Positions 1-64,000 of a stretch of 64,000 bases of DNA are shown here, in pieces. Under the pieces are notes generated by a model. It saw only the letters and a program-made list of their open reading frames with translations, searched no databases and was not told the origin of the DNA. The position numbers and the translations under genes are program-made. Numbering within the stretch: position 1 is the stretch's first letter; each line of letters starts with the position of its first letter. The stretch comes from Salinisphaera sp. (GTDB lineage Bacteria; Pseudomonadota; Gammaproteobacteria; Nevskiales; Salinisphaeraceae): contig NZ_PBYA01000012.1 in the NCBI RefSeq assembly GCF_002729955.1, positions 1 through 64,000 on the forward strand. The letters run 5' to 3'.

Positions 1-79
1 CATCCGAACAGGGCGGCGTCAGCCGCACTGGCCCGAAGGGCGAGCGGCGAAGCCGCGAGTAATCCAGCCGGGCGCGCCA
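1..79 (+). repeat. Repeat copy A with a tRNA-Arg 3'-end fragment
   Basis: Bases 1-40 are repeated exactly at 181-220. The copy ends at 62-79 with ATCCAGCCGGGCGCGCCA, which reads as the end of a tRNA: the 3' part of the T-arm, acceptor strand CGGGCGC, discriminator G and CCA. That acceptor strand fits bacterial tRNA-Arg(CCG/UCU). No matching 5' half is visible, so this is a fragment. Three short hairpins precede it, at 13-26, 31-41 and 44-56. The intact tRNA-Arg would lie left of the window (inference). Confidence 0.75.
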
Positions 80-116
80 TTGCCAGAGTGCGCCGCAGGC
101 GTGCTCTGGCAATGGC
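76..116. repeat. Perfect 13-bp inverted repeat
   Basis: Bases 76-88 are the exact reverse complement of 104-116, with a 15-nt loop that pairs partly as well. The hairpin sits between the tRNA end of copy A and the T-arm-like string ATTCGAACCAGCGA. In copy B those two parts are directly joined. The hairpin segment therefore looks like an extra insertion in copy A. No T-run follows, so it is not a typical terminator. Confidence 0.6.
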
Positions 117-180
117 CTATCCAACTAGCATTCGAACCAGCGACAAATAGACAAGCATGGTTCGACGGATGCGCGCAGCG

Positions 181-274
181 CATCCGAACAGGGCGGCGTC
201 AGCCGCACTGGCCCGAAGGGTGAGCCGGCGTAGCCGGCGAATCATCCAGCCGGGCGCGCCATTCGAACCAGCGA
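181..274 (+). repeat. Repeat copy B with tRNA-Arg 3'-end and inverted T-arm fragment
   Basis: This is the second copy, displaced by 180-182 bases from copy A. The tRNA-end fragment is at 244-261. It runs straight into ATTCGAACCAGC (261-272), the reverse complement of the 5' half of the matching T-arm. The third hairpin (224-238) differs from copy A in both arms but stays paired: GCCGGC-gta-GCCGGC here against GCGGC-gaa-GCCGC there. Structure is kept while sequence changes. An Arg-rich reading frame (157-435) crosses this copy. Confidence 0.75.
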
Positions 275-500
275 GATTAAAAACGGGCGTGGCTCGCCGG
301 GGCGCGACCTACACCGCTCCGACGAAGGCTCTTGCGACACGCCTCGACGGCCTCGCCAGCCAACCAAAACCGTACCCGACCGACGATAAATGCCGTGATT
401 GCCCATCCAGGGGTAGCATCGCGCCACGAACATGACTAGAATACGCCGCCTGCGCCGTCGGCGATCCTCGATCGCAACGGATACGCAGGATGCTTTCGAT
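275..500. other. Gene-free stretch upstream of tRNA-His
   Basis: I see no convincing protein gene here. An open frame from 157 to 435 would encode a 92-residue Arg-rich peptide, but it lacks a clear ribosome binding site. TAGAAT at 437-442 followed by GC-rich sequence resembles the -10 region of a stable-RNA promoter for tRNA-His. The -35 match is poor. Confidence 0.4.
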
Positions 501-577
501 GGTGGGCGTAGCTCAGTTGGTAGAGCCCCGGATTGTGATTCCGGTCGTCGTGGGTTCGAGTCCCATCGTCCACCCCA
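501..577 (+). tRNA. tRNA-His(GTG)
   Basis: A complete cloverleaf with an extra G at the 5' end (501), which is diagnostic for tRNA-His and faces discriminator C574. The acceptor strands GTGGGCG and CGTCCAC pair with one G-U. The anticodon loop is TTGTGAT with anticodon GTG. The T-arm is GTGGG-TTCGAGT-CCCAT and CCA is encoded at 575-577. In E. coli, hisR follows a tRNA-Arg gene, which fits the tRNA-Arg fragments upstream. Confidence 0.97.
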
Positions 578-677
578 TTCCTGTCATGGCAGGTTGGCGA
601 AGGCAGTATCGACGCTTATCATGGCGTCGCGCGGTCGCCTGATCGCGAAAGGATTCCGGCAGCGCCGGATCACGGAT

Positions 678-752
<75 letters not shown>

Positions 753-922
753 ATTTCTCCTTACGGCTTCGCCGTGCTTATCCGCACTGTTTTGCGCCGC
801 ATGGCTCGAGCCGCTTCCCCGATATCGTCATCGCCTACATATCGAGCGCCGATGGCTGTTGAATGCCGGCCCAGCGCACCCATTTCCATAGCTGTACATC
901 CGAAAGGACAAGAGCTGCGTCC

Positions 923-1918
923 ATGGAAACACTCGATCTGAACGGCAACGGCGTTGTCGCATCGCGCATTGGTCTGGGCACCTGGGCTATTGGTGGCTGG
1001 ATGTGGGGCGGCACCGACGAAGCCGAATCCATCCGCACCATCCAGAGCGCGCCCGACCACGGCATTACGCTTATCGACACCGCGCCGGTCTACGGTTTCG
1101 GCCGTTCCGAGGAGATTGTCGGCAAGGCAGTCAAACAGGGCGGCCTGCGCGACAAGGTGACGCTGGCCACCAAATGCGCGCTCGAATGGGATGCGAAAGA
1201 GCGGGTGGCGCGCAACGCCACCAAGAATCGCATCCTCAAGGAGGCCGACGATTCGCTGCGTCGTCTGGATACCGACTATATCGATCTGCTCCAGATTCAC
1301 TGGCCGGATCCGAACGTCGATATGTATGAAACGGCGAGCGCGATGGCCACCCTGCGCGAGCAGGGCAAGATTCGGGCCGTGGGTGTGTCCAACTTTACGC
1401 CCGAGCAGCTGGACGCTTTCAGCGAAGTGACCACGATCGACGTGGTACAGAATCCCTACAACCTGTTCGAACGCCAGATCGACGAGGACGTTCTGCCGTG
1501 GGCGCGTAAGCACGACACGCGTCTGCTTGCCTACGGCGCGCTCTGCCGGGGTCTGCTGTCCGGTCGCATGCATGCCGACCGCGAATTCCCCGGCGACGAT
1601 CTGCGCAACAGCGATCCCAAGTTCCAGCAGCCGCGCTTCGACCAGTATCTGGCGGCGGTCAACGAGCTGGAGCAGTTCGCCCAGGATAACTACGGCAAGC
1701 ACGTGCTTGATCTGGCTATTCGCTGGGTGCTTGATCAGTATCCGAACAGCGTTGCACTCTGGGGCGCTCGCAAGCCCGAGCAGCTTGAGGCGGTCGATAA
1801 CGTCTGGGGCTGGCAGCTGGACGAGGCGGCCCGGCAGCAGATCAAGGAGATCGTTGATCGGAACGTGGTCGACCCCGTGGGCCCCGAATTCATGGCGCCG
1901 CCGGCACGCGAGAAATAA
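923..1918 (+). CDS. Aldo/keto reductase
   Basis: A cytosolic NAD(P)H-dependent carbonyl reductase of the aldo-keto reductase superfamily, 331 residues. The catalytic tetrad is visible as Asp52 and Tyr57 (DTAPVYG), Lys84 (ATK) and His126 (QIHWPDP). The C-terminal part has the usual cofactor-binding region around ALWGARKPEQ. The sequence is nearer to the YhdN/IolS-like branch than to the DkgA branch. The open frame begins at 863, but ATG 923 gives the natural family N-terminus (METLDL), with AGGA about 15 bases upstream. The substrate cannot be read from sequence. It is probably a single-gene unit between tRNA-Lys and tig. Confidence 0.88.
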   Translation: METLDLNGNGVVASRIGLGTWAIGGWMWGGTDEAESIRTIQSAPDHGITLIDTAPVYGFGRSEEIVGKAVKQGGLRDKVTLATKCALEWDAKERVARNATKNRILKEADDSLRRLDTDYIDLLQIHWPDPNVDMYETASAMATLREQGKIRAVGVSNFTPEQLDAFSEVTTIDVVQNPYNLFERQIDEDVLPWARKHDTRLLAYGALCRGLLSGRMHADREFPGDDLRNSDPKFQQPRFDQYLAAVNELEQFAQDNYGKHVLDLAIRWVLDQYPNSVALWGARKPEQLEAVDNVWGWQLDEAARQQIKEIVDRNVVDPVGPEFMAPPAREK

Positions 1919-2039
1919 CGGATACGCGCGGTTTCACGAGCGGGCTGGCCAGCCTTGATATACTCGTGGGTCAATATTCGCAGCAGCGCCCGCAATCCGG
2001 CGGCGCTGTACATACCAGACGATTGGATAGAGGTAGTTA

Positions 2040-3365
2040 ATGGACGTTTCTGTTGAGAATCCCGGTGGGCTGGCCCGTCGCCTCAAGGTTCAGATCCCGG
2101 CCGAGCGGGTCAGCGAAGCGGTCGACGCCAAGGTTAAGCGCGTCGGTCAGCACGCCAAGATTCCGGGTTTTCGACCGGGCAAGGTGCCGCTGAAGGTGCT
2201 CTACCAGCGCTACGGCGCCCAGGCGCGTCAGGAAGCCGCCGGGGAGCTGATCCAGAGCGTCTATCCCGAAGCGATCGAAAAGGCCGAGCTCAAGCCGGCT
2301 GGCCAGCCGCAGATCGAGCTCGGCGAAGTCAACGAAGACGGCCCGCTCGAGTTCACGGCCAGCTTCGACGTCTATCCGGAAATCGAACTCACCGGTCTCG
2401 ACGGCCTGACCGTCGAAAAGCCGGTGGTCGAAGTCACCGATGCGGATATCGACAAGACCATCGAACGCATTCGTGAGCAGAACAAGGCTTACGAGACGGT
2501 CGAGCGTGAATCCCAGGACGGCGATCAGGTCGTAGTGGATTATGTCGGCCGTATCGACGGTGAAGCCTTCGAAGGCGGCACCGGCAACGATATCGAAGTC
2601 AATATCGGCGAACAGCAGTTTCTGCCCGATCTGGAGCGCGCGCTGGTGGGCCGCAAGGCCGACGAGCAGTTCGACGTGGATGTCTCCTTCCCCGAGGACT
2701 ACGGCGCCAAGGATCTGGCGGGCAAGACGGCGACTTTCGATGTCACCGTCAAGGCCGTCAAGGAAGCCAAGCTGCCCGAGATCGACGACGAATTCCTCAA
2801 GCAGATGGGTATCGAGGAAGGCGGCGTCGATGCGCTCAAGGACAAGGTGCGCGAATCGCTGGAGCAGGAAGCCAAGCACGCGGTGGAAGGCAGTGTTAAG
2901 ACGCAGGTGATGGACGGCGTGCATGCGGCCAACCCCATCGAAGTGCCGGAGTCCATGGTGGCGCAGGAAATCGATCGCATGCGCAAGGAAGCGCTGCAGC
3001 GCATGCCGCGCGAAATGCAGGGCGACGAGGAGCAGGCCAAGAAGCTGCTGCCCGACGAAGTGCTGCGCGAGAACGCCGAACGGCGGGTCGCCCTGGGCCT
3101 GCTGATCGCCGAGATCATTTCCGAAAAGGAAATCGAACTCGACCAGGAACGCGTCAGCCAGAAGATGGAAGAAGTCGCCTCGGGTTATGGTGATCAGGCC
3201 GAACAGGTCAAGGCCTATTACCAGCAGAACCCGCAGCTCATGCAGGGCCTGCAGGCAATGGTCATGGAAGAGCAGGTGGTCGATACGCTGCTCGAAGGCG
3301 CGACCGTCACCGAGAAAGAAACCGAGCTCGACGAACTACTCAACGCCCAGCGTCAGAACGGCTGA
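2040..3365 (+). CDS. tig: Trigger factor, ribosome-bound chaperone
   Basis: Trigger factor binds at the ribosome exit tunnel and helps nascent proteins fold. The 441-residue protein has the full layout: an N-terminal ribosome-binding domain with signature GFRPGKVP (residues 43-50), an FKBP-type peptidyl-prolyl isomerase domain at about 150-245 starting [11 protein letters not shown], and a long helical C-terminal chaperone domain. ATG 2040 follows AGAGGTAG. A TATACT box near 1957-1962 may be its -10 element. The gene heads the classic tig-clpP-clpX-lon-hupB-ppiD series, and clpP follows after 49 bases. Confidence 0.98.
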
Positions 3366-3414
3366 TCGAGGCTGCGCCTCGACGCTGCTGACGTGGCAAG
3401 GAAAGCCAAAGTCT

Positions 3415-4068
3415 ATGTCCGAACGTAACGACAACATGCAGCCCCAGAATCTGGGGCTGATCCCGATGGTCATCGAGCAGACCGCCCGCGGCGAGCGCTC
3501 GTTCGATATCTACTCGCGTTTGCTCAAGGAGCGCGTGATCTTCTGCGTGGGCCCCGTCGATGACCATATGGCCAACCTCATCGTCGCCCAGCTGCTGTTC
3601 CTGGAGTCCGACAACCCGGACAAGGATATTCAGCTCTATATCAACTCGCCGGGCGGCGTGATCACGGCCGGCATGTCGATCTACGACACGATGCAATTCA
3701 TCAAGCCCGATGTGGCCACCATGTGCCTCGGCCAGGCCGCAAGCATGGGCGCGGTGTTGCTGGCCGGCGGTGCGCAGGGCAAGCGCCATGCGTTGCCGAA
3801 TTCGCGGGTGATGATTCACCAGCCGCTGGGCGGCTTTCAGGGCCAGGCCACGGATATCGAGATCCACGCCCGGGAAATCCTGCATGCGCGCGAACGGCTC
3901 AACGAAGTGCTTGCGCACCACACCGGCCAGCCGCTGGACAAGATCAAGCACGACACCGAGCGTGACTTCTTCATGAGCGCGGATTCGGCCACGGAATACG
4001 GCGTGATCGACGGTGTGCTGAGCTCGCGGGCAGCACTTTCGAGCGAAACGGCCGATAAGAACAAGTAA
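3415..4068 (+). CDS. clpP: ATP-dependent Clp protease proteolytic subunit
   Basis: The serine protease core that degrades substrates unfolded by ClpX. The protein has 217 residues, with catalytic Ser110 (GQAASMG), His135 (MIHQPLGG) and Asp184 (RDFFMSA). ATG 3415 was chosen over the longer open frame because AAGGAAA lies 11 bases upstream and the N-terminus then matches the family. Met8 is a possible alternative start. clpX follows after 97 bases, separated by a short palindrome. Confidence 0.98.
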
Positions 4069-4118
4069 GCGCTTTGTTCGTCCACGGCAGCAAGGCCGTG
4101 ACAAGCGTTTATCCGGTA

Positions 4119-4139
4119 TGCCATACAGGGTGTATGGCA
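4119..4139. repeat. Perfect 9-bp palindrome between clpP and clpX
   Basis: TGCCATACA and TGTATGGCA flank a GGG loop, 27 bases before the clpX start codon. No T-run follows. It could be an operator, or an mRNA hairpin that sets clpX expression relative to clpP. Confidence 0.45.
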
Positions 4140-4165
4140 GGCCCAGACTGAAGAGGTCCTAGAAC

Positions 4166-5443
4166 ATGGCGGAAGACTCCAACAGCAACGGCGGTTCGAA
4201 TTCCAACTCCGGCCGCACCCTCTATTGCTCGTTCTGCGGCAAGAGCGAGCACGAGGTTCGCAAGCTGATCGCTGGTCCGTCGGTATTCATCTGCGACGAG
4301 TGCGTGGATCTGTGCAACGACATCATGCGCGAGGAACTCGCGAGCAAGCCGTCCAAGAAAGGCCTGCCGAGCCCGCAGGAAATCAAGCATGTGCTCGACG
4401 ATTATGTGATTGGCCAGGAGTCGGCCAAGAAGATTCTCGCCGTGGCGGTGTACAACCACTACAAGCGCCTCAACGCCGAAACCGGCGAGGGCGAAGTGGA
4501 ACTGCAGAAGTCCAATATCCTGATGATTGGCCCGACCGGCTGCGGCAAGACGCTGCTGGCCGAAACGCTGGCCCGTCTGCTGGATGTGCCGTTCGCGATC
4601 GCGGATGCCACCACGCTCACCGAAGCCGGCTATGTCGGCGAGGACGTGGAAAACATCATCCAGAAGCTGCTGCAGAAGTGCGATTACGACGTCGAGAAGG
4701 CCCAGCGTGGCATCGTCTACATCGACGAAATCGACAAGATCTCGCGCAAGTCGGAAAACCCGTCGATCACCCGTGACGTGTCGGGCGAAGGCGTGCAGCA
4801 GGCGTTGCTCAAGCTCATCGAAGGCACCACCGCCTCGGTGCCGCCACAGGGTGGGCGCAAGCATCCGCAGCAGGAATTCCTGCAGGTGGATACGGGCGGC
4901 ATCCTGTTCATCGTGGGCGGCGCGTTCGCCGGTCTGGACAAGACAATTCAGACGCGCAAGGGCCGTTCCGGTATCGGTTTCTCGGCCGAAGTGAAGGGTC
5001 AGGACGACCAGCGGTCGCTGGGCGACATGCTGGCCACGGTCGAACCCGAGGATCTGGTCAAGTATGGCCTGATTCCGGAATTCGTCGGCCGCCTGCCGGT
5101 CATCGCCACCCTCGAGGAGCTGGACGAAACCGCGCTCATCTCGATTCTGCGCGAGCCCAAGAACGCGTTGACCAAGCAGTACGCCAAGCTCTTCGAAATG
5201 GAAGATTGCGAGCTGGAACTGCGTGACGATGCGCTGCGGGCAATCGCCCACCGCGCGATGGAACGCAAGACCGGCGCCCGTGGCCTGCGCACGATTCTCG
5301 AATCGATCCTGCTCGACGTCATGTACGAGCTGCCGGCCATGGAGAACGTCTCCAAGGTCGTCGTCGACGAGGCGGTGGTCAAGGGCGATGCCCAGCCGTA
5401 TATCGTCTATGAAAACGCCGACGCGACCCGCGCCGGCGCCTGA
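4166..5443 (+). CDS. clpX: ATP-dependent Clp protease ATP-binding subunit
   Basis: The hexameric AAA+ unfoldase that recognises tagged proteins and feeds them to ClpP. It has 425 residues. The N-terminal zinc domain carries Cys21, Cys24, Cys43 and Cys46. Walker A is GPTGCGKT (122-129) and Walker B is IVYIDEID (183-190). The C-terminal AAA+ lid domain is complete. GAAGAGG precedes ATG 4166. A hairpin terminator at 5549-5574 separates it from lon. Confidence 0.98.
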
Positions 5444-5548
5444 AGCGGCAGGGGCGGCGTGCAACGCGCCGTCCCGCGCTGTGCGGTTGGCCACCGGCTG
5501 ATTGAAAACCGCCAAGCCAGCCGCATTCTTGATAGTTAAATACACAGT

Positions 5549-5574
5549 GGCCGGCATCATGCCGGCCGCTTTTT
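5549..5574 (+). terminator. Terminator between clpX and lon
   Basis: GGCCGGC and GCCGGCC pair around a 5-nt loop, followed by GC and five T. It sits only 14 bases before the lon start, so lon transcripts that cross it would carry the hairpin next to their ribosome binding site. CTTGATAG at about 5528-5535 resembles a heat-shock -35 element, but no good -10 follows. Confidence 0.65.
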
Positions 5575-5587
5575 AAGCGAGGGTCCA

Positions 5588-7975
5588 ATGACGGACAACA
5601 CCCTGGTACCTGTTCTGCCGCTACGGGACGTCGTCGTCTTTCCTCATATGGCGATCCCGCTGTTTGTCGGCCGCGAGAAGTCGATTACCGCGCTGGAAGC
5701 GGCGATGGCCGAGGACAAGAAGATCCTGCTGGTCGCCCAGCGCTCGGCGGATATCGACGATCCGGGCGCAGACGATATCTATGAGGTGGGTACGCTCGCC
5801 TCGATCCTGCAGCTGCTCAAGCTGCCCGACGGCACGGTCAAGGTGCTTGTCGAGGGCGCCGATCGCGCACGCCTGCACAACCTGCACGAAGCCGACGGCA
5901 GCCTGGTGGCCAGCTGGGACGTGATCGACGACGAAGCCGACGACAGCGCGGAAGCGGATGCGCTCATGCGCTCGGCGATTTCGACGTTCGAGTCCTACGT
6001 GAAGCTCAACAAGAAGGTGCCGGCCGAGCTGCTGCCCTCGCTGTCGAGCATGGATTCGATCGGCCGGCTGGCCGACACCATTGCCGCGCATCTCAACCTC
6101 AAGCTCGAAGAGCGCCAGGACGTGCTCGAGATCGCGGACGCCCAGGAACGCCTCGAGCATATCGTCGCCAAGACCGACGCCGAGATCGAGGTACTGCAGA
6201 TCGAGAAGAAGATCCGCGGCCGCGTGAAGCAGCAGATGGAGCGCAGCCAGCGCGAGTACTATCTCAACGAGCAGATGAAGGCCATCCAGAAGGAACTGGG
6301 TGAAATCGACGACGCGCCGAACGATCTCGACGAACTCGAAGAGAAGATCGAGAAAGTCGGCATGCCCAAGGAGGTCAAGAAAAAGGCCACCACCGAGTTC
6401 AACAAGCTCAAGAGCATGTCGCCGATGTCGGCGGAAGCCACCGTGGTGCGCAACTATCTCGACTGGCTGGTCGACGTGCCGTGGAAGAAGCGCTCGAAGA
6501 CCAAGATCGATCTCAAGACCGCGCAGGACACGCTCGACGCCGATCACTACGGCCTGGAGCGGGTGAAAGAGCGCATTATCGAAAATCTCGCGGTGCAGAG
6601 CCGCGTGAAGAAGATCAAGGGCCCGATTCTGTGCCTGGTCGGTCCGCCGGGCGTGGGCAAGACCTCGCTTGGCCGTTCGATCGCCAAGGCCACCAACCGC
6701 GAGTTCGTGCGCATGAGCCTGGGTGGCGTGCGCGACGAAGCCGAAATTCGTGGCCATCGCCGGACCTATATCGGCTCGCTGCCGGGCAAGATCATCCAGA
6801 ACATGGCCAAGGTGGGCGTACGCAACCCGCTGTTCCTGCTCGACGAAGTCGACAAGATGGCCCAGGACTTCCGCGGCGATCCGGCCTCGGCGCTGCTCGA
6901 GGTGCTGGATCCGGAACAGAACAACGCCTTCGGTGACCATTACCTCGAGGTCGACTATGACCTGTCGCAGGTGATGTTCGTGTGCACGGCCAACACTCTC
7001 AATATCCCGCCGGCGCTGCTCGACCGTATGGAAGTCATCCGCCTGTCGGGCTATACCGAGGACGAGAAGGTCAATATCGCCGAGCGCTACCTCGTGCCCA
7101 AGGCCATGAAGGAAAACGGCCTGAAGGACGAAGAGCTGGCGATCTCCGACAACGCGCTCACCGACGTCATTCGTCGCTATACGCGCGAAGCCGGGGTGCG
7201 AAACCTCGAGCGCGATATCAGCAAGATCTGTCGCAAGGTGGTCAAGGAATTGATCAGCGAAGAGAAGGACGGTTCCGTCCAGGTCTCCAAGCGCAACCTC
7301 GACAAGTATCTTGGCGTGCCTAAATACCGCTACGGCCGGGCCGAGGAAACCGACGGCGTGGGTCAGGTCACGGGCCTGGCCTGGACCGAAGTGGGCGGCG
7401 AACTGCTGTCGATCGAGTCGGCGGCGGTGCCCGGCAAGGGCAAGCCGTTGCATACCGGCTCGCTGGGCGACGTCATGCAGGAGTCGATCCAGGCCGCGCT
7501 CACGGTCATCCGCTCGCGCGCAGCGGCGCTGGGTATCGAGCGCGATTTCATGCAGAAGTCCGACCTGCATGTCCACGTGCCGGAGGGCGCAACACCCAAG
7601 GACGGCCCCAGTGCCGGCATAGGGATGTGCACATCGATGATCTCGGCGCTTACGCAGATCCCGGTGCGGGCCGACGTGGCGATGACCGGCGAAATCACGC
7701 TCAGAGGCGACGTGCTGCCCATTGGCGGGCTCAAGGAAAAACTTCTGGCGGCGCACCGCGGTGGGATCAAAATTGTTATCATCCCGCACGAAAACACCAA
7801 GGATCTCGCGGAGATACCGGCGAACATCAAGAATCGACTTGATGTGCGGCCGGTACGCAAGATCGACGAGGTGCTCGAAATCGCGCTCACGCGTCAGCCT
7901 CAGCCACTGTCCGATGACGCCGCTGCGGCGGACACCCCGGGCAAAAGCGATCCGGCCGGCCTGCGAGCGCATTAG
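5588..7975 (+). CDS. lon: ATP-dependent Lon protease
   Basis: A cytosolic AAA+ serine protease that removes misfolded and regulatory proteins. The 795-residue protein has an N-terminal substrate-binding domain (about 1-200), a coiled-coil segment, Walker A GPPGVGKT (352-359), and the C-terminal protease domain with the Ser675-Lys718 dyad (DGPSAG and LKEK). Its length matches bacterial LonA. ATG 5588 follows GCGAGGG. hupB comes next, as in E. coli. Confidence 0.98.
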
Positions 7976-8016
7976 TCGTCTCGTGACAACATGCCGTGAT
8001 CGGGGCTAAGCCTTTG

Positions 8017-8053
8017 TTGACGGTACAAAGAGCCGCTTGGTATAAAAGCGGCT
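8017..8053 (+). promoter_or_regulatory. Probable hupB promoter overlapping a hairpin
   Basis: TTGACG (8017-8022) and TATAAA (8041-8046) are 18 bases apart and form a good sigma-70 promoter. The -10 lies in and next to the loop of an 8-bp perfect inverted repeat, AGCCGCTT (8031-8038) and AAGCGGCT (8046-8053). The hairpin could end lon transcripts weakly or serve as an operator. The predicted leader is about 140 nt. Confidence 0.6.
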
Positions 8054-8194
8054 TATTGCTCGCGCACCGGCGTCTCAAAGCGCCATCGCGGGCACGCAAG
8101 GTTGGCGACGCGTTCGCGATCGGGCGTATGCCAAGGTGCCGGCACGGTCGGCACTTCATCGAATTTTCGTTTCATTCCTCAGGGGATACTTGCT

Positions 8195-8467
8195 ATGAAC
8201 AAAACCGAACTAGTCGACGCGGTCGCTGATGACGCTGATCTGTCCAAGGCCGATGCCTCGCGTGCCGTGGACGCCATGATCGACGCCGTGACCGACGCCC
8301 TGAAGAAAGGCGATAAGGTGTCGCTGGTCGGCTTTGGTGTGTTCTCTGTGCGCGAACGCGCCGCTCGTCAAGGCCGCAACCCCAAGACCGGTCAGTCGAT
8401 CACGATCCCGGCCGGCAAAACGCCCGGTTTCAAGGCTGGTAAAGCGTTGAAAGACGCTGTAAACTAG
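8195..8467 (+). CDS. hupB: DNA-binding protein HU-beta
   Basis: A 90-residue histone-like protein that bends DNA as a dimer and shapes the nucleoid. The sequence covers the whole HU fold, including the conserved [18 protein letters not shown] arm and the [13 protein letters not shown]-terminus. ATG 8195 has AGGGGA upstream and begins with [10 protein letters not shown], the normal HU start. The longer upstream frame is not needed. The position after lon is classic. No terminator follows, so tRNA-Val and tRNA-Asp may be cotranscribed. Confidence 0.98.
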
Positions 8468-8510
8468 CGCGCCTTCGCTGGGTGAACGGTTAGACCGGAC
8501 ACGCCGGAGA

Positions 8511-8586
8511 GGGTGCTTAGCTCAGTTGGTAGAGCGTCGCCTTTACACGGCGAATGTCGGCGGTTCGAATCCGTCAGCACCCACCA
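8511..8586 (+). tRNA. tRNA-Val(TAC)
   Basis: A 76-nt cloverleaf. The acceptor strands GGGTGCT and AGCACCC pair perfectly, the anticodon loop is TTTACAC with anticodon TAC, the T-arm is GGCGG-TTCGAAT-CCGTC with one G-U, the discriminator is A8583 and CCA is encoded. It lies 43 bases after hupB. Confidence 0.97.
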
Positions 8587-8598
8587 AGATAAAGTTTC

Positions 8599-8675
8599 GG
8601 AGCGGTAGTTCAGCTGGTTAGAATGCCGGCCTGTCACGCCGGAGGTCGCGGGTTCGAGTCCCGTCCGCTCCGCCA
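8599..8675 (+). tRNA. tRNA-Asp(GTC), first copy
   Basis: A 77-nt cloverleaf. The acceptor strands GGAGCGG and CCGCTCC pair, the anticodon loop CTGTCAC gives anticodon GTC, the T-arm is GCGGG-TTCGAGT-CCCGT, the discriminator is G8672 and CCA is encoded. It is identical over its full length to the copy at 8813-8889. Confidence 0.98.
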
Positions 8676-8710
8676 ATCCGTGTCGACGTACGCGTCGACC
8701 AGGACAAATC

Positions 8711-8740
8711 AAAGACCCTCTCGTTTCGAGGGTCTTTTTT
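8711..8740 (+). terminator. Terminator after tRNA-Val/tRNA-Asp
   Basis: AAAGACCCTC pairs with GAGGGTCTTT around a short loop, and the descending arm runs into six T. It closes the first tRNA unit. Confidence 0.85.
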
Positions 8741-8812
8741 GTTCGCTGTTGTGCAAGTGCTGACGCAGGGGCTCACGATGCAATGCATCGGTCACCGGTC
8801 AGCCATAGGTCA

Positions 8813-8889
8813 GGAGCGGTAGTTCAGCTGGTTAGAATGCCGGCCTGTCACGCCGGAGGTCGCGGGTTCGAGTCCCGTCCGCTCCGCCA
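8813..8889 (+). tRNA. tRNA-Asp(GTC), second copy
   Basis: Identical to the tRNA-Asp at 8599-8675 and 214 bases downstream of it. It is bracketed by its own terminator at 8926-8951. The sequences between the two copies differ from the flanks, so only the tRNA itself is duplicated or kept identical. Confidence 0.98.
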
Positions 8890-8925
8890 GTCTTTATCAA
8901 CCCATGGGTTGGTCTGGACGAAAGG

Positions 8926-8951
8926 AAGGCCCTCTACGGAGGGCCTTTTTT
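8926..8951 (+). terminator. Terminator after second tRNA-Asp
   Basis: AAGGCCCTC pairs perfectly with GAGGGCCTT around TACG and is followed by further T residues. It is a strong intrinsic terminator ahead of ppiD. Confidence 0.9.
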
Positions 8952-9107
8952 ATGCGCGCCATTCGCGCACAGCCATCGGCGCAGATGTTGCGGGCCGGGC
9001 CTCCCATGGGCGGCGTGTATGCGGCACAATGGCGGTTTCGCATACAGCGCGCGCAAGCCAGGTCTTGTGACTGCGTTTGAGACACACCATCCGCCGGAGC
9101 GCGATCA

Positions 9108-10988
9108 ATGCTGCAGAGAATCCGCGACAACGCCAGCGGCCCGTTGGCCTATGTCGTCGTTGCCGTCATCACGCTGGTTTTCGGTGTGTGGGGAATCGGC
9201 TCGTACTTCACCCCCTCCGCCGATCCGGTCGTTGCCAATGTGGGCGGCACGGATATCACCCGCAACCAGCTGGAAAACGCCTATCAGCAGCGTTATCAGC
9301 GCCTGCGTCAGATGATGGGCGACAACTTCGACCCCAGCATTCTCGATCCGCAGCGCCTGCGCCAGACCGTACTCGACGGGCTTATCAACCGCGAGGTGAT
9401 GGATCAGTACGCCCAGCAGGCGGGTTATCGCGTCACCGATCAGGCATTGCTCGGTGCGATCCGCGGCAACCCGCAGTTCCAGGAGAACGGCGAGTTCTCC
9501 AACCAGCGCTATCGCGGGCTGTTGGCCCAGGCGGGTATCGCGCCGGCGCAGTATGAAGCGAGCCTGCGCCAGGACCTGGTCAGCCAGCAGCTGCGCGGCG
9601 AAATCACCCAGAGCGCGTTCGCCGCGCCGGCGGAAGTGGATCAGTCCTATCGGCTGGCCAACCAGCAGCGTCGTCTGCGCTATCTGGCGTTCGACCCCGC
9701 GAGCTACCGCGACGGCATCGAAGTCGACGATGCCCAGATCCAGACCTATTACGACGAACATCCGGATGCCTTCAAGCGCCCGGAACGCGTCAAGCTTCGC
9801 TACGTGTCGCTCGATCGCAGCAGTGCGAGCGCCGACGCGGGCGAGCCCGATGAACAGACGCTGCGTACGCTGTTCGAGGACAACAAGCAGCAGTTCGGCG
9901 AACCTGAGCGCCGCAGTGGCGGTTTCGTACAGGTGCCGATCGGCGACGATGCCAACGCCGCCCGCGATACGATCCAGGCGCTTGCGAGCGGTTCCGGCGA
10001 TCTGGAATCCCGTGCCGCGGCCCGCGAAGGCAGTGACTACGAAAGCATCGACAAAGCGGCCCAAGCCGAGCTTCCCGAAGCGGTCGCGCAGGCGCTGTTC
10101 GACTTGAAGCCCGGCGAAACTTCCACACCGGTCAAGGGCGCACAGGCGTGGTATCTCGTGCATCTGTCGGATATCACGGCCGCCAGCGAGCCGGAATTCG
10201 ACGATCCTGACGTCCAATCCCGGCTCAAGGCCATGGCGGGGTCCCAGCAGGCGCAGCAGGCGTTCGCCGACAAGCGTAGCCGGCTGGAATCGCTGGCTTA
10301 TGAAGCGCCCAACGATCTCGATACGCTGGCCAGCGAGCTCGGCCTCGAGATTCAGACCACCGACTGGATCACCCGTGACGAAGGGCCGGGCATCGGCCAG
10401 TACGACGCGGTTCGCAAGGCAGCGTTTACAGACGCGGTGCTCAAGGACAAGCTCAACAGCACGCCCATCCAGCTGGGCGCCGAGCGACGGGTGGTGGTTC
10501 GTGTGGCCGAGCATGAAGCGGCCAAACGTCGGCCGCTGGAAGAGGTCAAGGACGATATTCGCGACCGCGTGATCGCGCGCCGAGCGACCCAGGCGGCCCA
10601 GGATGCGGCGAACGCTGCTTTGGACAAGGTGAAGTCCGGCACGGCGCTGTCCGCGCTGGCGCAGGCGGATGGCGCCACCTACGAGCAGAAGGACTTCGTG
10701 CAGCGATCGAACCGCGATATGGACCCGCGCATACTCGAGGCGGCGTTCAATATCCCGCAGCCTAGCGAAGACCGCCCCGGTTATCGGGTGACTGCGACCC
10801 GTGACGGACGCGTCGCCCTGGTGGCGGTGGATGGCGTACGTGAAGCGCCCGCGAACGAGGCGGGTACCCCGCGCGAGCGCTTTGCCAGCCAGCAGCGCGA
10901 GTACATCGCCGGTCTGGAATATGCCGTTCTGGGAGAGTACTTGCGCACGCAGACCGATATCGAGGTCAACGAGGACCGTATCAACTGA
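9108..10988 (+). CDS. ppiD: Periplasmic folding chaperone PpiD (SurA-like)
   Basis: PpiD is anchored in the inner membrane and helps proteins emerging from the Sec translocon to fold. It has 626 residues with one N-terminal membrane segment at about 13-32 (AYVVVAVITLVFGVWGIG), a SurA-like N-terminal chaperone region, a central parvulin-like domain and a long C-terminal helical part. The position after hupB is the same as in E. coli. GGAG lies upstream of ATG 9108, and a terminator follows at 11034. Confidence 0.95.
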   Translation: MLQRIRDNASGPLAYVVVAVITLVFGVWGIGSYFTPSADPVVANVGGTDITRNQLENAYQQRYQRLRQMMGDNFDPSILDPQRLRQTVLDGLINREVMDQYAQQAGYRVTDQALLGAIRGNPQFQENGEFSNQRYRGLLAQAGIAPAQYEASLRQDLVSQQLRGEITQSAFAAPAEVDQSYRLANQQRRLRYLAFDPASYRDGIEVDDAQIQTYYDEHPDAFKRPERVKLRYVSLDRSSASADAGEPDEQTLRTLFEDNKQQFGEPERRSGGFVQVPIGDDANAARDTIQALASGSGDLESRAAAREGSDYESIDKAAQAELPEAVAQALFDLKPGETSTPVKGAQAWYLVHLSDITAASEPEFDDPDVQSRLKAMAGSQQAQQAFADKRSRLESLAYEAPNDLDTLASELGLEIQTTDWITRDEGPGIGQYDAVRKAAFTDAVLKDKLNSTPIQLGAERRVVVRVAEHEAAKRRPLEEVKDDIRDRVIARRATQAAQDAANAALDKVKSGTALSALAQADGATYEQKDFVQRSNRDMDPRILEAAFNIPQPSEDRPGYRVTATRDGRVALVAVDGVREAPANEAGTPRERFASQQREYIAGLEYAVLGEYLRTQTDIEVNEDRIN

Positions 10989-11033
10989 TGTAGGTCGCGC
11001 AATAGACGCGTTCGCAGGCGGCGGACGCGACGG

Positions 11034-11066
11034 GGCCGTAGCGTGGGAAGTGCTGCGGCCTTTTTT
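11034..11066 (+). terminator. Terminator of ppiD
   Basis: GGCCGTAGC pairs with GCTGCGGCC (one G-U) around a 9-nt loop and is followed by six T. The rest of 10989-11364 holds no gene that I can support, apart from the fabI terminator at its right end. Confidence 0.85.
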
Positions 11067-11314
11067 ATGGGCGCCTAGTATTCCCGCAGCAGAGCGGTTC
11101 GCAAGACGTACGCCTCGATGCGTGGTGTTCAGACGCCGATCAACTCGGACAACGCTGGATACGACCGTCTGCCGGGGTTGCCTTCGTCGACGCTTCGCGC
11201 GGTTGGCCCGATGCAACGGCTCTGACCAACGGCCCGGGCAGCGTGCGACCCCGGGTTGGCGGCGCAGGGCTGTCCGATGTGCCCGCCGAAGAATGGTGTC
11301 TGCTCCAAAACGGC

Positions 11315-11342
11315 AAAAAAAAGCGGCCCGCAGGCCGCTTTT
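11315..11342 (-). terminator. Terminator of fabI
   Basis: On the minus strand AAAGCGGCC pairs with GGCCGCTTT around a 4-nt loop and is followed by a run of seven T. The plus-strand reading also ends in four T, so it may work both ways between ppiD and fabI. Confidence 0.88.
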
Positions 11343-11364
11343 CGATCGGAGGACGGTTCGTCGC

Positions 11365-12147
11365 TCAGGCGCCGGCGGTTGCGCCCATGATGTGATAACC
11401 GGCGTCGACATACAGCACTTCGCCGGTGATGCCGGAGGCCAGGTCGGAGCCGAGAAAGGCGGCTGCGTTGCCGACTTCTTCCTGCGTCACGTTACGACGC
11501 AGAGGCGCGCCCTCGCGGGCATGCGAGAGCATGTCGCGAAAGCCGCGAATACCGGCCGCGGCCAGCGTCTTGATCGGCCCCGCCGAAATGGCGTTAACGC
11601 GTATGCCCTGGGCGCCCAGTTCGGCGGCCATGAAACGCATGCTGGATTCGAGGCTGGCCTTGGCGGGACCCATGATGTTGTAGCCGGGCATGACGTGGGT
11701 CGAGCCCAGATAGGTCAGGGTGATCAGCGACGCCCGCTCGGAGAGCATCGAACGGCCGGCCTTGGCCAGGGCGGCGAAGCTGTAGGCGCTGATGTCGTGA
11801 CTGATGCTGGCCGCCTCACGGGTGAGCGTATCCAGATAGCTGCCGTTGAGCGCTTCGCGCGGCGCGAAGCCGATGGCGTGCACCAGAATGTCGACCTGTG
11901 ACCACTGTTCGCCCAGCGAGGTGAACAGGCCCTCGATTTGTTCGTCTTCGGTTACGTCCAGCGGCAGTACGATCGATGCGCCCAGTTCCTCGGCCATCTT
12001 GTCGACGCGCGGTTTGAGCTTTTCGCCCTGATAGGTCAGGGCGAGTTCGGCGCCCTGGGCCCGCATGGCCTGGGCAATGCCGTAGGCGATCGAGCGCTCG
12101 CTGGCCAGACCCGTAATCAGTGCTTTCTTGCCTTCTAGAAATCCCAT
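11365..12147 (-). CDS. fabI: Enoyl-[acyl-carrier-protein] reductase (NADH)
   Basis: FabI catalyses the last reduction of each fatty-acid elongation cycle. With the start at 12147 (MGFLEGKK, preceded by AGAGGAGA) the protein has 260 residues. Its active-site Tyr146, Tyr156 and Lys163 fall at the same numbers as in E. coli FabI. The N-terminal GLASERSIAYGIA segment is the NADH-binding loop typical of FabI. The open frame extends upstream to 12168, but that start lacks a ribosome binding site. It is the triclosan-target type of enoyl reductase. Confidence 0.97.
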   Translation of the reverse strand: MGFLEGKKALITGLASERSIAYGIAQAMRAQGAELALTYQGEKLKPRVDKMAEELGASIVLPLDVTEDEQIEGLFTSLGEQWSQVDILVHAIGFAPREALNGSYLDTLTREAASISHDISAYSFAALAKAGRSMLSERASLITLTYLGSTHVMPGYNIMGPAKASLESSMRFMAAELGAQGIRVNAISAGPIKTLAAAGIRGFRDMLSHAREGAPLRRNVTQEEVGNAAAFLGSDLASGITGEVLYVDAGYHIMGATAGA

Positions 12148-12184
12148 GTCTTCTCCTCTAAGCGTCAAGCCGAACGGGTTGCCA

Positions 12185-13924
12185 TCAACTCGAAGACATG
12201 GGCTGCAGGCGCAGCCGCTGTCCTGGACGAATGGTGCTCCCGGACGACATATCGTTCAAGCTGCGCAGGGTGGTTACCTGCATCGAAAAACGCGCGGCAA
12301 TGGACCACAGCGAATCGCCGGTCTCGACTTCGTAGAAGTCCGGCAACGGAGCCGGGCCATCGACGGCGATGGACTGCCCCGGTTGCAGCCGCGTATTCGG
12401 TTCCAGCCGGTTCCAACGGCGCAGGTCGGCTACGGTCACGTCGTTGGCGTCGGCGATCTCCCAGAGCGAGTCGCCGTTTCTAACGATATGCGTGCTGGGC
12501 GCGGGCGGCGATGCGGAGCCGGGAATGGTGAGCTTCTGGCCCGGCCGTAGCGAGGCGCTCACGCCCGGATTGCTGCTACGCATGGCGGTCACGTCGACGT
12601 TGTAGCGCTGGGCGATCTCCCAGAGCGAATCGCCGTTTTGCACGATATAGGTTTCCGCGGGCTCGGCCACCGGTGCCGGCTTGCCGGGCTCGCCGGCGCG
12701 CGGAACCGTAAGCTTCTGGCCGACCCGGATACGGTCGCCCCTCAGATGGTTTGCCTGGCGCAGTGCGGCCACGCTCATGTTGTATCTCGCTGCGATCGAG
12801 CCCAGCACATCGCCGCGTCGCACCGTGTAGGTATGGGTGCTGCGCTGTACGAGCGCGTTCGGCGAGGCGTTGGCGAGGGCCTTTTTGAACGCATCCGCCT
12901 TGCCCGCCGGCACCAGCAGCGTCGCGCCGCTGCCGGGCGCGCTGGCCCAGCGCTGCAATGCCGGGTTGAGCCGGCGCAGATCCTGCTCGGACATGTTCAG
13001 CATTCGCGCGGCCACGGCCACTTCGGTCTGGCTGGGCAGCTCGACGGCGCGGGTGCGCGGCGTATTGTCCAGCGTCGGCCATTCGAAACCGAAGCGTTCG
13101 GGTGCGAACATGATGCGCCGAAGGGCAAGCAGCTTGGGTACGTATTCGGTGGTTTCCAGCGGCAGCTCGAGATCCCAATAGCTTGCATCCGGATCCTCGC
13201 GCTGCGCGCGGGCAAGAGCGGCGTCGACCCGGCCGGGCCCGGCGTTATAGGCGGCCAGTGCCAGCAGCCAGTCGCCACCGTAGCGGCGATGCAGATCATC
13301 CAGATAGGACAGGGCCGCATCGGTGGAGGCAATCACGTCGTTGCGCCCGTCATACCACCAGTCGCGCGACAGGCCCATATGGTCGGCGGTACCCGGCATG
13401 AACTGCCATAGGCCGCTCGCCCCCATATAGGAACGCGCGGAGGGGTCGTAGCCGCTTTCCACGATGGGTAGCAGGGCCAGCTCGGTCGGCAGGCCCCGCT
13501 CGTCGATACGCTGAACGATATGCCACAAAAACGGTTGGGCTCGATCCAGCGAGGCCTGGAGATCGTGTTGATGGGTCGCGAACTGCTGGGTCCAGCGGCG
13601 TACACGATAGCGCTTGCCGTAGCCGTCGAGTTCGAAGCCGTCGCGGATCTGCGACCAAAGGTCGGTTTGCGGGTCCGGCCAGTTGGTTGTACTGGCACCG
13701 GCCAGCTCCAGGTCGTCATCGCCATCCTCGTCGAGGTCGTCTTCGATCTCGACGTCATCGGTTTCGACCGCCGGCGCGGTATCGGCGGGCGTGGCCGTCG
13801 TATTGCTCGGGCGCACCGTCTCCTGGACGGGGGCACGGCTGGGCGCCTGCGTGGCGCAGCCGGTAAAAAGGAGCGTGGTCGAGGCGATCAGCGCGGCTAG
13901 CGCGCCACTCGCCTTAAGAGGCAT
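12185..13924 (-). CDS. mltD: Membrane-bound lytic transglycosylase D
   Basis: A peptidoglycan-cleaving lipoprotein of 579 residues. The signal peptide ends in lipobox LFTGC (Cys23). The catalytic lytic transglycosylase domain has Glu156 in LPIVESGYDP, then GASGLWQFMP and ALAAYNAGPGRV. Four LysM modules follow in the C-terminal 220 residues, each with a GD-L-SIA or GDSLWEIA core. An acidic stretch (EDDLDEDGDDD) lies after the lipobox. Start ATG 13924 overlaps the end of gloB by 11 bases. An in-frame TTG at 13948 is the alternative. gloB-mltD is a conserved pair. Confidence 0.95.
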   Translation of the reverse strand: MPLKASGALAALIASTTLLFTGCATQAPSRAPVQETVRPSNTTATPADTAPAVETDDVEIEDDLDEDGDDDLELAGASTTNWPDPQTDLWSQIRDGFELDGYGKRYRVRRWTQQFATHQHDLQASLDRAQPFLWHIVQRIDERGLPTELALLPIVESGYDPSARSYMGASGLWQFMPGTADHMGLSRDWWYDGRNDVIASTDAALSYLDDLHRRYGGDWLLALAAYNAGPGRVDAALARAQREDPDASYWDLELPLETTEYVPKLLALRRIMFAPERFGFEWPTLDNTPRTRAVELPSQTEVAVAARMLNMSEQDLRRLNPALQRWASAPGSGATLLVPAGKADAFKKALANASPNALVQRSTHTYTVRRGDVLGSIAARYNMSVAALRQANHLRGDRIRVGQKLTVPRAGEPGKPAPVAEPAETYIVQNGDSLWEIAQRYNVDVTAMRSSNPGVSASLRPGQKLTIPGSASPPAPSTHIVRNGDSLWEIADANDVTVADLRRWNRLEPNTRLQPGQSIAVDGPAPLPDFYEVETGDSLWSIAARFSMQVTTLRSLNDMSSGSTIRPGQRLRLQPMSSS

Positions 13925-14690
13925 CCTTCCATTCACGCAATACGGCAAAAATTTCGCCCGCGTCGGTCAGAGACCGGCCGGCGCGTTGCTCGGCAGCCGC
14001 GATGACGTCGGGCTGATCCCAGCGCAGGAACGGGTTGATATCGCGTTCTTCGGCCAGGGTGCCGGGCAGGGTGGGCTCACCATTGGCCCGCAGCGCATCG
14101 ACTTCGCGAATGACGGTGGCGATCGCGCTGCTCTCGGGTTCCACGGTCTGGGCGAAGGCCAGATTCTTCTGGGTGTACTCGTGGCCGCCGTAGACCTCGG
14201 TGGCTTCGGGCAACGCCCGCAGGCGTGCGAGCGATGCCTGCATCTGGGCATGGCTGCCCTCGAATACGCGTCCGCAGCCGCCGCGAAAGAGCGCGTCGCC
14301 GGCCAGCAGCACGCCCGGCGTGACATAGGCGATATGGCCGAGCGTGTGCCCCGGTACATCGATGACTTCAAAATCGACGCCGAGAAAATCCAGCGAGAAC
14401 TGGTCACCGCCGGCCACCGCATCGGTGATCTGCGCAATCCGATCCGCTTCGCCACGCGGGCCGTATACCGGCGCGGCATGCTCGGCCAGCAGGTCGTCGA
14501 GGCCGCCGACATGATCGCCGTGATGGTGGGTTATCAGATAGGCGCCGACGGCAAGCCCATGTTCCGACAGGTATTGCAGTACGGGGCGCGCCTCACCGGG
14601 GTCGACGATCGCGACGGTGTCGCTACCCTGCGCTTTGACGACCCAGATATAGTTGTCCGACAGTGCCGGAAGTGCTTTGATCTCGAGCAT
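13914..14690 (-). CDS. gloB: Hydroxyacylglutathione hydrolase (glyoxalase II)
   Basis: GloB hydrolyses S-lactoylglutathione to lactate and glutathione, completing methylglyoxal detoxification. The 258-residue protein has the metallo-beta-lactamase zinc motif THHHGDH (His55, His57, Asp59, His60), later ligands in DVPGHTLGH and LAGDALF, and YGGHEYT in the C-terminal substrate domain. It reads into mltD with an overlap and diverges from the methyltransferase gene 35 bases away. Confidence 0.97.
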   Translation of the reverse strand: MLEIKALPALSDNYIWVVKAQGSDTVAIVDPGEARPVLQYLSEHGLAVGAYLITHHHGDHVGGLDDLLAEHAAPVYGPRGEADRIAQITDAVAGGDQFSLDFLGVDFEVIDVPGHTLGHIAYVTPGVLLAGDALFRGGCGRVFEGSHAQMQASLARLRALPEATEVYGGHEYTQKNLAFAQTVEPESSAIATVIREVDALRANGEPTLPGTLAEERDINPFLRWDQPDVIAAAEQRAGRSLTDAGEIFAVLREWKDAS

Positions 14691-14725
14691 CTGCGAATGT
14701 TGCCAACCGCCTGAGGCAAAATCAA

Positions 14726-15475
14726 TTGTTTCGATTCCTGCCTGGCAAATACACGGATTCTGCCGAGTGGCTGGCCACTCCGCGTGCCCGTCTGTTCCTG
14801 CAGTACGAACGTCGCGTGCTCACTCAGCTGCTTCCGGGTCTGACCGGTTACCGCTGTGTACAGATCGGTCGCTGGGGGTATGAGCACTCCACGCTTGCCC
14901 ATGCCGGCACGCTCTGCCAGTGGCAGCTGGGCTTCGGCGCGGCCACGCGGGCCGATATCGCCTTCGACGGCCGCCACCTTCCGCTGGCCAGTGCCAGCGT
15001 CGATGCGCTCGTGCTTGCCCATGCGCTGGAGCAGGTCGCCGAGCCTCATGCGCTGCTACGCGAGTGTGCACGTGTTCTCAACGCCCGTGGCCAACTGGTC
15101 ATCCTCGCGTTCAACCCCTTCTCGCTCTGGGCGCTACGCCAGGGCCTTCCCACGCGGCGCACGCCGCGCTTCAGGCCGTGCTCGGCACCGCCAAGCGCGT
15201 CGCGGCTCTATGATTGGCTGCGGCTGCTCGAATTCGAGCCGGAGCGCCTGGTGCGATATGGCCTGGGCTTTCCGTTTTTTGGCGGTTATCACCGCGTGGG
15301 CGAGGATCGCCGCAGCGCGCGCTCGATCGCCTGGTGCGCGCAGGCCTACGGTCTATGCGCACGCCGCCAGGTCGCACCGCACACGCCCATTCGCAAGACG
15401 CTGCCGGGTCCGCGCAAACGCGCGGCCGTGGGTTTGGCGCGCCAGGCCTCGCATCGCGTAAACTGCCGCCGATGA
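14726..15475 (+). CDS. SAM-dependent methyltransferase, YafS-like
   Basis: A 249-residue class I methyltransferase-like protein of the family found between gloB and rnhA in many gammaproteobacteria (E. coli YafS). The core with [19 protein letters not shown] and the strand [15 protein letters not shown] is typical of the Methyltransf_11 group. Motif I (CVQIGRWG) is weak. The start is TTG 14726, with GAGG 9 bases upstream, and this gives the normal N-terminus with W-L-x-TP. The stop overlaps rnhA as ATGA, so the two are coupled. The substrate is unknown. Confidence 0.85.
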
Positions 15476-15912
15476 GCGAACCTGTAGTCATCTATACCGA
15501 CGGAGCCTGTCGCGGAAACCCCGGGCCCGGCGGCTGGGGCGCATTGCTGCGCCACGGCGAAAATACGCGCGAACTGTGCGGCGGCGAAGCCAATACCACC
15601 AACAACCGCATGGAATTGATGGCCGCGATCGAAGCGCTGAATGCGCTCAAGCGCGCCTGTCGTGTCGAACTGCATACCGACTCCAACTACGTGCGCCAGG
15701 GCATCACCAGCTGGATGCACAACTGGAAGCGCAACGGCTGGAAAACCGCGGCCAAGAAGCCGGTCAAGAACGACGACCTCTGGCGTGCCCTGGATGAAGC
15801 CACCCAGCGCCACGAGATCGAATGGCACTGGGTGAAAGGCCATAGCGGCGATCCCGGCAACGAAGCCGCGGATGCCCTGGCCAACCGCGGCATCGACGAG
15901 ATGAAACGCTAA
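15472..15912 (+). CDS. rnhA: Ribonuclease HI
   Basis: Degrades the RNA strand of RNA-DNA hybrids. The 146-residue protein has Asp10, Glu48, Asp70, His124 and Asp134 at exactly the E. coli positions, as well as the basic handle around [17 protein letters not shown]. It overlaps the preceding methyltransferase by 4 bases. dnaQ lies 35 bases downstream on the same strand, whereas in E. coli rnhA and dnaQ diverge. Confidence 0.98.
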
Positions 15913-15947
15913 CCCGACCGATCCGACCCAACTCCAAGCGAAAGCCT

Positions 15948-16673
15948 ATGCGACAGATCGTTCTCGATACCGAAACCACCGGCCTGGAGCCCGCCCAGGG
16001 GCATCGCATCATCGAGGTGGGCTGTGTCGAGCTGGCCAACCGGCGGCTGACCGGCAACGATCTGCATCTGTATATCCACCCTGATCGCGAGATCGACCAG
16101 GGCGCCATCGACGTGCACGGGATCACCCTGGAGTTTCTCGCCGACAAGCCGCGTTTTGGCGAGATTGCACAGACACTGGCGGAATATCTCGAAGGCGCGG
16201 AGCTGATCATCCACAACGCGCCGTTCGATCTGGGCTTTCTCAATCACGAGTTCAAGACCGTCAACCCGGCGCATGAGCCGCTCGAGTCACGCCAGCCCGT
16301 GATCGATACGCTGGTCGAGGCGCGCCAACTCTATCCCGGCCAGCGCAACAGTCTCGACGCCCTGTGCAAGCGCTTCGAGATCGACAACTCCAACCGCGAG
16401 CTGCACGGCGCCTTGCTCGACGCGCAGCTGCTCGGCGATGTCTATCTGGCCATGACCGGCGGCCAGATCGATATCGGGCTCGCCGCCGAGGACAACGCCG
16501 AAACCGGCGCGCTGGCCACGGCCGGGCTGGCCGATCATCTGGCCCGGGCGGCGGCACGGCCACGGGTCACCCGCGCGAGCGAAGAGGAACAGGCCGCCCA
16601 CGCGCGCTATCTGGACATGCTCGCCAAGGCCAGCGGCGATCGCTGTCTCTGGCGCAGCCTCGACGAAGCCTAG
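15948..16673 (+). CDS. dnaQ: DNA polymerase III epsilon subunit (proofreading exonuclease)
   Basis: The 3'-5' proofreading exonuclease of the replicative polymerase. The 241-residue protein has Exo I DTETTG (Asp7, Glu9), Exo II in HNAPFDLGFLNHEF and Exo III in HGALLDAQLLGDVY, followed by a C-terminal tail that would bind the alpha subunit. ATG 15948 gives the usual MRQIVLDTETTG start. It lies downstream of rnhA and is convergent with the Mrp operon. Confidence 0.97.
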   Translation: MRQIVLDTETTGLEPAQGHRIIEVGCVELANRRLTGNDLHLYIHPDREIDQGAIDVHGITLEFLADKPRFGEIAQTLAEYLEGAELIIHNAPFDLGFLNHEFKTVNPAHEPLESRQPVIDTLVEARQLYPGQRNSLDALCKRFEIDNSNRELHGALLDAQLLGDVYLAMTGGQIDIGLAAEDNAETGALATAGLADHLARAAARPRVTRASEEEQAAHARYLDMLAKASGDRCLWRSLDEA

Positions 16674-16754
16674 GGCAGGTTATACAGAGCGTCCCTGGTC
16701 GCAACCTGGCCGCGAACCGCCCGGTCGCCAGGGCGGCCCGGACGGTGCTCGCGA

Positions 16755-18449
16755 TCAGTAATAGAGCACCAGATAGACCACCAGCAAGATGGCAACCCAG
16801 AGCGTCATCCAACCGGTGCTCCAGGTACGCGACATCACCCCGCGTGCGTCATAGCGCAGGCGCAGACGCCCCATGCCGCGTTCGGTCACGCTGTTCATGC
16901 CGCTGCCGAACTTGGCCAGCACGGCGTGATAAACGCGTTCCGCCACATAGCCGAAGCGCGGCAGCAGCATGCGATAGACCCAGTCGGTATCCAGGTGCAC
17001 GGCGCGCTTGGGCAGCGGGTATAGCCCCGCCCGCCAGGCCAGCCAGAACACCAGCGCGGAGAACGCAAGCAGCTGCAGCTGGCTGACGATATGGCTTGCC
17101 GTATACGGGTTGTAGTCGACCGGATAGGGCAGGATCGAATACAGCAGCGAAGGCAACAGACCGAGCGCGATACAGGCGATCGCGGTCAGCCCCATCGCCA
17201 GACGCATGTTGATCGGCGCTTCCTTGCATTCGATCTGGTCATTGGGCGCGAAAAACGCGAAGTAGGGAATCTTGATGCCGACATACAGCAGTGCGCCGGC
17301 CGAGGCCGCCGTGAGCGTGATCCAGATCCCGGGCCAGTGTTCGTAGGCCACGGCCTTGAGAATCAGGGACTTGCTTACAAAGCCCGCCATGAAGGGAAAG
17401 GCGCTGATAGAGGCGGCACCGATCACGCAGAACGCCGCCGTCCAGGGCATGTGGCGGGCCAGCCCACCGAGTTCGGTCGCCCGTACGTGCCCGGTCTGGT
17501 GCAGCACGGCGCCAACGGACATGAACAACAGCGCCTTGTACAGAATATGGGTCACGGCATGGGCCGCAGCGCCGTTGAGTGCCAGTTCGGTGCCAATACC
17601 CACGGCCACCACCATGAAGCCGAGCTGCACGTTCAGGCTGTAGGACAGTACCCGCCGCAAGTCATTGGCAAGCATGGCGTAGACGATCGGGAATATCGTC
17701 ATCACCGCGCCGATGGGGATCAGCAGATCCGTGCCCGCATAGCCGCGGGCCAGCGCATAGATGGCCATCTTGGTGGTGAAGGCCGACAGGACCACCGTCC
17801 CCGTGGCACTGGCCGAGGGGTAGGCGTCCTGCAGCCAGTTATGCAGCAAGGGGAAGGCCGCCTTGATGCCGAAGGCCAGCAGGATCAGCCAGCCGCCGGG
17901 CGCATCCAGGCCGATATGGCCGAAGGCGATATCGCCGGTGGCATGAATATAGATCGCGGCCCCGCCCATCAGGAACAGGCCCGAGCCGATCTGTACCAGC
18001 AGATAGCGACGCGCCACGATCATGGCGTCGCGCAGCCCCCGAATCACCAGCAGCAGCGCCGAGGCAATCGCGGTGACTTCCCAGAACATGAACAGCGTGA
18101 TCAGATCGCCCGCGAGCACCGCGCCCAGCGCCGAGCCGGCATAGATCAGCGCGGCCGCCGGTTCCAGGCGGCTGTGGGTATGCCACATGTACACGCCGGA
18201 CAGGAAGGCGGCCACGTTGAAGATCACGCCGAAGGTGAAGGCGAGGCCGTCGACGCGCAGAGGGGTCAGCGTGTAGTCGAGCAACGCCATCGTCGTGGTC
18301 GTGCCAAGCGGAATCTGCCAGAGCCAGAGCAGGCTCGCAGCAGGCGCGCCCAGCAGCACGACCATACGCAGCCGGTAGGGCAGGAGGGGAATCACGCTGC
18401 CGGCGATGATCAGCAGCATCCCCGGATTGTTCAACCAGGCAGGGAGCAT
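16755..18449 (-). CDS. Mrp/Mnh antiporter, third NuoL/MrpD-type subunit
   Basis: A large polytopic membrane protein of 564 residues in the proton-translocating NuoL/MrpA/MrpD family. The conserved Glu in the FWEVTAIASA helix and Lys in the FTTKMAIYAL region are present, as is the second channel with HILYKALLFMSVGA. The C-terminal extension (about 480-564) adds a further helix ending VAILLVVYLVLYY. It is the last gene of the antiporter operon and begins one base after the small membrane gene. It may replace the NuoL-like half of MrpA, which is missing elsewhere in the operon (inference). Confidence 0.88.
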   Translation of the reverse strand: MLPAWLNNPGMLLIIAGSVIPLLPYRLRMVVLLGAPAASLLWLWQIPLGTTTTMALLDYTLTPLRVDGLAFTFGVIFNVAAFLSGVYMWHTHSRLEPAAALIYAGSALGAVLAGDLITLFMFWEVTAIASALLLVIRGLRDAMIVARRYLLVQIGSGLFLMGGAAIYIHATGDIAFGHIGLDAPGGWLILLAFGIKAAFPLLHNWLQDAYPSASATGTVVLSAFTTKMAIYALARGYAGTDLLIPIGAVMTIFPIVYAMLANDLRRVLSYSLNVQLGFMVVAVGIGTELALNGAAAHAVTHILYKALLFMSVGAVLHQTGHVRATELGGLARHMPWTAAFCVIGAASISAFPFMAGFVSKSLILKAVAYEHWPGIWITLTAASAGALLYVGIKIPYFAFFAPNDQIECKEAPINMRLAMGLTAIACIALGLLPSLLYSILPYPVDYNPYTASHIVSQLQLLAFSALVFWLAWRAGLYPLPKRAVHLDTDWVYRMLLPRFGYVAERVYHAVLAKFGSGMNSVTERGMGRLRLRYDARGVMSRTWSTGWMTLWVAILLVVYLVLYY

Positions 18450-18450
18450 G

Positions 18451-18714
18451 TCAGGTGCGGTGCTCGTAGTAGTCTTCGCCGCGCATGATCAGGCGGCGCA
18501 GCAGGATGGCAGCCAGTACCAGCACAACGCCGGTCACGAACGCCAGCAGGGCGTGGAATGCGGGCATTTCCGCAAAGCCGAACTCTGCGTGCGGATGAAT
18601 GAAAAGGCTGGGTACGAGGGTGAGCGCGCATACGACATAGAGCGCACGCGCCCAGCGGGTACGCGCAAGGGTACTTGGCCGGCGGTACTGCTGCGGGTTG
18701 CGTTCGATCAACAT
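18451..18714 (-). CDS. Small two-helix membrane protein in Mrp operon
   Basis: An 87-residue protein with a basic N-terminus and two predicted membrane helices at about 22-39 and 51-73, ending in a charged tail. I do not recognise the family. ATG 18714 (MLIERNPQQY) was chosen over the longer frame, which would run back into the upstream gene. It sits between the second and third NuoL-like genes with gaps of 20 and 1 bases, so it is very likely cotranscribed. An accessory or assembly role in the antiporter is inference. Confidence 0.75.
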   Translation of the reverse strand: MLIERNPQQYRRPSTLARTRWARALYVVCALTLVPSLFIHPHAEFGFAEMPAFHALLAFVTGVVLVLAAILLRRLIMRGEDYYEHRT

Positions 18715-18734
18715 GGCGAATTCACCTCGTATTG

Positions 18735-20192
18735 CTACGGCGCCCACGGCGCGAGCAGCGTGAGAAACGGCAACGGATAGAAGAACCAGACGATACAACC
18801 GGCCGCCGTAATCGACAGCGGAATCACGCAGGCCCAGGGCGCTTCATGCCAGCTGCGGGGCGTATCTGGGCGTGGATTATGAAAGAAGGCCCGCGTTGGA
18901 ATTTCCAGCAGATAGACGATATTGAGCAGTGAACTCAGCGCCAGCACCATGATGATGGCGGTATGGCCCGAATCGGCCGCGCCTTCCATCAGATACCACT
19001 TGCTCCAGATACCGCCCATGGGCGGGATACCGATCAGCGATACCGATGCGATGAAAAACGCCGTGAACGTGATCGGCATTGCATAGCCGAGCCCGTCCAG
19101 CTCGCTGACGTATTTGCGGTGGGTCGCGGTATAGATCGCGCCCGCGCAGAAGAACAGCGTGATCTTGGCAAAGGCGTGCATGGCGATATGCATGCCGCCG
19201 CCCAGAATGCCGAAGCTCGAGGCCATGGTCGCACCGAGCACGATATAAGACAGCTGGCTGACCGTGGAATAGGCCAGACGCGCCTTGAGGTTGTCGCGTG
19301 TCATGGCGATCAGCGACGCGCCGAGAACCGTGAAGGCGGCCACCCACATCATCAATTCGGAAGCGCCGGTATCGGCCAGAAACTGAACGCCGAACACGTA
19401 CACCGTCAGCTTGAGCACAATGAACACGCCGGCCTTGACCACGGCCACCGCGTGTAGCAATGCCGATACCGGCGTGGGCGCGACCATCGCGGCCGGCAGC
19501 CAGCGATGAAACGGCATAAGCGCGGCCTTGCCGGTGCCGTACAGAAACAGCGCATAGAGTGCGCCGGCGCCCAGCACGCCAAGCCCGGCCTCGCCGAACA
19601 GCCCGGCCTCGTCGAAGGTAATGCTGCCGGTGATTAGGTAGGTGATGATGATAGCGGGCAGAAAGAAGCCGATCGAGGTGGTCAGCAGGATGCCCAGATA
19701 GACGCGGCCGCCGTTACGCGATTCGACATCGCCGTGGTGGGTGACCAATGGATAGGTCGACAGCGTGAGCATCTCGTAAAAGATGAACAACGTCAGAAGG
19801 TTGCCGGAGAACGCAATCCCGATGGCCGCCGATATGGCCAGTGCGAAGCACACGAAGAAGCGGGTCTGGGCGTGTTCTTCGTTGCCGCGCATGTAGCCGG
19901 CGGCATAGATCGTGGTCAGCGGCCACAGCCCGGAGGCAACCAGGGCAAACAACAGCCCGAGCGGTTCCAGCGTGAATGTCAGACCGATGCCGGGCAGCAC
20001 TTCGAACAGCGTCAGCGAGGGTCGTTCGCCCGAGGTGACCGGATCAATGAACAGGGCGATGCCGGCAAACAGCAGGGCCGCCGTGGCAACGCTCACCGAT
20101 TCGCGAACATTGGGCCAGCGCCCGCAGGCGGCCACCAGCAAACTCATCAGCGCCGGAAAAGCGACCAGCCAGCCGAGCCATTGCATGCTCAT
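18735..20192 (-). CDS. Mrp/Mnh antiporter, second MrpD-type subunit
   Basis: A 485-residue polytopic protein of the NuoL/MrpD family. The conserved helix with FIFYEMLTLSTYPLV and the Lys-containing segment VVKAGVFIVLKL are visible, and the family pattern HAFAKITLFFCAGAI follows. Its ATG overlaps the stop of the preceding mrpD-type gene as ATGA, so the two are translationally coupled. It is a paralogue of its neighbours and not a truncated copy. Confidence 0.9.
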   Translation of the reverse strand: MSMQWLGWLVAFPALMSLLVAACGRWPNVRESVSVATAALLFAGIALFIDPVTSGERPSLTLFEVLPGIGLTFTLEPLGLLFALVASGLWPLTTIYAAGYMRGNEEHAQTRFFVCFALAISAAIGIAFSGNLLTLFIFYEMLTLSTYPLVTHHGDVESRNGGRVYLGILLTTSIGFFLPAIIITYLITGSITFDEAGLFGEAGLGVLGAGALYALFLYGTGKAALMPFHRWLPAAMVAPTPVSALLHAVAVVKAGVFIVLKLTVYVFGVQFLADTGASELMMWVAAFTVLGASLIAMTRDNLKARLAYSTVSQLSYIVLGATMASSFGILGGGMHIAMHAFAKITLFFCAGAIYTATHRKYVSELDGLGYAMPITFTAFFIASVSLIGIPPMGGIWSKWYLMEGAADSGHTAIIMVLALSSLLNIVYLLEIPTRAFFHNPRPDTPRSWHEAPWACVIPLSITAAGCIVWFFYPLPFLTLLAPWAP

Positions 20193-21679
20193 GAGCCCGC
20201 TCCCAGCACGGCGCGGGCCGCGCGTTCGGCGGCCCCGATGAGCGGCGTCGCATACAGCCCGAGCACGATATTGGCCAGCACCAGGGTCCAGGTGGCCGTG
20301 AGCATGAGCACCGGTGCCTCGCCAACCGGCGGCTGGCCCTCCGGGCGTTCACGAAAATACAGTGCTTCCACGACACGCCCGATATAGATCAGCGCCATGA
20401 GCGAACTCACCAGAATGGCTGCGGCAAGCCAGTAGTGCCCGGGTTCCATGACCGCTTCCAGCAACACCCATTTGCTGATGAAACCACCGGTGGCCGGTAC
20501 GCCGATCAAGGACAAACCCGCAACGACGAACGCCGCCGAGGTGATCGGCATCTGTCGGCCGAGGCCCGCGATATCGTTGAGCGAAATCGTGCGCAGGCGC
20601 CAGAACATCGCCCCCACGGCCATGAACAGGGCGCCCTTGATCAGGCCGTGGTTGACCATGTGTACCACCGACGCGGACACACCGGCGCTGCTGGCCAGCG
20701 CGAAGCCCATCACGATATAACCGATCTGGGCGATGCTCGACCACGCCAGCAAACGCTTGACGTCGGTCTGAAAGATCGCAGCCATGGAACCCGAGAGCAT
20801 CGCCGCGACCGACAACACCAGCAGTACCTCGCCCAGCGGCAGCTGGTCGAAGGCATAGGCGGCCCCGAATACGGTGAACAGAAAGCGCATCAGCGCATAA
20901 ACCGCGACCTTGGTGGCCGTGGCCGCGATGAAGGCGCTCACGCTCGATGGCGCATAGGTATAGGCGTTGGGCAGCCAGACATGAACCGGGAATAGCGCGA
21001 ACTTGAGACTGGTGCCGACCACGATGAAGGCCAGCCCTGCTTCCACGGTTCGCGTATCGGCAACCGCCGGCAGGCGGGAGGCGATATCGGCCATGTTGAG
21101 GCTGCCGGTCATCATGTAGAGAAAGCCGATGCCAATCAGCAGGAAGGTACCGCCGATGGTGCCCATGATCAGGTATTGAAAGGCCGAAAGCAGCGCCCGG
21201 CGCTTCGAGCCCATCGCGATCAGCGCGTACGAAGACAGCGACGAAATCTCCAGGAACACGAACAGGTTGAACGCGTCGCCGGTGACGGTGATACCGGCCA
21301 GACCGCAGAAGCACAACAGCAGCGCGGCATAGAACAGATAGGCGCGCTCGCTGGCAATCTCCGCGGCGACGCTGGCCTTGGCATAGACGCTGCTGATCGC
21401 CGCGATGCCGGTGACCAGCAGCAGCACGACGGTATTGAGCGCGTCGAGTCGCAGCTCGATGCCGAACGGCGGCGCCCAACCGCCCATGGCGTAGCTGATA
21501 GGCCCGCCGATCTTGACCTGAACGAACAGCAGGAAGGCCAGGGCGAAACAGGCCCAGGTCGTGAGCAGATAAACGAACCACGAGGGGCCGCCACGGTGCA
21601 GCAGCACGCATATCGGCGCGGCCAGCAGCGGCAGAACGATGACCAGGGCCGGCATCTGGGCGAAAAAGGCTTCGATCAC
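20189..21679 (-). CDS. mnhD: Na+/H+ antiporter subunit D
   Basis: A 496-residue membrane subunit of the Mrp-type cation/proton antiporter. Key features are the Glu in FVFLEISSLSSYALIA, Lys in TATKVAVYALMRF, the LLAWSSIAQIGYI segment and HGLIKGALFMAVGA. The start is GTG 21679, which overlaps the stop of mnhC. It directly follows mnhC, the normal position of MrpD, so this is the likely true MrpD orthologue. Confidence 0.93.
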   Translation of the reverse strand: MIEAFFAQMPALVIVLPLLAAPICVLLHRGGPSWFVYLLTTWACFALAFLLFVQVKIGGPISYAMGGWAPPFGIELRLDALNTVVLLLVTGIAAISSVYAKASVAAEIASERAYLFYAALLLCFCGLAGITVTGDAFNLFVFLEISSLSSYALIAMGSKRRALLSAFQYLIMGTIGGTFLLIGIGFLYMMTGSLNMADIASRLPAVADTRTVEAGLAFIVVGTSLKFALFPVHVWLPNAYTYAPSSVSAFIAATATKVAVYALMRFLFTVFGAAYAFDQLPLGEVLLVLSVAAMLSGSMAAIFQTDVKRLLAWSSIAQIGYIVMGFALASSAGVSASVVHMVNHGLIKGALFMAVGAMFWRLRTISLNDIAGLGRQMPITSAAFVVAGLSLIGVPATGGFISKWVLLEAVMEPGHYWLAAAILVSSLMALIYIGRVVEALYFRERPEGQPPVGEAPVLMLTATWTLVLANIVLGLYATPLIGAAERAARAVLGAGS

Positions 21680-22191
21680 GAGCGCGTCTCCCGATCGTCG
21701 TCTTCTTCTTCGCGGCCGTCGTCGTGGTCCTGCTGGGCGCTTTCGCGCTCCTGGCGTGCCTCGGCACGGGCCATACGCTCGGCTTCTTCCTCGGTTTCTT
21801 CTTCCTGGGTTTCGAAGTCGGCCTCGAGGACGTCGTCTTCCTCGATACTGCCGTAGGCCTCGTTAATACGCACCACCAGTGCCAGGCCCAGGGCAGTGGT
21901 GGATACCCCGACCACGATCGCGGTCAGGATCAGCACATGGGGTAGCGGATGGGCATAGAGCACGTCTTCGCTGCCCTTGCCGGACATAAGAATGGGCGCG
22001 GTCGAACCGCTGATCTTGCCCATGCTGATATAGAACACGAACACCGCCGTCTGGAACAGGTTCAGACCGATGAGTTTCTTGACCAGGTTGTCGTGCGAGA
22101 TGACGGTATAGAAACCGATCATCATCAACAGGATGACCACCCAGTAGTTGAACAGGCCGAAGAAATTATCGGCGATCGACGCCAGACTCAT
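21676..22191 (-). CDS. mnhC: Na+/H+ antiporter subunit C
   Basis: A NuoK-like subunit of 171 residues with three membrane helices in the first 115. The motifs IGLNLFQTAVFVFYIS and HVLILTAIVVGVSTTALGLALVVRI are typical of MrpC. The C-terminal 50 residues form an unusually long, highly charged Glu/Arg-rich tail (EEETEEEAERMARAEAR) not found in NuoK. The ATG overlaps the mnhB stop. Confidence 0.93.
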   Translation of the reverse strand: MSLASIADNFFGLFNYWVVILLMMIGFYTVISHDNLVKKLIGLNLFQTAVFVFYISMGKISGSTAPILMSGKGSEDVLYAHPLPHVLILTAIVVGVSTTALGLALVVRINEAYGSIEEDDVLEADFETQEEETEEEAERMARAEARQERESAQQDHDDGREEEDDDRETRS

Positions 22192-22640
22192 CGTGCGTCC
22201 CCGGGCGGTTGTTCGTCGTCGTTGCGGCGGCCGCGGCCGGCAAAGACGTAGAAGATCGATGTAATGACCGACACCACGGTCAGCCCGACGCCGAACTCGA
22301 CCAGCAACAGCCCATAGTGCTGGCCATGCACCGCATCATGGGCGAGATAGTCGTAGTCGAGAAAGTTGCCGCCGCGCAGCATGGCATAGACGCCCGTGCC
22401 GGCGAATATCAGTGCCCCAAGCGCACCGGTGATACGCAGCAGGTTGGGCGATACCGCGCGCCGGGCCTCGGCCAGGCCGAAGATCAACGCATACAGAATG
22501 ATCGCCGCCGCGAACACCACCCCGGCCTGGAAACCGCCGCCCGGACTGTAGTCGCCATGAAACTGCACATACAGGGCGAAGAGGATGATGGGGGCGATCA
22601 GCACCTTGGTGACCACCCGCAGGACGGTATGTTCACGCAT
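22188..22640 (-). CDS. mnhB: Na+/H+ antiporter subunit B
   Basis: A MrpB subunit of about 150 residues with four membrane helices. The signature SPGGGFQAGVVFAAAIILYAL is conserved. ATG 22640 touches the stop of the upstream gene (TGATG). An adjacent GTG at 22643 is the alternative start. The C-terminus is basic and hydrophilic. Confidence 0.93.
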   Translation of the reverse strand: MREHTVLRVVTKVLIAPIILFALYVQFHGDYSPGGGFQAGVVFAAAIILYALIFGLAEARRAVSPNLLRITGALGALIFAGTGVYAMLRGGNFLDYDYLAHDAVHGQHYGLLLVEFGVGLTVVSVITSIFYVFAGRGRRNDDEQPPGDAR

Positions 22641-23206
22641 CACTGTTCTCGCTTGCCCGGCTTGCGCGGGCGATGCCAGGCCACACCCAGCAACATGAGC
22701 ACGCCGATCCCCGCCGTGAACACCACCACGACCTCACCCAGCGTGTCGTAGCCACGATAGCTGCCGAGCACGGCGGTTACCGCGTTGGGCACGTCGATTT
22801 CTTCGCTCATCTGGTTGAGATAGCGATCGCGCAGCGGATGCTCCTGGACCGGGGTATCGGCGGCGCCGAAGTGGGGCATGTCGAGACTCGCATAGACCAG
22901 CACCGCGCCGGTGAGCGCCGTGACCGCCAGACCAATAAGGGTGCGCGAACGGGGCACCGGCTTTTCGCGTGCCCGCGTCAGGCCGAAGGTGGCCAGGAAC
23001 AGTACGGTGGTCACGCCGGCGCCGACGGCGGCCTCGGTGAGAGCGACATCGACGGCGTCGAGCAGCGTGAACAGACTCGCCGAGAGCAGGCTGTACAGGC
23101 CGGTGAGCATGGCCACCGGGAACAGGTTGCGCAGCCGAGCGATCGCCAGGCCGACGATGGCCATGAAGCTCAGCAGAACGATGTTGAGCGCGATATCCGT
23201 GGTCAC
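22640..23206 (-). CDS. MrpA C-terminal domain as a separate subunit (DUF4040-type)
   Basis: A 188-residue membrane protein that corresponds to the C-terminal part of canonical MrpA. A NuoJ-like DUF4040 domain (about 10-85, with ALTEAAVGAGVTTVLFL) is followed by an MbhE-like segment with VLGSYRGYDTLGEVVVVFTAGIGVLMLLG. The NuoL-like part of MrpA is absent. The start is GTG 23206. 169 bases without a gene separate it from mnhG, the largest gap in the operon. Confidence 0.88.
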   Translation of the reverse strand: MTTDIALNIVLLSFMAIVGLAIARLRNLFPVAMLTGLYSLLSASLFTLLDAVDVALTEAAVGAGVTTVLFLATFGLTRAREKPVPRSRTLIGLAVTALTGAVLVYASLDMPHFGAADTPVQEHPLRDRYLNQMSEEIDVPNAVTAVLGSYRGYDTLGEVVVVFTAGIGVLMLLGVAWHRPRKPGKREQ

Positions 23207-23375
23207 TTGGCAATCCTGTTGTCGGTGAACCGCGGCGACGAACGCTTCGCCAAGGTGTGCTGGCGTGGCGATGGCCTCATGCTACACCACGTCCCTTGCG
23301 GCGCACGGACCGTAATCCGCAGGCCGGGGTCGCGGGCGTCGATGAACGCCCGGCGATTGTCGGTCGGCGCATGCA

Positions 23376-23690
23376 TCAACGTTTGTCGTGATCGACTTGC
23401 GGCTCGATCCCGTCTTCGAGCGCGGCACGGGCCAGGGCATGGGTCGCGGTGGGGCTCGTGATCAGCAGAAAAAGCATCACGAACACCAGCTTCGCGGTGA
23501 CCAGCGTCAGCCCCGCCTGGAGCATGAGGCCGGCAAGCATCAGGATCATGCCGGCGGTATCGGTGACCGAGGCCGCGTGCATGCGCGTGTAGAAATCCGG
23601 CATGCGCAGCATGCCGATACCGCCAATCACGCTGAACAGCGCGCCGCCGGCCAGCAGAATCCAGCTCGCGGTATCGATAAGAGCATTCAT
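23376..23690 (-). CDS. mnhG: Na+/H+ antiporter subunit G
   Basis: A 104-residue MrpG with three membrane helices. The motif GGIGMLRMPDFYTRMHAAS is highly characteristic, followed by TDTAGMILMLAGL. ATG 23690 lies 42 bases after mnhF. Confidence 0.94.
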   Translation of the reverse strand: MNALIDTASWILLAGGALFSVIGGIGMLRMPDFYTRMHAASVTDTAGMILMLAGLMLQAGLTLVTAKLVFVMLFLLITSPTATHALARAALEDGIEPQVDHDKR

Positions 23691-23732
23691 CGCACACTCC
23701 GCAGCGCGGTGCAGTATGAACGACGGGCCGCT

Positions 23733-24023
23733 TCATACATCAGGCTTTTCCTTGCTCGCGGCTTCCCAGCCGAGATCGCCGTACTGCATGAACTTGAGCA
23801 CCGTCACCGTGCCGATGAAATTGATCAGCGCATAGATCAGGCCGAGATCGAGAAATTCCGGCCGGCCGTTGAGAAAGCCCAGCACCGCCACGAACAGCAC
23901 GGTCTTGGTGCCGAACAGATTGATGGCCAGGATACGGTCGTAGACCGTGGGCCCCAGCAGGGCACGCACCAGAATCATCAGCATGGTGACCACAATGGCG
24001 ATGATGGCGACGAGAAACATCAT
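23733..24023 (-). CDS. mnhF: Na+/H+ antiporter subunit F
   Basis: A 96-residue MrpF with three helices and the signature GPTVYDRILAINLFGTKTV. It starts ATG-ATG at 24023 and overlaps the mnhE stop by 4 bases. Confidence 0.94.
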   Translation of the reverse strand: MMFLVAIIAIVVTMLMILVRALLGPTVYDRILAINLFGTKTVLFVAVLGFLNGRPEFLDLGLIYALINFIGTVTVLKFMQYGDLGWEAASKEKPDV

Positions 24024-24526
24024 TCGCTGGCCTCGCGACGCGCGGGCGCACCAAAGGGACGTTCGAGGCGGCGCACGCGCTGGTCCATGTCGCCGCCTTC
24101 CATATCCGTGGCGTTGTCTTCGGTTATTGCATGCACGATGGCGTCACCGCTTCGCAGCGCCACGGTCACCGTGCCGGGCGTCAGCGTGATCGAGTTGGCG
24201 AATATCGCCTGGCCGAGCTCGCTCGACTGATGGGCGCGCAGGCGCACGATCGTCGGCGAGATGCGACGCCCGGGCAACACGATGCGTTTGGCGACATCCC
24301 AGTTGGATTTCGCGATTTCGCCGCCCAGCCACAGGGCATACAGCGGCACCCGGGCAAGCAGATGTAACGGCACGCTCTCGCGGTCGACAATGCCCATGCG
24401 ATGGCATACATAGGCACAGAACAGCACCGAAAAGCCGCCCAGGCCAAGCACGATGGGCTTGTAAACGCCCGACAGTAGTAGCCACAGGGTGGCAGCGCCG
24501 ATGATCAGCCCGAGCAGATAGCGCAC
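24020..24526 (-). CDS. mnhE: Na+/H+ antiporter subunit E
   Basis: A 168-residue MrpE. Two N-terminal membrane helices are followed by a cytoplasmic domain with the typical ANSITLTPGTVTV motif. It is the first antiporter gene of the operon and begins 54 bases after the TVP38 gene. The order E-F-G-A'-B-C-D-D-x-D differs from the A-to-G order of Bacillus-type mrp operons. Confidence 0.94.
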   Translation of the reverse strand: MRYLLGLIIGAATLWLLLSGVYKPIVLGLGGFSVLFCAYVCHRMGIVDRESVPLHLLARVPLYALWLGGEIAKSNWDVAKRIVLPGRRISPTIVRLRAHQSSELGQAIFANSITLTPGTVTVALRSGDAIVHAITEDNATDMEGGDMDQRVRRLERPFGAPARREASE

Positions 24527-24580
24527 GCGGTCCCCGAAAGAAGTTGCTTGTCTGAAGGCTACAAAGCGCCCGGGTTCCCG

Positions 24581-25321
24581 TCAATCAGAATCGGCGTCGG
24601 CCCGGCGTTCGGCGCGCGCCGCGAGCGTCTTGCGGCGTCGATGCGCGAAAAAGGCGATCACGGCACTCGCCACCAGCAGCCCGCCCGAAATCATCAGCTG
24701 TTTCGCGTCAATGAGTTGCTCGGGCGAGAACGTCTGCTGCGCGAGCAGGTCGGGCAGGTTCACGGTCGCACCGAAGCTCACGAACGTGATCATGGGCGGC
24801 AGCATGCCGATGACGCTGGCCAGAAAATAGGGCACCCACGGCACCCGCAGCAGCCCGCAGGCGTAGTTGACGAGATCGAACGGCAGAAACGAGGCGCGCA
24901 GAACCACCGTGGTCGGGAAGGCCTGCTCGACAAGCAGCCGCCGGAACGCTGCAATACGGGGGTTCTTGTGGTCCTCGGCGTGTTCTTCACTGCGAAAGAA
25001 GCGGGCCATGAAATAGGCGATATTGGCGGATAGATTCTCGCCGATCAGCGCATAGACCAGGCCGGGGCCGAAGCCGAACAGGCTGCCGGCCGCAATGGTC
25101 AGCCACATCGCGGGGAAGAAGGTCAGTGAACGCAGCCCGTAAATCACGATATAGGCCAGCGGTGCGAACGGGTTGTCGACCACGTACTCGTAGACCAGGC
25201 GCATGATCTCGCGAATCGACAGATCCTGAACATAGATCCAGACCAGGGCGGCCACGAGCAGCGTGCCCCAGATCGCGCCGGCGATCAGGCGCGACAGGCG
25301 GCGCGATGATTGTTCAGTCAT
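24581..25321 (-). CDS. TVP38/TMEM64 family membrane protein (VTT domain)
   Basis: A 246-residue inner-membrane protein of the DedA-related VTT superfamily. The domain core includes FAPLAYIVIYGLRSLTFFPA, GSLFGFGPGLVYALIGENLS and VLRASFLPFDLVNYACG. ATG 25321 overlaps the preceding regulator's stop as ATGA, so the two are coupled. Relatives act in lipid transport or membrane stress, but the substrate here is unknown. The longer upstream frame was rejected because it lies inside the regulator gene. Confidence 0.88.
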   Translation of the reverse strand: MTEQSSRRLSRLIAGAIWGTLLVAALVWIYVQDLSIREIMRLVYEYVVDNPFAPLAYIVIYGLRSLTFFPAMWLTIAAGSLFGFGPGLVYALIGENLSANIAYFMARFFRSEEHAEDHKNPRIAAFRRLLVEQAFPTTVVLRASFLPFDLVNYACGLLRVPWVPYFLASVIGMLPPMITFVSFGATVNLPDLLAQQTFSPEQLIDAKQLMISGGLLVASAVIAFFAHRRRKTLAARAERRADADSD

Positions 25322-26250
25322 GGCTTGCTCGCACTGGCGGTGATCACTCGGAAATAGGGTGGCTGCGGCTCGCGCGCGCGCTCCGCACAATCGTGTACGT
25401 GCAGGCCCGCGGTTTCGAGCCAGTCGCTCAGCTGGGCGACCTCGAAGCCGAGGTTGACGTGGTCATAGGCCGCGACCGTCGAAGCATGTTCGTGTCGGCC
25501 TATGGTGGCCAGCGTCAGACGCCCGCCGGAGCGCAGTATCCGGGCGGCTTCGGTGAGCGCGGTTTCAGGAGTTTCGCTGTAGCTTAGCGCATGCAGCAAA
25601 AACGCCTGGTCGAAGCTGGCGTCGTCGAACGGCAGCGCATGCATGTCGCCGATTCGAAAATTTACGTTGGTCTGCTGGCTCAGTCGAGCGCGCGCGGCAT
25701 CGATGACGGCCGCGCTGCGATCCACGCAGGTCACGTGGCGGGCACGCCGGCACAGCAGTTCTGCAAGCACGCCGTCGCCGGAGGCGATATCGATGACATC
25801 GCCCAGATCGAGCAACTCGATCAGCGCGCGGCTCATGGCTTCCCATGTGCGGCCGGGCGAATACTGGCGTTCCATGCTGCCGGCGACCGACTCCACCCAG
25901 CTACTGCGCGCCGTGCGTTGGCGCACGATGGCGGCGGCATGCTCGCGATCACGATGCACGATGGCATCGTCGAGCGTATCCAGCAGGGCGCCCCAGAGTG
26001 GACGCATATCGTGATGCCAGCGTTTGACGTCCACGCTGTAGAAACGAGCGTTCGCCACCGCGCGATCCTGAACCAGTTCGGCTTCGCGCAGCCGTGCCAG
26101 GTGGCTGGATACCCGGCTTTGTGTGAGCTGGGTGACGGTGGTGAGTTCTGCGACCGTCATCGGCTGGTCGATAAGCAGCAGCAACAGCCGCAGCCGGGTG
26201 GGCTCGGCCAGCAGGCGCAGAAGCTGGGTGCTGTCGGCAAGATCGAGCAT
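25318..26250 (-). CDS. ArsR-type regulator fused to SAM methyltransferase domain
   Basis: A 310-residue two-domain protein. Residues 1-85 form an ArsR winged helix (LLAEPTRLRLLLLL, VTQLTQSRVSSHLARL). Residues 115-310 form a class I methyltransferase with motif I VIDIASGDG (152-160). The ArsR metal-site cysteines are absent, so metal sensing is unlikely. Regulators of this architecture, such as the SahR type, can sense S-adenosyl compounds (family knowledge, uncertain here). Start 26250 (MLDLADSTQ) avoids the upstream terminator. It is coupled to the TVP38 gene and may head the antiporter operon. Confidence 0.85.
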   Translation of the reverse strand: MLDLADSTQLLRLLAEPTRLRLLLLLIDQPMTVAELTTVTQLTQSRVSSHLARLREAELVQDRAVANARFYSVDVKRWHHDMRPLWGALLDTLDDAIVHRDREHAAAIVRQRTARSSWVESVAGSMERQYSPGRTWEAMSRALIELLDLGDVIDIASGDGVLAELLCRRARHVTCVDRSAAVIDAARARLSQQTNVNFRIGDMHALPFDDASFDQAFLLHALSYSETPETALTEAARILRSGGRLTLATIGRHEHASTVAAYDHVNLGFEVAQLSDWLETAGLHVHDCAERAREPQPPYFRVITASASKP

Positions 26251-26333
26251 TCGCAACGAACCGGGAACAAAGAAGGATATCGGTGCCCGCCGTCGGATGG
26301 CCCGGGTGATCGGGGCCATGGCGTCGCGCCAAT

Positions 26334-26362
26334 AAAAAAGGCCGCCCCCGGAGAGAGCGGCC
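26334..26362 (-). terminator. Terminator of the phasin gene
   Basis: On the minus strand GGCCGC and GCGGCC pair around a GC-rich loop and are followed by six T. It lies between the phasin stop and the ArsR-methyltransferase start, which separates the two transcripts. Confidence 0.75.
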
Positions 26363-26384
26363 CGTTGGGCAAAGGATACCCGAT

Positions 26385-27317
26385 TTAGCTTGAACTGGAG
26401 CTAGAGCCCGAATTGGAGCTGGCGTTGTCGTTGCCGGACGCATTGCTCGAGCCGGTATTCGAACTCGAGCCGCTGGTCGAGCTGCTGCCACTGGTCGAGC
26501 TGCTGCCGCTGGTCGAAGACGTGCCGGACTTGGTCGAGCCGCTGCCCTGCTTGCGGGTCGTGCCGCTGCTGGCGCTGCTCTTGCGGGTGGTCGTCGATTT
26601 ACGGGTGCCGCTCTTGGCGGTGGTGCTTGACTTGCGCGTGGCCGTGCTCTTCTTGGCGCTGCCCGAACCCGTCGAGGCGCTGCGCTTGCTCGTGCTGGCG
26701 CGACTCTTCGTGCCGCTGGTCGCAGACTTCGTCGAGCTGCTGCGCTTCTTGGCGGTGCTCTTGGCCTTGGTCGGCGCAGCGCTTTCGGCTTTTGCCGTGG
26801 CCTCGTCCGCCGCCGACTCGGCCTTGGATGCAGCACTGCTGGCCTTTGCCTTGGCGGTGCTGGCGGCCTGACCGGTCTTGCGTTTGGCCTGCGTCTTGCG
26901 CTTTTTGGCCTGGGTTGCCTCGGTCTTCGCCTCAGCCTTGGCCTTGGTGGCCGCATCCTGTGCAATCTGCTGGCTGCCTTCGAGATTGCGGCGGATCTCT
27001 TCGTTGATCTTGGCGCGCGTGCCATCGAGGATCGCCATGCTCTCGCGAGCGTTGTTCATGATCCGGTCAATGGTGTCCTGAATCAGCTGCAGCTGGGCCA
27101 CGGCCAGCTCGCGCGGTGCGCCACCCTTGCGCAGTGTCTTGAGGCTCTTGATCGCTTCTTCGTAGTGGGTCTTGAGCGCCGCGAGTTCGTGCTCGGCGAG
27201 TTGCTCGATGCCATCGTAGACCGCGCGATTGGCGGAGGTGAATGCGCCCGTATAGTTCTTGCGCAGCTTATCGACATCCTTGCGCAGTTTGCTGATGCGG
27301 TTGTCGGATTTCGCCAT
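26385..27317 (-). CDS. Phasin-family protein with Lys/Ser/Thr-rich histone-H1-like tail
   Basis: A 310-residue protein. The first 110 residues form a phasin-like helical domain (KLRKDVDKLRKNYTGAF, YDGIEQLAEHELAALKTHY) of the kind that coats polyhydroxyalkanoate granules. From about 130 the sequence becomes a low-complexity tail of AKAKA, KST and TKSG runs resembling histone-H1 or AlgP-type DNA-binding tails. It ends in Ser/Gly repeats (TSGSSS). Start ATG 27317 follows a promoter at 27352-27380. It may link granules to the nucleoid (inference). No PHA synthase gene is in the window. Confidence 0.8.
   Translation of the reverse strand: MAKSDNRISKLRKDVDKLRKNYTGAFTSANRAVYDGIEQLAEHELAALKTHYEEAIKSLKTLRKGGAPRELAVAQLQLIQDTIDRIMNNARESMAILDGTRAKINEEIRRNLEGSQQIAQDAATKAKAEAKTEATQAKKRKTQAKRKTGQAASTAKAKASSAASKAESAADEATAKAESAAPTKAKSTAKKRSSSTKSATSGTKSRASTSKRSASTGSGSAKKSTATRKSSTTAKSGTRKSTTTRKSSASSGTTRKQGSGSTKSGTSSTSGSSSTSGSSSTSGSSSNTGSSNASGNDNASSNSGSSSSSS
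26471..26524. repeat. 18-bp tandem repeat in phasin 3' end
   Basis: Three consecutive 18-bp units with core CTGGTCGAGCTGCTGC encode repeated TSGSSS in the phasin tail. The first two units differ at one position and the third is more diverged. Copy number is likely to vary between strains through slippage, and the reading frame would be kept. Confidence 0.75.
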
Positions 27318-27351
27318 GACCTGAGTTCGCCTTGCATTAAAAGGAAAACGT

Positions 27352-27380
27352 AGATAACCACGCGCCGCGCAGACTGTCAA
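27352..27380 (-). promoter_or_regulatory. Sigma-70 promoter of the phasin gene
   Basis: On the minus strand TTGACA (27375-27380) and TTATCT (27352-27357) are separated by 17 bases. The predicted transcript start lies about 28 bases before ATG 27317. Confidence 0.7.
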
Positions 27381-27555
27381 AAACACTGCGCAATGTTACG
27401 AAATAGGGTGCCTCGACCTTGCCCGTCCGTCGGCGGCATGGCAGCCGTTACGATTGTGGCGCCACCGACAGTACGCTACCGTATCGCCACCAGTTCCAAG
27501 GCCCGGTCGCAGACGGCGGCCGGGACAATGTTCATCTTAAATGGAGTCAGCATCC

Positions 27556-29706
27556 ATGCTTTATGAGGGATCAAAACTGTCGGTGGAAGTCACCGACGGG
27601 ATCGCCGTGCTGTGTTTCGATGCGCGCGAAGAATCGGTCAATAAATTCGACCAGGCCACCATCAACGATCTCAACGAGGCCGCCAAGGCGCTGGCTCATG
27701 CCGACGACGTCAAGGGGCTGCTGGTCAAGTCCGCCAAGCCGGCCTTCATCGTCGGGGCCGACATCATGGAATTCGGCGAGCGCTTCAAGGCCTCCGACGA
27801 CGAGATGCGCGAGTGGATGGCCGATGCCAACCGCATGTTCTCGACCATCGAGGATCTGGATTTCCCGAGCGTGACCGCGATCAACGGCATGGCGCTCGGC
27901 GGCGGTCTGGAGATGTGTCTGTCGACCGACTACCGCGTGATGGGCGAAAAGGCCCAGATCGGCTTTCCCGAAACCAAGCTGGGGATCTACCCGGGCTTTG
28001 GCGGGACCGTGCGTACGCCGCGTCTGATCGGCGCCGATAATGCGATCGAATGGATCGCCGACGGCAACCCGCGTCGTGCGGACAAGGCTTTCAAGGCGGG
28101 CATGGTCGATGCCGTGGTCGCCGAAGACGAGCTCGAAGCCGCGGCCCGCGATCTGCTGGATCGTGCCATCGCAGGCGAGTTCGACTGGAAGGCCCGCAAG
28201 GCCGAAAAGAAAGCCCCTCTCAAGCTCAACAAGACCGAAGCGGCGATGACGTTCCAGACGTCCAAGGGCTATGTGCTTGGCCAGACCAAGGGCCAGTACC
28301 CGGCCCCGATCGAAGCGATCGATCGCATGGCCAAGGCCGCCGGCATGGAGCGCGAGGGCGCCATCAAGGAAGAAACCGAAGGCTTCATCAAGCTGGCCAA
28401 GACGAGTGAGGCGGCCGCGCTTATTCAGCTGTTCCTCAACGACCAGCTGATCAAGAAGAAAGGCAAGAAGTACGGCAAGATCGCCCACACGATCGAGCAG
28501 GCCGCGGTACTCGGCGCCGGCATCATGGGTGGCGGTATCGCCTACCAGAGCGCTTACAAGGGCGTGCCGATCCTGATGAAGGACATCAAGGAAGAAGCCA
28601 TCGACCAGGGTCTGGAAGAAGCGGCCAAACACTTCTCCAAGGGCGTCGAGCGCGGCAAGATGGATACCGCCAAGATGGCCGAGGGGATGTCGCGTATTCG
28701 CCCGACCCTGACCTATGGCGACTTCGGCAACGTCGACGCGGTAATCGAAGCCGTGGTCGAAAACCCCAAGATCAAGAAGAGCGTTCTGGCCGAAACCGAA
28801 GAAAAAGTTTCGGAAAAAACGATACTTGCGTCGAATACTTCGAGTATTTCCATCGATACGCTCGCCGCCGATCTCAAGCGCCCGGAGAACTTCCTGGGCA
28901 TGCATTTCTTCAACCCGGTGCACAAGATGCCGCTGGTTGAAGTCATCAAGGGCGAGAAGAGCTCGGAAGAGGCGGTCGCCACGATCGTCGATTACGCGCA
29001 TCGGCTCGGCAAGACCCCGATCGTGGTCAACGACTGCCCGGGCTTTCTGGTCAACCGTATCCTGTTCCCGTACTTCTTCGGCTTCCAGCAGCTGATCACC
29101 GACGGCGCCGACTTCGCCAAGATCGACAAGGTGATGGAAAAGTTCGGCTGGCCCATGGGCCCCGCCTATCTGTCCGACGTGGTCGGCATGGATACCTCGC
29201 AGCACGTCGAGGAAGTGCTCGCCGAAGGCTATCCGGATCGCATGACCAGCGAAGGCACCTCGTCGCTGGACGTCATGGTCGAAAACGGTCGTCTGGGCCA
29301 GAAGAGCGGCGCCGGCTACTACAAGTACGAGAAGGACAAGAAGGGCCGTCCCAAGAAGACGCAGGACGACAAGGCCTACGAGCTGGTCGGTTCGGTGCAG
29401 AAGGACGGCCAGAAGGACTTCGAGGCGGATGAGATCATCGATCGCATGATGATTCCCATGATCATCGAAGCCGCCCGCGCGCTCGAGGAAGGCATTGCCG
29501 AAACCCCCAACGAGGTCGACATGGGCCTGATCATGGGTCTGGGCTTCCCGCCGTTCCGCGGTGGCGCGCTCAAGTATGCCGATGCGCAGGGGCTGGCCAC
29601 GGTCTGTGAAAAGGCCGACAAGTACAGCCACCTCGGCAAGCTCTACGAGCCCACCGAGCGCATGCGTGAAATGGCCGCCAACGGCGAAACGTACTTCGGA
29701 CAGTAA
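27556..29706 (+). CDS. fadB: Fatty acid oxidation complex alpha subunit
   Basis: A multifunctional beta-oxidation enzyme of 716 residues. The N-terminal enoyl-CoA hydratase/isomerase domain has AFIVGADI and [12 protein letters not shown] with catalytic glutamates. The central NAD-binding 3-hydroxyacyl-CoA dehydrogenase domain has [12 protein letters not shown], and the C-terminal part has catalytic His in [18 protein letters not shown] 27556 (MLYEG) is the family start and GGAG lies 9 bases upstream. An in-frame ATG at 27541 overlaps that site and is unlikely. It is followed by fadA after 33 bases. Confidence 0.97.
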
Positions 29707-30918
<1,212 letters not shown>

Positions 30919-30944
30919 GATTCGCTCGAAAACGGCCCGATAGA

Positions 30945-30974
30945 GAGCCGGTGGTGACACCGGCTCTTTTTTTT
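30945..30974 (+). terminator. Terminator of fadBA
   Basis: GAGCCGGTG pairs perfectly with CACCGGCTC around GTGA and is followed by eight T. Confidence 0.93.
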
Positions 30975-31017
30975 GCGCGACCTCCGGCGGCACGCAACGC
31001 TGCCGGCCAAGCCGTGC

Positions 31018-31046
31018 CTGACAGGATCGCGCGGCGCGGTTAATAT
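31018..31046 (+). promoter_or_regulatory. Promoter of the OmpA-type gene, predicted leaderless
   Basis: CTGACA (31018-31023) and TAATAT (31041-31046) are 17 bases apart. The start codon is at 31053, seven bases after the -10 box, which is where transcription would begin. No Shine-Dalgarno sequence precedes the ATG. Confidence 0.6.
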
Positions 31047-31052
31047 CGCCGC

Positions 31053-31997
31053 ATGACCAAATATTCGCTCCGCCTGCTCGTTTTCGTTGTTTTTTGGATG
31101 GGCGTCGCGCTGGCCGCCAGCGCGCAGCAGACCCCGCCCAGCCCCGGCGTGGCCGCGCCGCCCACGGCACGAATCGTTGCCAGCGAACAGCAGGACTTTG
31201 CCACCTACCCGCTGATCGTCGATCGCATTGCCCAGCGTGGCGGCATCAACGGCAACATCTCCGCGACCCGTACGGTGGAAGGCGCATTGACGCGTATTAC
31301 CTACGAACTGGCCGATAACGCCGATCTGGAAGAGGCGATGGCCGGCTATGCCCAGCGTCTGGGGCGCGCGGGTTTCGATATCGTCTACGACTGCGAGGGC
31401 CAGGACTGTGGCCCCACCTTCCTGCGTGCATCGCCGGGCTATCGCGTGGACGCCGAGCGTTTTGGCGGACGCGCTGCAAAGCAGCAGTACATGGCAGCCC
31501 ACAAGGCCGATAGCGGCGGCGATATCTATGTCGGTATCCAGCTCGCCGCCGGCGGGCCCGGGGTCGCCGTGCAGGTCGATACGCTACGGGTCAAGCCGCG
31601 TGAGATCGGCGCCATCGCGGTCAACGCTGCGCAGATGGCTAACGACCTGGATACACAAGGCCGCGTCGCGCTCTACGGCATCTTCTTCAATACCGACAGC
31701 ACGCAGGTCAAGCCGGAATCGCGGCCCACGCTGTCGGAAATCGCCAAGCTCATGGCCGAACGTTCGGATCTGAGGCTGTTGGTGGTCGGCCATACCGATA
31801 GCCGTGGCAGCTTCGATTACAACATCGATCTGTCGCAGCGCCGTGCGCAGGCCGTGGTGAATGCCCTGGTCACCCGTTACGGCGTCGATAGCGGTCGGCT
31901 CAAGCCCTGGGGCGTCGGCTATGCCGTGCCCCGGGCAAGCAACAACAGCGACGTGGGCAAGGCCGAGAATAGGCGTGTGGAGCTGGTGGTCTGGTAA
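31053..31997 (+). CDS. OmpA-family envelope protein with DUF4892-like N-terminus
   Basis: A 314-residue exported protein. A signal peptide (about 1-24, ending ASA-QQ) is followed by a domain that resembles DUF4892 (about 45-190). A C-terminal OmpA domain binds peptidoglycan, with YGIFFNTDSTQVKPES and VVGHTDSRGSFDYNIDLSQRRA. There is no beta-barrel, so it is probably periplasmic or loosely attached to the outer membrane. The gene is convergent with tonB and stands alone, with its own promoter at 31018. Confidence 0.85.
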   Translation: MTKYSLRLLVFVVFWMGVALAASAQQTPPSPGVAAPPTARIVASEQQDFATYPLIVDRIAQRGGINGNISATRTVEGALTRITYELADNADLEEAMAGYAQRLGRAGFDIVYDCEGQDCGPTFLRASPGYRVDAERFGGRAAKQQYMAAHKADSGGDIYVGIQLAAGGPGVAVQVDTLRVKPREIGAIAVNAAQMANDLDTQGRVALYGIFFNTDSTQVKPESRPTLSEIAKLMAERSDLRLLVVGHTDSRGSFDYNIDLSQRRAQAVVNALVTRYGVDSGRLKPWGVGYAVPRASNNSDVGKAENRRVELVVW

Positions 31998-32010
31998 GCC
32001 GGCGGCACGG

Positions 32011-32859
32011 CTAGCGCATCGAAAATACCACCGGTACCACCAGTTCGAGGCGGTTGCGGCGCATGGATGCGGGCATGCGCGGCAGCGGCTCGGCGCGGCT
32101 GAGCATCTGCTCGGCGGCGTGGTCGAGCAGCGCCGAGCCGGAGCTCTGCGTGATGCGCCGACTCACGATCCGGCCGTCCTGATCGACGGCGATATACAGG
32201 CGGACCGTGCCTTCTATTTCGCCCTGACGGGCGGCGGCCGGGTACTGCTTGTGGCGGGAAAGCCAGGCACGCAGCCGCACGATATAGTCGTCCGTGGCTT
32301 CATCGCTCGTGCCATAGGCGCCGTTGGCGTCGCTTTCGACCTCGCGTGTCTCGGTGCGGGCAATCTCGGGTGCCTGGGCGGTGACCTGCTCACTGGGCTC
32401 CACCGCGTCGATGGCATTGATGGGGGCTACCGCGACGGCGTTGGCCGGCTCGGCCGCGGGCGCGACCGTCGGCGCCGCCTCGATTGTTTGGGCCGCCGGG
32501 CTCGGGGTGCCATCATTCGAGGCCACCGGGCTTTCGGCCGGCTCGGGGCCGATATTGGCGACCGTTTCGGCCACCTCCGGCGGCGCGACGGCGGTCGACT
32601 CGGGCGCGTCCGTCTGGCTCGCGGGTGGCGCGCCGGCTGGGGCAACCTCGGGTGTGGGCGCATCCACCGGTGCCTCGGCCGCCATGGCCTCGGGCGGGGG
32701 GCCGGGGTCGAGGCGATCGAGCGATACCATCACGCCCTGTGGCGACTCGGGCGCGTGGTTGCGGGTGAGGCCACCCAGCAAGAACGCAACCAACAGCAGA
32801 ATATGCAGGCCGGCCGCAATCGCCAGGGCGAACGTCCATTGGCGCTTGGAAATACCCAC
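32011..32859 (-). CDS. TonB-family energy transducer
   Basis: Links the proton motive force from ExbB/ExbD to outer-membrane transporters. After a short N-terminus comes a membrane anchor (FALAIAAGLHILLLVAFLL), then a long Pro/Ala/Glu-rich periplasmic linker, and a C-terminal TonB domain (about 200-280) with YPAAARQGEIEGTVRLYIAVD. GTG 32859, 7 bases after the exbD stop, is the preferred start. ATG 32913 would overlap exbD by 47 bases and is possible. It is the last gene of the exb operon. Confidence 0.87.
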   Translation of the reverse strand: MGISKRQWTFALAIAAGLHILLLVAFLLGGLTRNHAPESPQGVMVSLDRLDPGPPPEAMAAEAPVDAPTPEVAPAGAPPASQTDAPESTAVAPPEVAETVANIGPEPAESPVASNDGTPSPAAQTIEAAPTVAPAAEPANAVAVAPINAIDAVEPSEQVTAQAPEIARTETREVESDANGAYGTSDEATDDYIVRLRAWLSRHKQYPAAARQGEIEGTVRLYIAVDQDGRIVSRRITQSSGSALLDHAAEQMLSRAEPLPRMPASMRRNRLELVVPVVFSMR

Positions 32860-32866
32860 CGCTGCG

Positions 32867-33280
32867 TTAATCCGGCGCCAGGGTGATGAGCCGCAGCTTG
32901 TGGCCACCGGCATCTCGCAGCGCCTGCATCACCGCGACCACCCGCGTGGCATCGCCGTCGCCGTCGGCCTTGAGTCGCAGGGCGAGATCGGGATCGGCCT
33001 GCAGTGCGGTGCGCGCGCGGTCTTCGAGCGCGTCGAGTTCGATCGGCTGGCCGTCGACCGCGATCTCGCCGTCGGCGGCGATTTGTATTTCCAGGCCGTC
33101 CCGGCGCGCCTGGGCCTCGCTCTGCGAAACCGGCGGCTGAATATCGAAGGCCTGGGGCGAGGCCAGGCTGCCCGCCAACATGAAAAAGATCAGCAGCAGG
33201 AACACCACGTTGGTCAACGGCAGGATCGAGTCGTCCCCGTTGATACGCGAGCGGCGAGTACGCGAGAAGTGCATGGCCAT
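32867..33280 (-). CDS. ExbD/TolR-family protein, second copy
   Basis: A 137-residue protein with one N-terminal membrane helix (NVVFLLLIFFMLAGSLA) and a periplasmic domain. The position usually held by the proton-carrying Asp of ExbD (LTPLIDVVF) reads LTNVVF here. The key acidic residue therefore appears to be missing or shifted, whereas the neighbouring copy keeps it. The protein may act as a structural partner in a mixed ExbD dimer (inference). Confidence 0.85.
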   Translation of the reverse strand: MAMHFSRTRRSRINGDDSILPLTNVVFLLLIFFMLAGSLASPQAFDIQPPVSQSEAQARRDGLEIQIAADGEIAVDGQPIELDALEDRARTALQADPDLALRLKADGDGDATRVVAVMQALRDAGGHKLRLITLAPD

Positions 33281-33283
33281 CGT

Positions 33284-33733
33284 CTAGCGCCGGCTGCCGC
33301 TGGGCGCGGTTTCCATCAACGACAGTTGCTTCACTCCGGCGGCGGAGAGCGCGTCGAGTATGCGTACCGCATCCTGAAGCTTCACGCGCTCGGCCGGGCG
33401 GACGAGCACCCGACGGTCGGGCGCATCGGCCAGCGCAATCCGCACCCGCTGTATCAGCTCCTCCATGCCCACGTACTGGCCGGCGAAACGCACCCCGTCG
33501 AGGCGTACGTCGACGAGCAGGGCGCCTTCCACGGCCGGCGCGGCGCTGCCTTCGGCCGGCGTATCGAGCACGATCGAGTGCAGGTCGAGAAAGCTCGATG
33601 CCAGCATGAAGAACAGCAGCAGGATGAAGACGACGTCGATCAACGGCGTCAGGCTGATCAGCGATCGCCGCCGCCGGCCAGCCTGCAGGCGCGCGCTAAA
33701 CGAACGGGGTGCGCTTGCTGTGTTCGTCGTCAT
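33284..33733 (-). CDS. exbD: ExbD/TolR-family protein, first copy
   Basis: A 149-residue proton-channel component with one membrane helix. The canonical LTPLIDVVFILLLFFMLAS contains the essential Asp. The periplasmic domain follows (VLVRPAERVKLQDAVRILD). The gene overlaps the exbB 3' end by 38 bases and lies 3 bases before the second exbD-like gene. Confidence 0.92.
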   Translation of the reverse strand: MTTNTASAPRSFSARLQAGRRRRSLISLTPLIDVVFILLLFFMLASSFLDLHSIVLDTPAEGSAAPAVEGALLVDVRLDGVRFAGQYVGMEELIQRVRIALADAPDRRVLVRPAERVKLQDAVRILDALSAAGVKQLSLMETAPSGSRR

Positions 33734-34400
33734 CGTCGCGGGCGGTGGCTGCGGACGTACGGTTCAGATCGGCGGTGAATACGCGGGTCACGACGCTGTC
33801 CATCTCATGGGCACAGCGATCGACGGTGCGCTCGAGCCAGTTCAGGGCCACGATCACAGGCATGGCGACGGCCAGGCCGACCGCGGTGGTCAGCAGGGCC
33901 TGCCAGATACCGCCGGAAAGCACGGCAGGGTCGACCTGGCTGCCGGCCTGTTCGAGATCCCGAAACGCTTCGATCATGCCCAGTACGGTGCCGAGCAGGC
34001 CCAGCAGCGGCGCGAGTGCGGCAATGACCTCGAGCGGGCGCAGATGACTGCGCAGCGACTCGAGCATATCGCCGCCGTATTGAAGAATATCTTCGCGCAA
34101 TATCCCTTCGGACACGCCGCTGCGCTGGCGCAGCTCGATCGCGCGGGCGAGGGTGCGAGCCGTGGGGTTGGGCGAGCGTTTTGCGCTGGTGACCGCGGCG
34201 CTCGCATTGCCGCCGCGATAGAGTTCCAGCGCATTGCGGGCGGTACGCCGGTCGTTGATGCGCACCCGCCGGAACTGAAAGATCTTGGCCAGTACGATCG
34301 TGATCGCGACCAGCGACATCAACAGCAGCAGGACAACAACGGGCCCGCCCAGTGCAATGATGCCGGCGGTGCCGGTAATAGCGTCTAGAAACGAGTTCAC
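33696..34400 (-). CDS. exbB: ExbB/TolQ-family proton channel protein
   Basis: A 234-residue inner-membrane protein with three helices. The conserved region LLGLLGTVLGMIEAF and the pore helix segment IWQALLTTAVGLAVAMPVIVA are typical of MotA/TolQ/ExbB. The start is GTG 34400. The C-terminus is charged. It drives TonB with the two ExbD-type proteins downstream. Confidence 0.94.
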   Translation of the reverse strand: MNSFLDAITGTAGIIALGGPVVVLLLLMSLVAITIVLAKIFQFRRVRINDRRTARNALELYRGGNASAAVTSAKRSPNPTARTLARAIELRQRSGVSEGILREDILQYGGDMLESLRSHLRPLEVIAALAPLLGLLGTVLGMIEAFRDLEQAGSQVDPAVLSGGIWQALLTTAVGLAVAMPVIVALNWLERTVDRCAHEMDSVVTRVFTADLNRTSAATARDDDDEHSKRTPFV

Positions 34401-34463
34401 GCGTTCGCTCCCGATGGTGAATGCGTGGTCAGCGAACGCGAACAGGGCATCGCGTCGCCGTGA

Positions 34464-34877
34464 TCATTTGATGAACGGCACGTTGCCGCGTTGCGAGACC
34501 GACAGCAACGACAGGCAGTCGTCGCGTGCGCCCTGGTCGGCGCGGCACTGGAGCACGTCGTTGAGCAGCATCTGGCCGATGTCCTCACAGGCCAGGTTCT
34601 TGATATCGAAAACCTTGATGCTGGTCTTGTTCTGAGCCATGGGGCCGATCTGAACGGCCAGCCGGCGCGCGACGATGCCGTCGTTGTCGAACATCACCAC
34701 GTCGAGCTGGACGTCCTCGAACGTGGAGTCCGTGAGGTTCTGAGTCACGAGATAGGCACGGCAGGCGCCGTCGACCGGTTCGAGCTTGTTGAGTTCGACA
34801 TCGATACCGCCGGCCTGGGCCGAGGCCGTGGCGCTTGCAACCACGAGAAAGGCAGCGATCAGTGCACGTATGACCAT
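34464..34877 (-). CDS. Conserved periplasmic protein upstream of exbB
   Basis: A protein of about 137 residues with a signal peptide ending near ATASAQA. The mature part contains GACRAYLVTQNLTDSTFEDVQLDVVMFD, followed by three cysteines, in NLACEDI, VLQCRADQ and DDCLSLL. No enzymatic motif is seen. The first gene of a likely five-gene unit with exbB-exbD-exbD-tonB, it may assist the energy-transducing complex (inference). ATG 34877 was chosen, and another ATG eight codons upstream is possible. Confidence 0.75.
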   Translation of the reverse strand: MVIRALIAAFLVVASATASAQAGGIDVELNKLEPVDGACRAYLVTQNLTDSTFEDVQLDVVMFDNDGIVARRLAVQIGPMAQNKTSIKVFDIKNLACEDIGQMLLNDVLQCRADQGARDDCLSLLSVSQRGNVPFIK

Positions 34878-35102
34878 AATGTATGTCCCAAGGCCGAGCA
34901 TCGGCGCGATGCGCGACGCGCCCGGAATCGCGATAGCGCGTGATACGCCGCACAGAACGCAACCCCGCACGCGTTGTCATGTTAAACCCTTGCCAGTATT
35001 GCTGTTGCCCTGAGCGGGCGCAACCATCGCCGGCTGGCATCGACAGCGGCCGGGCAGAGCGGCAGACTTCTGGCTGATGCATTCATTGAGCAGGAGTGAG
35101 TC

Positions 35103-36149
35103 TTGAGCGTTTTCACGCAGATGGCCGCGGCGGGTCATGAGCAGGTCTGTCATATCAGCGACGCCGAAACCGGCCTGCGCGCGATCGTGGCCATCCATTC
35201 GAGCACCCTCGGTCCGGGGCTGGGCGGCGTGCGAATTCGTGAGTATGAAGACGAACAGGCTGCGCTGACCGACGTGCTGCGCCTGTCCGAGGCGATGAGC
35301 TACAAGGCTGCCTGTGCGGGCCTGCGCTGTGGCGGCGCCAAGGCCGTCGTGCTGGCGCCGTTCCCGCGCGACCGCGAAGCCGGCATGCATGCACTGGGCC
35401 GCGCGGTCGACGGCCTGGCCGGACGCTATGTCGCCACCGAGGACATGGGCATGAGCGAGTCGGATATCGCCTTGCTCAACGAGGTCACGCCGCATGCGGT
35501 CGGCCGCAGTCTGGAAGCCGGCGGCTCGGGCGATCCCTCGCCGCATACCGCCGACGGCGTGATCGCCGGCATGCGCGCGGCCCTGCGCGCGGCCGATCGG
35601 CCGGTGGAGTTCAAGGGCCTGCGGGTTGCGGTTCAGGGCTGTGGCCACGTGGGTCTTGCGATCGTTGAGCGGCTGATTGGCGCCGGAGCGCAGGTATGGG
35701 CCTCGGACATCAACGACGAAGCCTGCGAACAGGCGGCCGCGGCCGGCGCGACAATCGTCGATAACGACCGCATTCATGCCCAGGACGTGGATATTTTCGC
35801 GCCCAGCGGGGTCGGCGCCATTCTCGACGAGCGGCGTATTTCCGAGCTCGAATGTGTAATCGTGGCCGGGGCAGCCAACAACCAGCTGGCCACGCCCGAG
35901 GACGGGATGCGCCTGGCCGAGCGGGGCATCGTCTATGCGCCGGACTTCGTGATCAACGCCGGCGGGCTGATCAACGTCAGCGACGAACTCGACAGCGAAG
36001 GCTATAACGCCGAGCGCGTGCGTTTTCGCGTGGCGTCGATCGAAACCACACTGGATGAAATCTTCGAACAGGCTCGGGCCGAGCGTCGGCCGCCGGAAGC
36101 CGTGGCCATCGATATGGCGCATACGCGTATCGCGGCCGGCGCACGCTAG
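35103..36149 (+). CDS. Leucine/valine dehydrogenase family amino-acid dehydrogenase
   Basis: An NAD-dependent oxidative deaminase of the Glu/Leu/Phe/Val dehydrogenase family, 348 residues. Substrate-binding Lys68 and catalytic Lys80 (YKAACAGLRCGGAK) fall at the same numbers as in Bacillus leucine dehydrogenase. The Rossmann motif VQGCGHVG follows near 180. The start is TTG 35103 with AGGAGTG ideally spaced upstream. It interconverts branched-chain amino acids and their 2-oxo acids, probably for catabolism. A bidirectional terminator follows. Confidence 0.9.
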   Translation: MSVFTQMAAAGHEQVCHISDAETGLRAIVAIHSSTLGPGLGGVRIREYEDEQAALTDVLRLSEAMSYKAACAGLRCGGAKAVVLAPFPRDREAGMHALGRAVDGLAGRYVATEDMGMSESDIALLNEVTPHAVGRSLEAGGSGDPSPHTADGVIAGMRAALRAADRPVEFKGLRVAVQGCGHVGLAIVERLIGAGAQVWASDINDEACEQAAAAGATIVDNDRIHAQDVDIFAPSGVGAILDERRISELECVIVAGAANNQLATPEDGMRLAERGIVYAPDFVINAGGLINVSDELDSEGYNAERVRFRVASIETTLDEIFEQARAERRPPEAVAIDMAHTRIAAGAR

Positions 36150-36201
36150 CACGCGCGGGGCGGTATGCCTGGTCTACGGCGTCTATCGATGCGCCAAACA
36201 A

Positions 36202-36234
36202 AAAAGGCCGCGCCCGAACCGGGCGCGGCCTTTT
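36202..36234. terminator. Bidirectional terminator
   Basis: GGCCGCGCCC pairs with GGGCGCGGCC around GAACC, flanked by A5 on the left and T4 on the right. It serves the convergent dehydrogenase and aldo-keto reductase genes. Confidence 0.9.
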
Positions 36235-36259
36235 CATTTCAGCGGCTGCACATTTCGGG

Positions 36260-37090
36260 TTAGGCGGCGTTATCCCACTCGGGTGCGAAGGAGGGGTTGA
36301 TGATGCGACCGTCTTCGGAATGCAGCGCTTCGATCTCGCGCATCTCTTCCTCGGTCAGCTCGAAATCGAAGATCTCGAAATTGTTGGTCACGTGCTCCTT
36401 CTTCGACGAGCGCGGGATGACCACGACATCGCCGTGCTGGACCAGCCAGCGCAGGGCGACCTGGCCGCCGTTCTTGCCATGCGCCTTGCCGATGCGTTCC
36501 AGGGTGGGCTCGCTGAATACGCGGCCCTGCGCCAGCGGACAGTAGGCAGTCAGTGCCATGCCGTGTTCGGCGACCTTATCCAGCACCGGCTTCTGGCTGA
36601 TGTAGGGATGGAACTCCACCTGGTTGGTGGCCAGGGGCGCGGTCGACTGGCCCACCGCTTCCTCGATGAGCGTGGTGGTGAAGTTGCTGATACCGATATT
36701 GCGTGCCAGCCCCTGTTCCCGGACCTCGTTGAGCGCGCCCAGAGTTTCCTTGAGCGAGATATCGGGGTTCGGCCAGTGCAGCAGCAGCAGGTCGACATAA
36801 TCGGTATCGAGCTTCTGCAGGCTTTCGCGTACCGATGCCTGCAGATCGCCGTCGGCGAACTGATCGGTCCAGACCTTGGTGGTCAGGAAGATATCTTCGC
36901 GGTCCAGGCCGGATTTCTTGAGCCCGCGGCCCACGGCCTCTTCGTTCTTGTACATCTGGGCGGTATCGATATGCCGATACCCCACGTCCAGTGCATGGGC
37001 GACCATGGATTCCGCGTCCGCCGGCTCCAGTTCGAACGTACCGAACCCGATCGCGGGGATTTCTGCGCCGTTTGCGTTGACGTACTGCAT
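36260..37090 (-). CDS. Aldo/keto reductase, DkgB-like
   Basis: A 276-residue cytosolic reductase of the 2,5-diketo-gluconate/methylglyoxal reductase branch. The tetrad is Asp42, Tyr47, Lys72 and His105, and the C-terminal cofactor motif is VIPRSSKKEHVTNN. The substrate is probably methylglyoxal or another small aldehyde. The upstream side carries the 291-bp repeat element, only 30 bases before the start codon, so the insertion may affect its promoter. Confidence 0.9.
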   Translation of the reverse strand: MQYVNANGAEIPAIGFGTFELEPADAESMVAHALDVGYRHIDTAQMYKNEEAVGRGLKKSGLDREDIFLTTKVWTDQFADGDLQASVRESLQKLDTDYVDLLLLHWPNPDISLKETLGALNEVREQGLARNIGISNFTTTLIEEAVGQSTAPLATNQVEFHPYISQKPVLDKVAEHGMALTAYCPLAQGRVFSEPTLERIGKAHGKNGGQVALRWLVQHGDVVVIPRSSKKEHVTNNFEIFDFELTEEEMREIEALHSEDGRIINPSFAPEWDNAA

Positions 37091-37120
37091 ACGAGACTCC
37101 TGTTTCGTGTCGTCAGCTCA

Positions 37121-37411
37121 GGGAAGCTCTGCACAACCTCTCGCGGTTCGCGTTCGCCCTGAAAGGACTTTCAAGGTCACAGACGTTGCGACAAGGCGTC
37201 CGAGCGCAGCGCCTGCCTCATTGGCAGGTCAAGCTCGGCAACGCAGTCGCGGCGTCTGTGAGGCCGAACCCCGCAGGGGCCGCCGGCTTTGCGCGCGCTT
37301 GATCGGCGTCAGTGTTCGCTACCATGCAGCAAGCACGCTACGCTCTCACTTCCTTGTCAATCGCGCGCAAAGCACGCCGGTGCGACCGTGACAGGTTGTG
37401 CAGAGCTTCCC
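37121..37411. mobile_element. 291-bp miniature inverted-repeat element (MITE-like)
   Basis: The two ends are perfect 19-bp inverted repeats, GGGAAGCTCTGCACAACCT at 37121-37139 and its reverse complement at 37393-37411. Inside lie an imperfect 16-bp inverted repeat (37177-37192 with 37246-37261) and a perfect hairpin CCTGCC-TCATT-GGCAGG (37212-37228). There is no transposase gene. The end sequence recalls IS5-group ends (from memory). A clear target duplication was not seen. A near-identical right end occurs alone at 58203. Confidence 0.75.
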
Positions 37412-37486
37412 TAGGTAAGGTCTGTTACTCATGCTTTCAATCACGGCAGGCGGTATGCACAACACCTTCTCGCAGCAGGCAAAGGT

Positions 37487-38782
37487 ATGACCGGGTGGCT
37501 CGCACGGGCGCTCAAGCTCGAGCGCGGCGAATTCGTGCCGGTGGCCTGGTCGTTCGCCTATTTCTTCTGCCTGCTGTGCGGCTATTACATTCTGCGTCCG
37601 CTGCGCGACGAAATGGGCATCCAGGGCGGGGTGGACGCGCTGGCCTGGGTGTTCTCGGCCACGTTCCTGCTCATGCTCGCGGTGGTGCCTGCCTTCGGCT
37701 GGGCGGTTGCACGGTTTTCAAGGCGCGGGGTGGTCGTTGCCAGCTACGGCTTTTTCGTCTTCAACCTGCTGGTGTTTTTCCTGCTCCTGCGCGCGGAGGT
37801 CGCACCCACCTGGGTCGCACGCGCATTCTTCGTCTGGGTAAGCGTATTCAATCTGTTCGTCATCTCGCTGTTCTGGAGCGTGATGAACGACATGTTCGAT
37901 CAGGCCCAGGCGCTGCGCCTGTTCGGCCTGATCGCGGCGGGCGGCAGCCTCGGCGCCATTGCCGGCCCCGGCCTGACCACGCTGCTGGTCGAATACCTGG
38001 GTCCGGTCAATCTGTTGCCCTTGTCGGCGGCGCTGCTGATCGCCGCCGTGGTCTGTGCATTGCAGGTCATGCAGCGCACCGGCGGGCGAACCGGCGCGCC
38101 GCCGGCCGCCCGCGTGCGCAGCGAAAGCGTATGGGCCGGCGCGACCCATGTGGCCCGGTCGCCGTACCTGCTCGGTATCTGCGTATTCATCGTGTTCTAT
38201 TCGGCGCTGTCCACCTTCCTGTACTTCGAGCAGGCCCGTATCGTCGAAAACGCCTTCGCCGATAGCGCCCAGCGCACCCAGGTGTTCGCAGCCATGGATC
38301 TGGCCACCAATAGCCTGACGTTGGCCTTGCAGTTCTTTGCCACGGCGCGTCTGGTGGCCTGGCTGGGCCTGCCGGTCGCGCTGGCCATGATTCCGCTCGC
38401 GGTGGCGGCCGGCTTTGGCGCCCTGGGCGCGGCGCCCACGCTGGCAGTGCTGGTGGTCTTCCAGGTGGTACGCCGGGCGGGCAACTACGCCATAACCAAA
38501 CCGGCCCGCGAAATGCTGTTTTCCGTGGTCAGCACCGAAGACAAGTACAAGGCCAAGAACTTCATCGATACCGTCGTGTATCGCGGCGGCGATGCGGCGA
38601 GCGGCTGGCTGTTCACCGGTTTGTCGGCGGTCGGGCTCGGGCTGTCGGCGCTGGCTTTTGCCGCGGTTCCGCTGGCCACGCTCTGGGCAATCTGCGGCCT
38701 CATGCTCGGGCGCGCACGCCGGGCTCGCGAACAGGCAAACCACGAAAACACCCCAAACCAACCCCACCGAGGTGGACTATGA
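37487..38782 (+). CDS. MFS-type transporter resembling NTP/NDP exchangers
   Basis: A 431-residue polytopic membrane protein with about 12 helices. The N-terminal part (GYYILRPLRDEMG) and FWSVMNDMFDQAQALRLFGLIAAGGSLGAIAGP resemble bacterial members of the ATP:ADP-antiporter/NTP-NDP exchange group of the major facilitator superfamily. The substrate is not known. The last 4 bases overlap the Tat-exported aldo-keto reductase gene, so the two are coupled. Upstream sequence is the 291-bp repeat element. Confidence 0.75.
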   Translation: MTGWLARALKLERGEFVPVAWSFAYFFCLLCGYYILRPLRDEMGIQGGVDALAWVFSATFLLMLAVVPAFGWAVARFSRRGVVVASYGFFVFNLLVFFLLLRAEVAPTWVARAFFVWVSVFNLFVISLFWSVMNDMFDQAQALRLFGLIAAGGSLGAIAGPGLTTLLVEYLGPVNLLPLSAALLIAAVVCALQVMQRTGGRTGAPPAARVRSESVWAGATHVARSPYLLGICVFIVFYSALSTFLYFEQARIVENAFADSAQRTQVFAAMDLATNSLTLALQFFATARLVAWLGLPVALAMIPLAVAAGFGALGAAPTLAVLVVFQVVRRAGNYAITKPAREMLFSVVSTEDKYKAKNFIDTVVYRGGDAASGWLFTGLSAVGLGLSALAFAAVPLATLWAICGLMLGRARRAREQANHENTPNQPHRGGL

Positions 38783-39741
38783 GCCGAGACGATTCGATAT
38801 TCGACAAGCCGTTCAACCGTCGTCGCGTGCTGGGCTATGGCGCCGCGGCAGCCGGCCTCGCGGCCATGCCCTGGCAGCTTTCGCTGGCCGCACAGATCGA
38901 GGCCGAAGCCGCCGATCAGGCCATGCGCCAACGCGCGATTCCGGCCACCGGCGAAAAGATACCGGTGATCGGCATGGGATCGTCGGGTTCTTTCGAAACC
39001 CGCGACGAGGCCACCCGGACGGATCTGGCAAAGGTGATGAAACAGTTCGTTGCCATGGGCGGCACGCTGGTCGATACCTCGCCGTCCTATGGCAACGCCG
39101 AAACGAATATCGGCAATATCGCCAGACAAACCGGCGTGCGCGATCAGCTGTTCATGGCCACGAAGGTGCGAAAACGCAGTCGCGAGCAGACGCTGGACCA
39201 GTTTCGTGCCTCTATCGATGCGCTGGGCGAGCCGATCGATATGCTACAGATCCACAACTTCATCGGGCTCGATAACCAGTGGGCGACGCTGCAACAGCTC
39301 AAGGAAGAAGGGCGGGTGCGTTATATCGGCATCACCCATTATCTGACCAGCGCCTTCGGCGAACTGGAACACCAGATGGCGACCAAGGACATGGACTTCG
39401 TCCAGTTCAACTATTCGATCATCACGCCCGATGCCGAACAACGGCTGCTGCCACTGGCCGCCGATCACGGTATTGCAGTACTGGTGAACCGCGCCTTCAA
39501 CGACGGCCGCATATTCGGCCAGACGAAGGGCAAGGCGCTGCCCGAGTATGCGAAGGAGTTCGATTGCTTTTCCTGGGCCCAGTTCGCGCTCAAATACGTG
39601 CTCGCCAACGAAAGCGTCACCGCCGTGATTCCGGCCACCAGCGATCCGGAACACCTGCGTGACAACATGCATGCCGGCTACGGCAAACTCCCCGATGCGG
39701 ATATGCGCAAGCGCATGCGGGAAACGATTGCCGAGCTGTGA
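38779..39741 (+). CDS. Tat-exported aldo/keto reductase
   Basis: A 320-residue reductase with a twin-arginine signal (NRRRVLGYGAAAAGLAAM, residues 13-30), so it is probably folded with cofactor in the cytoplasm and exported to the periplasm. The tetrad is Asp99, Tyr104, Lys129 and His159. Cytosolic aldo-keto reductases lack such a leader. The ATG overlaps the transporter stop. The physiological substrate is unknown. Confidence 0.85.
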   Translation: MSRDDSIFDKPFNRRRVLGYGAAAAGLAAMPWQLSLAAQIEAEAADQAMRQRAIPATGEKIPVIGMGSSGSFETRDEATRTDLAKVMKQFVAMGGTLVDTSPSYGNAETNIGNIARQTGVRDQLFMATKVRKRSREQTLDQFRASIDALGEPIDMLQIHNFIGLDNQWATLQQLKEEGRVRYIGITHYLTSAFGELEHQMATKDMDFVQFNYSIITPDAEQRLLPLAADHGIAVLVNRAFNDGRIFGQTKGKALPEYAKEFDCFSWAQFALKYVLANESVTAVIPATSDPEHLRDNMHAGYGKLPDADMRKRMRETIAEL

Positions 39742-39822
39742 CCCGGGCCGCGCGCGGGTGCTGTCAGAGAAACACTGGCGTACTCGGCCTGGCGCTACGC
39801 GAAACGGCCTGCATGAAACAGG

Positions 39823-39855
39823 CTCACCCGCGCCGCAAAAGTCGGCGCGGGTGAG
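39823..39855. terminator. Strong hairpin between convergent genes
   Basis: CTCACCCGCGCCG pairs perfectly with CGGCGCGGGTGAG (13 bp) around a 7-nt loop. No T-run follows on either strand. It lies between the Tat reductase and clpB stops, so it may end or protect both transcripts. Confidence 0.5.
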
Positions 39856-39875
39856 CTCGGCCTGGCCCGCCGGCG

Positions 39876-42461
39876 TCAGGCGGCCTTGTCGAAATGCAGC
39901 GCAGTGTCCTCGCCGAGATCGACCTTGACCGTATCGCCGGCCACGAACTCGCCGGCCAGTATCCGCTTGGCGAGCGGGTTTTCCACCAGCGTCTGGATCG
40001 AGCGCTTGAGCGGGCGTGCGCCGTAGACCGGGTCGAAACCGGCTTCGGCCAGCTTGTCGAGTGCGGCATCGCTGACCTTGAGGACGAGCTCGCGTTCGGC
40101 CAGACGCTGATGCAGTTCGCGCATCTGGATTCTGGCGATCGAGCGGATCTCGCTCTGGCCCAGCGGATGAAAGACCACCGACTCGTCGATACGGTTGATG
40201 AACTCGGGCCGGAAGTGCTGGGCCACGACTTCCATCACCGACTCGCGCATGGTCTCGTAGCTGGTATCCGCAAGCTCCTGAATGAGCTGGCTGCCCAGGT
40301 TCGAGGTCATCACGATCACGGTATTGCGAAAGTCCACCGTGCGGCCCTGACCGTCGGTGAGCCGGCCGTCGTCGAGCACCTGCAGCAGCACGTTGAACAC
40401 ATCGCCGTGGGCTTTCTCCACTTCGTCGAGCAGGATGACCGAATACGGCTTGCGGCGTACGGCCTCGGTGAGATAACCGCCCTGTTCATAGCCGACATAG
40501 CCTGGGGGCGCGCCGATCAGGCGTGCGACCGAGTGTTTTTCCATGAACTCGGACATGTCGATACGCACCATGGCCGATTCGCTGTCGAACAGGAAGGTCG
40601 CGATCGACTTGCACAGCTCGGTCTTGCCGACGCCGGTGGGGCCCAGGAACAAAAACGAGCCGATTGGCCGGTTCGGGTCCGACAGGCCCGAGCGCGAACG
40701 CCGGATGGCATCGGCCACCGCCGACACGGCCTCGTTCTGGCCGATCACCCGTTCGTGCAGCGAATCCTCCATGCGCAGCAGCTTGTCGCGTTCCGCCTCG
40801 AGCATGCGATTCACCGGAATGCCGGTCCAGCGCGACACGATTTCGGCGACTTCCTCGTCGGTGACGTTGTTGCGCAACAGCTTGGTGGCCGCCGGTTTTT
40901 CCTCGGCCGCCTGGGCTTCGGTCAGTTCACGCTCGAGCTGGGGAATACGCCCGTACTGCAGCTCGGACATGCGATCGAAATCGCGGGCGCGCTGGGCCGC
41001 CTCGAGTTCCTTCTTGGCCTGTTCGAGTTCTTCGCGCTTGTTTGCCGCGCCTGCGACCGAGGCTTTTTCCGATTTCCAGATTTCTTCCAGATCCGAGTAC
41101 TCGCGTTCGAGGTCCTCGATTTCCTCGTCGAGCCGGTCAAGGCGGGTCTTCGAGCCTTCGTCGGATTCCTTGGACAGGGCCTGCTTCTCGATCTTGAGCT
41201 GAATCAGGCGCCGGTCGAGCCGGTCCAGTTCTTCCGGCTTGGAATCGATTTCGATACGGATCTTCGAGGCGGCCTCGTCGATCAGATCGATGGCCTTGTC
41301 GGGCAGCTTGCGGTCCGTGATGTAGCGCTGCGAGAGCTTGGCCGCAGCAATGATGGCACCGTCGGTGATATCCACACCGTGGTGGACTTCATAGCGCTCC
41401 TTGAGCCCGCGCAGGATGGCGATGGTGTCTTCCAGGTCCGGCTCGTCGACCAGCACCTTCTGGAAGCGCCGCTCCAGCGCCGCGTCCTTCTCGATGTTCT
41501 CGCGGTATTCGTTGAGCGTGGTCGCGCCGATGCAGTGCAGCTCGCCGCGGGCCAGGGCGGGCTTGAGCATATTGCCGGCATCCATCGAGCCCTCGGCCTT
41601 GCCCGCACCGACCAGCGTATGGATTTCGTCGATGAACAGAATGATCCGGCCTTCCTGCTTGGACAGGTCGGAGAGCACGCCCTTGAGACGGTCCTCGAAC
41701 TCGCCGCGGTATTTCGCGCCGGCGATCATGCCGCCGAGGTCGAGCACCAGCACTCGCTTGTCGCGCAGCGACTCCGGGACTTCGCCATTGATGATGCGCT
41801 GGGCCAGACCTTCCACGATGGCGGTCTTGCCCACGCCGGGTTCGCCGACCAGGGTGGGGTTGTTCTTGGTCCGGCGCGAAAGCACCTGGATCACCCGGCG
41901 GATTTCTTCATCGCGGCCGATCACCGGATCGAGCTTGCCCTGTTCGGCCCGCTCGGTGAGGTCGATGGTGTATTTGTCGAGCGCGCCGCGCTGTTCCTCG
42001 GCGTTGGCGTCGTCCACGTTCTCGCCGCCGCGGATCTTGTCGATCTGGGCAGTGAGTTTGTCGCGGGTCGCGCCGGCGTTCTTGAGAATGGTGCCGGCTT
42101 CAGACTTGTCCTCGAGCGCGGCGAGTACGAACAGCTCGCTGGAGATGAACGAATCCCCGCGTTTCTGGGCCAGCTTGTCCGACAGGTTGAGTACGCGCAC
42201 GAGCGCCTGGCTCGCACCCACGTCGCCCGTGGCCTGGCCAACGGTCGGCAGGTCGTCGAGCGCCTTGAGCAGGCGGTTGCGCAGATCGCGTACATCCAGC
42301 CCCGCGCCGTCGAGCAGCGGGCGTACGGTCCCGCCTTCGGTATCGAGCAGGGCCAGCAGCACGTGTACCGGCTGGATTTCGTTGTGGTCGCGGCCGACAG
42401 CCAGGCTCTGGGCCTCGCCGAGAGCGCTTTGAAGCTTGCTGGTTAGTTTGTCCATGCGCAT
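39876..42461 (-). CDS. clpB: ATP-dependent disaggregase ClpB
   Basis: A heat-shock AAA+ protein that dissolves protein aggregates with DnaK. The 861-residue protein has the N-terminal Clp repeat domain, the first AAA domain with GEPGVGKT and ILFIDEIHT, a long coiled-coil middle domain (about 400-530), and the second AAA domain with GPTGVGKT and [12 protein letters not shown] 42461 is used, with a second ATG two codons later. A candidate promoter lies at 42529-42556. Confidence 0.98.
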
Positions 42462-42528
42462 GTTGTGCTATCCCTCTTAGACTGGTTCGGCACAGCGAAT
42501 GCGACGGCTGCGCCCTGTAATACGTCCT

Positions 42529-42556
42529 GTTATAGGTCCGGTTGCAAACAATTCAA
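42529..42556 (-). promoter_or_regulatory. Candidate clpB promoter
   Basis: On the minus strand TTGAAT (42551-42556) and TATAAC (42529-42534) are 16 bases apart. The same stretch, GTTGAA followed 15 bases later by CCTATAAC, also partly fits a sigma-32 heat-shock promoter. Which sigma factor applies cannot be settled from the sequence. Confidence 0.4.
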
Positions 42557-42680
42557 CCATCGTTTGAAACATCGTGTATTGATCCATGTCAGCATAGATC
42601 GCCGGCAGCCGTTTTTACGCTGATATACTCGCGCGAGCGCCGAATCCGGCACACGACGATTTGATCTCACCGGGGTTTGA

Positions 42681-43421
42681 ATGACCAAGGCCTATGAAGA
42701 CGCTGAGTTCATGCTCAGCGATGAGGCGCGTTCGCTGCGCCTGCTCTCCGAATACCTCGAACCCAGAGCGCGGCTCAAAGAACTCAATGTGCATCGGGCG
42801 TTGATCTTCTGGGGTTCGGCGCGGCTGCGCCCGATCGGCCCCGATCCGGTCGACGACACCGCGGATTTTTATGCCGAAGCCCGCGAGCTGGCAGCGCGCA
42901 TGACGCGCTGGACCATGCAGACACACGATGCCGATTCCCATTACTATGTGTGCACTGGCGGCGGGCCCGGCATTATGGAAGCGGCCAATCGAGGGGCAGC
43001 GGACGTCAACCGCGATCTGTCGATGGGCTACAATATCGAGCTGCCGCATGAGCAGGGGGCGAACGCGTATATCAGCGATGCGCTGAACTTCGAGTTCAAG
43101 TATTTCTTCATGCGTAAGTTCTGGTTCATGAACGTCGCCAAGGCGCTCATCATATTTCCGGGCGGCTTCGGCACCATGGACGAGCTGTTCGAGATGCTCA
43201 CCCTGATACAGACCGGCAAACAGCCGCGTATCCCGGTGGTGCTGTATGGCAAGGAGTTCTGGGACCGACTCATCAATTTTGATGTGTTCGTGGAGATGGG
43301 GCTGATAGCAGAGCGCGACATCGACCTGTTCTATCGGGCAGACTCGGTTGATGACGCATTTGATTTCCTCACCGATGCGCTTGCGCAGGATACGGTGACC
43401 GCACAAAGCCGGCACGGCTGA
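42681..43421 (+). CDS. LOG-family protein (lysine-decarboxylase-like fold)
   Basis: A 246-residue protein with both signatures of the LOG family: GGGPGIME (93-100) and PGGFGTMDELFE (160-171). Characterised relatives cleave nucleoside 5'-monophosphates to base and ribose phosphate and are not lysine decarboxylases. The N-terminal 40 residues are extra compared with the shortest LOG proteins. It may be translationally linked to the M14 peptidase gene 5 bases downstream. Confidence 0.87.
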   Translation: MTKAYEDAEFMLSDEARSLRLLSEYLEPRARLKELNVHRALIFWGSARLRPIGPDPVDDTADFYAEARELAARMTRWTMQTHDADSHYYVCTGGGPGIMEAANRGAADVNRDLSMGYNIELPHEQGANAYISDALNFEFKYFFMRKFWFMNVAKALIIFPGGFGTMDELFEMLTLIQTGKQPRIPVVLYGKEFWDRLINFDVFVEMGLIAERDIDLFYRADSVDDAFDFLTDALAQDTVTAQSRHG

Positions 43422-43426
43422 CTGTC

Positions 43427-44605
43427 ATGGCTAACGGATCTTTCAAGAAAAAGGGCAGCGCCCAGGGTGGCGCGAATCCGAACCCCAAGGTGCTCGTCGC
43501 CGGGTGGATCGGCAGCATGGTGCTGGTGGCACTGGTCACCGTGCTGGTCACCTACAACTTCTCCGACGACGGCTCCGAGGCGGACGCCGGCGCGCCGGAA
43601 CAGGTGACGCAGAGCCAGCCGGATCGGGACGTCGTGGAATCCTCGGCCGATACCCAGATCGAGTCTTCCGAAGCTACGGACGATGCGCAGGTGGCGGCCA
43701 ACGAGCCGGCGCCGGAACCGGAACAACCGCAGTTCATGCCCGATCTGCAGCTCATCGGTCGTCAGGGCATCGTGCCGCTGGCCGGTGCAAACATGCCGCC
43801 CAGCGACGTCGTGGCGGGGTGGTGTCGCGATCTGGCCGCGCGCGTGGATGGCGTCGATACGTCGGACTGCATGTCCGGGGCCTTTGCCGACTCGGGTCAC
43901 AAGTCGGTCAACGGTCGCGCGCTGGTCATGCGCAAGATCGAGCCGTCCAAACAGCAGGCGGGTTCGGGCCGTGTCCTGCTGATTGCCGCCACCCACGGCG
44001 ACGAACTCAGCTCGGTCGGTACGGTGTTCAGCTGGATGAACATCATGGCCGACAAGGGCACCCCCTATGCATGGCAGGTCGCGCCGGTGCTCAACCCGGA
44101 CGGCCTCTTTCATGAACCGCCGACGCGTGTGAACGCCAATGGCGTGGACCTGAATCGCAACCTGCCCACGGCGGGCTGGGACAAGGAGTCGCGCGACTAC
44201 TGGCGCCGCGTCGGCTTTGAGAAACGTCGTTTCCCGGGCGAAAGCGCGGGCAGCGAGCCGGAAAACAAGTGGCTGGCCGAGCAGATCCGCGAATTCAAGC
44301 CGGACGTAATCATCTCGCTGCATGCGCCCTACGGCCTGCTCGACTACGACGGCGACTTTCCGGCGCCGCGCAAGATGGGCAGCCTGAACCTGCATCGCCT
44401 GGGTGTTTACCCCGGCTCGCTGGGTAACTACGCATCACGCATGCAGGGCATCCCAGTCATTACGGTCGAGCTCGATAACGCCGACGAGGCCCCGGGCGAG
44501 CAGGAAATCGCCCAGATGTTCACCGACCTGAACGCATGGCTGGATCGCTATTTCCGGAGCGTGCGCCAGGCCAGCGCCGGCAACGGCGCCGCCGAAGCCG
44601 GCTGA
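43427..44605 (+). CDS. Membrane-anchored M14 zinc carboxypeptidase-like protein
   Basis: A 392-residue protein with one N-terminal membrane anchor (23-43), an acidic Glu/Pro-rich linker (about 48-100) and a periplasmic M14 domain. Zinc ligands His190 and Glu193 (THGDE) and His299 (SLHAPYG) are present, with NGVDLNRN for substrate binding and catalytic Glu348 (VELDNA). The pattern resembles murein-peptide amidase MpaA, although that enzyme is cytoplasmic. It could trim peptidoglycan peptides in the periplasm (inference). Confidence 0.85.
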   Translation: MANGSFKKKGSAQGGANPNPKVLVAGWIGSMVLVALVTVLVTYNFSDDGSEADAGAPEQVTQSQPDRDVVESSADTQIESSEATDDAQVAANEPAPEPEQPQFMPDLQLIGRQGIVPLAGANMPPSDVVAGWCRDLAARVDGVDTSDCMSGAFADSGHKSVNGRALVMRKIEPSKQQAGSGRVLLIAATHGDELSSVGTVFSWMNIMADKGTPYAWQVAPVLNPDGLFHEPPTRVNANGVDLNRNLPTAGWDKESRDYWRRVGFEKRRFPGESAGSEPENKWLAEQIREFKPDVIISLHAPYGLLDYDGDFPAPRKMGSLNLHRLGVYPGSLGNYASRMQGIPVITVELDNADEAPGEQEIAQMFTDLNAWLDRYFRSVRQASAGNGAAEAG

Positions 44606-44637
44606 GGACTCGTTGCGCCGTCCCTGCGGCGCGACGG

Positions 44638-45366
44638 TTATTCCCCCGGATCGTAAGAAGATCCGGTCGGCCCGAGCCCCGGCATGCTGGCCGCCCGTGC
44701 CAGCGGGGCGCGCAGACGCCGAGGCAAACGCTGCCAGTCCCGGCCCTCGTCGATATCCCGACGCGCGGGCAGGCTATCGAGATCGAGGCCTAGAGCCAGA
44801 GCGCGCGTTCGGGTGGCCCGCGCCACCCGCGCCGTGCTCCATTCCGGGCCACGGAAAACGCCGGCGTAGGCCCGGCATAGCCCGATCGCCCAGTAACCGC
44901 CGTCGCGTGTGGGCGCAAGCCATGCGCTGTGGTCGTGCGTCAGCTGCGCCAGTGCCTGATCCAGCCAGGGACCCGACAGTTCGGGTTGATCAGTGCCCAT
45001 GAGGATCACCCGGTCGCTCCTTCGCAGGGCCTGACGCACGCCCTGGGCCATGCGATAGCCCAACGGCCCGTTGGCCTGGCGCCGTCGTACGACGCCATGA
45101 CGCGCGGCCAGGCGTACGAACATGGGGTGGCGGGTGCTTGGCGAACAGGCCAGCGTCACCCGGCCGGGGGCCAGGGCACAGGCCCGGGCCACCGCGTCTT
45201 CCAGCATGGCGCGATACAGCCGCGTTGCGCGTACGTGGCCGAGCCGGCGCGCGAGGCGCGTCTTGCACTGGCCGACGATTGGCGCCTTGGCGAACACCCA
45301 GATCGAGAAATCCGCTCGTGACGGGCTTTGCGGGCTTGCGGAAAAAAGGGGGTTGGCAACAGACAT
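44638..45366 (-). CDS. TIGR04282/DUF2064 glycosyltransferase-like protein
   Basis: A 242-residue protein with a GT-A-like nucleotide-sugar fold. VFAKAPIVGQCKTRLAR near the N-terminus and VILMGTDQPELS, then APTRDGGYWAIGL, are the family signatures. ATG 45366 (MSVANPLF) was chosen because the longer frame runs into tRNA-Ala. The sugar and acceptor are unknown. It is convergent with the M14 gene and divergent from tRNA-Ala. Confidence 0.85.
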   Translation of the reverse strand: MSVANPLFSASPQSPSRADFSIWVFAKAPIVGQCKTRLARRLGHVRATRLYRAMLEDAVARACALAPGRVTLACSPSTRHPMFVRLAARHGVVRRRQANGPLGYRMAQGVRQALRRSDRVILMGTDQPELSGPWLDQALAQLTHDHSAWLAPTRDGGYWAIGLCRAYAGVFRGPEWSTARVARATRTRALALGLDLDSLPARRDIDEGRDWQRLPRRLRAPLARAASMPGLGPTGSSYDPGE

Positions 45367-45416
45367 AAGCCTGCTATCATACGCCGCTCGCTCGCAGGGA
45401 TGCGGGCAAAGAATCT

Positions 45417-45492
<76 letters not shown>

Positions 45493-45497
45493 GTCTG

Positions 45498-45526
45498 AAA
45501 AAGGCCGCTCATCGAGCGGCCTTTTT
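45498..45526 (+). terminator. Terminator of tRNA-Ala
   Basis: AAAAAGGCCGCTC pairs perfectly with GAGCGGCCTTTTT around ATC. It is a strong intrinsic terminator that also works on the minus strand. Confidence 0.92.
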
Positions 45527-46114
45527 CTTGCGTGTAATAAACGTCTGCCGCGAAGCAGGCCGGCGCGCCGGCCCCTCCACGACACCCGTCGTGGTCTGGC
45601 GCCAGCAGAACCGCCCGCGCCGCCGATTGCGCAGCACGCCGCCGCCTGTCGAAGAAGAGTCGCTACGCTGCGGGGCTGCCACTGACCCTAAGCCGTAACA
45701 GCACGCGACGACTCGTTTTGGCGAGGCCGGCAACGTCGTGCCGATATGGCCACCCCGGGGTCGTGGCGCCGACATAGCCGCCCGAGGCGGCGTGCATCGC
45801 CGATCGTTATCGCTGTGTTCGACGCCGCGGTCGTGACGGCCCAATCCCGTCGCCTGGTCAAGCGCGCCTCCCGTTCGTCTCGGGGCGCAGCGAAGCGGCG
45901 TTGTCACGCGTCGGCATGGCGAATGACCGCCGCGCTCCGTATTCAATACGCGTATCCCGTATGACCATCGTCGTAGGCGTCATCGCCCAAGCTGCTGATT
46001 GGGCGAGGCATTTATATTCAGGCTAAGACGCTTAACGCCGTCTTCGTTGATTGGCCGTGCGCGGCTGTCGTTCACTCGTGGCACAACGAAAACGATACAA
46101 CGAGAGGAGGAGCC
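45527..46114. other. Long gene-free stretch before madL
   Basis: About 590 bases with no protein gene I can support. Open frames on both strands are short, Arg-rich and lack ribosome binding sites. Small hairpins occur, such as CACGACACCCGTCGTG near 45580. TTTATATTC near 46011-46019 could be part of the madLM promoter. Confidence 0.4.
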
Positions 46115-46525
46115 ATGATCATTTATGGTGTGGCGTTGCTGGCCGCCTGCATGCTCGCGGGCAATATCATCGGCGAGCTCATCGGCATGGCCATCGGCGT
46201 GAGTTCGAACGTCGGCGGCGTGGGCCTGGCGATGTTATTGCTGGTGTTCGTGGTCTACCGGCTACAGAAAGCCGGTTGCCTGGATACCTCGTCGCGCCGC
46301 GGCGTCGAGTTCTGGAGTTCGCTCTATATCCCCATCGTGGTCGCCATGGCGGCCAGCCAGAACGTGGTGGGTGCGGTCACGGGTGGCCCCGTCGCCTTGG
46401 TGGGCGGCCTGGCAGTGGTCGCCGTGAGCTTTGCGCTGGTGCCGGTCATCGCGCGGCTGGGCCAGGGCAAGTATGCGGTGGCCCTGGACGATATCGAAAC
46501 CGAGCGGGGTGATCGCGATGCATGA
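46115..46525 (+). CDS. madL: Malonate transporter subunit MadL
   Basis: A 136-residue membrane protein with four predicted helices, the small subunit of the two-part MadL-MadM malonate:Na+ symporter. MIIYGVALLAACMLAGNIIGE and NVVGAVTGGPVALVGG are typical. GAGAGGAGGAG precedes ATG 46115. The coding end overlaps madM by 8 bases. Confidence 0.92.
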   Translation: MIIYGVALLAACMLAGNIIGELIGMAIGVSSNVGGVGLAMLLLVFVVYRLQKAGCLDTSSRRGVEFWSSLYIPIVVAMAASQNVVGAVTGGPVALVGGLAVVAVSFALVPVIARLGQGKYAVALDDIETERGDRDA

Positions 46526-47285
46526 ACGCCTCGTTGACGTATTCACCAGCAATGGCCTGATTACCGCCTTCGCCGCGGTGGGCCTGCTGATGCTGGTCTG
46601 CAATCTCGTATCCAAGCACCTCACCGGCGGGCGTATTCACGGCTCCGCGATCGCCATTGCTGCCGGGCTGGTGTTGTCCTATATCGGCGGTGTAGCGACC
46701 GGCGGCGAAGACGGACTGGCCGATGTGGCGCTATTTTCCGGCCTCGGGCTGATGGGCGGCTCGATGCTGCGCGACTTCGCCATCGTGGCCACGGCCTTCG
46801 GCGTCGACGTGGAGGAGCTGCGCAAGGCCGGGCTCAACGGCGTGGTCGCCTTGTTCGTGGGCATCATCATGCCGTTCGCGCTCGGCGGGGCTATCGCCTA
46901 TGCGTTCGGCTATACCGACCCGGTATCGGTGACTACGATCGGCGCCGGGGCGGCGACCTATATCGTTGGCCCGGTGACTGGTAGCGCCATCGGTGCCAGC
47001 TCGGACCTGATCGCGCTCTCCATCGCCATCGGGCTGGTGAAGTCGATTTCGGTGATGATCATCACGCCCGCCGTGGCGCGTTCGATATCACTCAACAATC
47101 CGTCGGCCGCGCTCGTGTTCGGCGGCATGATGGGTACGACCAGCGGCGTGGCCGGTGGCCTGGCTGCGACTGATGCGCGCCTTGTGCCCTACGGTGCGAT
47201 GACCGCGACCTTCTATACCGGTCTGGGCTGCCTGCTGGGGCCGTCGGTGCTGTATCTGGTGGTACGTGCGCTGCTCGGCGGCTAA
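46518..47285 (+). CDS. madM: Malonate transporter subunit MadM
   Basis: A 255-residue polytopic subunit of the malonate carrier. Conserved stretches are GATYIVGPVTGSAIGASSD and SAALVFGGMMGTTSGVAGGLAATD. ATG 46518 (MHERLVDVF) lies inside the madL end. With MadL it imports malonate for the mdc enzymes across the LysR gene. Confidence 0.93.
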   Translation: MHERLVDVFTSNGLITAFAAVGLLMLVCNLVSKHLTGGRIHGSAIAIAAGLVLSYIGGVATGGEDGLADVALFSGLGLMGGSMLRDFAIVATAFGVDVEELRKAGLNGVVALFVGIIMPFALGGAIAYAFGYTDPVSVTTIGAGAATYIVGPVTGSAIGASSDLIALSIAIGLVKSISVMIITPAVARSISLNNPSAALVFGGMMGTTSGVAGGLAATDARLVPYGAMTATFYTGLGCLLGPSVLYLVVRALLGG

Positions 47286-47295
47286 GGCGGGCGTG

Positions 47296-48198
47296 CTAGC
47301 CGGTGACCGCGATCGCGGCCTTTTCGAGGGCCGCGATGCGTTCATCCGCGCGGCGCGACTTCAGGTAGCACAGGCCGATGGTCTGGGTGACGCGCTGATT
47401 TTCGACCACCCGCGAGAAGGCCAGGGCGCCGGGGTAGATATCGTCGATCCGTTTGGGCAGCAGCGCGTGGCCCACGCCGCCCTTGACCAGGCTGGTGAGC
47501 GTGAAGATATCGTTGGCGCGCAGGGCCACGCGGGGCGTGATGCCGGCCTCGAGGAACATGCGATAACTGTCGCGCCCGGTCGAAAACTCCTGCGACAGCA
47601 GCACGAACGGCTCGCCGTCGTAGCGGCGCAGGTCGACCGGTGCATGGGCCGTGGGTGCGGTATCCGCGGCCTGGGCCAGATGGATTTCGTCGTCGAACAG
47701 GGTCTTGACGATCCGATGCCGGCGTCGGGCCAGTTCATGCACACAGATCAGTGCCGCGTCGATGTCGCCCGCCTGCAGCTTGTCTTCCAGATCGGCATTG
47801 GAGCCAAGCACGAGCTCGATATCGCAGTCCGGCACCTCGGCCTTGAGCGCATTGATGATGCGCGGCACCAAGGCCACGGTCAGCGAGTAGAGCGAGCCGA
47901 TACGAAAGATGCTCGGCGAGATGCCGGCCGCCGAGCGAGTGTCGTCCACGCTGCGCTGGATGCGTTCGATGATGTCGCTGGCATGGCGTTCGAGCACGAA
48001 CGCCGACTCCAGCGGCTCGAGCGAGCGGCTTCGGTGGGCGAACAGCGGACAGCCCACCGCGGCTTCCAGCGAATGAATGGCCTTGTGTACCGACACGCTG
48101 GACAGCGACAGGGCTTCCGCGGCCCGCGCCAGATGGCGTTCGCGCATGAACACGAGAAAGATCTCGAGTTTGCGCAGGGTGATTTCATCGCTGCTCAC
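47296..48198 (-). CDS. mdcR: LysR-type regulator of malonate use
   Basis: A 300-residue LysR regulator. The winged helix is at residues 7-65 (LARAAEALSLSSVSVHKAIHSLE), followed by a substrate-binding domain. It sits between madLM and mdcA, divergent from mdc, the usual place for MdcR, which activates mdc genes with malonate. The start is GTG 48198 with GGGGAAT upstream. An inverted pair CACGTTA (48225-48231) and TAACGTG (48276-48282) in the divergent gap could be its binding site. Confidence 0.87.
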   Translation of the reverse strand: MSSDEITLRKLEIFLVFMRERHLARAAEALSLSSVSVHKAIHSLEAAVGCPLFAHRSRSLEPLESAFVLERHASDIIERIQRSVDDTRSAAGISPSIFRIGSLYSLTVALVPRIINALKAEVPDCDIELVLGSNADLEDKLQAGDIDAALICVHELARRRHRIVKTLFDDEIHLAQAADTAPTAHAPVDLRRYDGEPFVLLSQEFSTGRDSYRMFLEAGITPRVALRANDIFTLTSLVKGGVGHALLPKRIDDIYPGALAFSRVVENQRVTQTIGLCYLKSRRADERIAALEKAAIAVTG

Positions 48199-48311
48199 AG
48201 GTATTCCCCGAGACGTTGCCGTTCCACGTTAACGAAGCAAACGACAGGTTTATTGAACCGGTGCGTAGCGCATTCTAACGTGAGCGTGCTTCGCGCAAGC
48301 CAGGACCCCCT

Positions 48312-49958
48312 ATGACACAACGCCAATGGACAACGCGCCGCGACGACAAGCAGGCCCGCATGGGCCAGGTTGCGCCGTGGCTGACCGGCAAACAGCTGCC
48401 GGCCGAGCGCATCACCGATGCCCTGTATGCGCTGATCGCGCCGGGCGATCGGGTGATCGCCGAGGGCAATAACCAGAAGCAGGCCGATTTCCTGTCGCGT
48501 GCGCTGGCCGAGCTGGACCCGGAGCGCGTGCACGATCTGCACATGATCCAGCCCAGCGTCGGCCGGCCCGAACATCTGGCGGTGTTCGAGAAGGGCATCG
48601 CCCGCAAACTGGATTTCGCCTTCTCCGGCACCCAGAGCCATCGCATCGGCGCGTTGATGATGGACGGCACGATCGAGGTCGGCGCCATTCATACCTATAT
48701 CGAACTGTATGCACGACTGTTCGTGGATCTTATTCCCAAGGTGGTCCTCACCGCCGCCTTCAAGGCCGACCGCGACGGCAATCTCTATACCGGGCCGTCG
48801 ACCGAAGACACGCCGGCGCTGGTGGAAGCCGCGGCCTTCTCGGGCGGTATCGTCATCGCCCAGGCCAATGAAATCGTCGACGACGTATCCCAGCTGGATC
48901 GGGTGGATATACCGGGATCCTGGGTGGACGTGGTCGTGCAGGCTGACAAGCCGTTCTATATCGAGCCGCTGTTCACCCGCGACCCGCGTCATATCACCGA
49001 CGTGCAGATCTTCATGGCGATGATGGCGCTCAAGGGCATCTATGCCGAGCACGGCGTGCAGTCGCTCAACCACGGTATCGGCTTCAATACCGCCGCCATC
49101 GAACTGCTGTTGCCCACCTACGGCGAGAAGCTCGGCCTGCGTGGCCAGATCGTGAAGAACTGGGTGCTCAATCCTCACCCCACGCTCATTCCCGCCATCG
49201 AATCCGGCTGGGTGGAAACGGTGCACTGCTTCGGCACCGAGCTGGGCATGGAAAACTATGTCGCGGCGCGGCCGGACGTGTTCTTCACCGGCGCGGACGG
49301 TTCGCTGCGCTCCAATAGGGCGTTCTGCCAGCTGGCCGGCCACTATGCTGCAGACATGTTCATCGGCTCCACGCTGCAAATGGACGGCGACGGCAACTCG
49401 TCGACGGTGACCACCTCGCGGGTATCCGGCTTCGGCGGCGCCCCCAACCTGGGCTGCGATGCGCGCGGGCGCCGGCATGCCACGCCGGCCTGGGCCGACC
49501 TCGCGCCCAGCGCCGATCCGATGGCGCGCGGGCGCAAGCTCGTGGTGCAGATGGTCGAGACCTTCCAGGCCGGGTTGAAACCGACCTTCGTCGATCGCCT
49601 CGACGCGGTCACCGTGGCCGAGAAGGCCGGGCTGGATCTGGCGCCGGTGATGGTCTATGGCGACGACACCACCCATCTGCTCACCGAAGAAGGTCTGGCC
49701 TATCTCTACAAGGCCGAGTCGCTGGAAGAGCGACGCGCGATGATCGCGGCGGTGGCCGGCGTCACGCCGCTGGGTCTGAGTGCCGATGCGGCCACCACCA
49801 AACGCCTGCGCGAACAGGACAAGGTCCGCACGCCCGAGGACCTGGGCGTGAGTCGTACCGAAGCCACGCGCGCCCAGCTGGCGGCGAGCAGCATCGCGGA
49901 TCTGGTCGACTGGTCCGGCGGGCTGTACGAGCCGCCGGCGCGTTTTCGGAGCTGGTAA
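48312..49958 (+). CDS. mdcA: Malonate decarboxylase alpha subunit
   Basis: The acetyl-S-ACP:malonate ACP transferase subunit, 548 residues. It swaps acetyl for malonyl on the MdcC thiol, releasing acetate. The sequence is collinear with the coenzyme A transferase-like MdcA family (DRVIAEGNNQKQADFLSRAL, GTELGMENYV). It heads the mdcABCDEGH operon and its stop overlaps mdcB as TAATG. Confidence 0.96.
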   Translation: MTQRQWTTRRDDKQARMGQVAPWLTGKQLPAERITDALYALIAPGDRVIAEGNNQKQADFLSRALAELDPERVHDLHMIQPSVGRPEHLAVFEKGIARKLDFAFSGTQSHRIGALMMDGTIEVGAIHTYIELYARLFVDLIPKVVLTAAFKADRDGNLYTGPSTEDTPALVEAAAFSGGIVIAQANEIVDDVSQLDRVDIPGSWVDVVVQADKPFYIEPLFTRDPRHITDVQIFMAMMALKGIYAEHGVQSLNHGIGFNTAAIELLLPTYGEKLGLRGQIVKNWVLNPHPTLIPAIESGWVETVHCFGTELGMENYVAARPDVFFTGADGSLRSNRAFCQLAGHYAADMFIGSTLQMDGDGNSSTVTTSRVSGFGGAPNLGCDARGRRHATPAWADLAPSADPMARGRKLVVQMVETFQAGLKPTFVDRLDAVTVAEKAGLDLAPVMVYGDDTTHLLTEEGLAYLYKAESLEERRAMIAAVAGVTPLGLSADAATTKRLREQDKVRTPEDLGVSRTEATRAQLAASSIADLVDWSGGLYEPPARFRSW

Positions 49959-50890
49959 TGACGATCGCAACGACAGGCACCGCCGTACGTGTCGATACGC
50001 TGGCCAGCGTGCTCGCAGGCGCGGCCAGCGACGCCCTGCGCGCGGAAGTGGATCTCACCCCCAAGCCGGGGCTGGTTGATCGCCGTGGTCGCGGCGCACA
50101 TCGTGATATGGATCGTAGCCTGATGCATGCATCGGTCGACGCGCTCGAAGTCGGTTTCCATGATATGGCGGCGGCCTCGCTCGAGCAGAACGAGCCGGCC
50201 ATGCTGCGCGCCGAGCTTGGCCTGCTCGGCCGCGAAAGCGAGGCACGCATGATGCTCGCCACCGGCGGCGTGAATACCCACCGGGGTGCGATCTGGTGTC
50301 TGGGGCTGATCGTGTCCGCCGCCGCGCGTCGACCGAGGCGCTGGCATGCGGATACGTTGCTGGCTGATGTGGCGGCGATGGCCGCCATCGACGATCCGGC
50401 CGTGTCACCGGCGCGGCGCTCGAACGGTCAGCGCGCGGTCAAGCGCTATCACGTCGCCGGCGCGCGCGGCGAGGCCTGCCGCGGGTTTCCACCGATACGC
50501 GAGGCCGGGCTTGCCATGCTGCGCCGGGCGCGAAAGGCCGGCTGTAGCGAACGCGTCGCCCGGCTCAACGCGCTGCTCGCGATCATGAGCGTGCTCGACG
50601 ATACCTGCGTGCTCAGCCGGGCCGGGCGCGTAGGGCTGCTGCGCGTGCAGCGCGGCGCGGCAACGATCATCGATCGCGGCGGCGTGGGCACGGTGGCCGG
50701 CGCCCGCGAACTCGCACGATTCGATCGCGAGCTGTTGGCCATGAATGCCTCGCCGGGCGGCAGCGCCGATCTGCTCTCGGCCACGCTGCTCATCGATGCA
50801 CTGGAAAACGCGGCCCGAGGCGAGGCGCCGCTGCGCCGCGACGGCGAACCATCCGCCCAGGAGAATGCATATGCAACGCTTATCGCTTGA
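49958..50890 (+). CDS. mdcB: Triphosphoribosyl-dephospho-CoA synthase
   Basis: Makes 2'-(5''-triphosphoribosyl)-3'-dephospho-CoA, the precursor of the MdcC prosthetic group, from ATP and dephospho-CoA. The 310-residue protein belongs to the CitG/MdcB family, seen in LTPKPGLVDRRGRGAHRDMD, TGGVNTHRGAIW and DDTCVLSRAG. It overlaps mdcA at the start and mdcC by 20 bases at the end. Confidence 0.95.
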   Translation: MTIATTGTAVRVDTLASVLAGAASDALRAEVDLTPKPGLVDRRGRGAHRDMDRSLMHASVDALEVGFHDMAAASLEQNEPAMLRAELGLLGRESEARMMLATGGVNTHRGAIWCLGLIVSAAARRPRRWHADTLLADVAAMAAIDDPAVSPARRSNGQRAVKRYHVAGARGEACRGFPPIREAGLAMLRRARKAGCSERVARLNALLAIMSVLDDTCVLSRAGRVGLLRVQRGAATIIDRGGVGTVAGARELARFDRELLAMNASPGGSADLLSATLLIDALENAARGEAPLRRDGEPSAQENAYATLIA

Positions 50891-51182
50891 TTATCCGGCC
50901 GGCGCGCCGGCCGCCGCCCGGGCGCTGGCCGGTGTGGTGGGCTCCGGTGATCTGGAAGTGCTGCTGGAGCCGGCCGAAAACGGGCGCTCCACGGTCGCCA
51001 TCACCACGTCGGTCGACGGCGTCAACGATATCTGGACGGCGGTGATCGATCGCATCTTCGCCGATGCCGATCAGCCCGCGGTCGCACTCGAAATCAACGA
51101 CTTCGGCGCCACGCCCGCGGTGGTACGCCTGCGCATTGCCCAGGCCATGGAACAGGCCGCCAGCGGCGCCGGGAGGACATGA
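50871..51182 (+). CDS. mdcC: Malonate decarboxylase acyl carrier protein (delta subunit)
   Basis: A 103-residue carrier protein. With the start at ATG 50871, Ser25 lies in VVGSGDLEV, the position that carries the phosphoribosyl-dephospho-CoA group in Klebsiella MdcC, which supports the chosen start. AGGAG lies 7 bases upstream. It overlaps mdcB by 20 bases and mdcD by 4, so it is tightly coupled. Confidence 0.94.
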   Translation: MQRLSLDYPAGAPAAARALAGVVGSGDLEVLLEPAENGRSTVAITTSVDGVNDIWTAVIDRIFADADQPAVALEINDFGATPAVVRLRIAQAMEQAASGAGRT

Positions 51183-52048
51183 TGGACAGCGCAGAATTAT
51201 TGCAACGCGAAAGCTTTGTCGAAAAGAACGCCCGCCAGCGGGTGCAGTATCTGCTCGATGCGGCCAGCCTGCGAGAACTGCTCGACCCCTTCGAGCGGCT
51301 GAGTTCGCCCTGGCTGCCCCTGCAGGATATCGTCACCCAGGCCGACGACGGTGTGGTGATCGCCCGTGGCACGATCGATGGCGTGGCGGTCGTCGTTGCC
51401 GCGATCGAACCGGCCTTTCAAGGCGGCTCGATGGGCGAGGTCGGCGGGGCCAAGATCGCGGGCGCGCTGGAGCTGGCACTCGAAGACGCACGTGCGTCAA
51501 AACCTGTCGTGCCGGTGCTGCTGCTCGAAACCGGCAGCGTGCGCCTGCAGGAAGCCAATTGCGGCCTGGCGGCGATTGCCGAAATTCATGCCGCGATCGT
51601 TGCCCTGCGTCAGCATGTGCCGGTGGTGGGCGTGATCAGCGGGCCGGTGGGCTGTTTCGGCGGCATGTCGATCGCGGCCGGGCTGTGCTCGACGTTGATC
51701 GCCACCCGCGAAGCCCGGCTTGGGCTCAACGGTCCGCAGGTGATCGAACAGGAGGCCGGCGTCGACGAATTCGACTCGCGCGATCGGCCGATGATCTGGA
51801 GCCTGACCGGCGGCGCACAGCGCCATGCCACCCATCTGGTCGATACGCTCTGCGACGACGACAGTGCCGATATTCGCACGGCGATCGCGGGTGCGGTAGC
51901 ACGGCCGGTGGGCAACCTGGCGCGCACCCAGGCGGTGGACGCGCATCTGGAAAGGCTGCGCGCTCTGGATACCGGCCGCCGTGCCGACGCCGAATGGGCA
52001 CGCGAGGTCATGGCAGAGGAAATTCACGGCTCGGGAGAGGGGTCATGA
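51179..52048 (+). CDS. mdcD: Malonate decarboxylase beta subunit
   Basis: A 289-residue subunit of the malonyl-S-ACP decarboxylase, with a carboxyltransferase (crotonase-like) fold. Family stretches are FQGGSMGEVGGAKIAGALE and GCFGGMSIAAGLCSTLIAT, the second of which shapes the acyl-thioester pocket. It starts ATG-ATG and overlaps mdcC and mdcE with ATGA junctions, which suits equal amounts of MdcD and MdcE. Confidence 0.95.
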   Translation: MMDSAELLQRESFVEKNARQRVQYLLDAASLRELLDPFERLSSPWLPLQDIVTQADDGVVIARGTIDGVAVVVAAIEPAFQGGSMGEVGGAKIAGALELALEDARASKPVVPVLLLETGSVRLQEANCGLAAIAEIHAAIVALRQHVPVVGVISGPVGCFGGMSIAAGLCSTLIATREARLGLNGPQVIEQEAGVDEFDSRDRPMIWSLTGGAQRHATHLVDTLCDDDSADIRTAIAGAVARPVGNLARTQAVDAHLERLRALDTGRRADAEWAREVMAEEIHGSGEGS

Positions 52049-52872
52049 GTACACAGGAACAGGGATCGCGGGGTGCCGCCTGGCTCGCGGCGCTGACCGA
52101 CAATGCATCCCGCGCCGCGGGTTTTCCGGACAGCGTGCAGGTCGTCGATGGTTCGATGGGCGAGCACAGCGCGCGCTATATCGCGGTCGTGCCCGATGCC
52201 GACAACGCCTATCCGCGGGCGCGCGGCGGTGAAGTCGGGCTGGTCGAAGGCTGGGCGCTGGCCCAGGCGGTCCGGCAGGTCGTCAGCGCCGACGCCGACG
52301 CCGACGCCGGCGCAGCGCAAAAGCGCGCCATCGTCGCAGTCATCGATGTGCCCAGCCAGGCCTACGGGCGCAGCGAGGAAGCCTTCGGCATCCATCAGGC
52401 GCTGGCCGCTGCGGCCGAGGCCTATGCCACGGCCCGCGAGGCCGGGCATCCGGTGCTCGGGCTGATCGTGGGCAAGGCCATGTCCGGTGCGTTTCTGGCC
52501 CATGGTTATCAGGCCAACCGATTGATCGCGCTCGATGACGCCGGCGTGCAGGTGCATGCCATGGGCAAACAGGCCGCTGCCCGAATCACCCAGCGCACCG
52601 TCGAGGGCGTGGAACAGCTCGCCGAAACGATCACGCCCATGGCCTACGATATCGCCAGCTTCGACACGCTGGGCCTGTTGTTCGCCCGGGTATCGGTCGC
52701 CGATGCCGATCGGCCGAGCGATGAGGACCTGGATCGGATACGCCAGACCCTGGAACGGGCGCTGGCCGACATCGGCCAGGACGTCAGTCTGGCATCGCGG
52801 CTGGACGCCGACGGTCGGGCGGCGTCGGTGAAAGTGCGCGAGCGCCTGCGTGCGCAATGGAACGGCGATTGA
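52045..52872 (+). CDS. mdcE: Malonate decarboxylase gamma subunit
   Basis: A 275-residue partner of MdcD in the decarboxylase. Conserved features are DVPSQAYGRSEEAFGIHQAL and LIVGKAMSGAFLAHGYQANRLIALDD. ATG 52045 overlaps the mdcD stop. A longer frame upstream lies within mdcC and mdcD and is a shadow. A GAC/GCC-rich run encodes DADADAGAA near residue 85. It overlaps mdcG by 16 bases. Confidence 0.95.
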   Translation: MSTQEQGSRGAAWLAALTDNASRAAGFPDSVQVVDGSMGEHSARYIAVVPDADNAYPRARGGEVGLVEGWALAQAVRQVVSADADADAGAAQKRAIVAVIDVPSQAYGRSEEAFGIHQALAAAAEAYATAREAGHPVLGLIVGKAMSGAFLAHGYQANRLIALDDAGVQVHAMGKQAAARITQRTVEGVEQLAETITPMAYDIASFDTLGLLFARVSVADADRPSDEDLDRIRQTLERALADIGQDVSLASRLDADGRAASVKVRERLRAQWNGD

Positions 52873-53570
52873 AGTTGTCGGCCTCGGGCAACTATAGCGA
52901 AGGGGGAGCCGGCCGCTACGTGGTGCGGCCGCACGACCTGTTGTGGTGTGCAGAGCAAAGCGTTGGCGCTGATGCACCGGCCTGGGCGAATCCGCTGATC
53001 GCCCGTGGCGGGCCGTTCGTGGTGCGGCGCGCGCCGCGTGCGTCCGACTGCCTGCCGGTCGGCGTGCGCGGGCTGGCACGCCATCAACGTTTTGCCATGA
53101 CCATCGCCGCAGATCAGGTGATGAAAACCGTAACGCCGGAGCAGTGCGCGGCCCGTATCGAACGACCCACAGCGAAACGCCGACAGGCCATCCCGGCCCT
53201 CGACGCGCTGCCGGCGCTGGCCGCCACGCTGGATTCGCGGCGCCTGTGCTGGGGCGTGACCGGTGCGGTCGGCTACGAGCTGGCCACCGACGAAGCCAGC
53301 TGCCACGCGGCCTCGGATATCGACGTGCTGATCCGGCTGCCGCAGCGGCTCACCCGCCGCGATGCAGCCGGGGTCGTTGCGTCGCTGGCCATGCTCCCCG
53401 TTCGCTGCGATATTCAGATGGAAACGCCGCTGGGCGGCGTGGCGCTGGCCGACTGGGCAGCCGGCAATGACAATGTGCTGGTGAAAAGCGATCAGGGGCC
53501 CTTTCTTTGTGCCGACCCCTGGGTACGATCTGTGGCCCACGAGCGTGCGTCGCGCTCGGCGGCTGGCTGA
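52857..53570 (+). CDS. mdcG: Phosphoribosyl-dephospho-CoA transferase (holo-ACP synthase)
   Basis: Attaches the prosthetic group made by MdcB to Ser25 of MdcC. The 237-residue protein has a nucleotidyltransferase-like Asp pair, SDIDVLI (Asp154, Asp156). RPHDLLW at the N-terminus is typical. The mdcF carrier gene found before mdcG in Klebsiella is absent here, and madLM takes its place. Confidence 0.93.
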   Translation: MERRLKLSASGNYSEGGAGRYVVRPHDLLWCAEQSVGADAPAWANPLIARGGPFVVRRAPRASDCLPVGVRGLARHQRFAMTIAADQVMKTVTPEQCAARIERPTAKRRQAIPALDALPALAATLDSRRLCWGVTGAVGYELATDEASCHAASDIDVLIRLPQRLTRRDAAGVVASLAMLPVRCDIQMETPLGGVALADWAAGNDNVLVKSDQGPFLCADPWVRSVAHERASRSAAG

Positions 53571-53581
53571 TTGTAGTGGGC

Positions 53582-54505
53582 GTGGTGTTCACGTTCGCCG
53601 GCCAGGGCGCACAGCGCGCCGGCATGCTCGCGGAGTTGCCGGATAGCAGGGCGGTAGGCGATACCCTGGCCGAAACTGCGGATACTTTGGGATGCCCGGT
53701 GGCGACGCTGGATACGCACGAGGCGCTGGCGTCCACCGAATCGGTACAACTGGCCCTGACCGTTGCCGGTGTGGCCGCGGCCCGACATCTTGTCGCCGAG
53801 GCCGGGCCGCCCGACGCGGTCATGGGCCTGTCGATCGGCGCCTGGCCGGCAGCCGTGATCGCTGGCGCGATCGACTATGCCGAGGCCTTGCGCCTGGTGC
53901 GCCTGCGCGGTCAGCTCATGGCCGAGGCCTTCCCGCAGGGCTACGGCATGAGCGCGGTCATCGGCCTCGACGAAACAACGGTTCGGGCACTCATTGCCGA
54001 CCTGTATCGAGACGAGGCGCCGCTGTATGTCGGCAACGTCAACAGCGATACCCAGATTGTGGTGGCAGGTCACGAGGCGGGCCTGGAACGGCTGGCCGAG
54101 CAAGCCACCGAACGGGGTGCGTCACGGGTACAACGCCTGGATATGGCGGTGCCGTCGCACTGCGAGCTGCTCGCCGCACCCGCCGAGCGCTTGGCCGAAG
54201 CGGCGGCCGATACCGTATTCAACGCGCCCCAGAGCGCCTATTTCAGCGCGAACCGGCGGCGCCGGCTCTGGCGCGGCGCCGATGTCCGCGACGATCTGAT
54301 CTACAACATGGCGCGTACCGTGCACTGGGCGGCGACTGCCCGCATCGTGCACGAGTCGGGCTATGAACTCGCGGTGGAAATGCCGCCCGCGCGGGTCTTG
54401 ACGCGTCTGCATCCGTGCATGGATGGGCCGGGGGAGGCCGTGGCCGTCGTCGATGCCGGCTGGCATAATGCCGCGGCCCTGATCCGGCGTGCCCGCGCCG
54501 GCTGA
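53582..54505 (+). CDS. mdcH: Malonyl-CoA:ACP transacylase MdcH
   Basis: Primes the decarboxylase by loading a malonyl group from malonyl-CoA. The protein has about 307 residues and an FabD-like fold, with FAGQGAQ at residues 5-11 and nucleophile Ser84 in GLSIG, where FabD has GHSLG. Start GTG 53582 gives the FabD-like N-terminus MVFTFAGQG. GTG 53576 is also possible. No good ribosome binding site is seen, and the mdcG stop lies just upstream, so coupling is likely. Confidence 0.9.
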   Translation: MVFTFAGQGAQRAGMLAELPDSRAVGDTLAETADTLGCPVATLDTHEALASTESVQLALTVAGVAAARHLVAEAGPPDAVMGLSIGAWPAAVIAGAIDYAEALRLVRLRGQLMAEAFPQGYGMSAVIGLDETTVRALIADLYRDEAPLYVGNVNSDTQIVVAGHEAGLERLAEQATERGASRVQRLDMAVPSHCELLAAPAERLAEAAADTVFNAPQSAYFSANRRRRLWRGADVRDDLIYNMARTVHWAATARIVHESGYELAVEMPPARVLTRLHPCMDGPGEAVAVVDAGWHNAAALIRRARAG

Positions 54506-54561
54506 TCGAGCCGCCGCGTCGCACGCGCTGCCGGCGCCCCGTATTCCAAGGAGCCGCCTGC

Positions 54562-55779
54562 ATGGCCACGTCCCTCGAAAGCCGCGCGGCGTATTTCGTA
54601 TTCATTGCCGTACTCGGCATGCTGACGGCCGTTACGCCGTTGTCGATCGACATGTACCTGCCGGCGATGCCGGGCCTGGCGCGCGAGTTCGCGGTCGACC
54701 CGGCATACGTGCAGTACAGCCTGAGTCTTTTCTTCCTGGGGTTGGCCGCCGGTCAGCTCACCTACGGCCCAATCTCCGATCGCTATGGGCGGCGGCCCGT
54801 CCTGTATTTCGGCCTCGGCCTGTATCTGTTCGCTTGCGTCGCCTGTGCCCTGTCGGAGTCGGTGGGCATGCTCATCGCCGCACGGGCCGTTCAGGGCTTC
54901 GGCGCGGCGGCAGGGCCGGTCATGTCGCGTGCGATCGTGCGGGATCGTTTCCACGGCTCGAAGGCTGCGAGCGTGATGTCGTTCGTTGTCATGGTGATGG
55001 CGACCGCGCCCTTGTTGGCGCCGCTCGTGGGCGGCCTGGTGCTCAAGTTCGCCGCCTGGCAGGGTATCTTCTGGCTGCTGTGCGTCTACGCGTTGATGTG
55101 TCTGGTAGCACTGGCAGTCCTGCTGGGTGAATCCCATCCGCCGCAGCGGCGGGTGCGCGATCGCAGCCTGTTGGCGCAGTACGTAGGTTACCTCGCGCTG
55201 CTTCGGCGTGGCCCGATCGCGCTGTTCTTGCTGTGCGGCGGGCTGATGTTCGGCGCGTTGTTTTCGTATGTCGCTGCCAGTTCGTTCGTCTATATCGACC
55301 AGTTCGGTATCGACGAATCCCTGTTCGGCTTCTATTTCGGCGCGAATGTCTTTGCCATGCTCATCGGCACGGCCACCAACGGCCGGCTGGTGATGTTTCT
55401 GGGCTACCGGCTGCTTCTCGGCGTGGCCGTGCTCAACACGCTGGCTTGTTCGCTGGTGCTTCTGGCGACCACGCTGACCGGGTTCGGCGGTTTCTGGGGC
55501 GTGGCGATACCGCTTTTCTTCCTGTTGTCCACGGTGGGCGTGGCCGGTGCGAATACGGTCGCGGGCCTTCTCGACCTGGCGCCGGACGCCGCCGGCGCGG
55601 CCTCGGCGTTGTTCGGGGTGGTGCAGTTCTCCTGCGGCGCCGTGGCGACCTGGGCGGTTGGCGCTTTGGGCGGCGATGCCACGGCGATGGCCGTGGTGAT
55701 GTGCTTGGCCTCGGGCGGATCGACGCTGGCCTATCTCGCGCTGCGAGTGTTTACCGCCGCCGCGCCTGCCGAGCGCTGA
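54562..55779 (+). CDS. Bcr/CflA-family multidrug exporter
   Basis: A 405-residue major facilitator with 12 predicted helices. The N-terminus TAVTPLSIDMYLPAMP and the motif GPISDRYGRRPVLYFGLG between helices 2 and 3 define the Bcr/CflA drug-export group. AAGGAG precedes ATG 54562. It follows mdcH on the same strand after 56 bases but probably has an unrelated function. The exported compound is unknown. Confidence 0.9.
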   Translation: MATSLESRAAYFVFIAVLGMLTAVTPLSIDMYLPAMPGLAREFAVDPAYVQYSLSLFFLGLAAGQLTYGPISDRYGRRPVLYFGLGLYLFACVACALSESVGMLIAARAVQGFGAAAGPVMSRAIVRDRFHGSKAASVMSFVVMVMATAPLLAPLVGGLVLKFAAWQGIFWLLCVYALMCLVALAVLLGESHPPQRRVRDRSLLAQYVGYLALLRRGPIALFLLCGGLMFGALFSYVAASSFVYIDQFGIDESLFGFYFGANVFAMLIGTATNGRLVMFLGYRLLLGVAVLNTLACSLVLLATTLTGFGGFWGVAIPLFFLLSTVGVAGANTVAGLLDLAPDAAGAASALFGVVQFSCGAVATWAVGALGGDATAMAVVMCLASGGSTLAYLALRVFTAAAPAER

Positions 55780-55867
55780 TTGTCCGCGCGGCGGGTCGCT
55801 CATGGGCGCCGGCGAGCGTTTTTACGCGAGGCGTCCGGGGCGAGCGCGCGATGCGATCACCCCAGGA

Positions 55868-56533
55868 TTAGAAGGCGACGATCAAGCCCATGCCGAAGGC
55901 GATATCGTCGCGCAGGTCGTCGTCTTCGGTTTCGATCAGCCGGTCGTCATTCAGGCCCAGACCGCCCAGCAGGGCCACGCGCTGGTTGATCCAGTTCTGC
56001 TTCATGAAGCCACGCAGGCCGTATTCGGACTTGAACAGGTTATAGCTTTCTACTTCCGGCGCCTGTTTCTGGAACTTGCTTACATCCAGCGGGTTGGGGC
56101 GGGCGGAAGGCGTCGCCGATGCCACCTGCGGTCGCGCGTGATCGGGCGCTTCGAACGCGTTTTGCACGTTCAGGTCCAGCGAATCGCTGCGCTCGTTCTC
56201 GACGAATGTGTCGCTGGTTTGCGCGTCTACGCCCCCGGTCGTCTCGGCGGGCTTGCTGGTTTTCTTGGCCGGTTCTGGCTCGTGCTCGACCAGGCGGTTC
56301 GCGCCGTCGAGGCGCAGCTCCATGCTGGCCATGGGTTTGGCCGGGCCTTTCGAGGTGGACGGTTCCGCCGGTTCTACGGGCGCCGTATGAGAGGCGCTCA
56401 TGCCCTGAGAGTCTTGCACATACGACTCTTGTGGCTGCTGTGCGTACCACCAGCTGCCCGCGGCAAGTGCGCCGACCACCGTCAGCGACAGCGCGGCGAT
56501 TATTCGGGAACGGGCAAAGTAGGGCTTGTTCAT
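55868..56533 (-). CDS. Unknown envelope protein with acidic linker
   Basis: I do not recognise this 221-residue protein. It begins with a basic segment and one hydrophobic stretch (IIAALSLTVVGALAAGSWW), either a signal peptide or a membrane anchor. A Pro/Glu/Ser/Lys-rich linker runs to about 150. The C-terminal 70 residues (YNLFKSEYGLRGFMKQNW, then an acidic DDD cluster) end in IAFGMGLIVAF. A terminal Phe with alternating hydrophobic residues recalls outer-membrane beta-strands, but the protein is too short for a barrel. ATG 56533 was chosen, and 56545 is possible. Confidence 0.7.
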   Translation of the reverse strand: MNKPYFARSRIIAALSLTVVGALAAGSWWYAQQPQESYVQDSQGMSASHTAPVEPAEPSTSKGPAKPMASMELRLDGANRLVEHEPEPAKKTSKPAETTGGVDAQTSDTFVENERSDSLDLNVQNAFEAPDHARPQVASATPSARPNPLDVSKFQKQAPEVESYNLFKSEYGLRGFMKQNWINQRVALLGGLGLNDDRLIETEDDDLRDDIAFGMGLIVAF

Positions 56534-56636
56534 CGCTTCATCCATGACTGAACGTCAAAGAAGCCGGAGATTCCGTAGTGGGGTCAGACAGTTCAAAAAG
56601 TATCATCGCGCGATTTCGAGCGATGCACAATATGTA

Positions 56637-56670
56637 ACGAAAAGGGCGGCTCGCAGACCACGAGCCGCCC
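56637..56670 (-). terminator. Terminator of ohr
   Basis: On the minus strand GGGCGGCTCG pairs with CGAGCCGCCC around a 7-nt loop and is followed by TTTTCG. It lies 60 bases after the ohr stop. Confidence 0.75.
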
Positions 56671-56730
56671 GAGAGCACGCATCGCATGACGATACGCGTT
56701 CAACTCCGTAGTTTATGTACGCAAGCTGAT

Positions 56731-57159
56731 CTAGACCTGAACGTCGAGGGTGACGTCGATATTGCCGCGGGTGGCATTCGAATAGGGGCAGACCTGATGC
56801 GCGGCCTCGACGAGCTTGTCGGCCTCGCTCTTGTCCATGCCCGGCAGCGAGATATTGAGTTTGACTTCAATCCCGAAAGCCTCGCCGGAGGGGCCGATAC
56901 CGACATCGCCGGTCACGCTCGTGTCCTTGGGTAGCGATACTTTCTGCTTGCCGGCCACGACCTTCATCGCGCCGATGAAGCAGGCCGAGTAGCCCGCTGC
57001 GAACAGCTGCTCGGGGTTGGTGCCGTCGCCGCCGGCACCGCCCAGCGCCTTGGGCGTATCCAGTTTGAGATCGAACTCGTTGTCGGCGCCGGTGGCACGG
57101 CCGTCGCGGCCGCCGGTGGCCGTCGCCTGGGCCCGATAGAGAACCTTGTCTACCGCCAT
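56731..57159 (-). CDS. ohr: Organic hydroperoxide resistance protein (Ohr/OsmC family)
   Basis: A thiol peroxidase of 142 residues that reduces organic hydroperoxides. Redox Cys60 (GYSACFIGA) and Cys124 ([13 protein letters not shown]) are at Ohr spacing, and Arg18 and Glu50 match the catalytic network. ATG 57159 gives the standard N-terminus ([20 protein letters not shown]). An operator-like palindrome lies 30 bases upstream. No ohrR gene is in the window. Confidence 0.95.
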
Positions 57160-57188
57160 GTCGTGATCCTGTTTGTAAGTGGTTTGGC

Positions 57189-57213
57189 AATTAGTATTGT
57201 GCGCAATGTAATT
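57189..57213. promoter_or_regulatory. OhrR-like operator candidate
   Basis: AATTA-gt-ATTG-tgcg-CAAT-g-TAATT is an AT-rich inverted repeat in the ohr leader. Its size and AT-rich character suit a MarR-family repressor such as OhrR, which is known to control ohr in other bacteria. Confidence 0.5.
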
Positions 57214-57272
57214 CGATTCAAGACCGTTCGGCAACGGCGTGCGCGGGTCGTTGCCGCGCGCCGATAGTGCGC

Positions 57273-58025
57273 CTAGGCTGCCTTGCTCAGGGCTTCCTCG
57301 AACAGGGTCAGCAGACGCTTGAAATGCCGCGCATCGGCACGGGCATCGTAGACCGGGGCGTCTTTTGCGGTATAGCCGTGGCCGGCCCCTTTATAGAGTT
57401 CGGTACAAAAGTGCACGCCTGCGCCGGCCAGTGCTTCGTCAAGGCAGGCGATCTGGTCGGGCGGTAGCAGCGCATCGCCGTCGGCATGGCCCAGATAAAC
57501 CTGGGCCTGAATCGAGGCCACCTCCTGAACCGGGCTGTTCGGGTCGTCGGCTTTCGCCAGGTTCGCGGAATGAAAGCCCGCCGCCGCGCGTATGCGCTCT
57601 GGATGCCAGGCTGCCATGCGCAGCGCAAAGGCACCGGTCATGCAGTAGCCCACCACACCCACGGCAGATGAATCGAACTCGGGTTCGCTATCGATAGCCG
57701 CCAGCCAGGCGGCGAAGTCCTCGCGCTGTGCTGCCGGGGTGAGATGGTCGGCGTATTCGAAAAGCGTAGGACGGATATCGTCGTCTCGAAAAGACTTGCC
57801 GTCCGGAACGATCGTCCCGTGGGCATCGCGGTAATAGACGTTGGGCATGAGCACCGCGTAACCGCCGTCGGCTACGATCTGGGCCTTCTCGTAATAGCAG
57901 GGACGCAGTCCGCCGATGTCGGTGAGAAGAATGACCGCGGGCAGCGGGCCCTGGGCGTCGGCGGGGGTGAGAACGTGGCCATCGATCGTGCCCTCGGGCG
58001 CGTCGATCTGAATACTGCGAGACAT
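57273..58025 (-). CDS. Dienelactone hydrolase family protein
   Basis: A 250-residue alpha/beta hydrolase with the dienelactone-hydrolase triad Cys128 (GYCMTG), Asp184 ([10 protein letters not shown]) and His216 (GAGHGY). ATG 58025 ([10 protein letters not shown]) was chosen over the longer frame. No aromatic-degradation genes are nearby, so the true substrate is open. It may be expressed with ohr, which starts 113 bases downstream, although the operator lies between them. Confidence 0.9.
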
Positions 58026-58202
58026 GTTGCGGCTCGTAGGGGAATGTCGTGGCCCAGTTCTACGTTGCCGTTTAGGGGCACGCAACCACGAGGTTGTCGC
58101 CAGCCGGGTCAGGAGTGCGAAGACGTATGTGAGGGGCTTATTGAATACGCGAATGCATTTTGTGCGATCGGCTTGATGCCGGGCTCCTAGAACGTTGGCC
58201 GC

Positions 58203-58230
58203 GTGACAGGTTGTGCAGCGCTTCCCTAGG
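58203..58230. mobile_element. Solo transposon-like end
   Basis: These 28 bases match 37388-37415, the right end of the 291-bp element plus flank, with a single mismatch. No partner inverted repeat was found in the previous 200 bases. It is either a relic of a decayed copy or one end of a diverged element. Confidence 0.6.
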
Positions 58231-58261
58231 CTGGTGACCCTTCATTGTCCTGAGTGAACCG

Positions 58262-58600
58262 ATGAGCCCGGCTTACCCGCATACCCCCGACGGTCGGTAT
58301 TTCGTTGCCAAGGGTCGGCTGTGGCGCTGCTCCAATCCAGCGCTCGCGCCCGCCGAGCGCCAGCAGCTCGTTAAATCGTTGATGGCGGCCCGGCGTGCCG
58401 TGGGCGCGGCACAGACCGAGGCCGCCGAGCGCCAGGCTCGTGAGCGCGTGCAGGAGGCCAAGGTAGCTCTGGGCGAGCGCGGGCCGGTGTGGTGGTCGGA
58501 CGGCGCCGCCGACGAATCCCGAAAAAGCCCGGCCAATAGTGGCTATGCCGAATGGTGGGCGGCGCTCGACAAAGAAGCGCGCGCCAAGGGGCGGTCCTGA
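58262..58600 (+). CDS. Conserved small cytosolic protein, function unknown
   Basis: A 112-residue protein whose N-terminus PDGRYFVAKGRLWRCSNPALAP and C-terminus GERGPVWWSDGA belong to a conserved proteobacterial family. Members are sometimes labelled biopolymer transporter Tol, without support that I know of. The middle is an Arg/Ala/Glu-rich helix (about 35-70). There is no signal peptide or membrane segment. A solo transposon-like end lies 32 bases before the start codon. Confidence 0.8.
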   Translation: MSPAYPHTPDGRYFVAKGRLWRCSNPALAPAERQQLVKSLMAARRAVGAAQTEAAERQARERVQEAKVALGERGPVWWSDGAADESRKSPANSGYAEWWAALDKEARAKGRS

Positions 58601-58610
58601 AGCGCGCCAC

Positions 58611-59888
58611 TCAACAGGCGATCTGTACCCGGCAGCGGCCGCCGCGTTTGGCCTCGTATAGCGCTGCATCGGCACGGTCCAGGGCTTCGCGCCACTGGCC
58701 GTTTTCGAATTCTGCATACCCCATGCTGGCGCTGAGCTTGAGGCCATCCAAACCGTCCAGGCGGGTCTGATCCAGGGCCCGTACGAGGCGTTCGATGGCC
58801 GGATGGGTGTGTTCGCTTTCGGCGCCCAATTCGAGCAGTACCACGAACTCATCGCCGCCCCAGCGACATACGACATCCCGCTCTCGGGTCGCCTCGCACA
58901 TGCATCCGGCAACCGTCTTGATCAGCCGGTCGCCGGTGATATGGCCGTAGTCGTCGTTGATCGTTTTAAAGTGATCGAGGTCGACGAACAGAAGCCCGCC
59001 GCGCGCCTGCGCGCCCGCACGGCTCATATACTCTTCGAAATAGCAGCGGTTATACAGGCCCGACAGCGCATCGCGATTGGCGCGGTCGGTGACCGATCTG
59101 AGCTGTGCGTGGTGACTGCGCTGCTCGCCGAGCGTCAACGAGTAATGCCAGACCATCACTGCGCAGGCGAAAGTCTGGAATAGCACGCCGGCCAGCGCCA
59201 GCGTATCCAGCGGTAGCAGCGACAGGCCGAGCTCGCGCAAGGCGTCGTGAATGCCGCAGAGGATGAATACCGCGAAGCCGAACCCCGTCACCAGCGAGAT
59301 ACCCGTGCTTTTCCGGGCCGGCGCATGCCGTAGTATCCGGTAGCTCACCACGGCGAACACGGCCAGGCAGGCCGCGAAGAAAGGTCCCGCGCCCGCGCCG
59401 TAGTCGAGGAATATGTTTGCGCGGGTAATCGTGAGCTGCTCGCTGGCCACGATCAGGTACGGACTGTCCACCCAAGGCAATATCGCGCCACCCAGGCCGA
59501 GCGAATAACAAGCGACAAGTAACCGGCGCGATGGCCAGCCGTCCTGCCGCATGCAACGGTAAACAAAGAAATAAGCCGCGAGTGCGAGTGGCAAGACAGC
59601 GATGGCCGCCCGGTAGGCGGTCTGGACCACATCGTCACGGGCCAGCGTCATTGCGATGATGACCGTGGTATCGGCCACGATGTAGGCGGCGGCGAAGAAG
59701 TTGGCAACCGTGAAATGCACGGCGGTCGGCGCATATTGATCGCAACGCTGGTATAGAGAAAGCGTCAGCACGACAAGCACCGCGGTCAACGCCAGGGTAG
59801 CGCCCACGGTCAGAAGTTTAAGCCACAGCGCCCATGCACCCCAAGAAAACGCTGCATGTGCGCCGGTGGCGATATATGCCTGCGGCAT
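58611..59888 (-). CDS. Membrane-bound diguanylate cyclase
   Basis: A 425-residue protein with seven or eight predicted N-terminal membrane helices (to about 240), a short linker and a C-terminal GGDEF domain. The signature GGDEF is intact at 344-348, and an inhibitory RxxD site (RERD, 335-338) sits five residues before it, so an active, product-inhibited cyclic-di-GMP synthase is expected. ATG 59888 was chosen. The longer frame starts with TTG. The signal sensed by the membrane part is unknown. Confidence 0.92.
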   Translation of the reverse strand: MPQAYIATGAHAAFSWGAWALWLKLLTVGATLALTAVLVVLTLSLYQRCDQYAPTAVHFTVANFFAAAYIVADTTVIIAMTLARDDVVQTAYRAAIAVLPLALAAYFFVYRCMRQDGWPSRRLLVACYSLGLGGAILPWVDSPYLIVASEQLTITRANIFLDYGAGAGPFFAACLAVFAVVSYRILRHAPARKSTGISLVTGFGFAVFILCGIHDALRELGLSLLPLDTLALAGVLFQTFACAVMVWHYSLTLGEQRSHHAQLRSVTDRANRDALSGLYNRCYFEEYMSRAGAQARGGLLFVDLDHFKTINDDYGHITGDRLIKTVAGCMCEATRERDVVCRWGGDEFVVLLELGAESEHTHPAIERLVRALDQTRLDGLDGLKLSASMGYAEFENGQWREALDRADAALYEAKRGGRCRVQIAC

Positions 59889-60096
59889 GCTTATACCGTG
59901 TTCCCCGGCCCCGTCCAAGGATCATAGCAGGATGCTTCAGGCGCCGGTGCAGTATGTGGTGCGCAACATATCGACTGCTGTCACGAGCGATTTTTTCGCG
60001 CTGTCCGATGCGCCTGGCGGCATGGCGCCTGTGCGCGCGATTCATTGCGAACACAAGGCAGGCGCGAGGCGCGCAACCGCTGGCACGGGCAAAGCG

Positions 60097-61047
60097 TCAG
60101 CGGGTTGCGCTACGCCAGCGATCCCAGAGCGGCGGGTCGCCGATCTGTTCGAGCACGTGATTGACGAATGCTCTTGTCTTGGGCGGGGCGAGCTCGCGCT
60201 CGGCATACAACATGTAAATCAATCGTTGCTGCGGCGTGACTTCCCATTGCCAGTCTTCGAGCAGCGGGACGAGCGTGCCGGCGGCCAGCTCGCGGTCGAT
60301 CAACCAGCTTGGGAAGAGCACGAGGCCGCTGCCCGCCAGCGCGGCTTCGCGCAGGCTGACCGCGTCGTCGCTATAGAGAGGGCCATCGACGGTCAGCGGT
60401 GTATAGGCAGACTCGGCATGAGCGCGCCAGTACCACTGTTGTCGTCCGTAATCACCCTGGTAGCGCAGACAGGCATGCTTGAGAAGGTCGCGCGGAGCTT
60501 GCGGGGCGGGGTGTTCTGCTAGATAGCCCGGCGCACCGGCGACGATATACCGCATCGGTGCGAGCGGACGTGCGATCAGAGTGGAGTTGGCGGGCTGGCC
60601 GACACGAAAGGTGACATCGTGGGCCAGCCTCACCGGGTCTTCAAAGCGGTCCGACAGGCGCAGGTCGACGCGAACATCGCGGTAGTGCGCCTGAAAGCTG
60701 CCCAGGAGTGCAGGGAGCTGGCGCTGGCCGAACGCGACCGGTGCATTGACGCTGAGTACGCCTGCGGGCTCGGCGTCGTCGCTGAACAGCGTTTCGGTGG
60801 CGCTATCGATCTGTTCGACAAGAGGCCGAACCGCGTCGAGATAGAGCCGACCGGCTTCGGTAAGCGATACCGCCCGCGTATGTCGATAGAACAGGCGTTG
60901 GCCCAGTGCCCGTTCGAATGCGCCAACCTCGCGTGATACAGCGGAGACCGAGCGCTGACTTCGTTGCGCGGCTGCGGTGAAACTGCCGGTGTCGACCACC
61001 GTTTGCAGCAATCGCAGGGCATTAAGATCGAGTGTGTTGCGTTTCAT
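60097..61047 (-). CDS. LysR-family transcriptional regulator
   Basis: A 316-residue LysR regulator of the CrgA-like type. The winged helix is at residues 8-65 (LQTVVDTGSFTAAAQRSQRSVSAVSREVGAFE), followed by an effector-binding domain. ATG 61047 (MKRNTLDLNALRLL) gives the family start. It diverges from the PRISE reductase gene across 102 bases and probably controls it. A TTGCAAAGTTAGCGA stretch (61060-61074) in the gap is a candidate site. Confidence 0.9.
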   Translation of the reverse strand: MKRNTLDLNALRLLQTVVDTGSFTAAAQRSQRSVSAVSREVGAFERALGQRLFYRHTRAVSLTEAGRLYLDAVRPLVEQIDSATETLFSDDAEPAGVLSVNAPVAFGQRQLPALLGSFQAHYRDVRVDLRLSDRFEDPVRLAHDVTFRVGQPANSTLIARPLAPMRYIVAGAPGYLAEHPAPQAPRDLLKHACLRYQGDYGRQQWYWRAHAESAYTPLTVDGPLYSDDAVSLREAALAGSGLVLFPSWLIDRELAAGTLVPLLEDWQWEVTPQQRLIYMLYAERELAPPKTRAFVNHVLEQIGDPPLWDRWRSATR

Positions 61048-61149
61048 GCAATAAACAATTGCAAAGTTAGCGATTGTAGCAACTCGCGTAAGCCGGATAC
61101 TGGGTTCATCACCCACGCAGCCATGCTGCACTTTTTGACAGGATCAACC

Positions 61150-62223
61150 ATGCAAAAAGGAACCGCGCTCGTCGTCGGTGCCACCGGCATCGTCGGTGGC
61201 AATCTTGCCGCCTATCTGGCCGCCAGCGGCTGGACCGTTTACGGCCTGTCACGCCGACCGGCCGATACCGGCGGAATCATTCCGGTGCAGGCCGACCTGC
61301 TCGACGCCCGCGCCACCGCCGAAGCACTTGCCGGCCTTCCGGTCACCCATGTGTTTTTCTGCACCTGGACCGCTCGCGACTCCGAAGCCGAGAACGAAAA
61401 GGCCAACGGCGCAATGATGCGCAATCTGTTCGATGCGCTCGACGAGACAAGGCTGCGTCACGCATCGCTGGTCACGGGCACCAAGCAATATCTGGGTTCG
61501 TTCGAAGCCTATGGCAGCGGCAACGTGGAAACGCCCTTTCGTGAATCCGCCGAACGGGTGCCGGGGCCCAACTTCTACTATGTACTCGAAGACATTCTGC
61601 TCGAAAACGCCCGGCGTTACGGTTTGAGCTGGAACGTGCATCGCCCGCATACGCTCATCGGCTATGCGCGCGGCAATGCCATGAACATGGGCGTGACGCT
61701 TGCAGCCTATGCGTCGATCTGCAAGGCCACCGGCCGGGCGTTCAAGTTCCCGGGCTCGCAGACGCAGTGGAACGCGCTCACCGATCTCACCGACGCGTTG
61801 CTGTTGGCGCGGCAGATGGAATGGGCGGCCATTTCGCCTGGCACGCAGAATCAGGCCTTCAATTCGGTCAACGGCGATGTGTTTCGCTGGCGTCGTCTGT
61901 GGCAGGAAATCGGCGAGTACTTCGGGCTCGAGGCCGAGGGTCCGGACGAAACACCGCAGCCGCTACAGCAGCAAATGGACGGCATCGAATCCACCTGGGC
62001 CGAACTCGCTGAAACCCACGGCCTGGTGGAGTCGGATATCGGGCGCCTTGCGTCCTGGTGGCACAGCGACGGCGACCTGGGTCGCGAACAGGAGTGCGTG
62101 AACGATATCAACAAGTCGCGCAACTTCGGCTTCATGGACCACCGTGAAACGCGCTCGTCGTTCTTCGATCTGTTCGATCGGCTTGCCGCCGAACGCCTCA
62201 TCCCGCCGATTCAGGCCGACTAA
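61150..62223 (+). CDS. PRISE-like SDR oxidoreductase (progesterone 5-beta-reductase/iridoid-synthase type)
   Basis: A 357-residue extended short-chain dehydrogenase. The NADP-binding motif is GATGIVGGNLA (11-21). The catalytic tyrosine lies in the characteristic NFYYVLED motif of plant-like PRISE enzymes, which reduce enones. ATG 61150 was chosen over the longer frame because MQKGTALVVGATG is the fold's beginning. The native substrate is unknown. Confidence 0.88.
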   Translation: MQKGTALVVGATGIVGGNLAAYLAASGWTVYGLSRRPADTGGIIPVQADLLDARATAEALAGLPVTHVFFCTWTARDSEAENEKANGAMMRNLFDALDETRLRHASLVTGTKQYLGSFEAYGSGNVETPFRESAERVPGPNFYYVLEDILLENARRYGLSWNVHRPHTLIGYARGNAMNMGVTLAAYASICKATGRAFKFPGSQTQWNALTDLTDALLLARQMEWAAISPGTQNQAFNSVNGDVFRWRRLWQEIGEYFGLEAEGPDETPQPLQQQMDGIESTWAELAETHGLVESDIGRLASWWHSDGDLGREQECVNDINKSRNFGFMDHRETRSSFFDLFDRLAAERLIPPIQAD

Positions 62224-62327
62224 GCCCTTGGCCCGGGCGCGGCAGGCTGCGCCTGTCGGGCCCGAGGCCTGCAGACGTGTTGCTGTGCGCCGACAAAGCG
62301 GCTGCGGCTTCGCGTTATCATTGCGCG

Positions 62328-62912
62328 ATGCACACGATTTCCGACGACCTGCGGTTGGATCACCGCGCCGCGCTACCGGCCGAGATCGCGTTGCTGCGGG
62401 CGAAGTATCCGGTACCGCAATGGCCGGCGCACACCAATTACGGCGAACTGGCCGCATTCTGGCTGCAGGTTCACGATGCGCTGCGCGCCGAGGGCGCCGC
62501 CCTGGCCCGGGTTAGCGAGGATTTTCGCGAAGGGCGCACCGACATCGCGGCGTTTGAGCGCGCGTTCGCGCCGCGCCTACGGGCCTATCTCCAGCATCTG
62601 GAAGGGCATCACCGAATCGAGGATGCCCATTATTTTCCCCGTTTTCGAAACCTCGACAAGCGCCTGATCTACGGCTTCGATCTGCTTGAAAACGATCACG
62701 AAATCATTCATGAGCAGCTGCTGTCGGTCGTAGATAGCGCACGGTCGTTGCTGCAGGCGTTCGCGGTGGGCGACGACGCGCTGCGCTACGGCGTGGATAC
62801 CTATGCCGAGCGCGCGGACCGTCTGCTGGTGCTGGTTAAACAGCACCTGGCTGATGAAGAGGAAATCGTAATTCCGAGCATTCTCGAATACGGCGAACTG
62901 GCACTGCGCTAA
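62328..62912 (+). CDS. Hemerythrin-domain protein
   Basis: A 194-residue helical protein with a non-heme di-iron hemerythrin-like pattern: His49, His94/95, Glu98, His101, His124, His128, His173 and Glu178. It may bind oxygen or nitric oxide or act in iron sensing. TATCAT at 62316-62321 ends seven bases before ATG 62328, which suggests a leaderless transcript. The 3' end overlaps the convergent araC gene by 4 bases. Confidence 0.88.
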   Translation: MHTISDDLRLDHRAALPAEIALLRAKYPVPQWPAHTNYGELAAFWLQVHDALRAEGAALARVSEDFREGRTDIAAFERAFAPRLRAYLQHLEGHHRIEDAHYFPRFRNLDKRLIYGFDLLENDHEIIHEQLLSVVDSARSLLQAFAVGDDALRYGVDTYAERADRLLVLVKQHLADEEEIVIPSILEYGELALR

Positions 62913-63742
62913 CCGCGCTCGCGGCTTTGGCCGCTGGCCTGGGCGGTGAGCTTGAGCCAGCGACCGGGCGAAATGCCGTAGGCATCGCGAAACTGCCGCG
63001 TCATATGGCTTTGGTCCGCGAAGCCCGCGGCCAGTGATGCCTCGGCCAGCCCGAGCCCTTGCGCGAGACTGCGCTTGCAGCGTTCAAGACGGCGCATGGT
63101 GAGATAGCGGTAGGGGCTCGTGCCGAACAGCAGCCGAAAATCCCGCGATAGCCGCCAGCGGTTCTGTCCGCTCGCGGCTTCGAGTTGGGCGAGGGTGATC
63201 CGCCCCTGCGGGCTGTCGTCCATGAACGTACGTGCACGCTGCGCGGCCACGGCGTCCACGATCCCGGGTTTTGCGCCCGTGCCGGCCAGCGTATTCATGG
63301 CGCCGATCAGATCGAACAGGGCATCGTCTTCCTCGAACGTTTCGAGTGGATCGTCGATCGGGCGCAACAGCCGCAGCACGCTCTCGGCCATGCGCGTATC
63401 GGTAGTGATACCGCCCGGTAGAAACGGCAGGGGCTGGCCGCCGAGCATGTCCTGGAACACGGTCGGCGGGACATAGACCATGCGGTAGCGAAAGCCGTGG
63501 GCGTCGCCGGCGTGACCGTCGTGTACTTCGTCCGGATGGATGACGATGGTGCGCCCGGGCAGGCTGTGTCGCTGGGCGCCGCGGTAGTGAAAGCTCTGCA
63601 CGCCCGTCAGGGTGACGCCGATCGCGTAGGTGTCGTGGCGATGCGGGTCGTAGGCATGGCTGCCGAAATAGGCCTCGATACGTTCGAGGCGCGGTGTGGG
63701 CGAATGGATGAACCAGTCGCTGTCGTGCGTGCGAGCGCTCAT
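62909..63742 (-). CDS. AraC-family transcriptional regulator
   Basis: A 277-residue regulator with an N-terminal cupin ligand domain (HRHDTYAIGVTLTGVQSFHYRG) and a C-terminal double helix-turn-helix (about 185-270, with FADQSHMTRQFRDAYGISPGRW). ATG 63742 overlaps the stop of the LysE-type gene, so the two form one unit. It probably regulates that exporter. Confidence 0.9.
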   Translation of the reverse strand: MSARTHDSDWFIHSPTPRLERIEAYFGSHAYDPHRHDTYAIGVTLTGVQSFHYRGAQRHSLPGRTIVIHPDEVHDGHAGDAHGFRYRMVYVPPTVFQDMLGGQPLPFLPGGITTDTRMAESVLRLLRPIDDPLETFEEDDALFDLIGAMNTLAGTGAKPGIVDAVAAQRARTFMDDSPQGRITLAQLEAASGQNRWRLSRDFRLLFGTSPYRYLTMRRLERCKRSLAQGLGLAEASLAAGFADQSHMTRQFRDAYGISPGRWLKLTAQASGQSRERG

Positions 63743-64000
63743 GCGGGGCCGTTGCGGGTGGCGATGAAGAAATCGTAGGCGATCGACGCCGCCACGGCGA
63801 CCAGACACAGCGCCATGACCTTGTTTGCAATCGCAAGCGTGCGGCCGTGGCGAATACGCGCGCCAGCGAGCCGGCCAAGCAGGGCATAGGAGGCCGGGGC
63901 ACCGACTGCGCCCAGAGAAATAAGCAGAGCGCAGACGAAAATCCCGCCACCGCTCAGCCCGGCAGCCGGAAACATCAGGGTGGTCACCGGTAGAACCAGA
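63739..64000 (-). CDS. LysE-family translocator, C-terminal part
   Basis: The last 87 or so codons of a gene that continues beyond the right edge of the window. The fragment has two membrane helices, and the segment RTLAIANKVMALCLVAVAASIAY is typical of the LysE/RhtB C-terminus. The in-frame GTG near 63987 is probably internal. The stop overlaps the AraC gene. Confidence 0.75.
   Translation of the reverse strand, partial: LVLPVTTLMFPAAGLSGGGIFVCALLISLGAVGAPASYALLGRLAGARIRHGRTLAIANKVMALCLVAVAASIAYDFFIATRNGPA

Follow-up and report, generated by a model that had tools for sequence, protein, structure and literature searches.

A Salinisphaera array ending in tRNA-Arg(UCU) 3' termini as a member of the RtT/tRNA-linked repeat family, and a host-matched antisense arm in its units

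The tRNA-linked repeats (TLRs) were first described in 1978, and 22 units are counted at ten loci in the tRNA and rRNA operons of Escherichia coli K-12, according to the sections of PMC8144298 consulted. In the same sections, the role in amino-acid starvation first given to rtT is stated to have been retracted later, and the function of TLRs is given as not known by 2021 with the exception of the 5S-linked ones studied there; these 5S-linked TLRs, rrA, rrB and rrF, bind Hfq/CsrA in vitro. The extension of the family beyond tRNA-Tyr was already in print before the present analysis, as seen in the consulted parts of PMC8144298 and PMC4986893. In the latter, Arrc20 and Arrc21 of Actinobacillus pleuropneumoniae are located upstream of Asn- and Lys-tRNA genes and gave Northern signals.

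In this paper, a repeat array at positions 1-261 of the window, the whole 64,000-nucleotide stretch of Salinisphaera sp. DNA that was analysed, is compared with these systems. As seen in Table 1, the array is composed of one unit cut at its 5' side and one complete unit, and both terminate in the last 18-19 nt of tRNA-Arg(UCU), including the CCA. Over the overlap of the copies (1-79 and 181-261), 75 of 81 aligned columns are identical. An earlier reading from the sequence alone had recognised tandem copies with tRNA 3' ends about 181 bases apart; the copies are real, as indicated by this alignment and by the model matches given below, and the exact spacing is 182, not 181. As that reading had also noted, no 5' tRNA half is present upstream of either copy, and the array precedes tRNA-His, which together with tRNA-Lys is the first tRNA of the window found by ARAGORN, to the right of the array. 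The extent to 274 that it had given is consistent with the degenerate third copy at 261-300. Tandem Repeats Finder, run on the window, did not report the array. Only short open reading frames are found, and unit lengths range from 172 to 185 nt at the Salinisphaera Arg loci examined; because these lengths vary, it is unlikely, judging from the sequences, that a reading frame such as the protamine-like one (tpr) mentioned in the earlier reading is kept across units, and such a frame is so far without support.

Table 1. Features of the repeat array and its flank, in window coordinates
Feature	Position	Strand	Basis
Unit 1, 3' part only (cut by the contig start), ending in the tRNA-Arg(UCU) 3' terminus including CCA (AATCCAGCCGGGCGCGCCA, 61-79)	1..79	+	sequence; R2 match 6-67
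Unit 2, complete, 182 nt	80..261	+	sequence, folding; R2 match 159-249
Hairpin 80-112, stem extendable via CCA (77-79)/TGG (113-115) pairing; no T-run	77..115	+	stem: MFE fold; CCA/TGG: read from the sequence
Antisense arm ATTCGAACCAGCGAC, reverse complement of GTCGCTGGTTCGAAT (variable loop, T-arm 5' half and T-loop of tRNA-Arg(UCU))	130..144	+	15/15 against the relatives' tRNA-Arg(UCU)
Degenerate sense copy of the T-arm 5' strand, GCATGGTTCGAC; start of the conserved core	155..166	+	folding: paired with the antisense arm within the unit
Core hairpin H1	167..185	+	consensus structure, fold
Core hairpin H2	189..210	+	consensus structure, fold
Core hairpin H3, GCCCGAAGGGT, near-invariant in the family	211..221	+	consensus structures; contrary MFE
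Core hairpin H4	224..238	+	consensus structures
Copy of the tRNA-Arg(UCU) 3' terminus, ATCCAGCCGGGCGCGCCA, 18 nt including CCA	244..261	+	sequence, relatives
Degenerate third copy: antisense arm again (261-274) and core start GCGTGGCTCGCCGG (287-300)	261..300	+	sequence
tRNA-His, next gene to the right of the array, synteny anchor	502..577	+	ARAGORN; relatives

Since base 1 of the window is base 1 of contig C12 in an assembly of 58 contigs, the left part of unit 1 and the tRNA lie outside the contig. The contigs of this assembly break at repeat arrays (window position 1, the end of C58 and the end of C17), and copy numbers from draft genomes are therefore uncertain. The host tRNA is not demonstrable in the source genome, because its 3' end (17 nt, at most 1 mismatch) has no further occurrence in the source assembly. 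In the genus, 14 genomes were searched with the tRNA-His/tRNA-Lys region, and the best match in each was read leftwards. A tRNA-Arg(UCU) with the T-arm GTCGCTGGTTCGAATCCAGCCGGGCGCGCCA, followed by units, is found upstream of tRNA-His in 8 of the 14 genomes, so that both the tRNA-Arg with the same 3' end directly upstream and the additional copies anticipated by the tyrT-like design of the sequence-only reading do exist in relatives. Complete tail copies are present in 6 of these 8 genomes and only truncated units in 2 (L068, L071); the number of units per locus ranges from one to five with truncated ones included, at most 4 being complete. The remaining 6 genomes include the source genome. One of them (L070) has its tRNA-Arg in inverted orientation, with no unit seen, and in the others no tRNA-Arg was found in the stretch read left of tRNA-His; two of the six (G007, G009) have tRNA-Arg(UCU) with units elsewhere (L157, L186). 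The array in the window probably belongs behind the tRNA-Arg(UCU) gene of a Salinisphaera species, as part of the explanation given below.

The hairpin located directly 3' of the tRNA is present at the Arg(UCU), Arg(CCG) and Arg(CCT) loci of Salinisphaera, with arm sequences that differ by locus. Its stem is usually extendable to the CCA (TGG is changed to GGG in L065), and the Arg(UCG) units of the genus do not have it.

According to three properties of the locus, the array can be placed among known repeats. In relatives with the tRNA on the contig, the tail of 18-19 nt is the 3' end of the upstream RNA gene, as in TLRs; two units and a degenerate copy in the window are within the TLR range of one to five tandem units; and the conserved core is shared. 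Two covariance models were used for the core. R1, a model of the 88-nt core, includes the window unit and the K-12 rtT (Tyr) units in its training, and its match on the window is therefore not evidence of membership. R2 was built from 30 cores with no Arg-linked or Salinisphaera sequence, one E. coli K-12 rtT core being included; its structure is poor around H1, with 12 pairs only, since H1 is poorly aligned. R2 matches the window at 159-249 (59.4 bits, E 2.7e-12) and at 6-67 (53.4 bits, E 7.5e-11), the next-best window matches having E-values of 0.57 and 0.93, and it also matches both E. coli 5S-linked repeats given to it (34.0 bits, E 3e-6; 22.4 bits, E 0.0017). Because a model trained in this way matches both window units, the array can be assigned firmly, by sequence comparison, to the RtT/TLR family as a homologue of E. 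coli rtT. At window 8511-8889, two tRNA-Asp genes 137 bp apart are located behind tRNA-Val, and no family repeat was found there by R2.

The Rfam model RtT (RF00391, gathering cut-off 45 bits) gave 23.2 bits for the window, 23.5 for an array on contig C9 and 39.0 and 31.9 for the array at tRNA-Arg(CCG), all sub-threshold, and the window is thus outside the family at gathering level; tRNA-Tyr units in the same genus score above 45. The model is above its cut-off in 10 of 41 genomes (the source and 40 relatives) and, among 14 controls, in E. coli only. The low score of the window is in favour of the claim of the sequence-only reading that a tyrT-like design arose independently and convergently at tRNA-Arg. 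However, this claim is contradicted by R2, which finds both units from training on other tRNAs and genera, and convergence is considered extremely improbable. The feature is real and was rightly seen, and it is a further member of a known family, not a second invention.

Additional members exist within the source genome, where R1 gives 14 matches at E <=0.01; all 14 genomes of the genus were matched. Related arrays are located behind tRNA-Arg(CCG) on C2 and tRNA-Arg(CCT) on C37, and units also behind tRNA-Gln(TTG), tRNA-Gln(CTG) and tRNA-Tyr; at tRNA-Tyr the unit tail is decayed. The array on C9 (C9:16411-16798) is located behind a tRNA 3' remnant, whose 30 nt are those of tRNA-Arg(ACG) on C32, and a tyrosine integrase gene with Arm and SAM-like domains lies near this tRNA-Arg(ACG) (C32:90313); an island appears to have been inserted between the tRNA and its array. 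The 3' part of tRNA genes is a common integrase target. The units copy this part and an integrase gene is close to tRNA-Arg(ACG), which suggested that they may be decoy attachment sites drawing integrases off the tRNA. In this single case, however, the insertion apparently occurred between tRNA and array, and no protection was seen; the proposal is without support and considered very unlikely.

Beyond the genus, R1 matched at least 133 of the 369 Gammaproteobacteria genomes drawn, in at least 106 of 272 genera; this class search scored 12 candidates per genome, so that copy counts are lower bounds. In a draw from the phylum, 50 of 299 genomes were matched at E <=1e-5, and the matches outside the class all fall in one other family. 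Units linked to Tyr, Pro, Lys and Arg tRNAs and to 5S are detected by R1 in E. coli strain E69. Among the matches listed, 108 class loci from 64 genomes were chosen and examined, 82 with an upstream tRNA and 26 without. The tail agrees with the last 20 nt of the tRNA with at most 3 mismatches at 62 of these 82 loci (among the matches listed), the hosts being Gln 24, Ser 22, Arg 7, Tyr 4, Glu 2, Pro 2 and Val 1. When the stretches from a pattern scan of named genomes (at least 116) and the loci of the genus were added, the collection reached at least 253 distinct units, of which 2 (Gly, Met) were discarded as false. The 251 units kept are located, among the matches listed, at 131 distinct host 3' halves of ten amino acids: Ser 39, Gln 35, Arg 34, Tyr 9, Pro 5, Glu 3, Lys 2, Asp 2, Val 1 and Thr 1.

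This distribution bears on a serious rival explanation, in which the hairpin core is a selfish, non-autonomous mobile element. It would target the 3' ends of tRNA and 5S genes and, on insertion, acquire sense and inverted pieces of its target, leaving the gene intact and needing no function in the cell. The large number of tRNA hosts, both inside a single genome and between genera, and the variable copy number among relatives agree with this explanation. So does the tail, which matches the last 20 nt of the tRNA with at most 2 mismatches at 57 of the 82 class loci, usually from AATCC on, and fits one insertion point. Against it, many genera share the hosts Gln, Ser, Arg and Tyr, and the RNA structure of the core is strongly conserved by compensatory changes with G-U use. 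The selfish element is accordingly given a limited probability.

In 30 aligned cores, 15 of the 25 consensus pairs have at least one sequence in which both partners are changed and still pair. G-U occupies 66 and A-C 9 of 750 cells; since a G-U pair reads as A-C in the opposite strand, it is in the RNA of the tRNA strand that the structure is maintained. The four hairpins of the core are preceded by the antisense T-arm region and a short sense T-arm start, and followed by the tRNA 3' end with CCA. In its anatomy, the unit is an inverted copy of the 3' region of the host tRNA, with the conserved hairpin domain inserted in the sense arm. In the MFE folds of 4 of 13 units from other genera (L129, L134, L218, L252), the pre-core stretch and the unit's own tail form one long helix, with the CCA at or near its end and with a small hairpin and the four core hairpins enclosed; this modelled helix may mimic the acceptor/T-stem half of a tRNA. 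The other 9 folded units have less clean folds. For the window unit folded by itself, the MFE structure joins the tail to the 5' strand of H3.

The array deserves further study because of its host-matched antisense arm. Most units carry, before the core, the reverse complement of the T-arm/3' region of their own host. In local alignments of the pre-core stretch with the 3' 48 nt of tRNAs, the own host exceeded the mean of hosts for other amino acids at 61 of 65 class loci (those with a tail of at most 5/20 mismatches and a core 40-130 nt from the tRNA), a result reached in 0 of 2000 permutations. Over the distinct hosts, the same was true in 125 of 131, with mean scores of 13.06 and 8.08 (0 of 5000 permutations, in tests that, like the former, ignore shared ancestry), while 6 did not exceed the mean of the other hosts. 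The own host was above every host for another amino acid in 78 of 131, and above the mean of hosts for the same amino acid with a different T-arm/acceptor in 114 of 129.

Since T-arms are alike and quasi-palindromic, the register was fixed on GAAC without use of the host (118 of 131 units). At offsets -8 to -3, corresponding to the T-stem 5' strand and variable loop, 408 of 708 positions are paired, compared to a shuffled mean of 251 and maximum of 291; at offsets +7 to +15, the T-stem 3' strand and acceptor, 598 of 1061 are paired, compared to 431 and 471 (0 of 2000 shuffles in both). The arm tracks the host tRNA more closely than it does the sense copy of its own unit: where host and sense copy differ, it complements the host at 261 positions, the unit at 57 and neither at 97.

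The arm is not restricted to tRNA hosts. In a 5S-linked unit of E. coli strain E69, GGCAGTTCACTACTC is antisense to 5S at 14 of 15 positions (0 of 2000 letter shuffles), and matches over at least 80% of this unit are present in 566 of 5426 E. coli genomes. No clear arm was found in either of the two tRNA-Arg(ACG) units of E69 (scores 6.0 and 5.5), in one of its three tRNA-Lys units (score 8.0) or in the K-12 rrnB 5S unit (score 5.0); in the scoring of E69, two further 5S-linked units were left out and the unit behind tRNA-Thr was scored only against tRNA-Thr. A published report of an own-host antisense arm was not found in the portions of the rtT/TLR literature searched, which include PMC8144298, PMC4986893, PMC2965389, PMC4710047, PMC7657543, PMC11623569 and PMC12584984.

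Such complementarity could also be kept up passively and have no function: recombination with the tRNA gene would homogenise the direct copies, and the arm, as part of an imperfect inverted repeat, would be corrected by template switching, a known mechanism in DNA. The tandem copy number changes among relatives, as this second serious rival would have it, and the unit L067 behind tRNA-Arg(UCU) on C2 of G003 carries 17 nt more of its tRNA, as after gene conversion. On the other hand, the antisense match pooled over hosts falls to background at offsets -9 and -10 instead of fading at random ends, and passive upkeep does not account for the conserved RNA structure of the core. It is likewise given a limited probability.

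The explanation preferred here, and held to be somewhat probable, is that the units work in cis on the tRNA with which they would be transcribed. The array would be transcribed by read-through from the tRNA promoter, and the enzymes of tRNA 3' maturation would cut after each CCA, giving RNAs of about 180 nt that end like a tRNA. Before the cut, the antisense arm would compete with the T-arm of the tRNA, and unit folding would thereby be coupled to tRNA maturation. The annotated rttR RNA of E. coli K-12 ends exactly at the CCA of the unit. Against this explanation, a T-run follows the tRNA in 78 of 250 units, so that many units would be made only by read-through.

Folding predictions are consistent with such competition. 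The predicted probability of the T-stem is 0.78 for the tRNA alone, 0.08 with its own first unit and 0.64 when the unit comes from a host for another amino acid. Pairing between the T-stem 5' strand and the own unit exceeds a probability of 0.5 in 102 of 130 cases, compared to 24 of 260 foreign-unit controls, and the mean gain of joint over separate folds is 10.8 kcal/mol for the own unit and 3.1 for another, all of these being equilibrium folds that ignore tRNA modification, tertiary contacts and co-transcriptional order. The own arm is thus predicted to be able to displace the T-arm, and from this we infer that it may act as a switch. A counterpoint is that the tRNA is normally folded before the unit is made.

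A wider and more speculative version of the competition model, to which a modest probability is given, would have the 3' trailers of stable RNAs in Gammaproteobacteria and one further family hold a cis folding switch, composed of an arm antisense to the own 3' domain, a hairpin domain and a decoy 3' end. This switch would choose between a matured tRNA with a freed CCA-ended sRNA and a trapped, misfolded precursor. If this is true, TLRs would be the first general device regulating individual tRNAs by their own antisense. In any case, the arm turns repeats without an assigned role into a concrete, mutable base-pairing hypothesis, which can be addressed in E. coli K-12 at the proK unit.

In E. 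coli K-12, a complete and a truncated RtT-type unit are located behind proK (3708100-3709200) and are unannotated in NC_000913.3. In two other E. coli RefSeq records, units behind tRNA-Pro are labelled 'rtT sRNA, processed from tyrT transcript'; annotation of tRNA-Pro-linked units as derived from tyrT would need correcting. The rrnB terminator region is used in many expression vectors. In E. coli, the rrnB stretch 3' of 5S, between the terminators T1 and T2 (described in the part of PMC8144298 consulted), holds a family repeat.

Compared to the described systems, the array shares features with each of them. The BIME-type attenuator candidates of Enterobacteria have sequence similarity to rtT, but in the sections of PMC2965389 consulted they are placed upstream of protein-coding genes such as gatY, rbfA and cvpA instead of behind tRNAs, and these rtT-like elements are left unexplained by a tRNA-bound role. 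Like the units, 3'ETS-leuZ is an RNA from a tRNA transcript outside the tRNAs; in contrast to them, it is reported as a sponge for the sRNAs RyhB and RybB, and its description in the consulted part of PMC8144298 contains no repeat unit. Arrc20 and Arrc21 are, like the window array, RtT sRNAs beside non-Tyr tRNAs, but the host tRNAs given for them are others (PMC4986893). The TLRs of K-12, including the 5S-linked rrA, rrB and rrF, are defined by the same 18-19 nt 3' end of the upstream gene (PMC8144298, as far as consulted), and the window array differs from them in genus and host. In E. coli rtT/rttR behind tyrT-tyrV, with units of 175 and 178 nt, the same core hairpins and the tRNA 3' end with CCA are present, and an antisense arm to tRNA-Tyr, GGAAGGGTGAGAACCTTCGA, is found as well. 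The window arm is directed at the variable loop and the 5' half of the T-arm and does not include the acceptor side, and the array is distinguished from rtT by its host, tRNA-Arg(UCU), and by a hairpin able to embrace the CCA.
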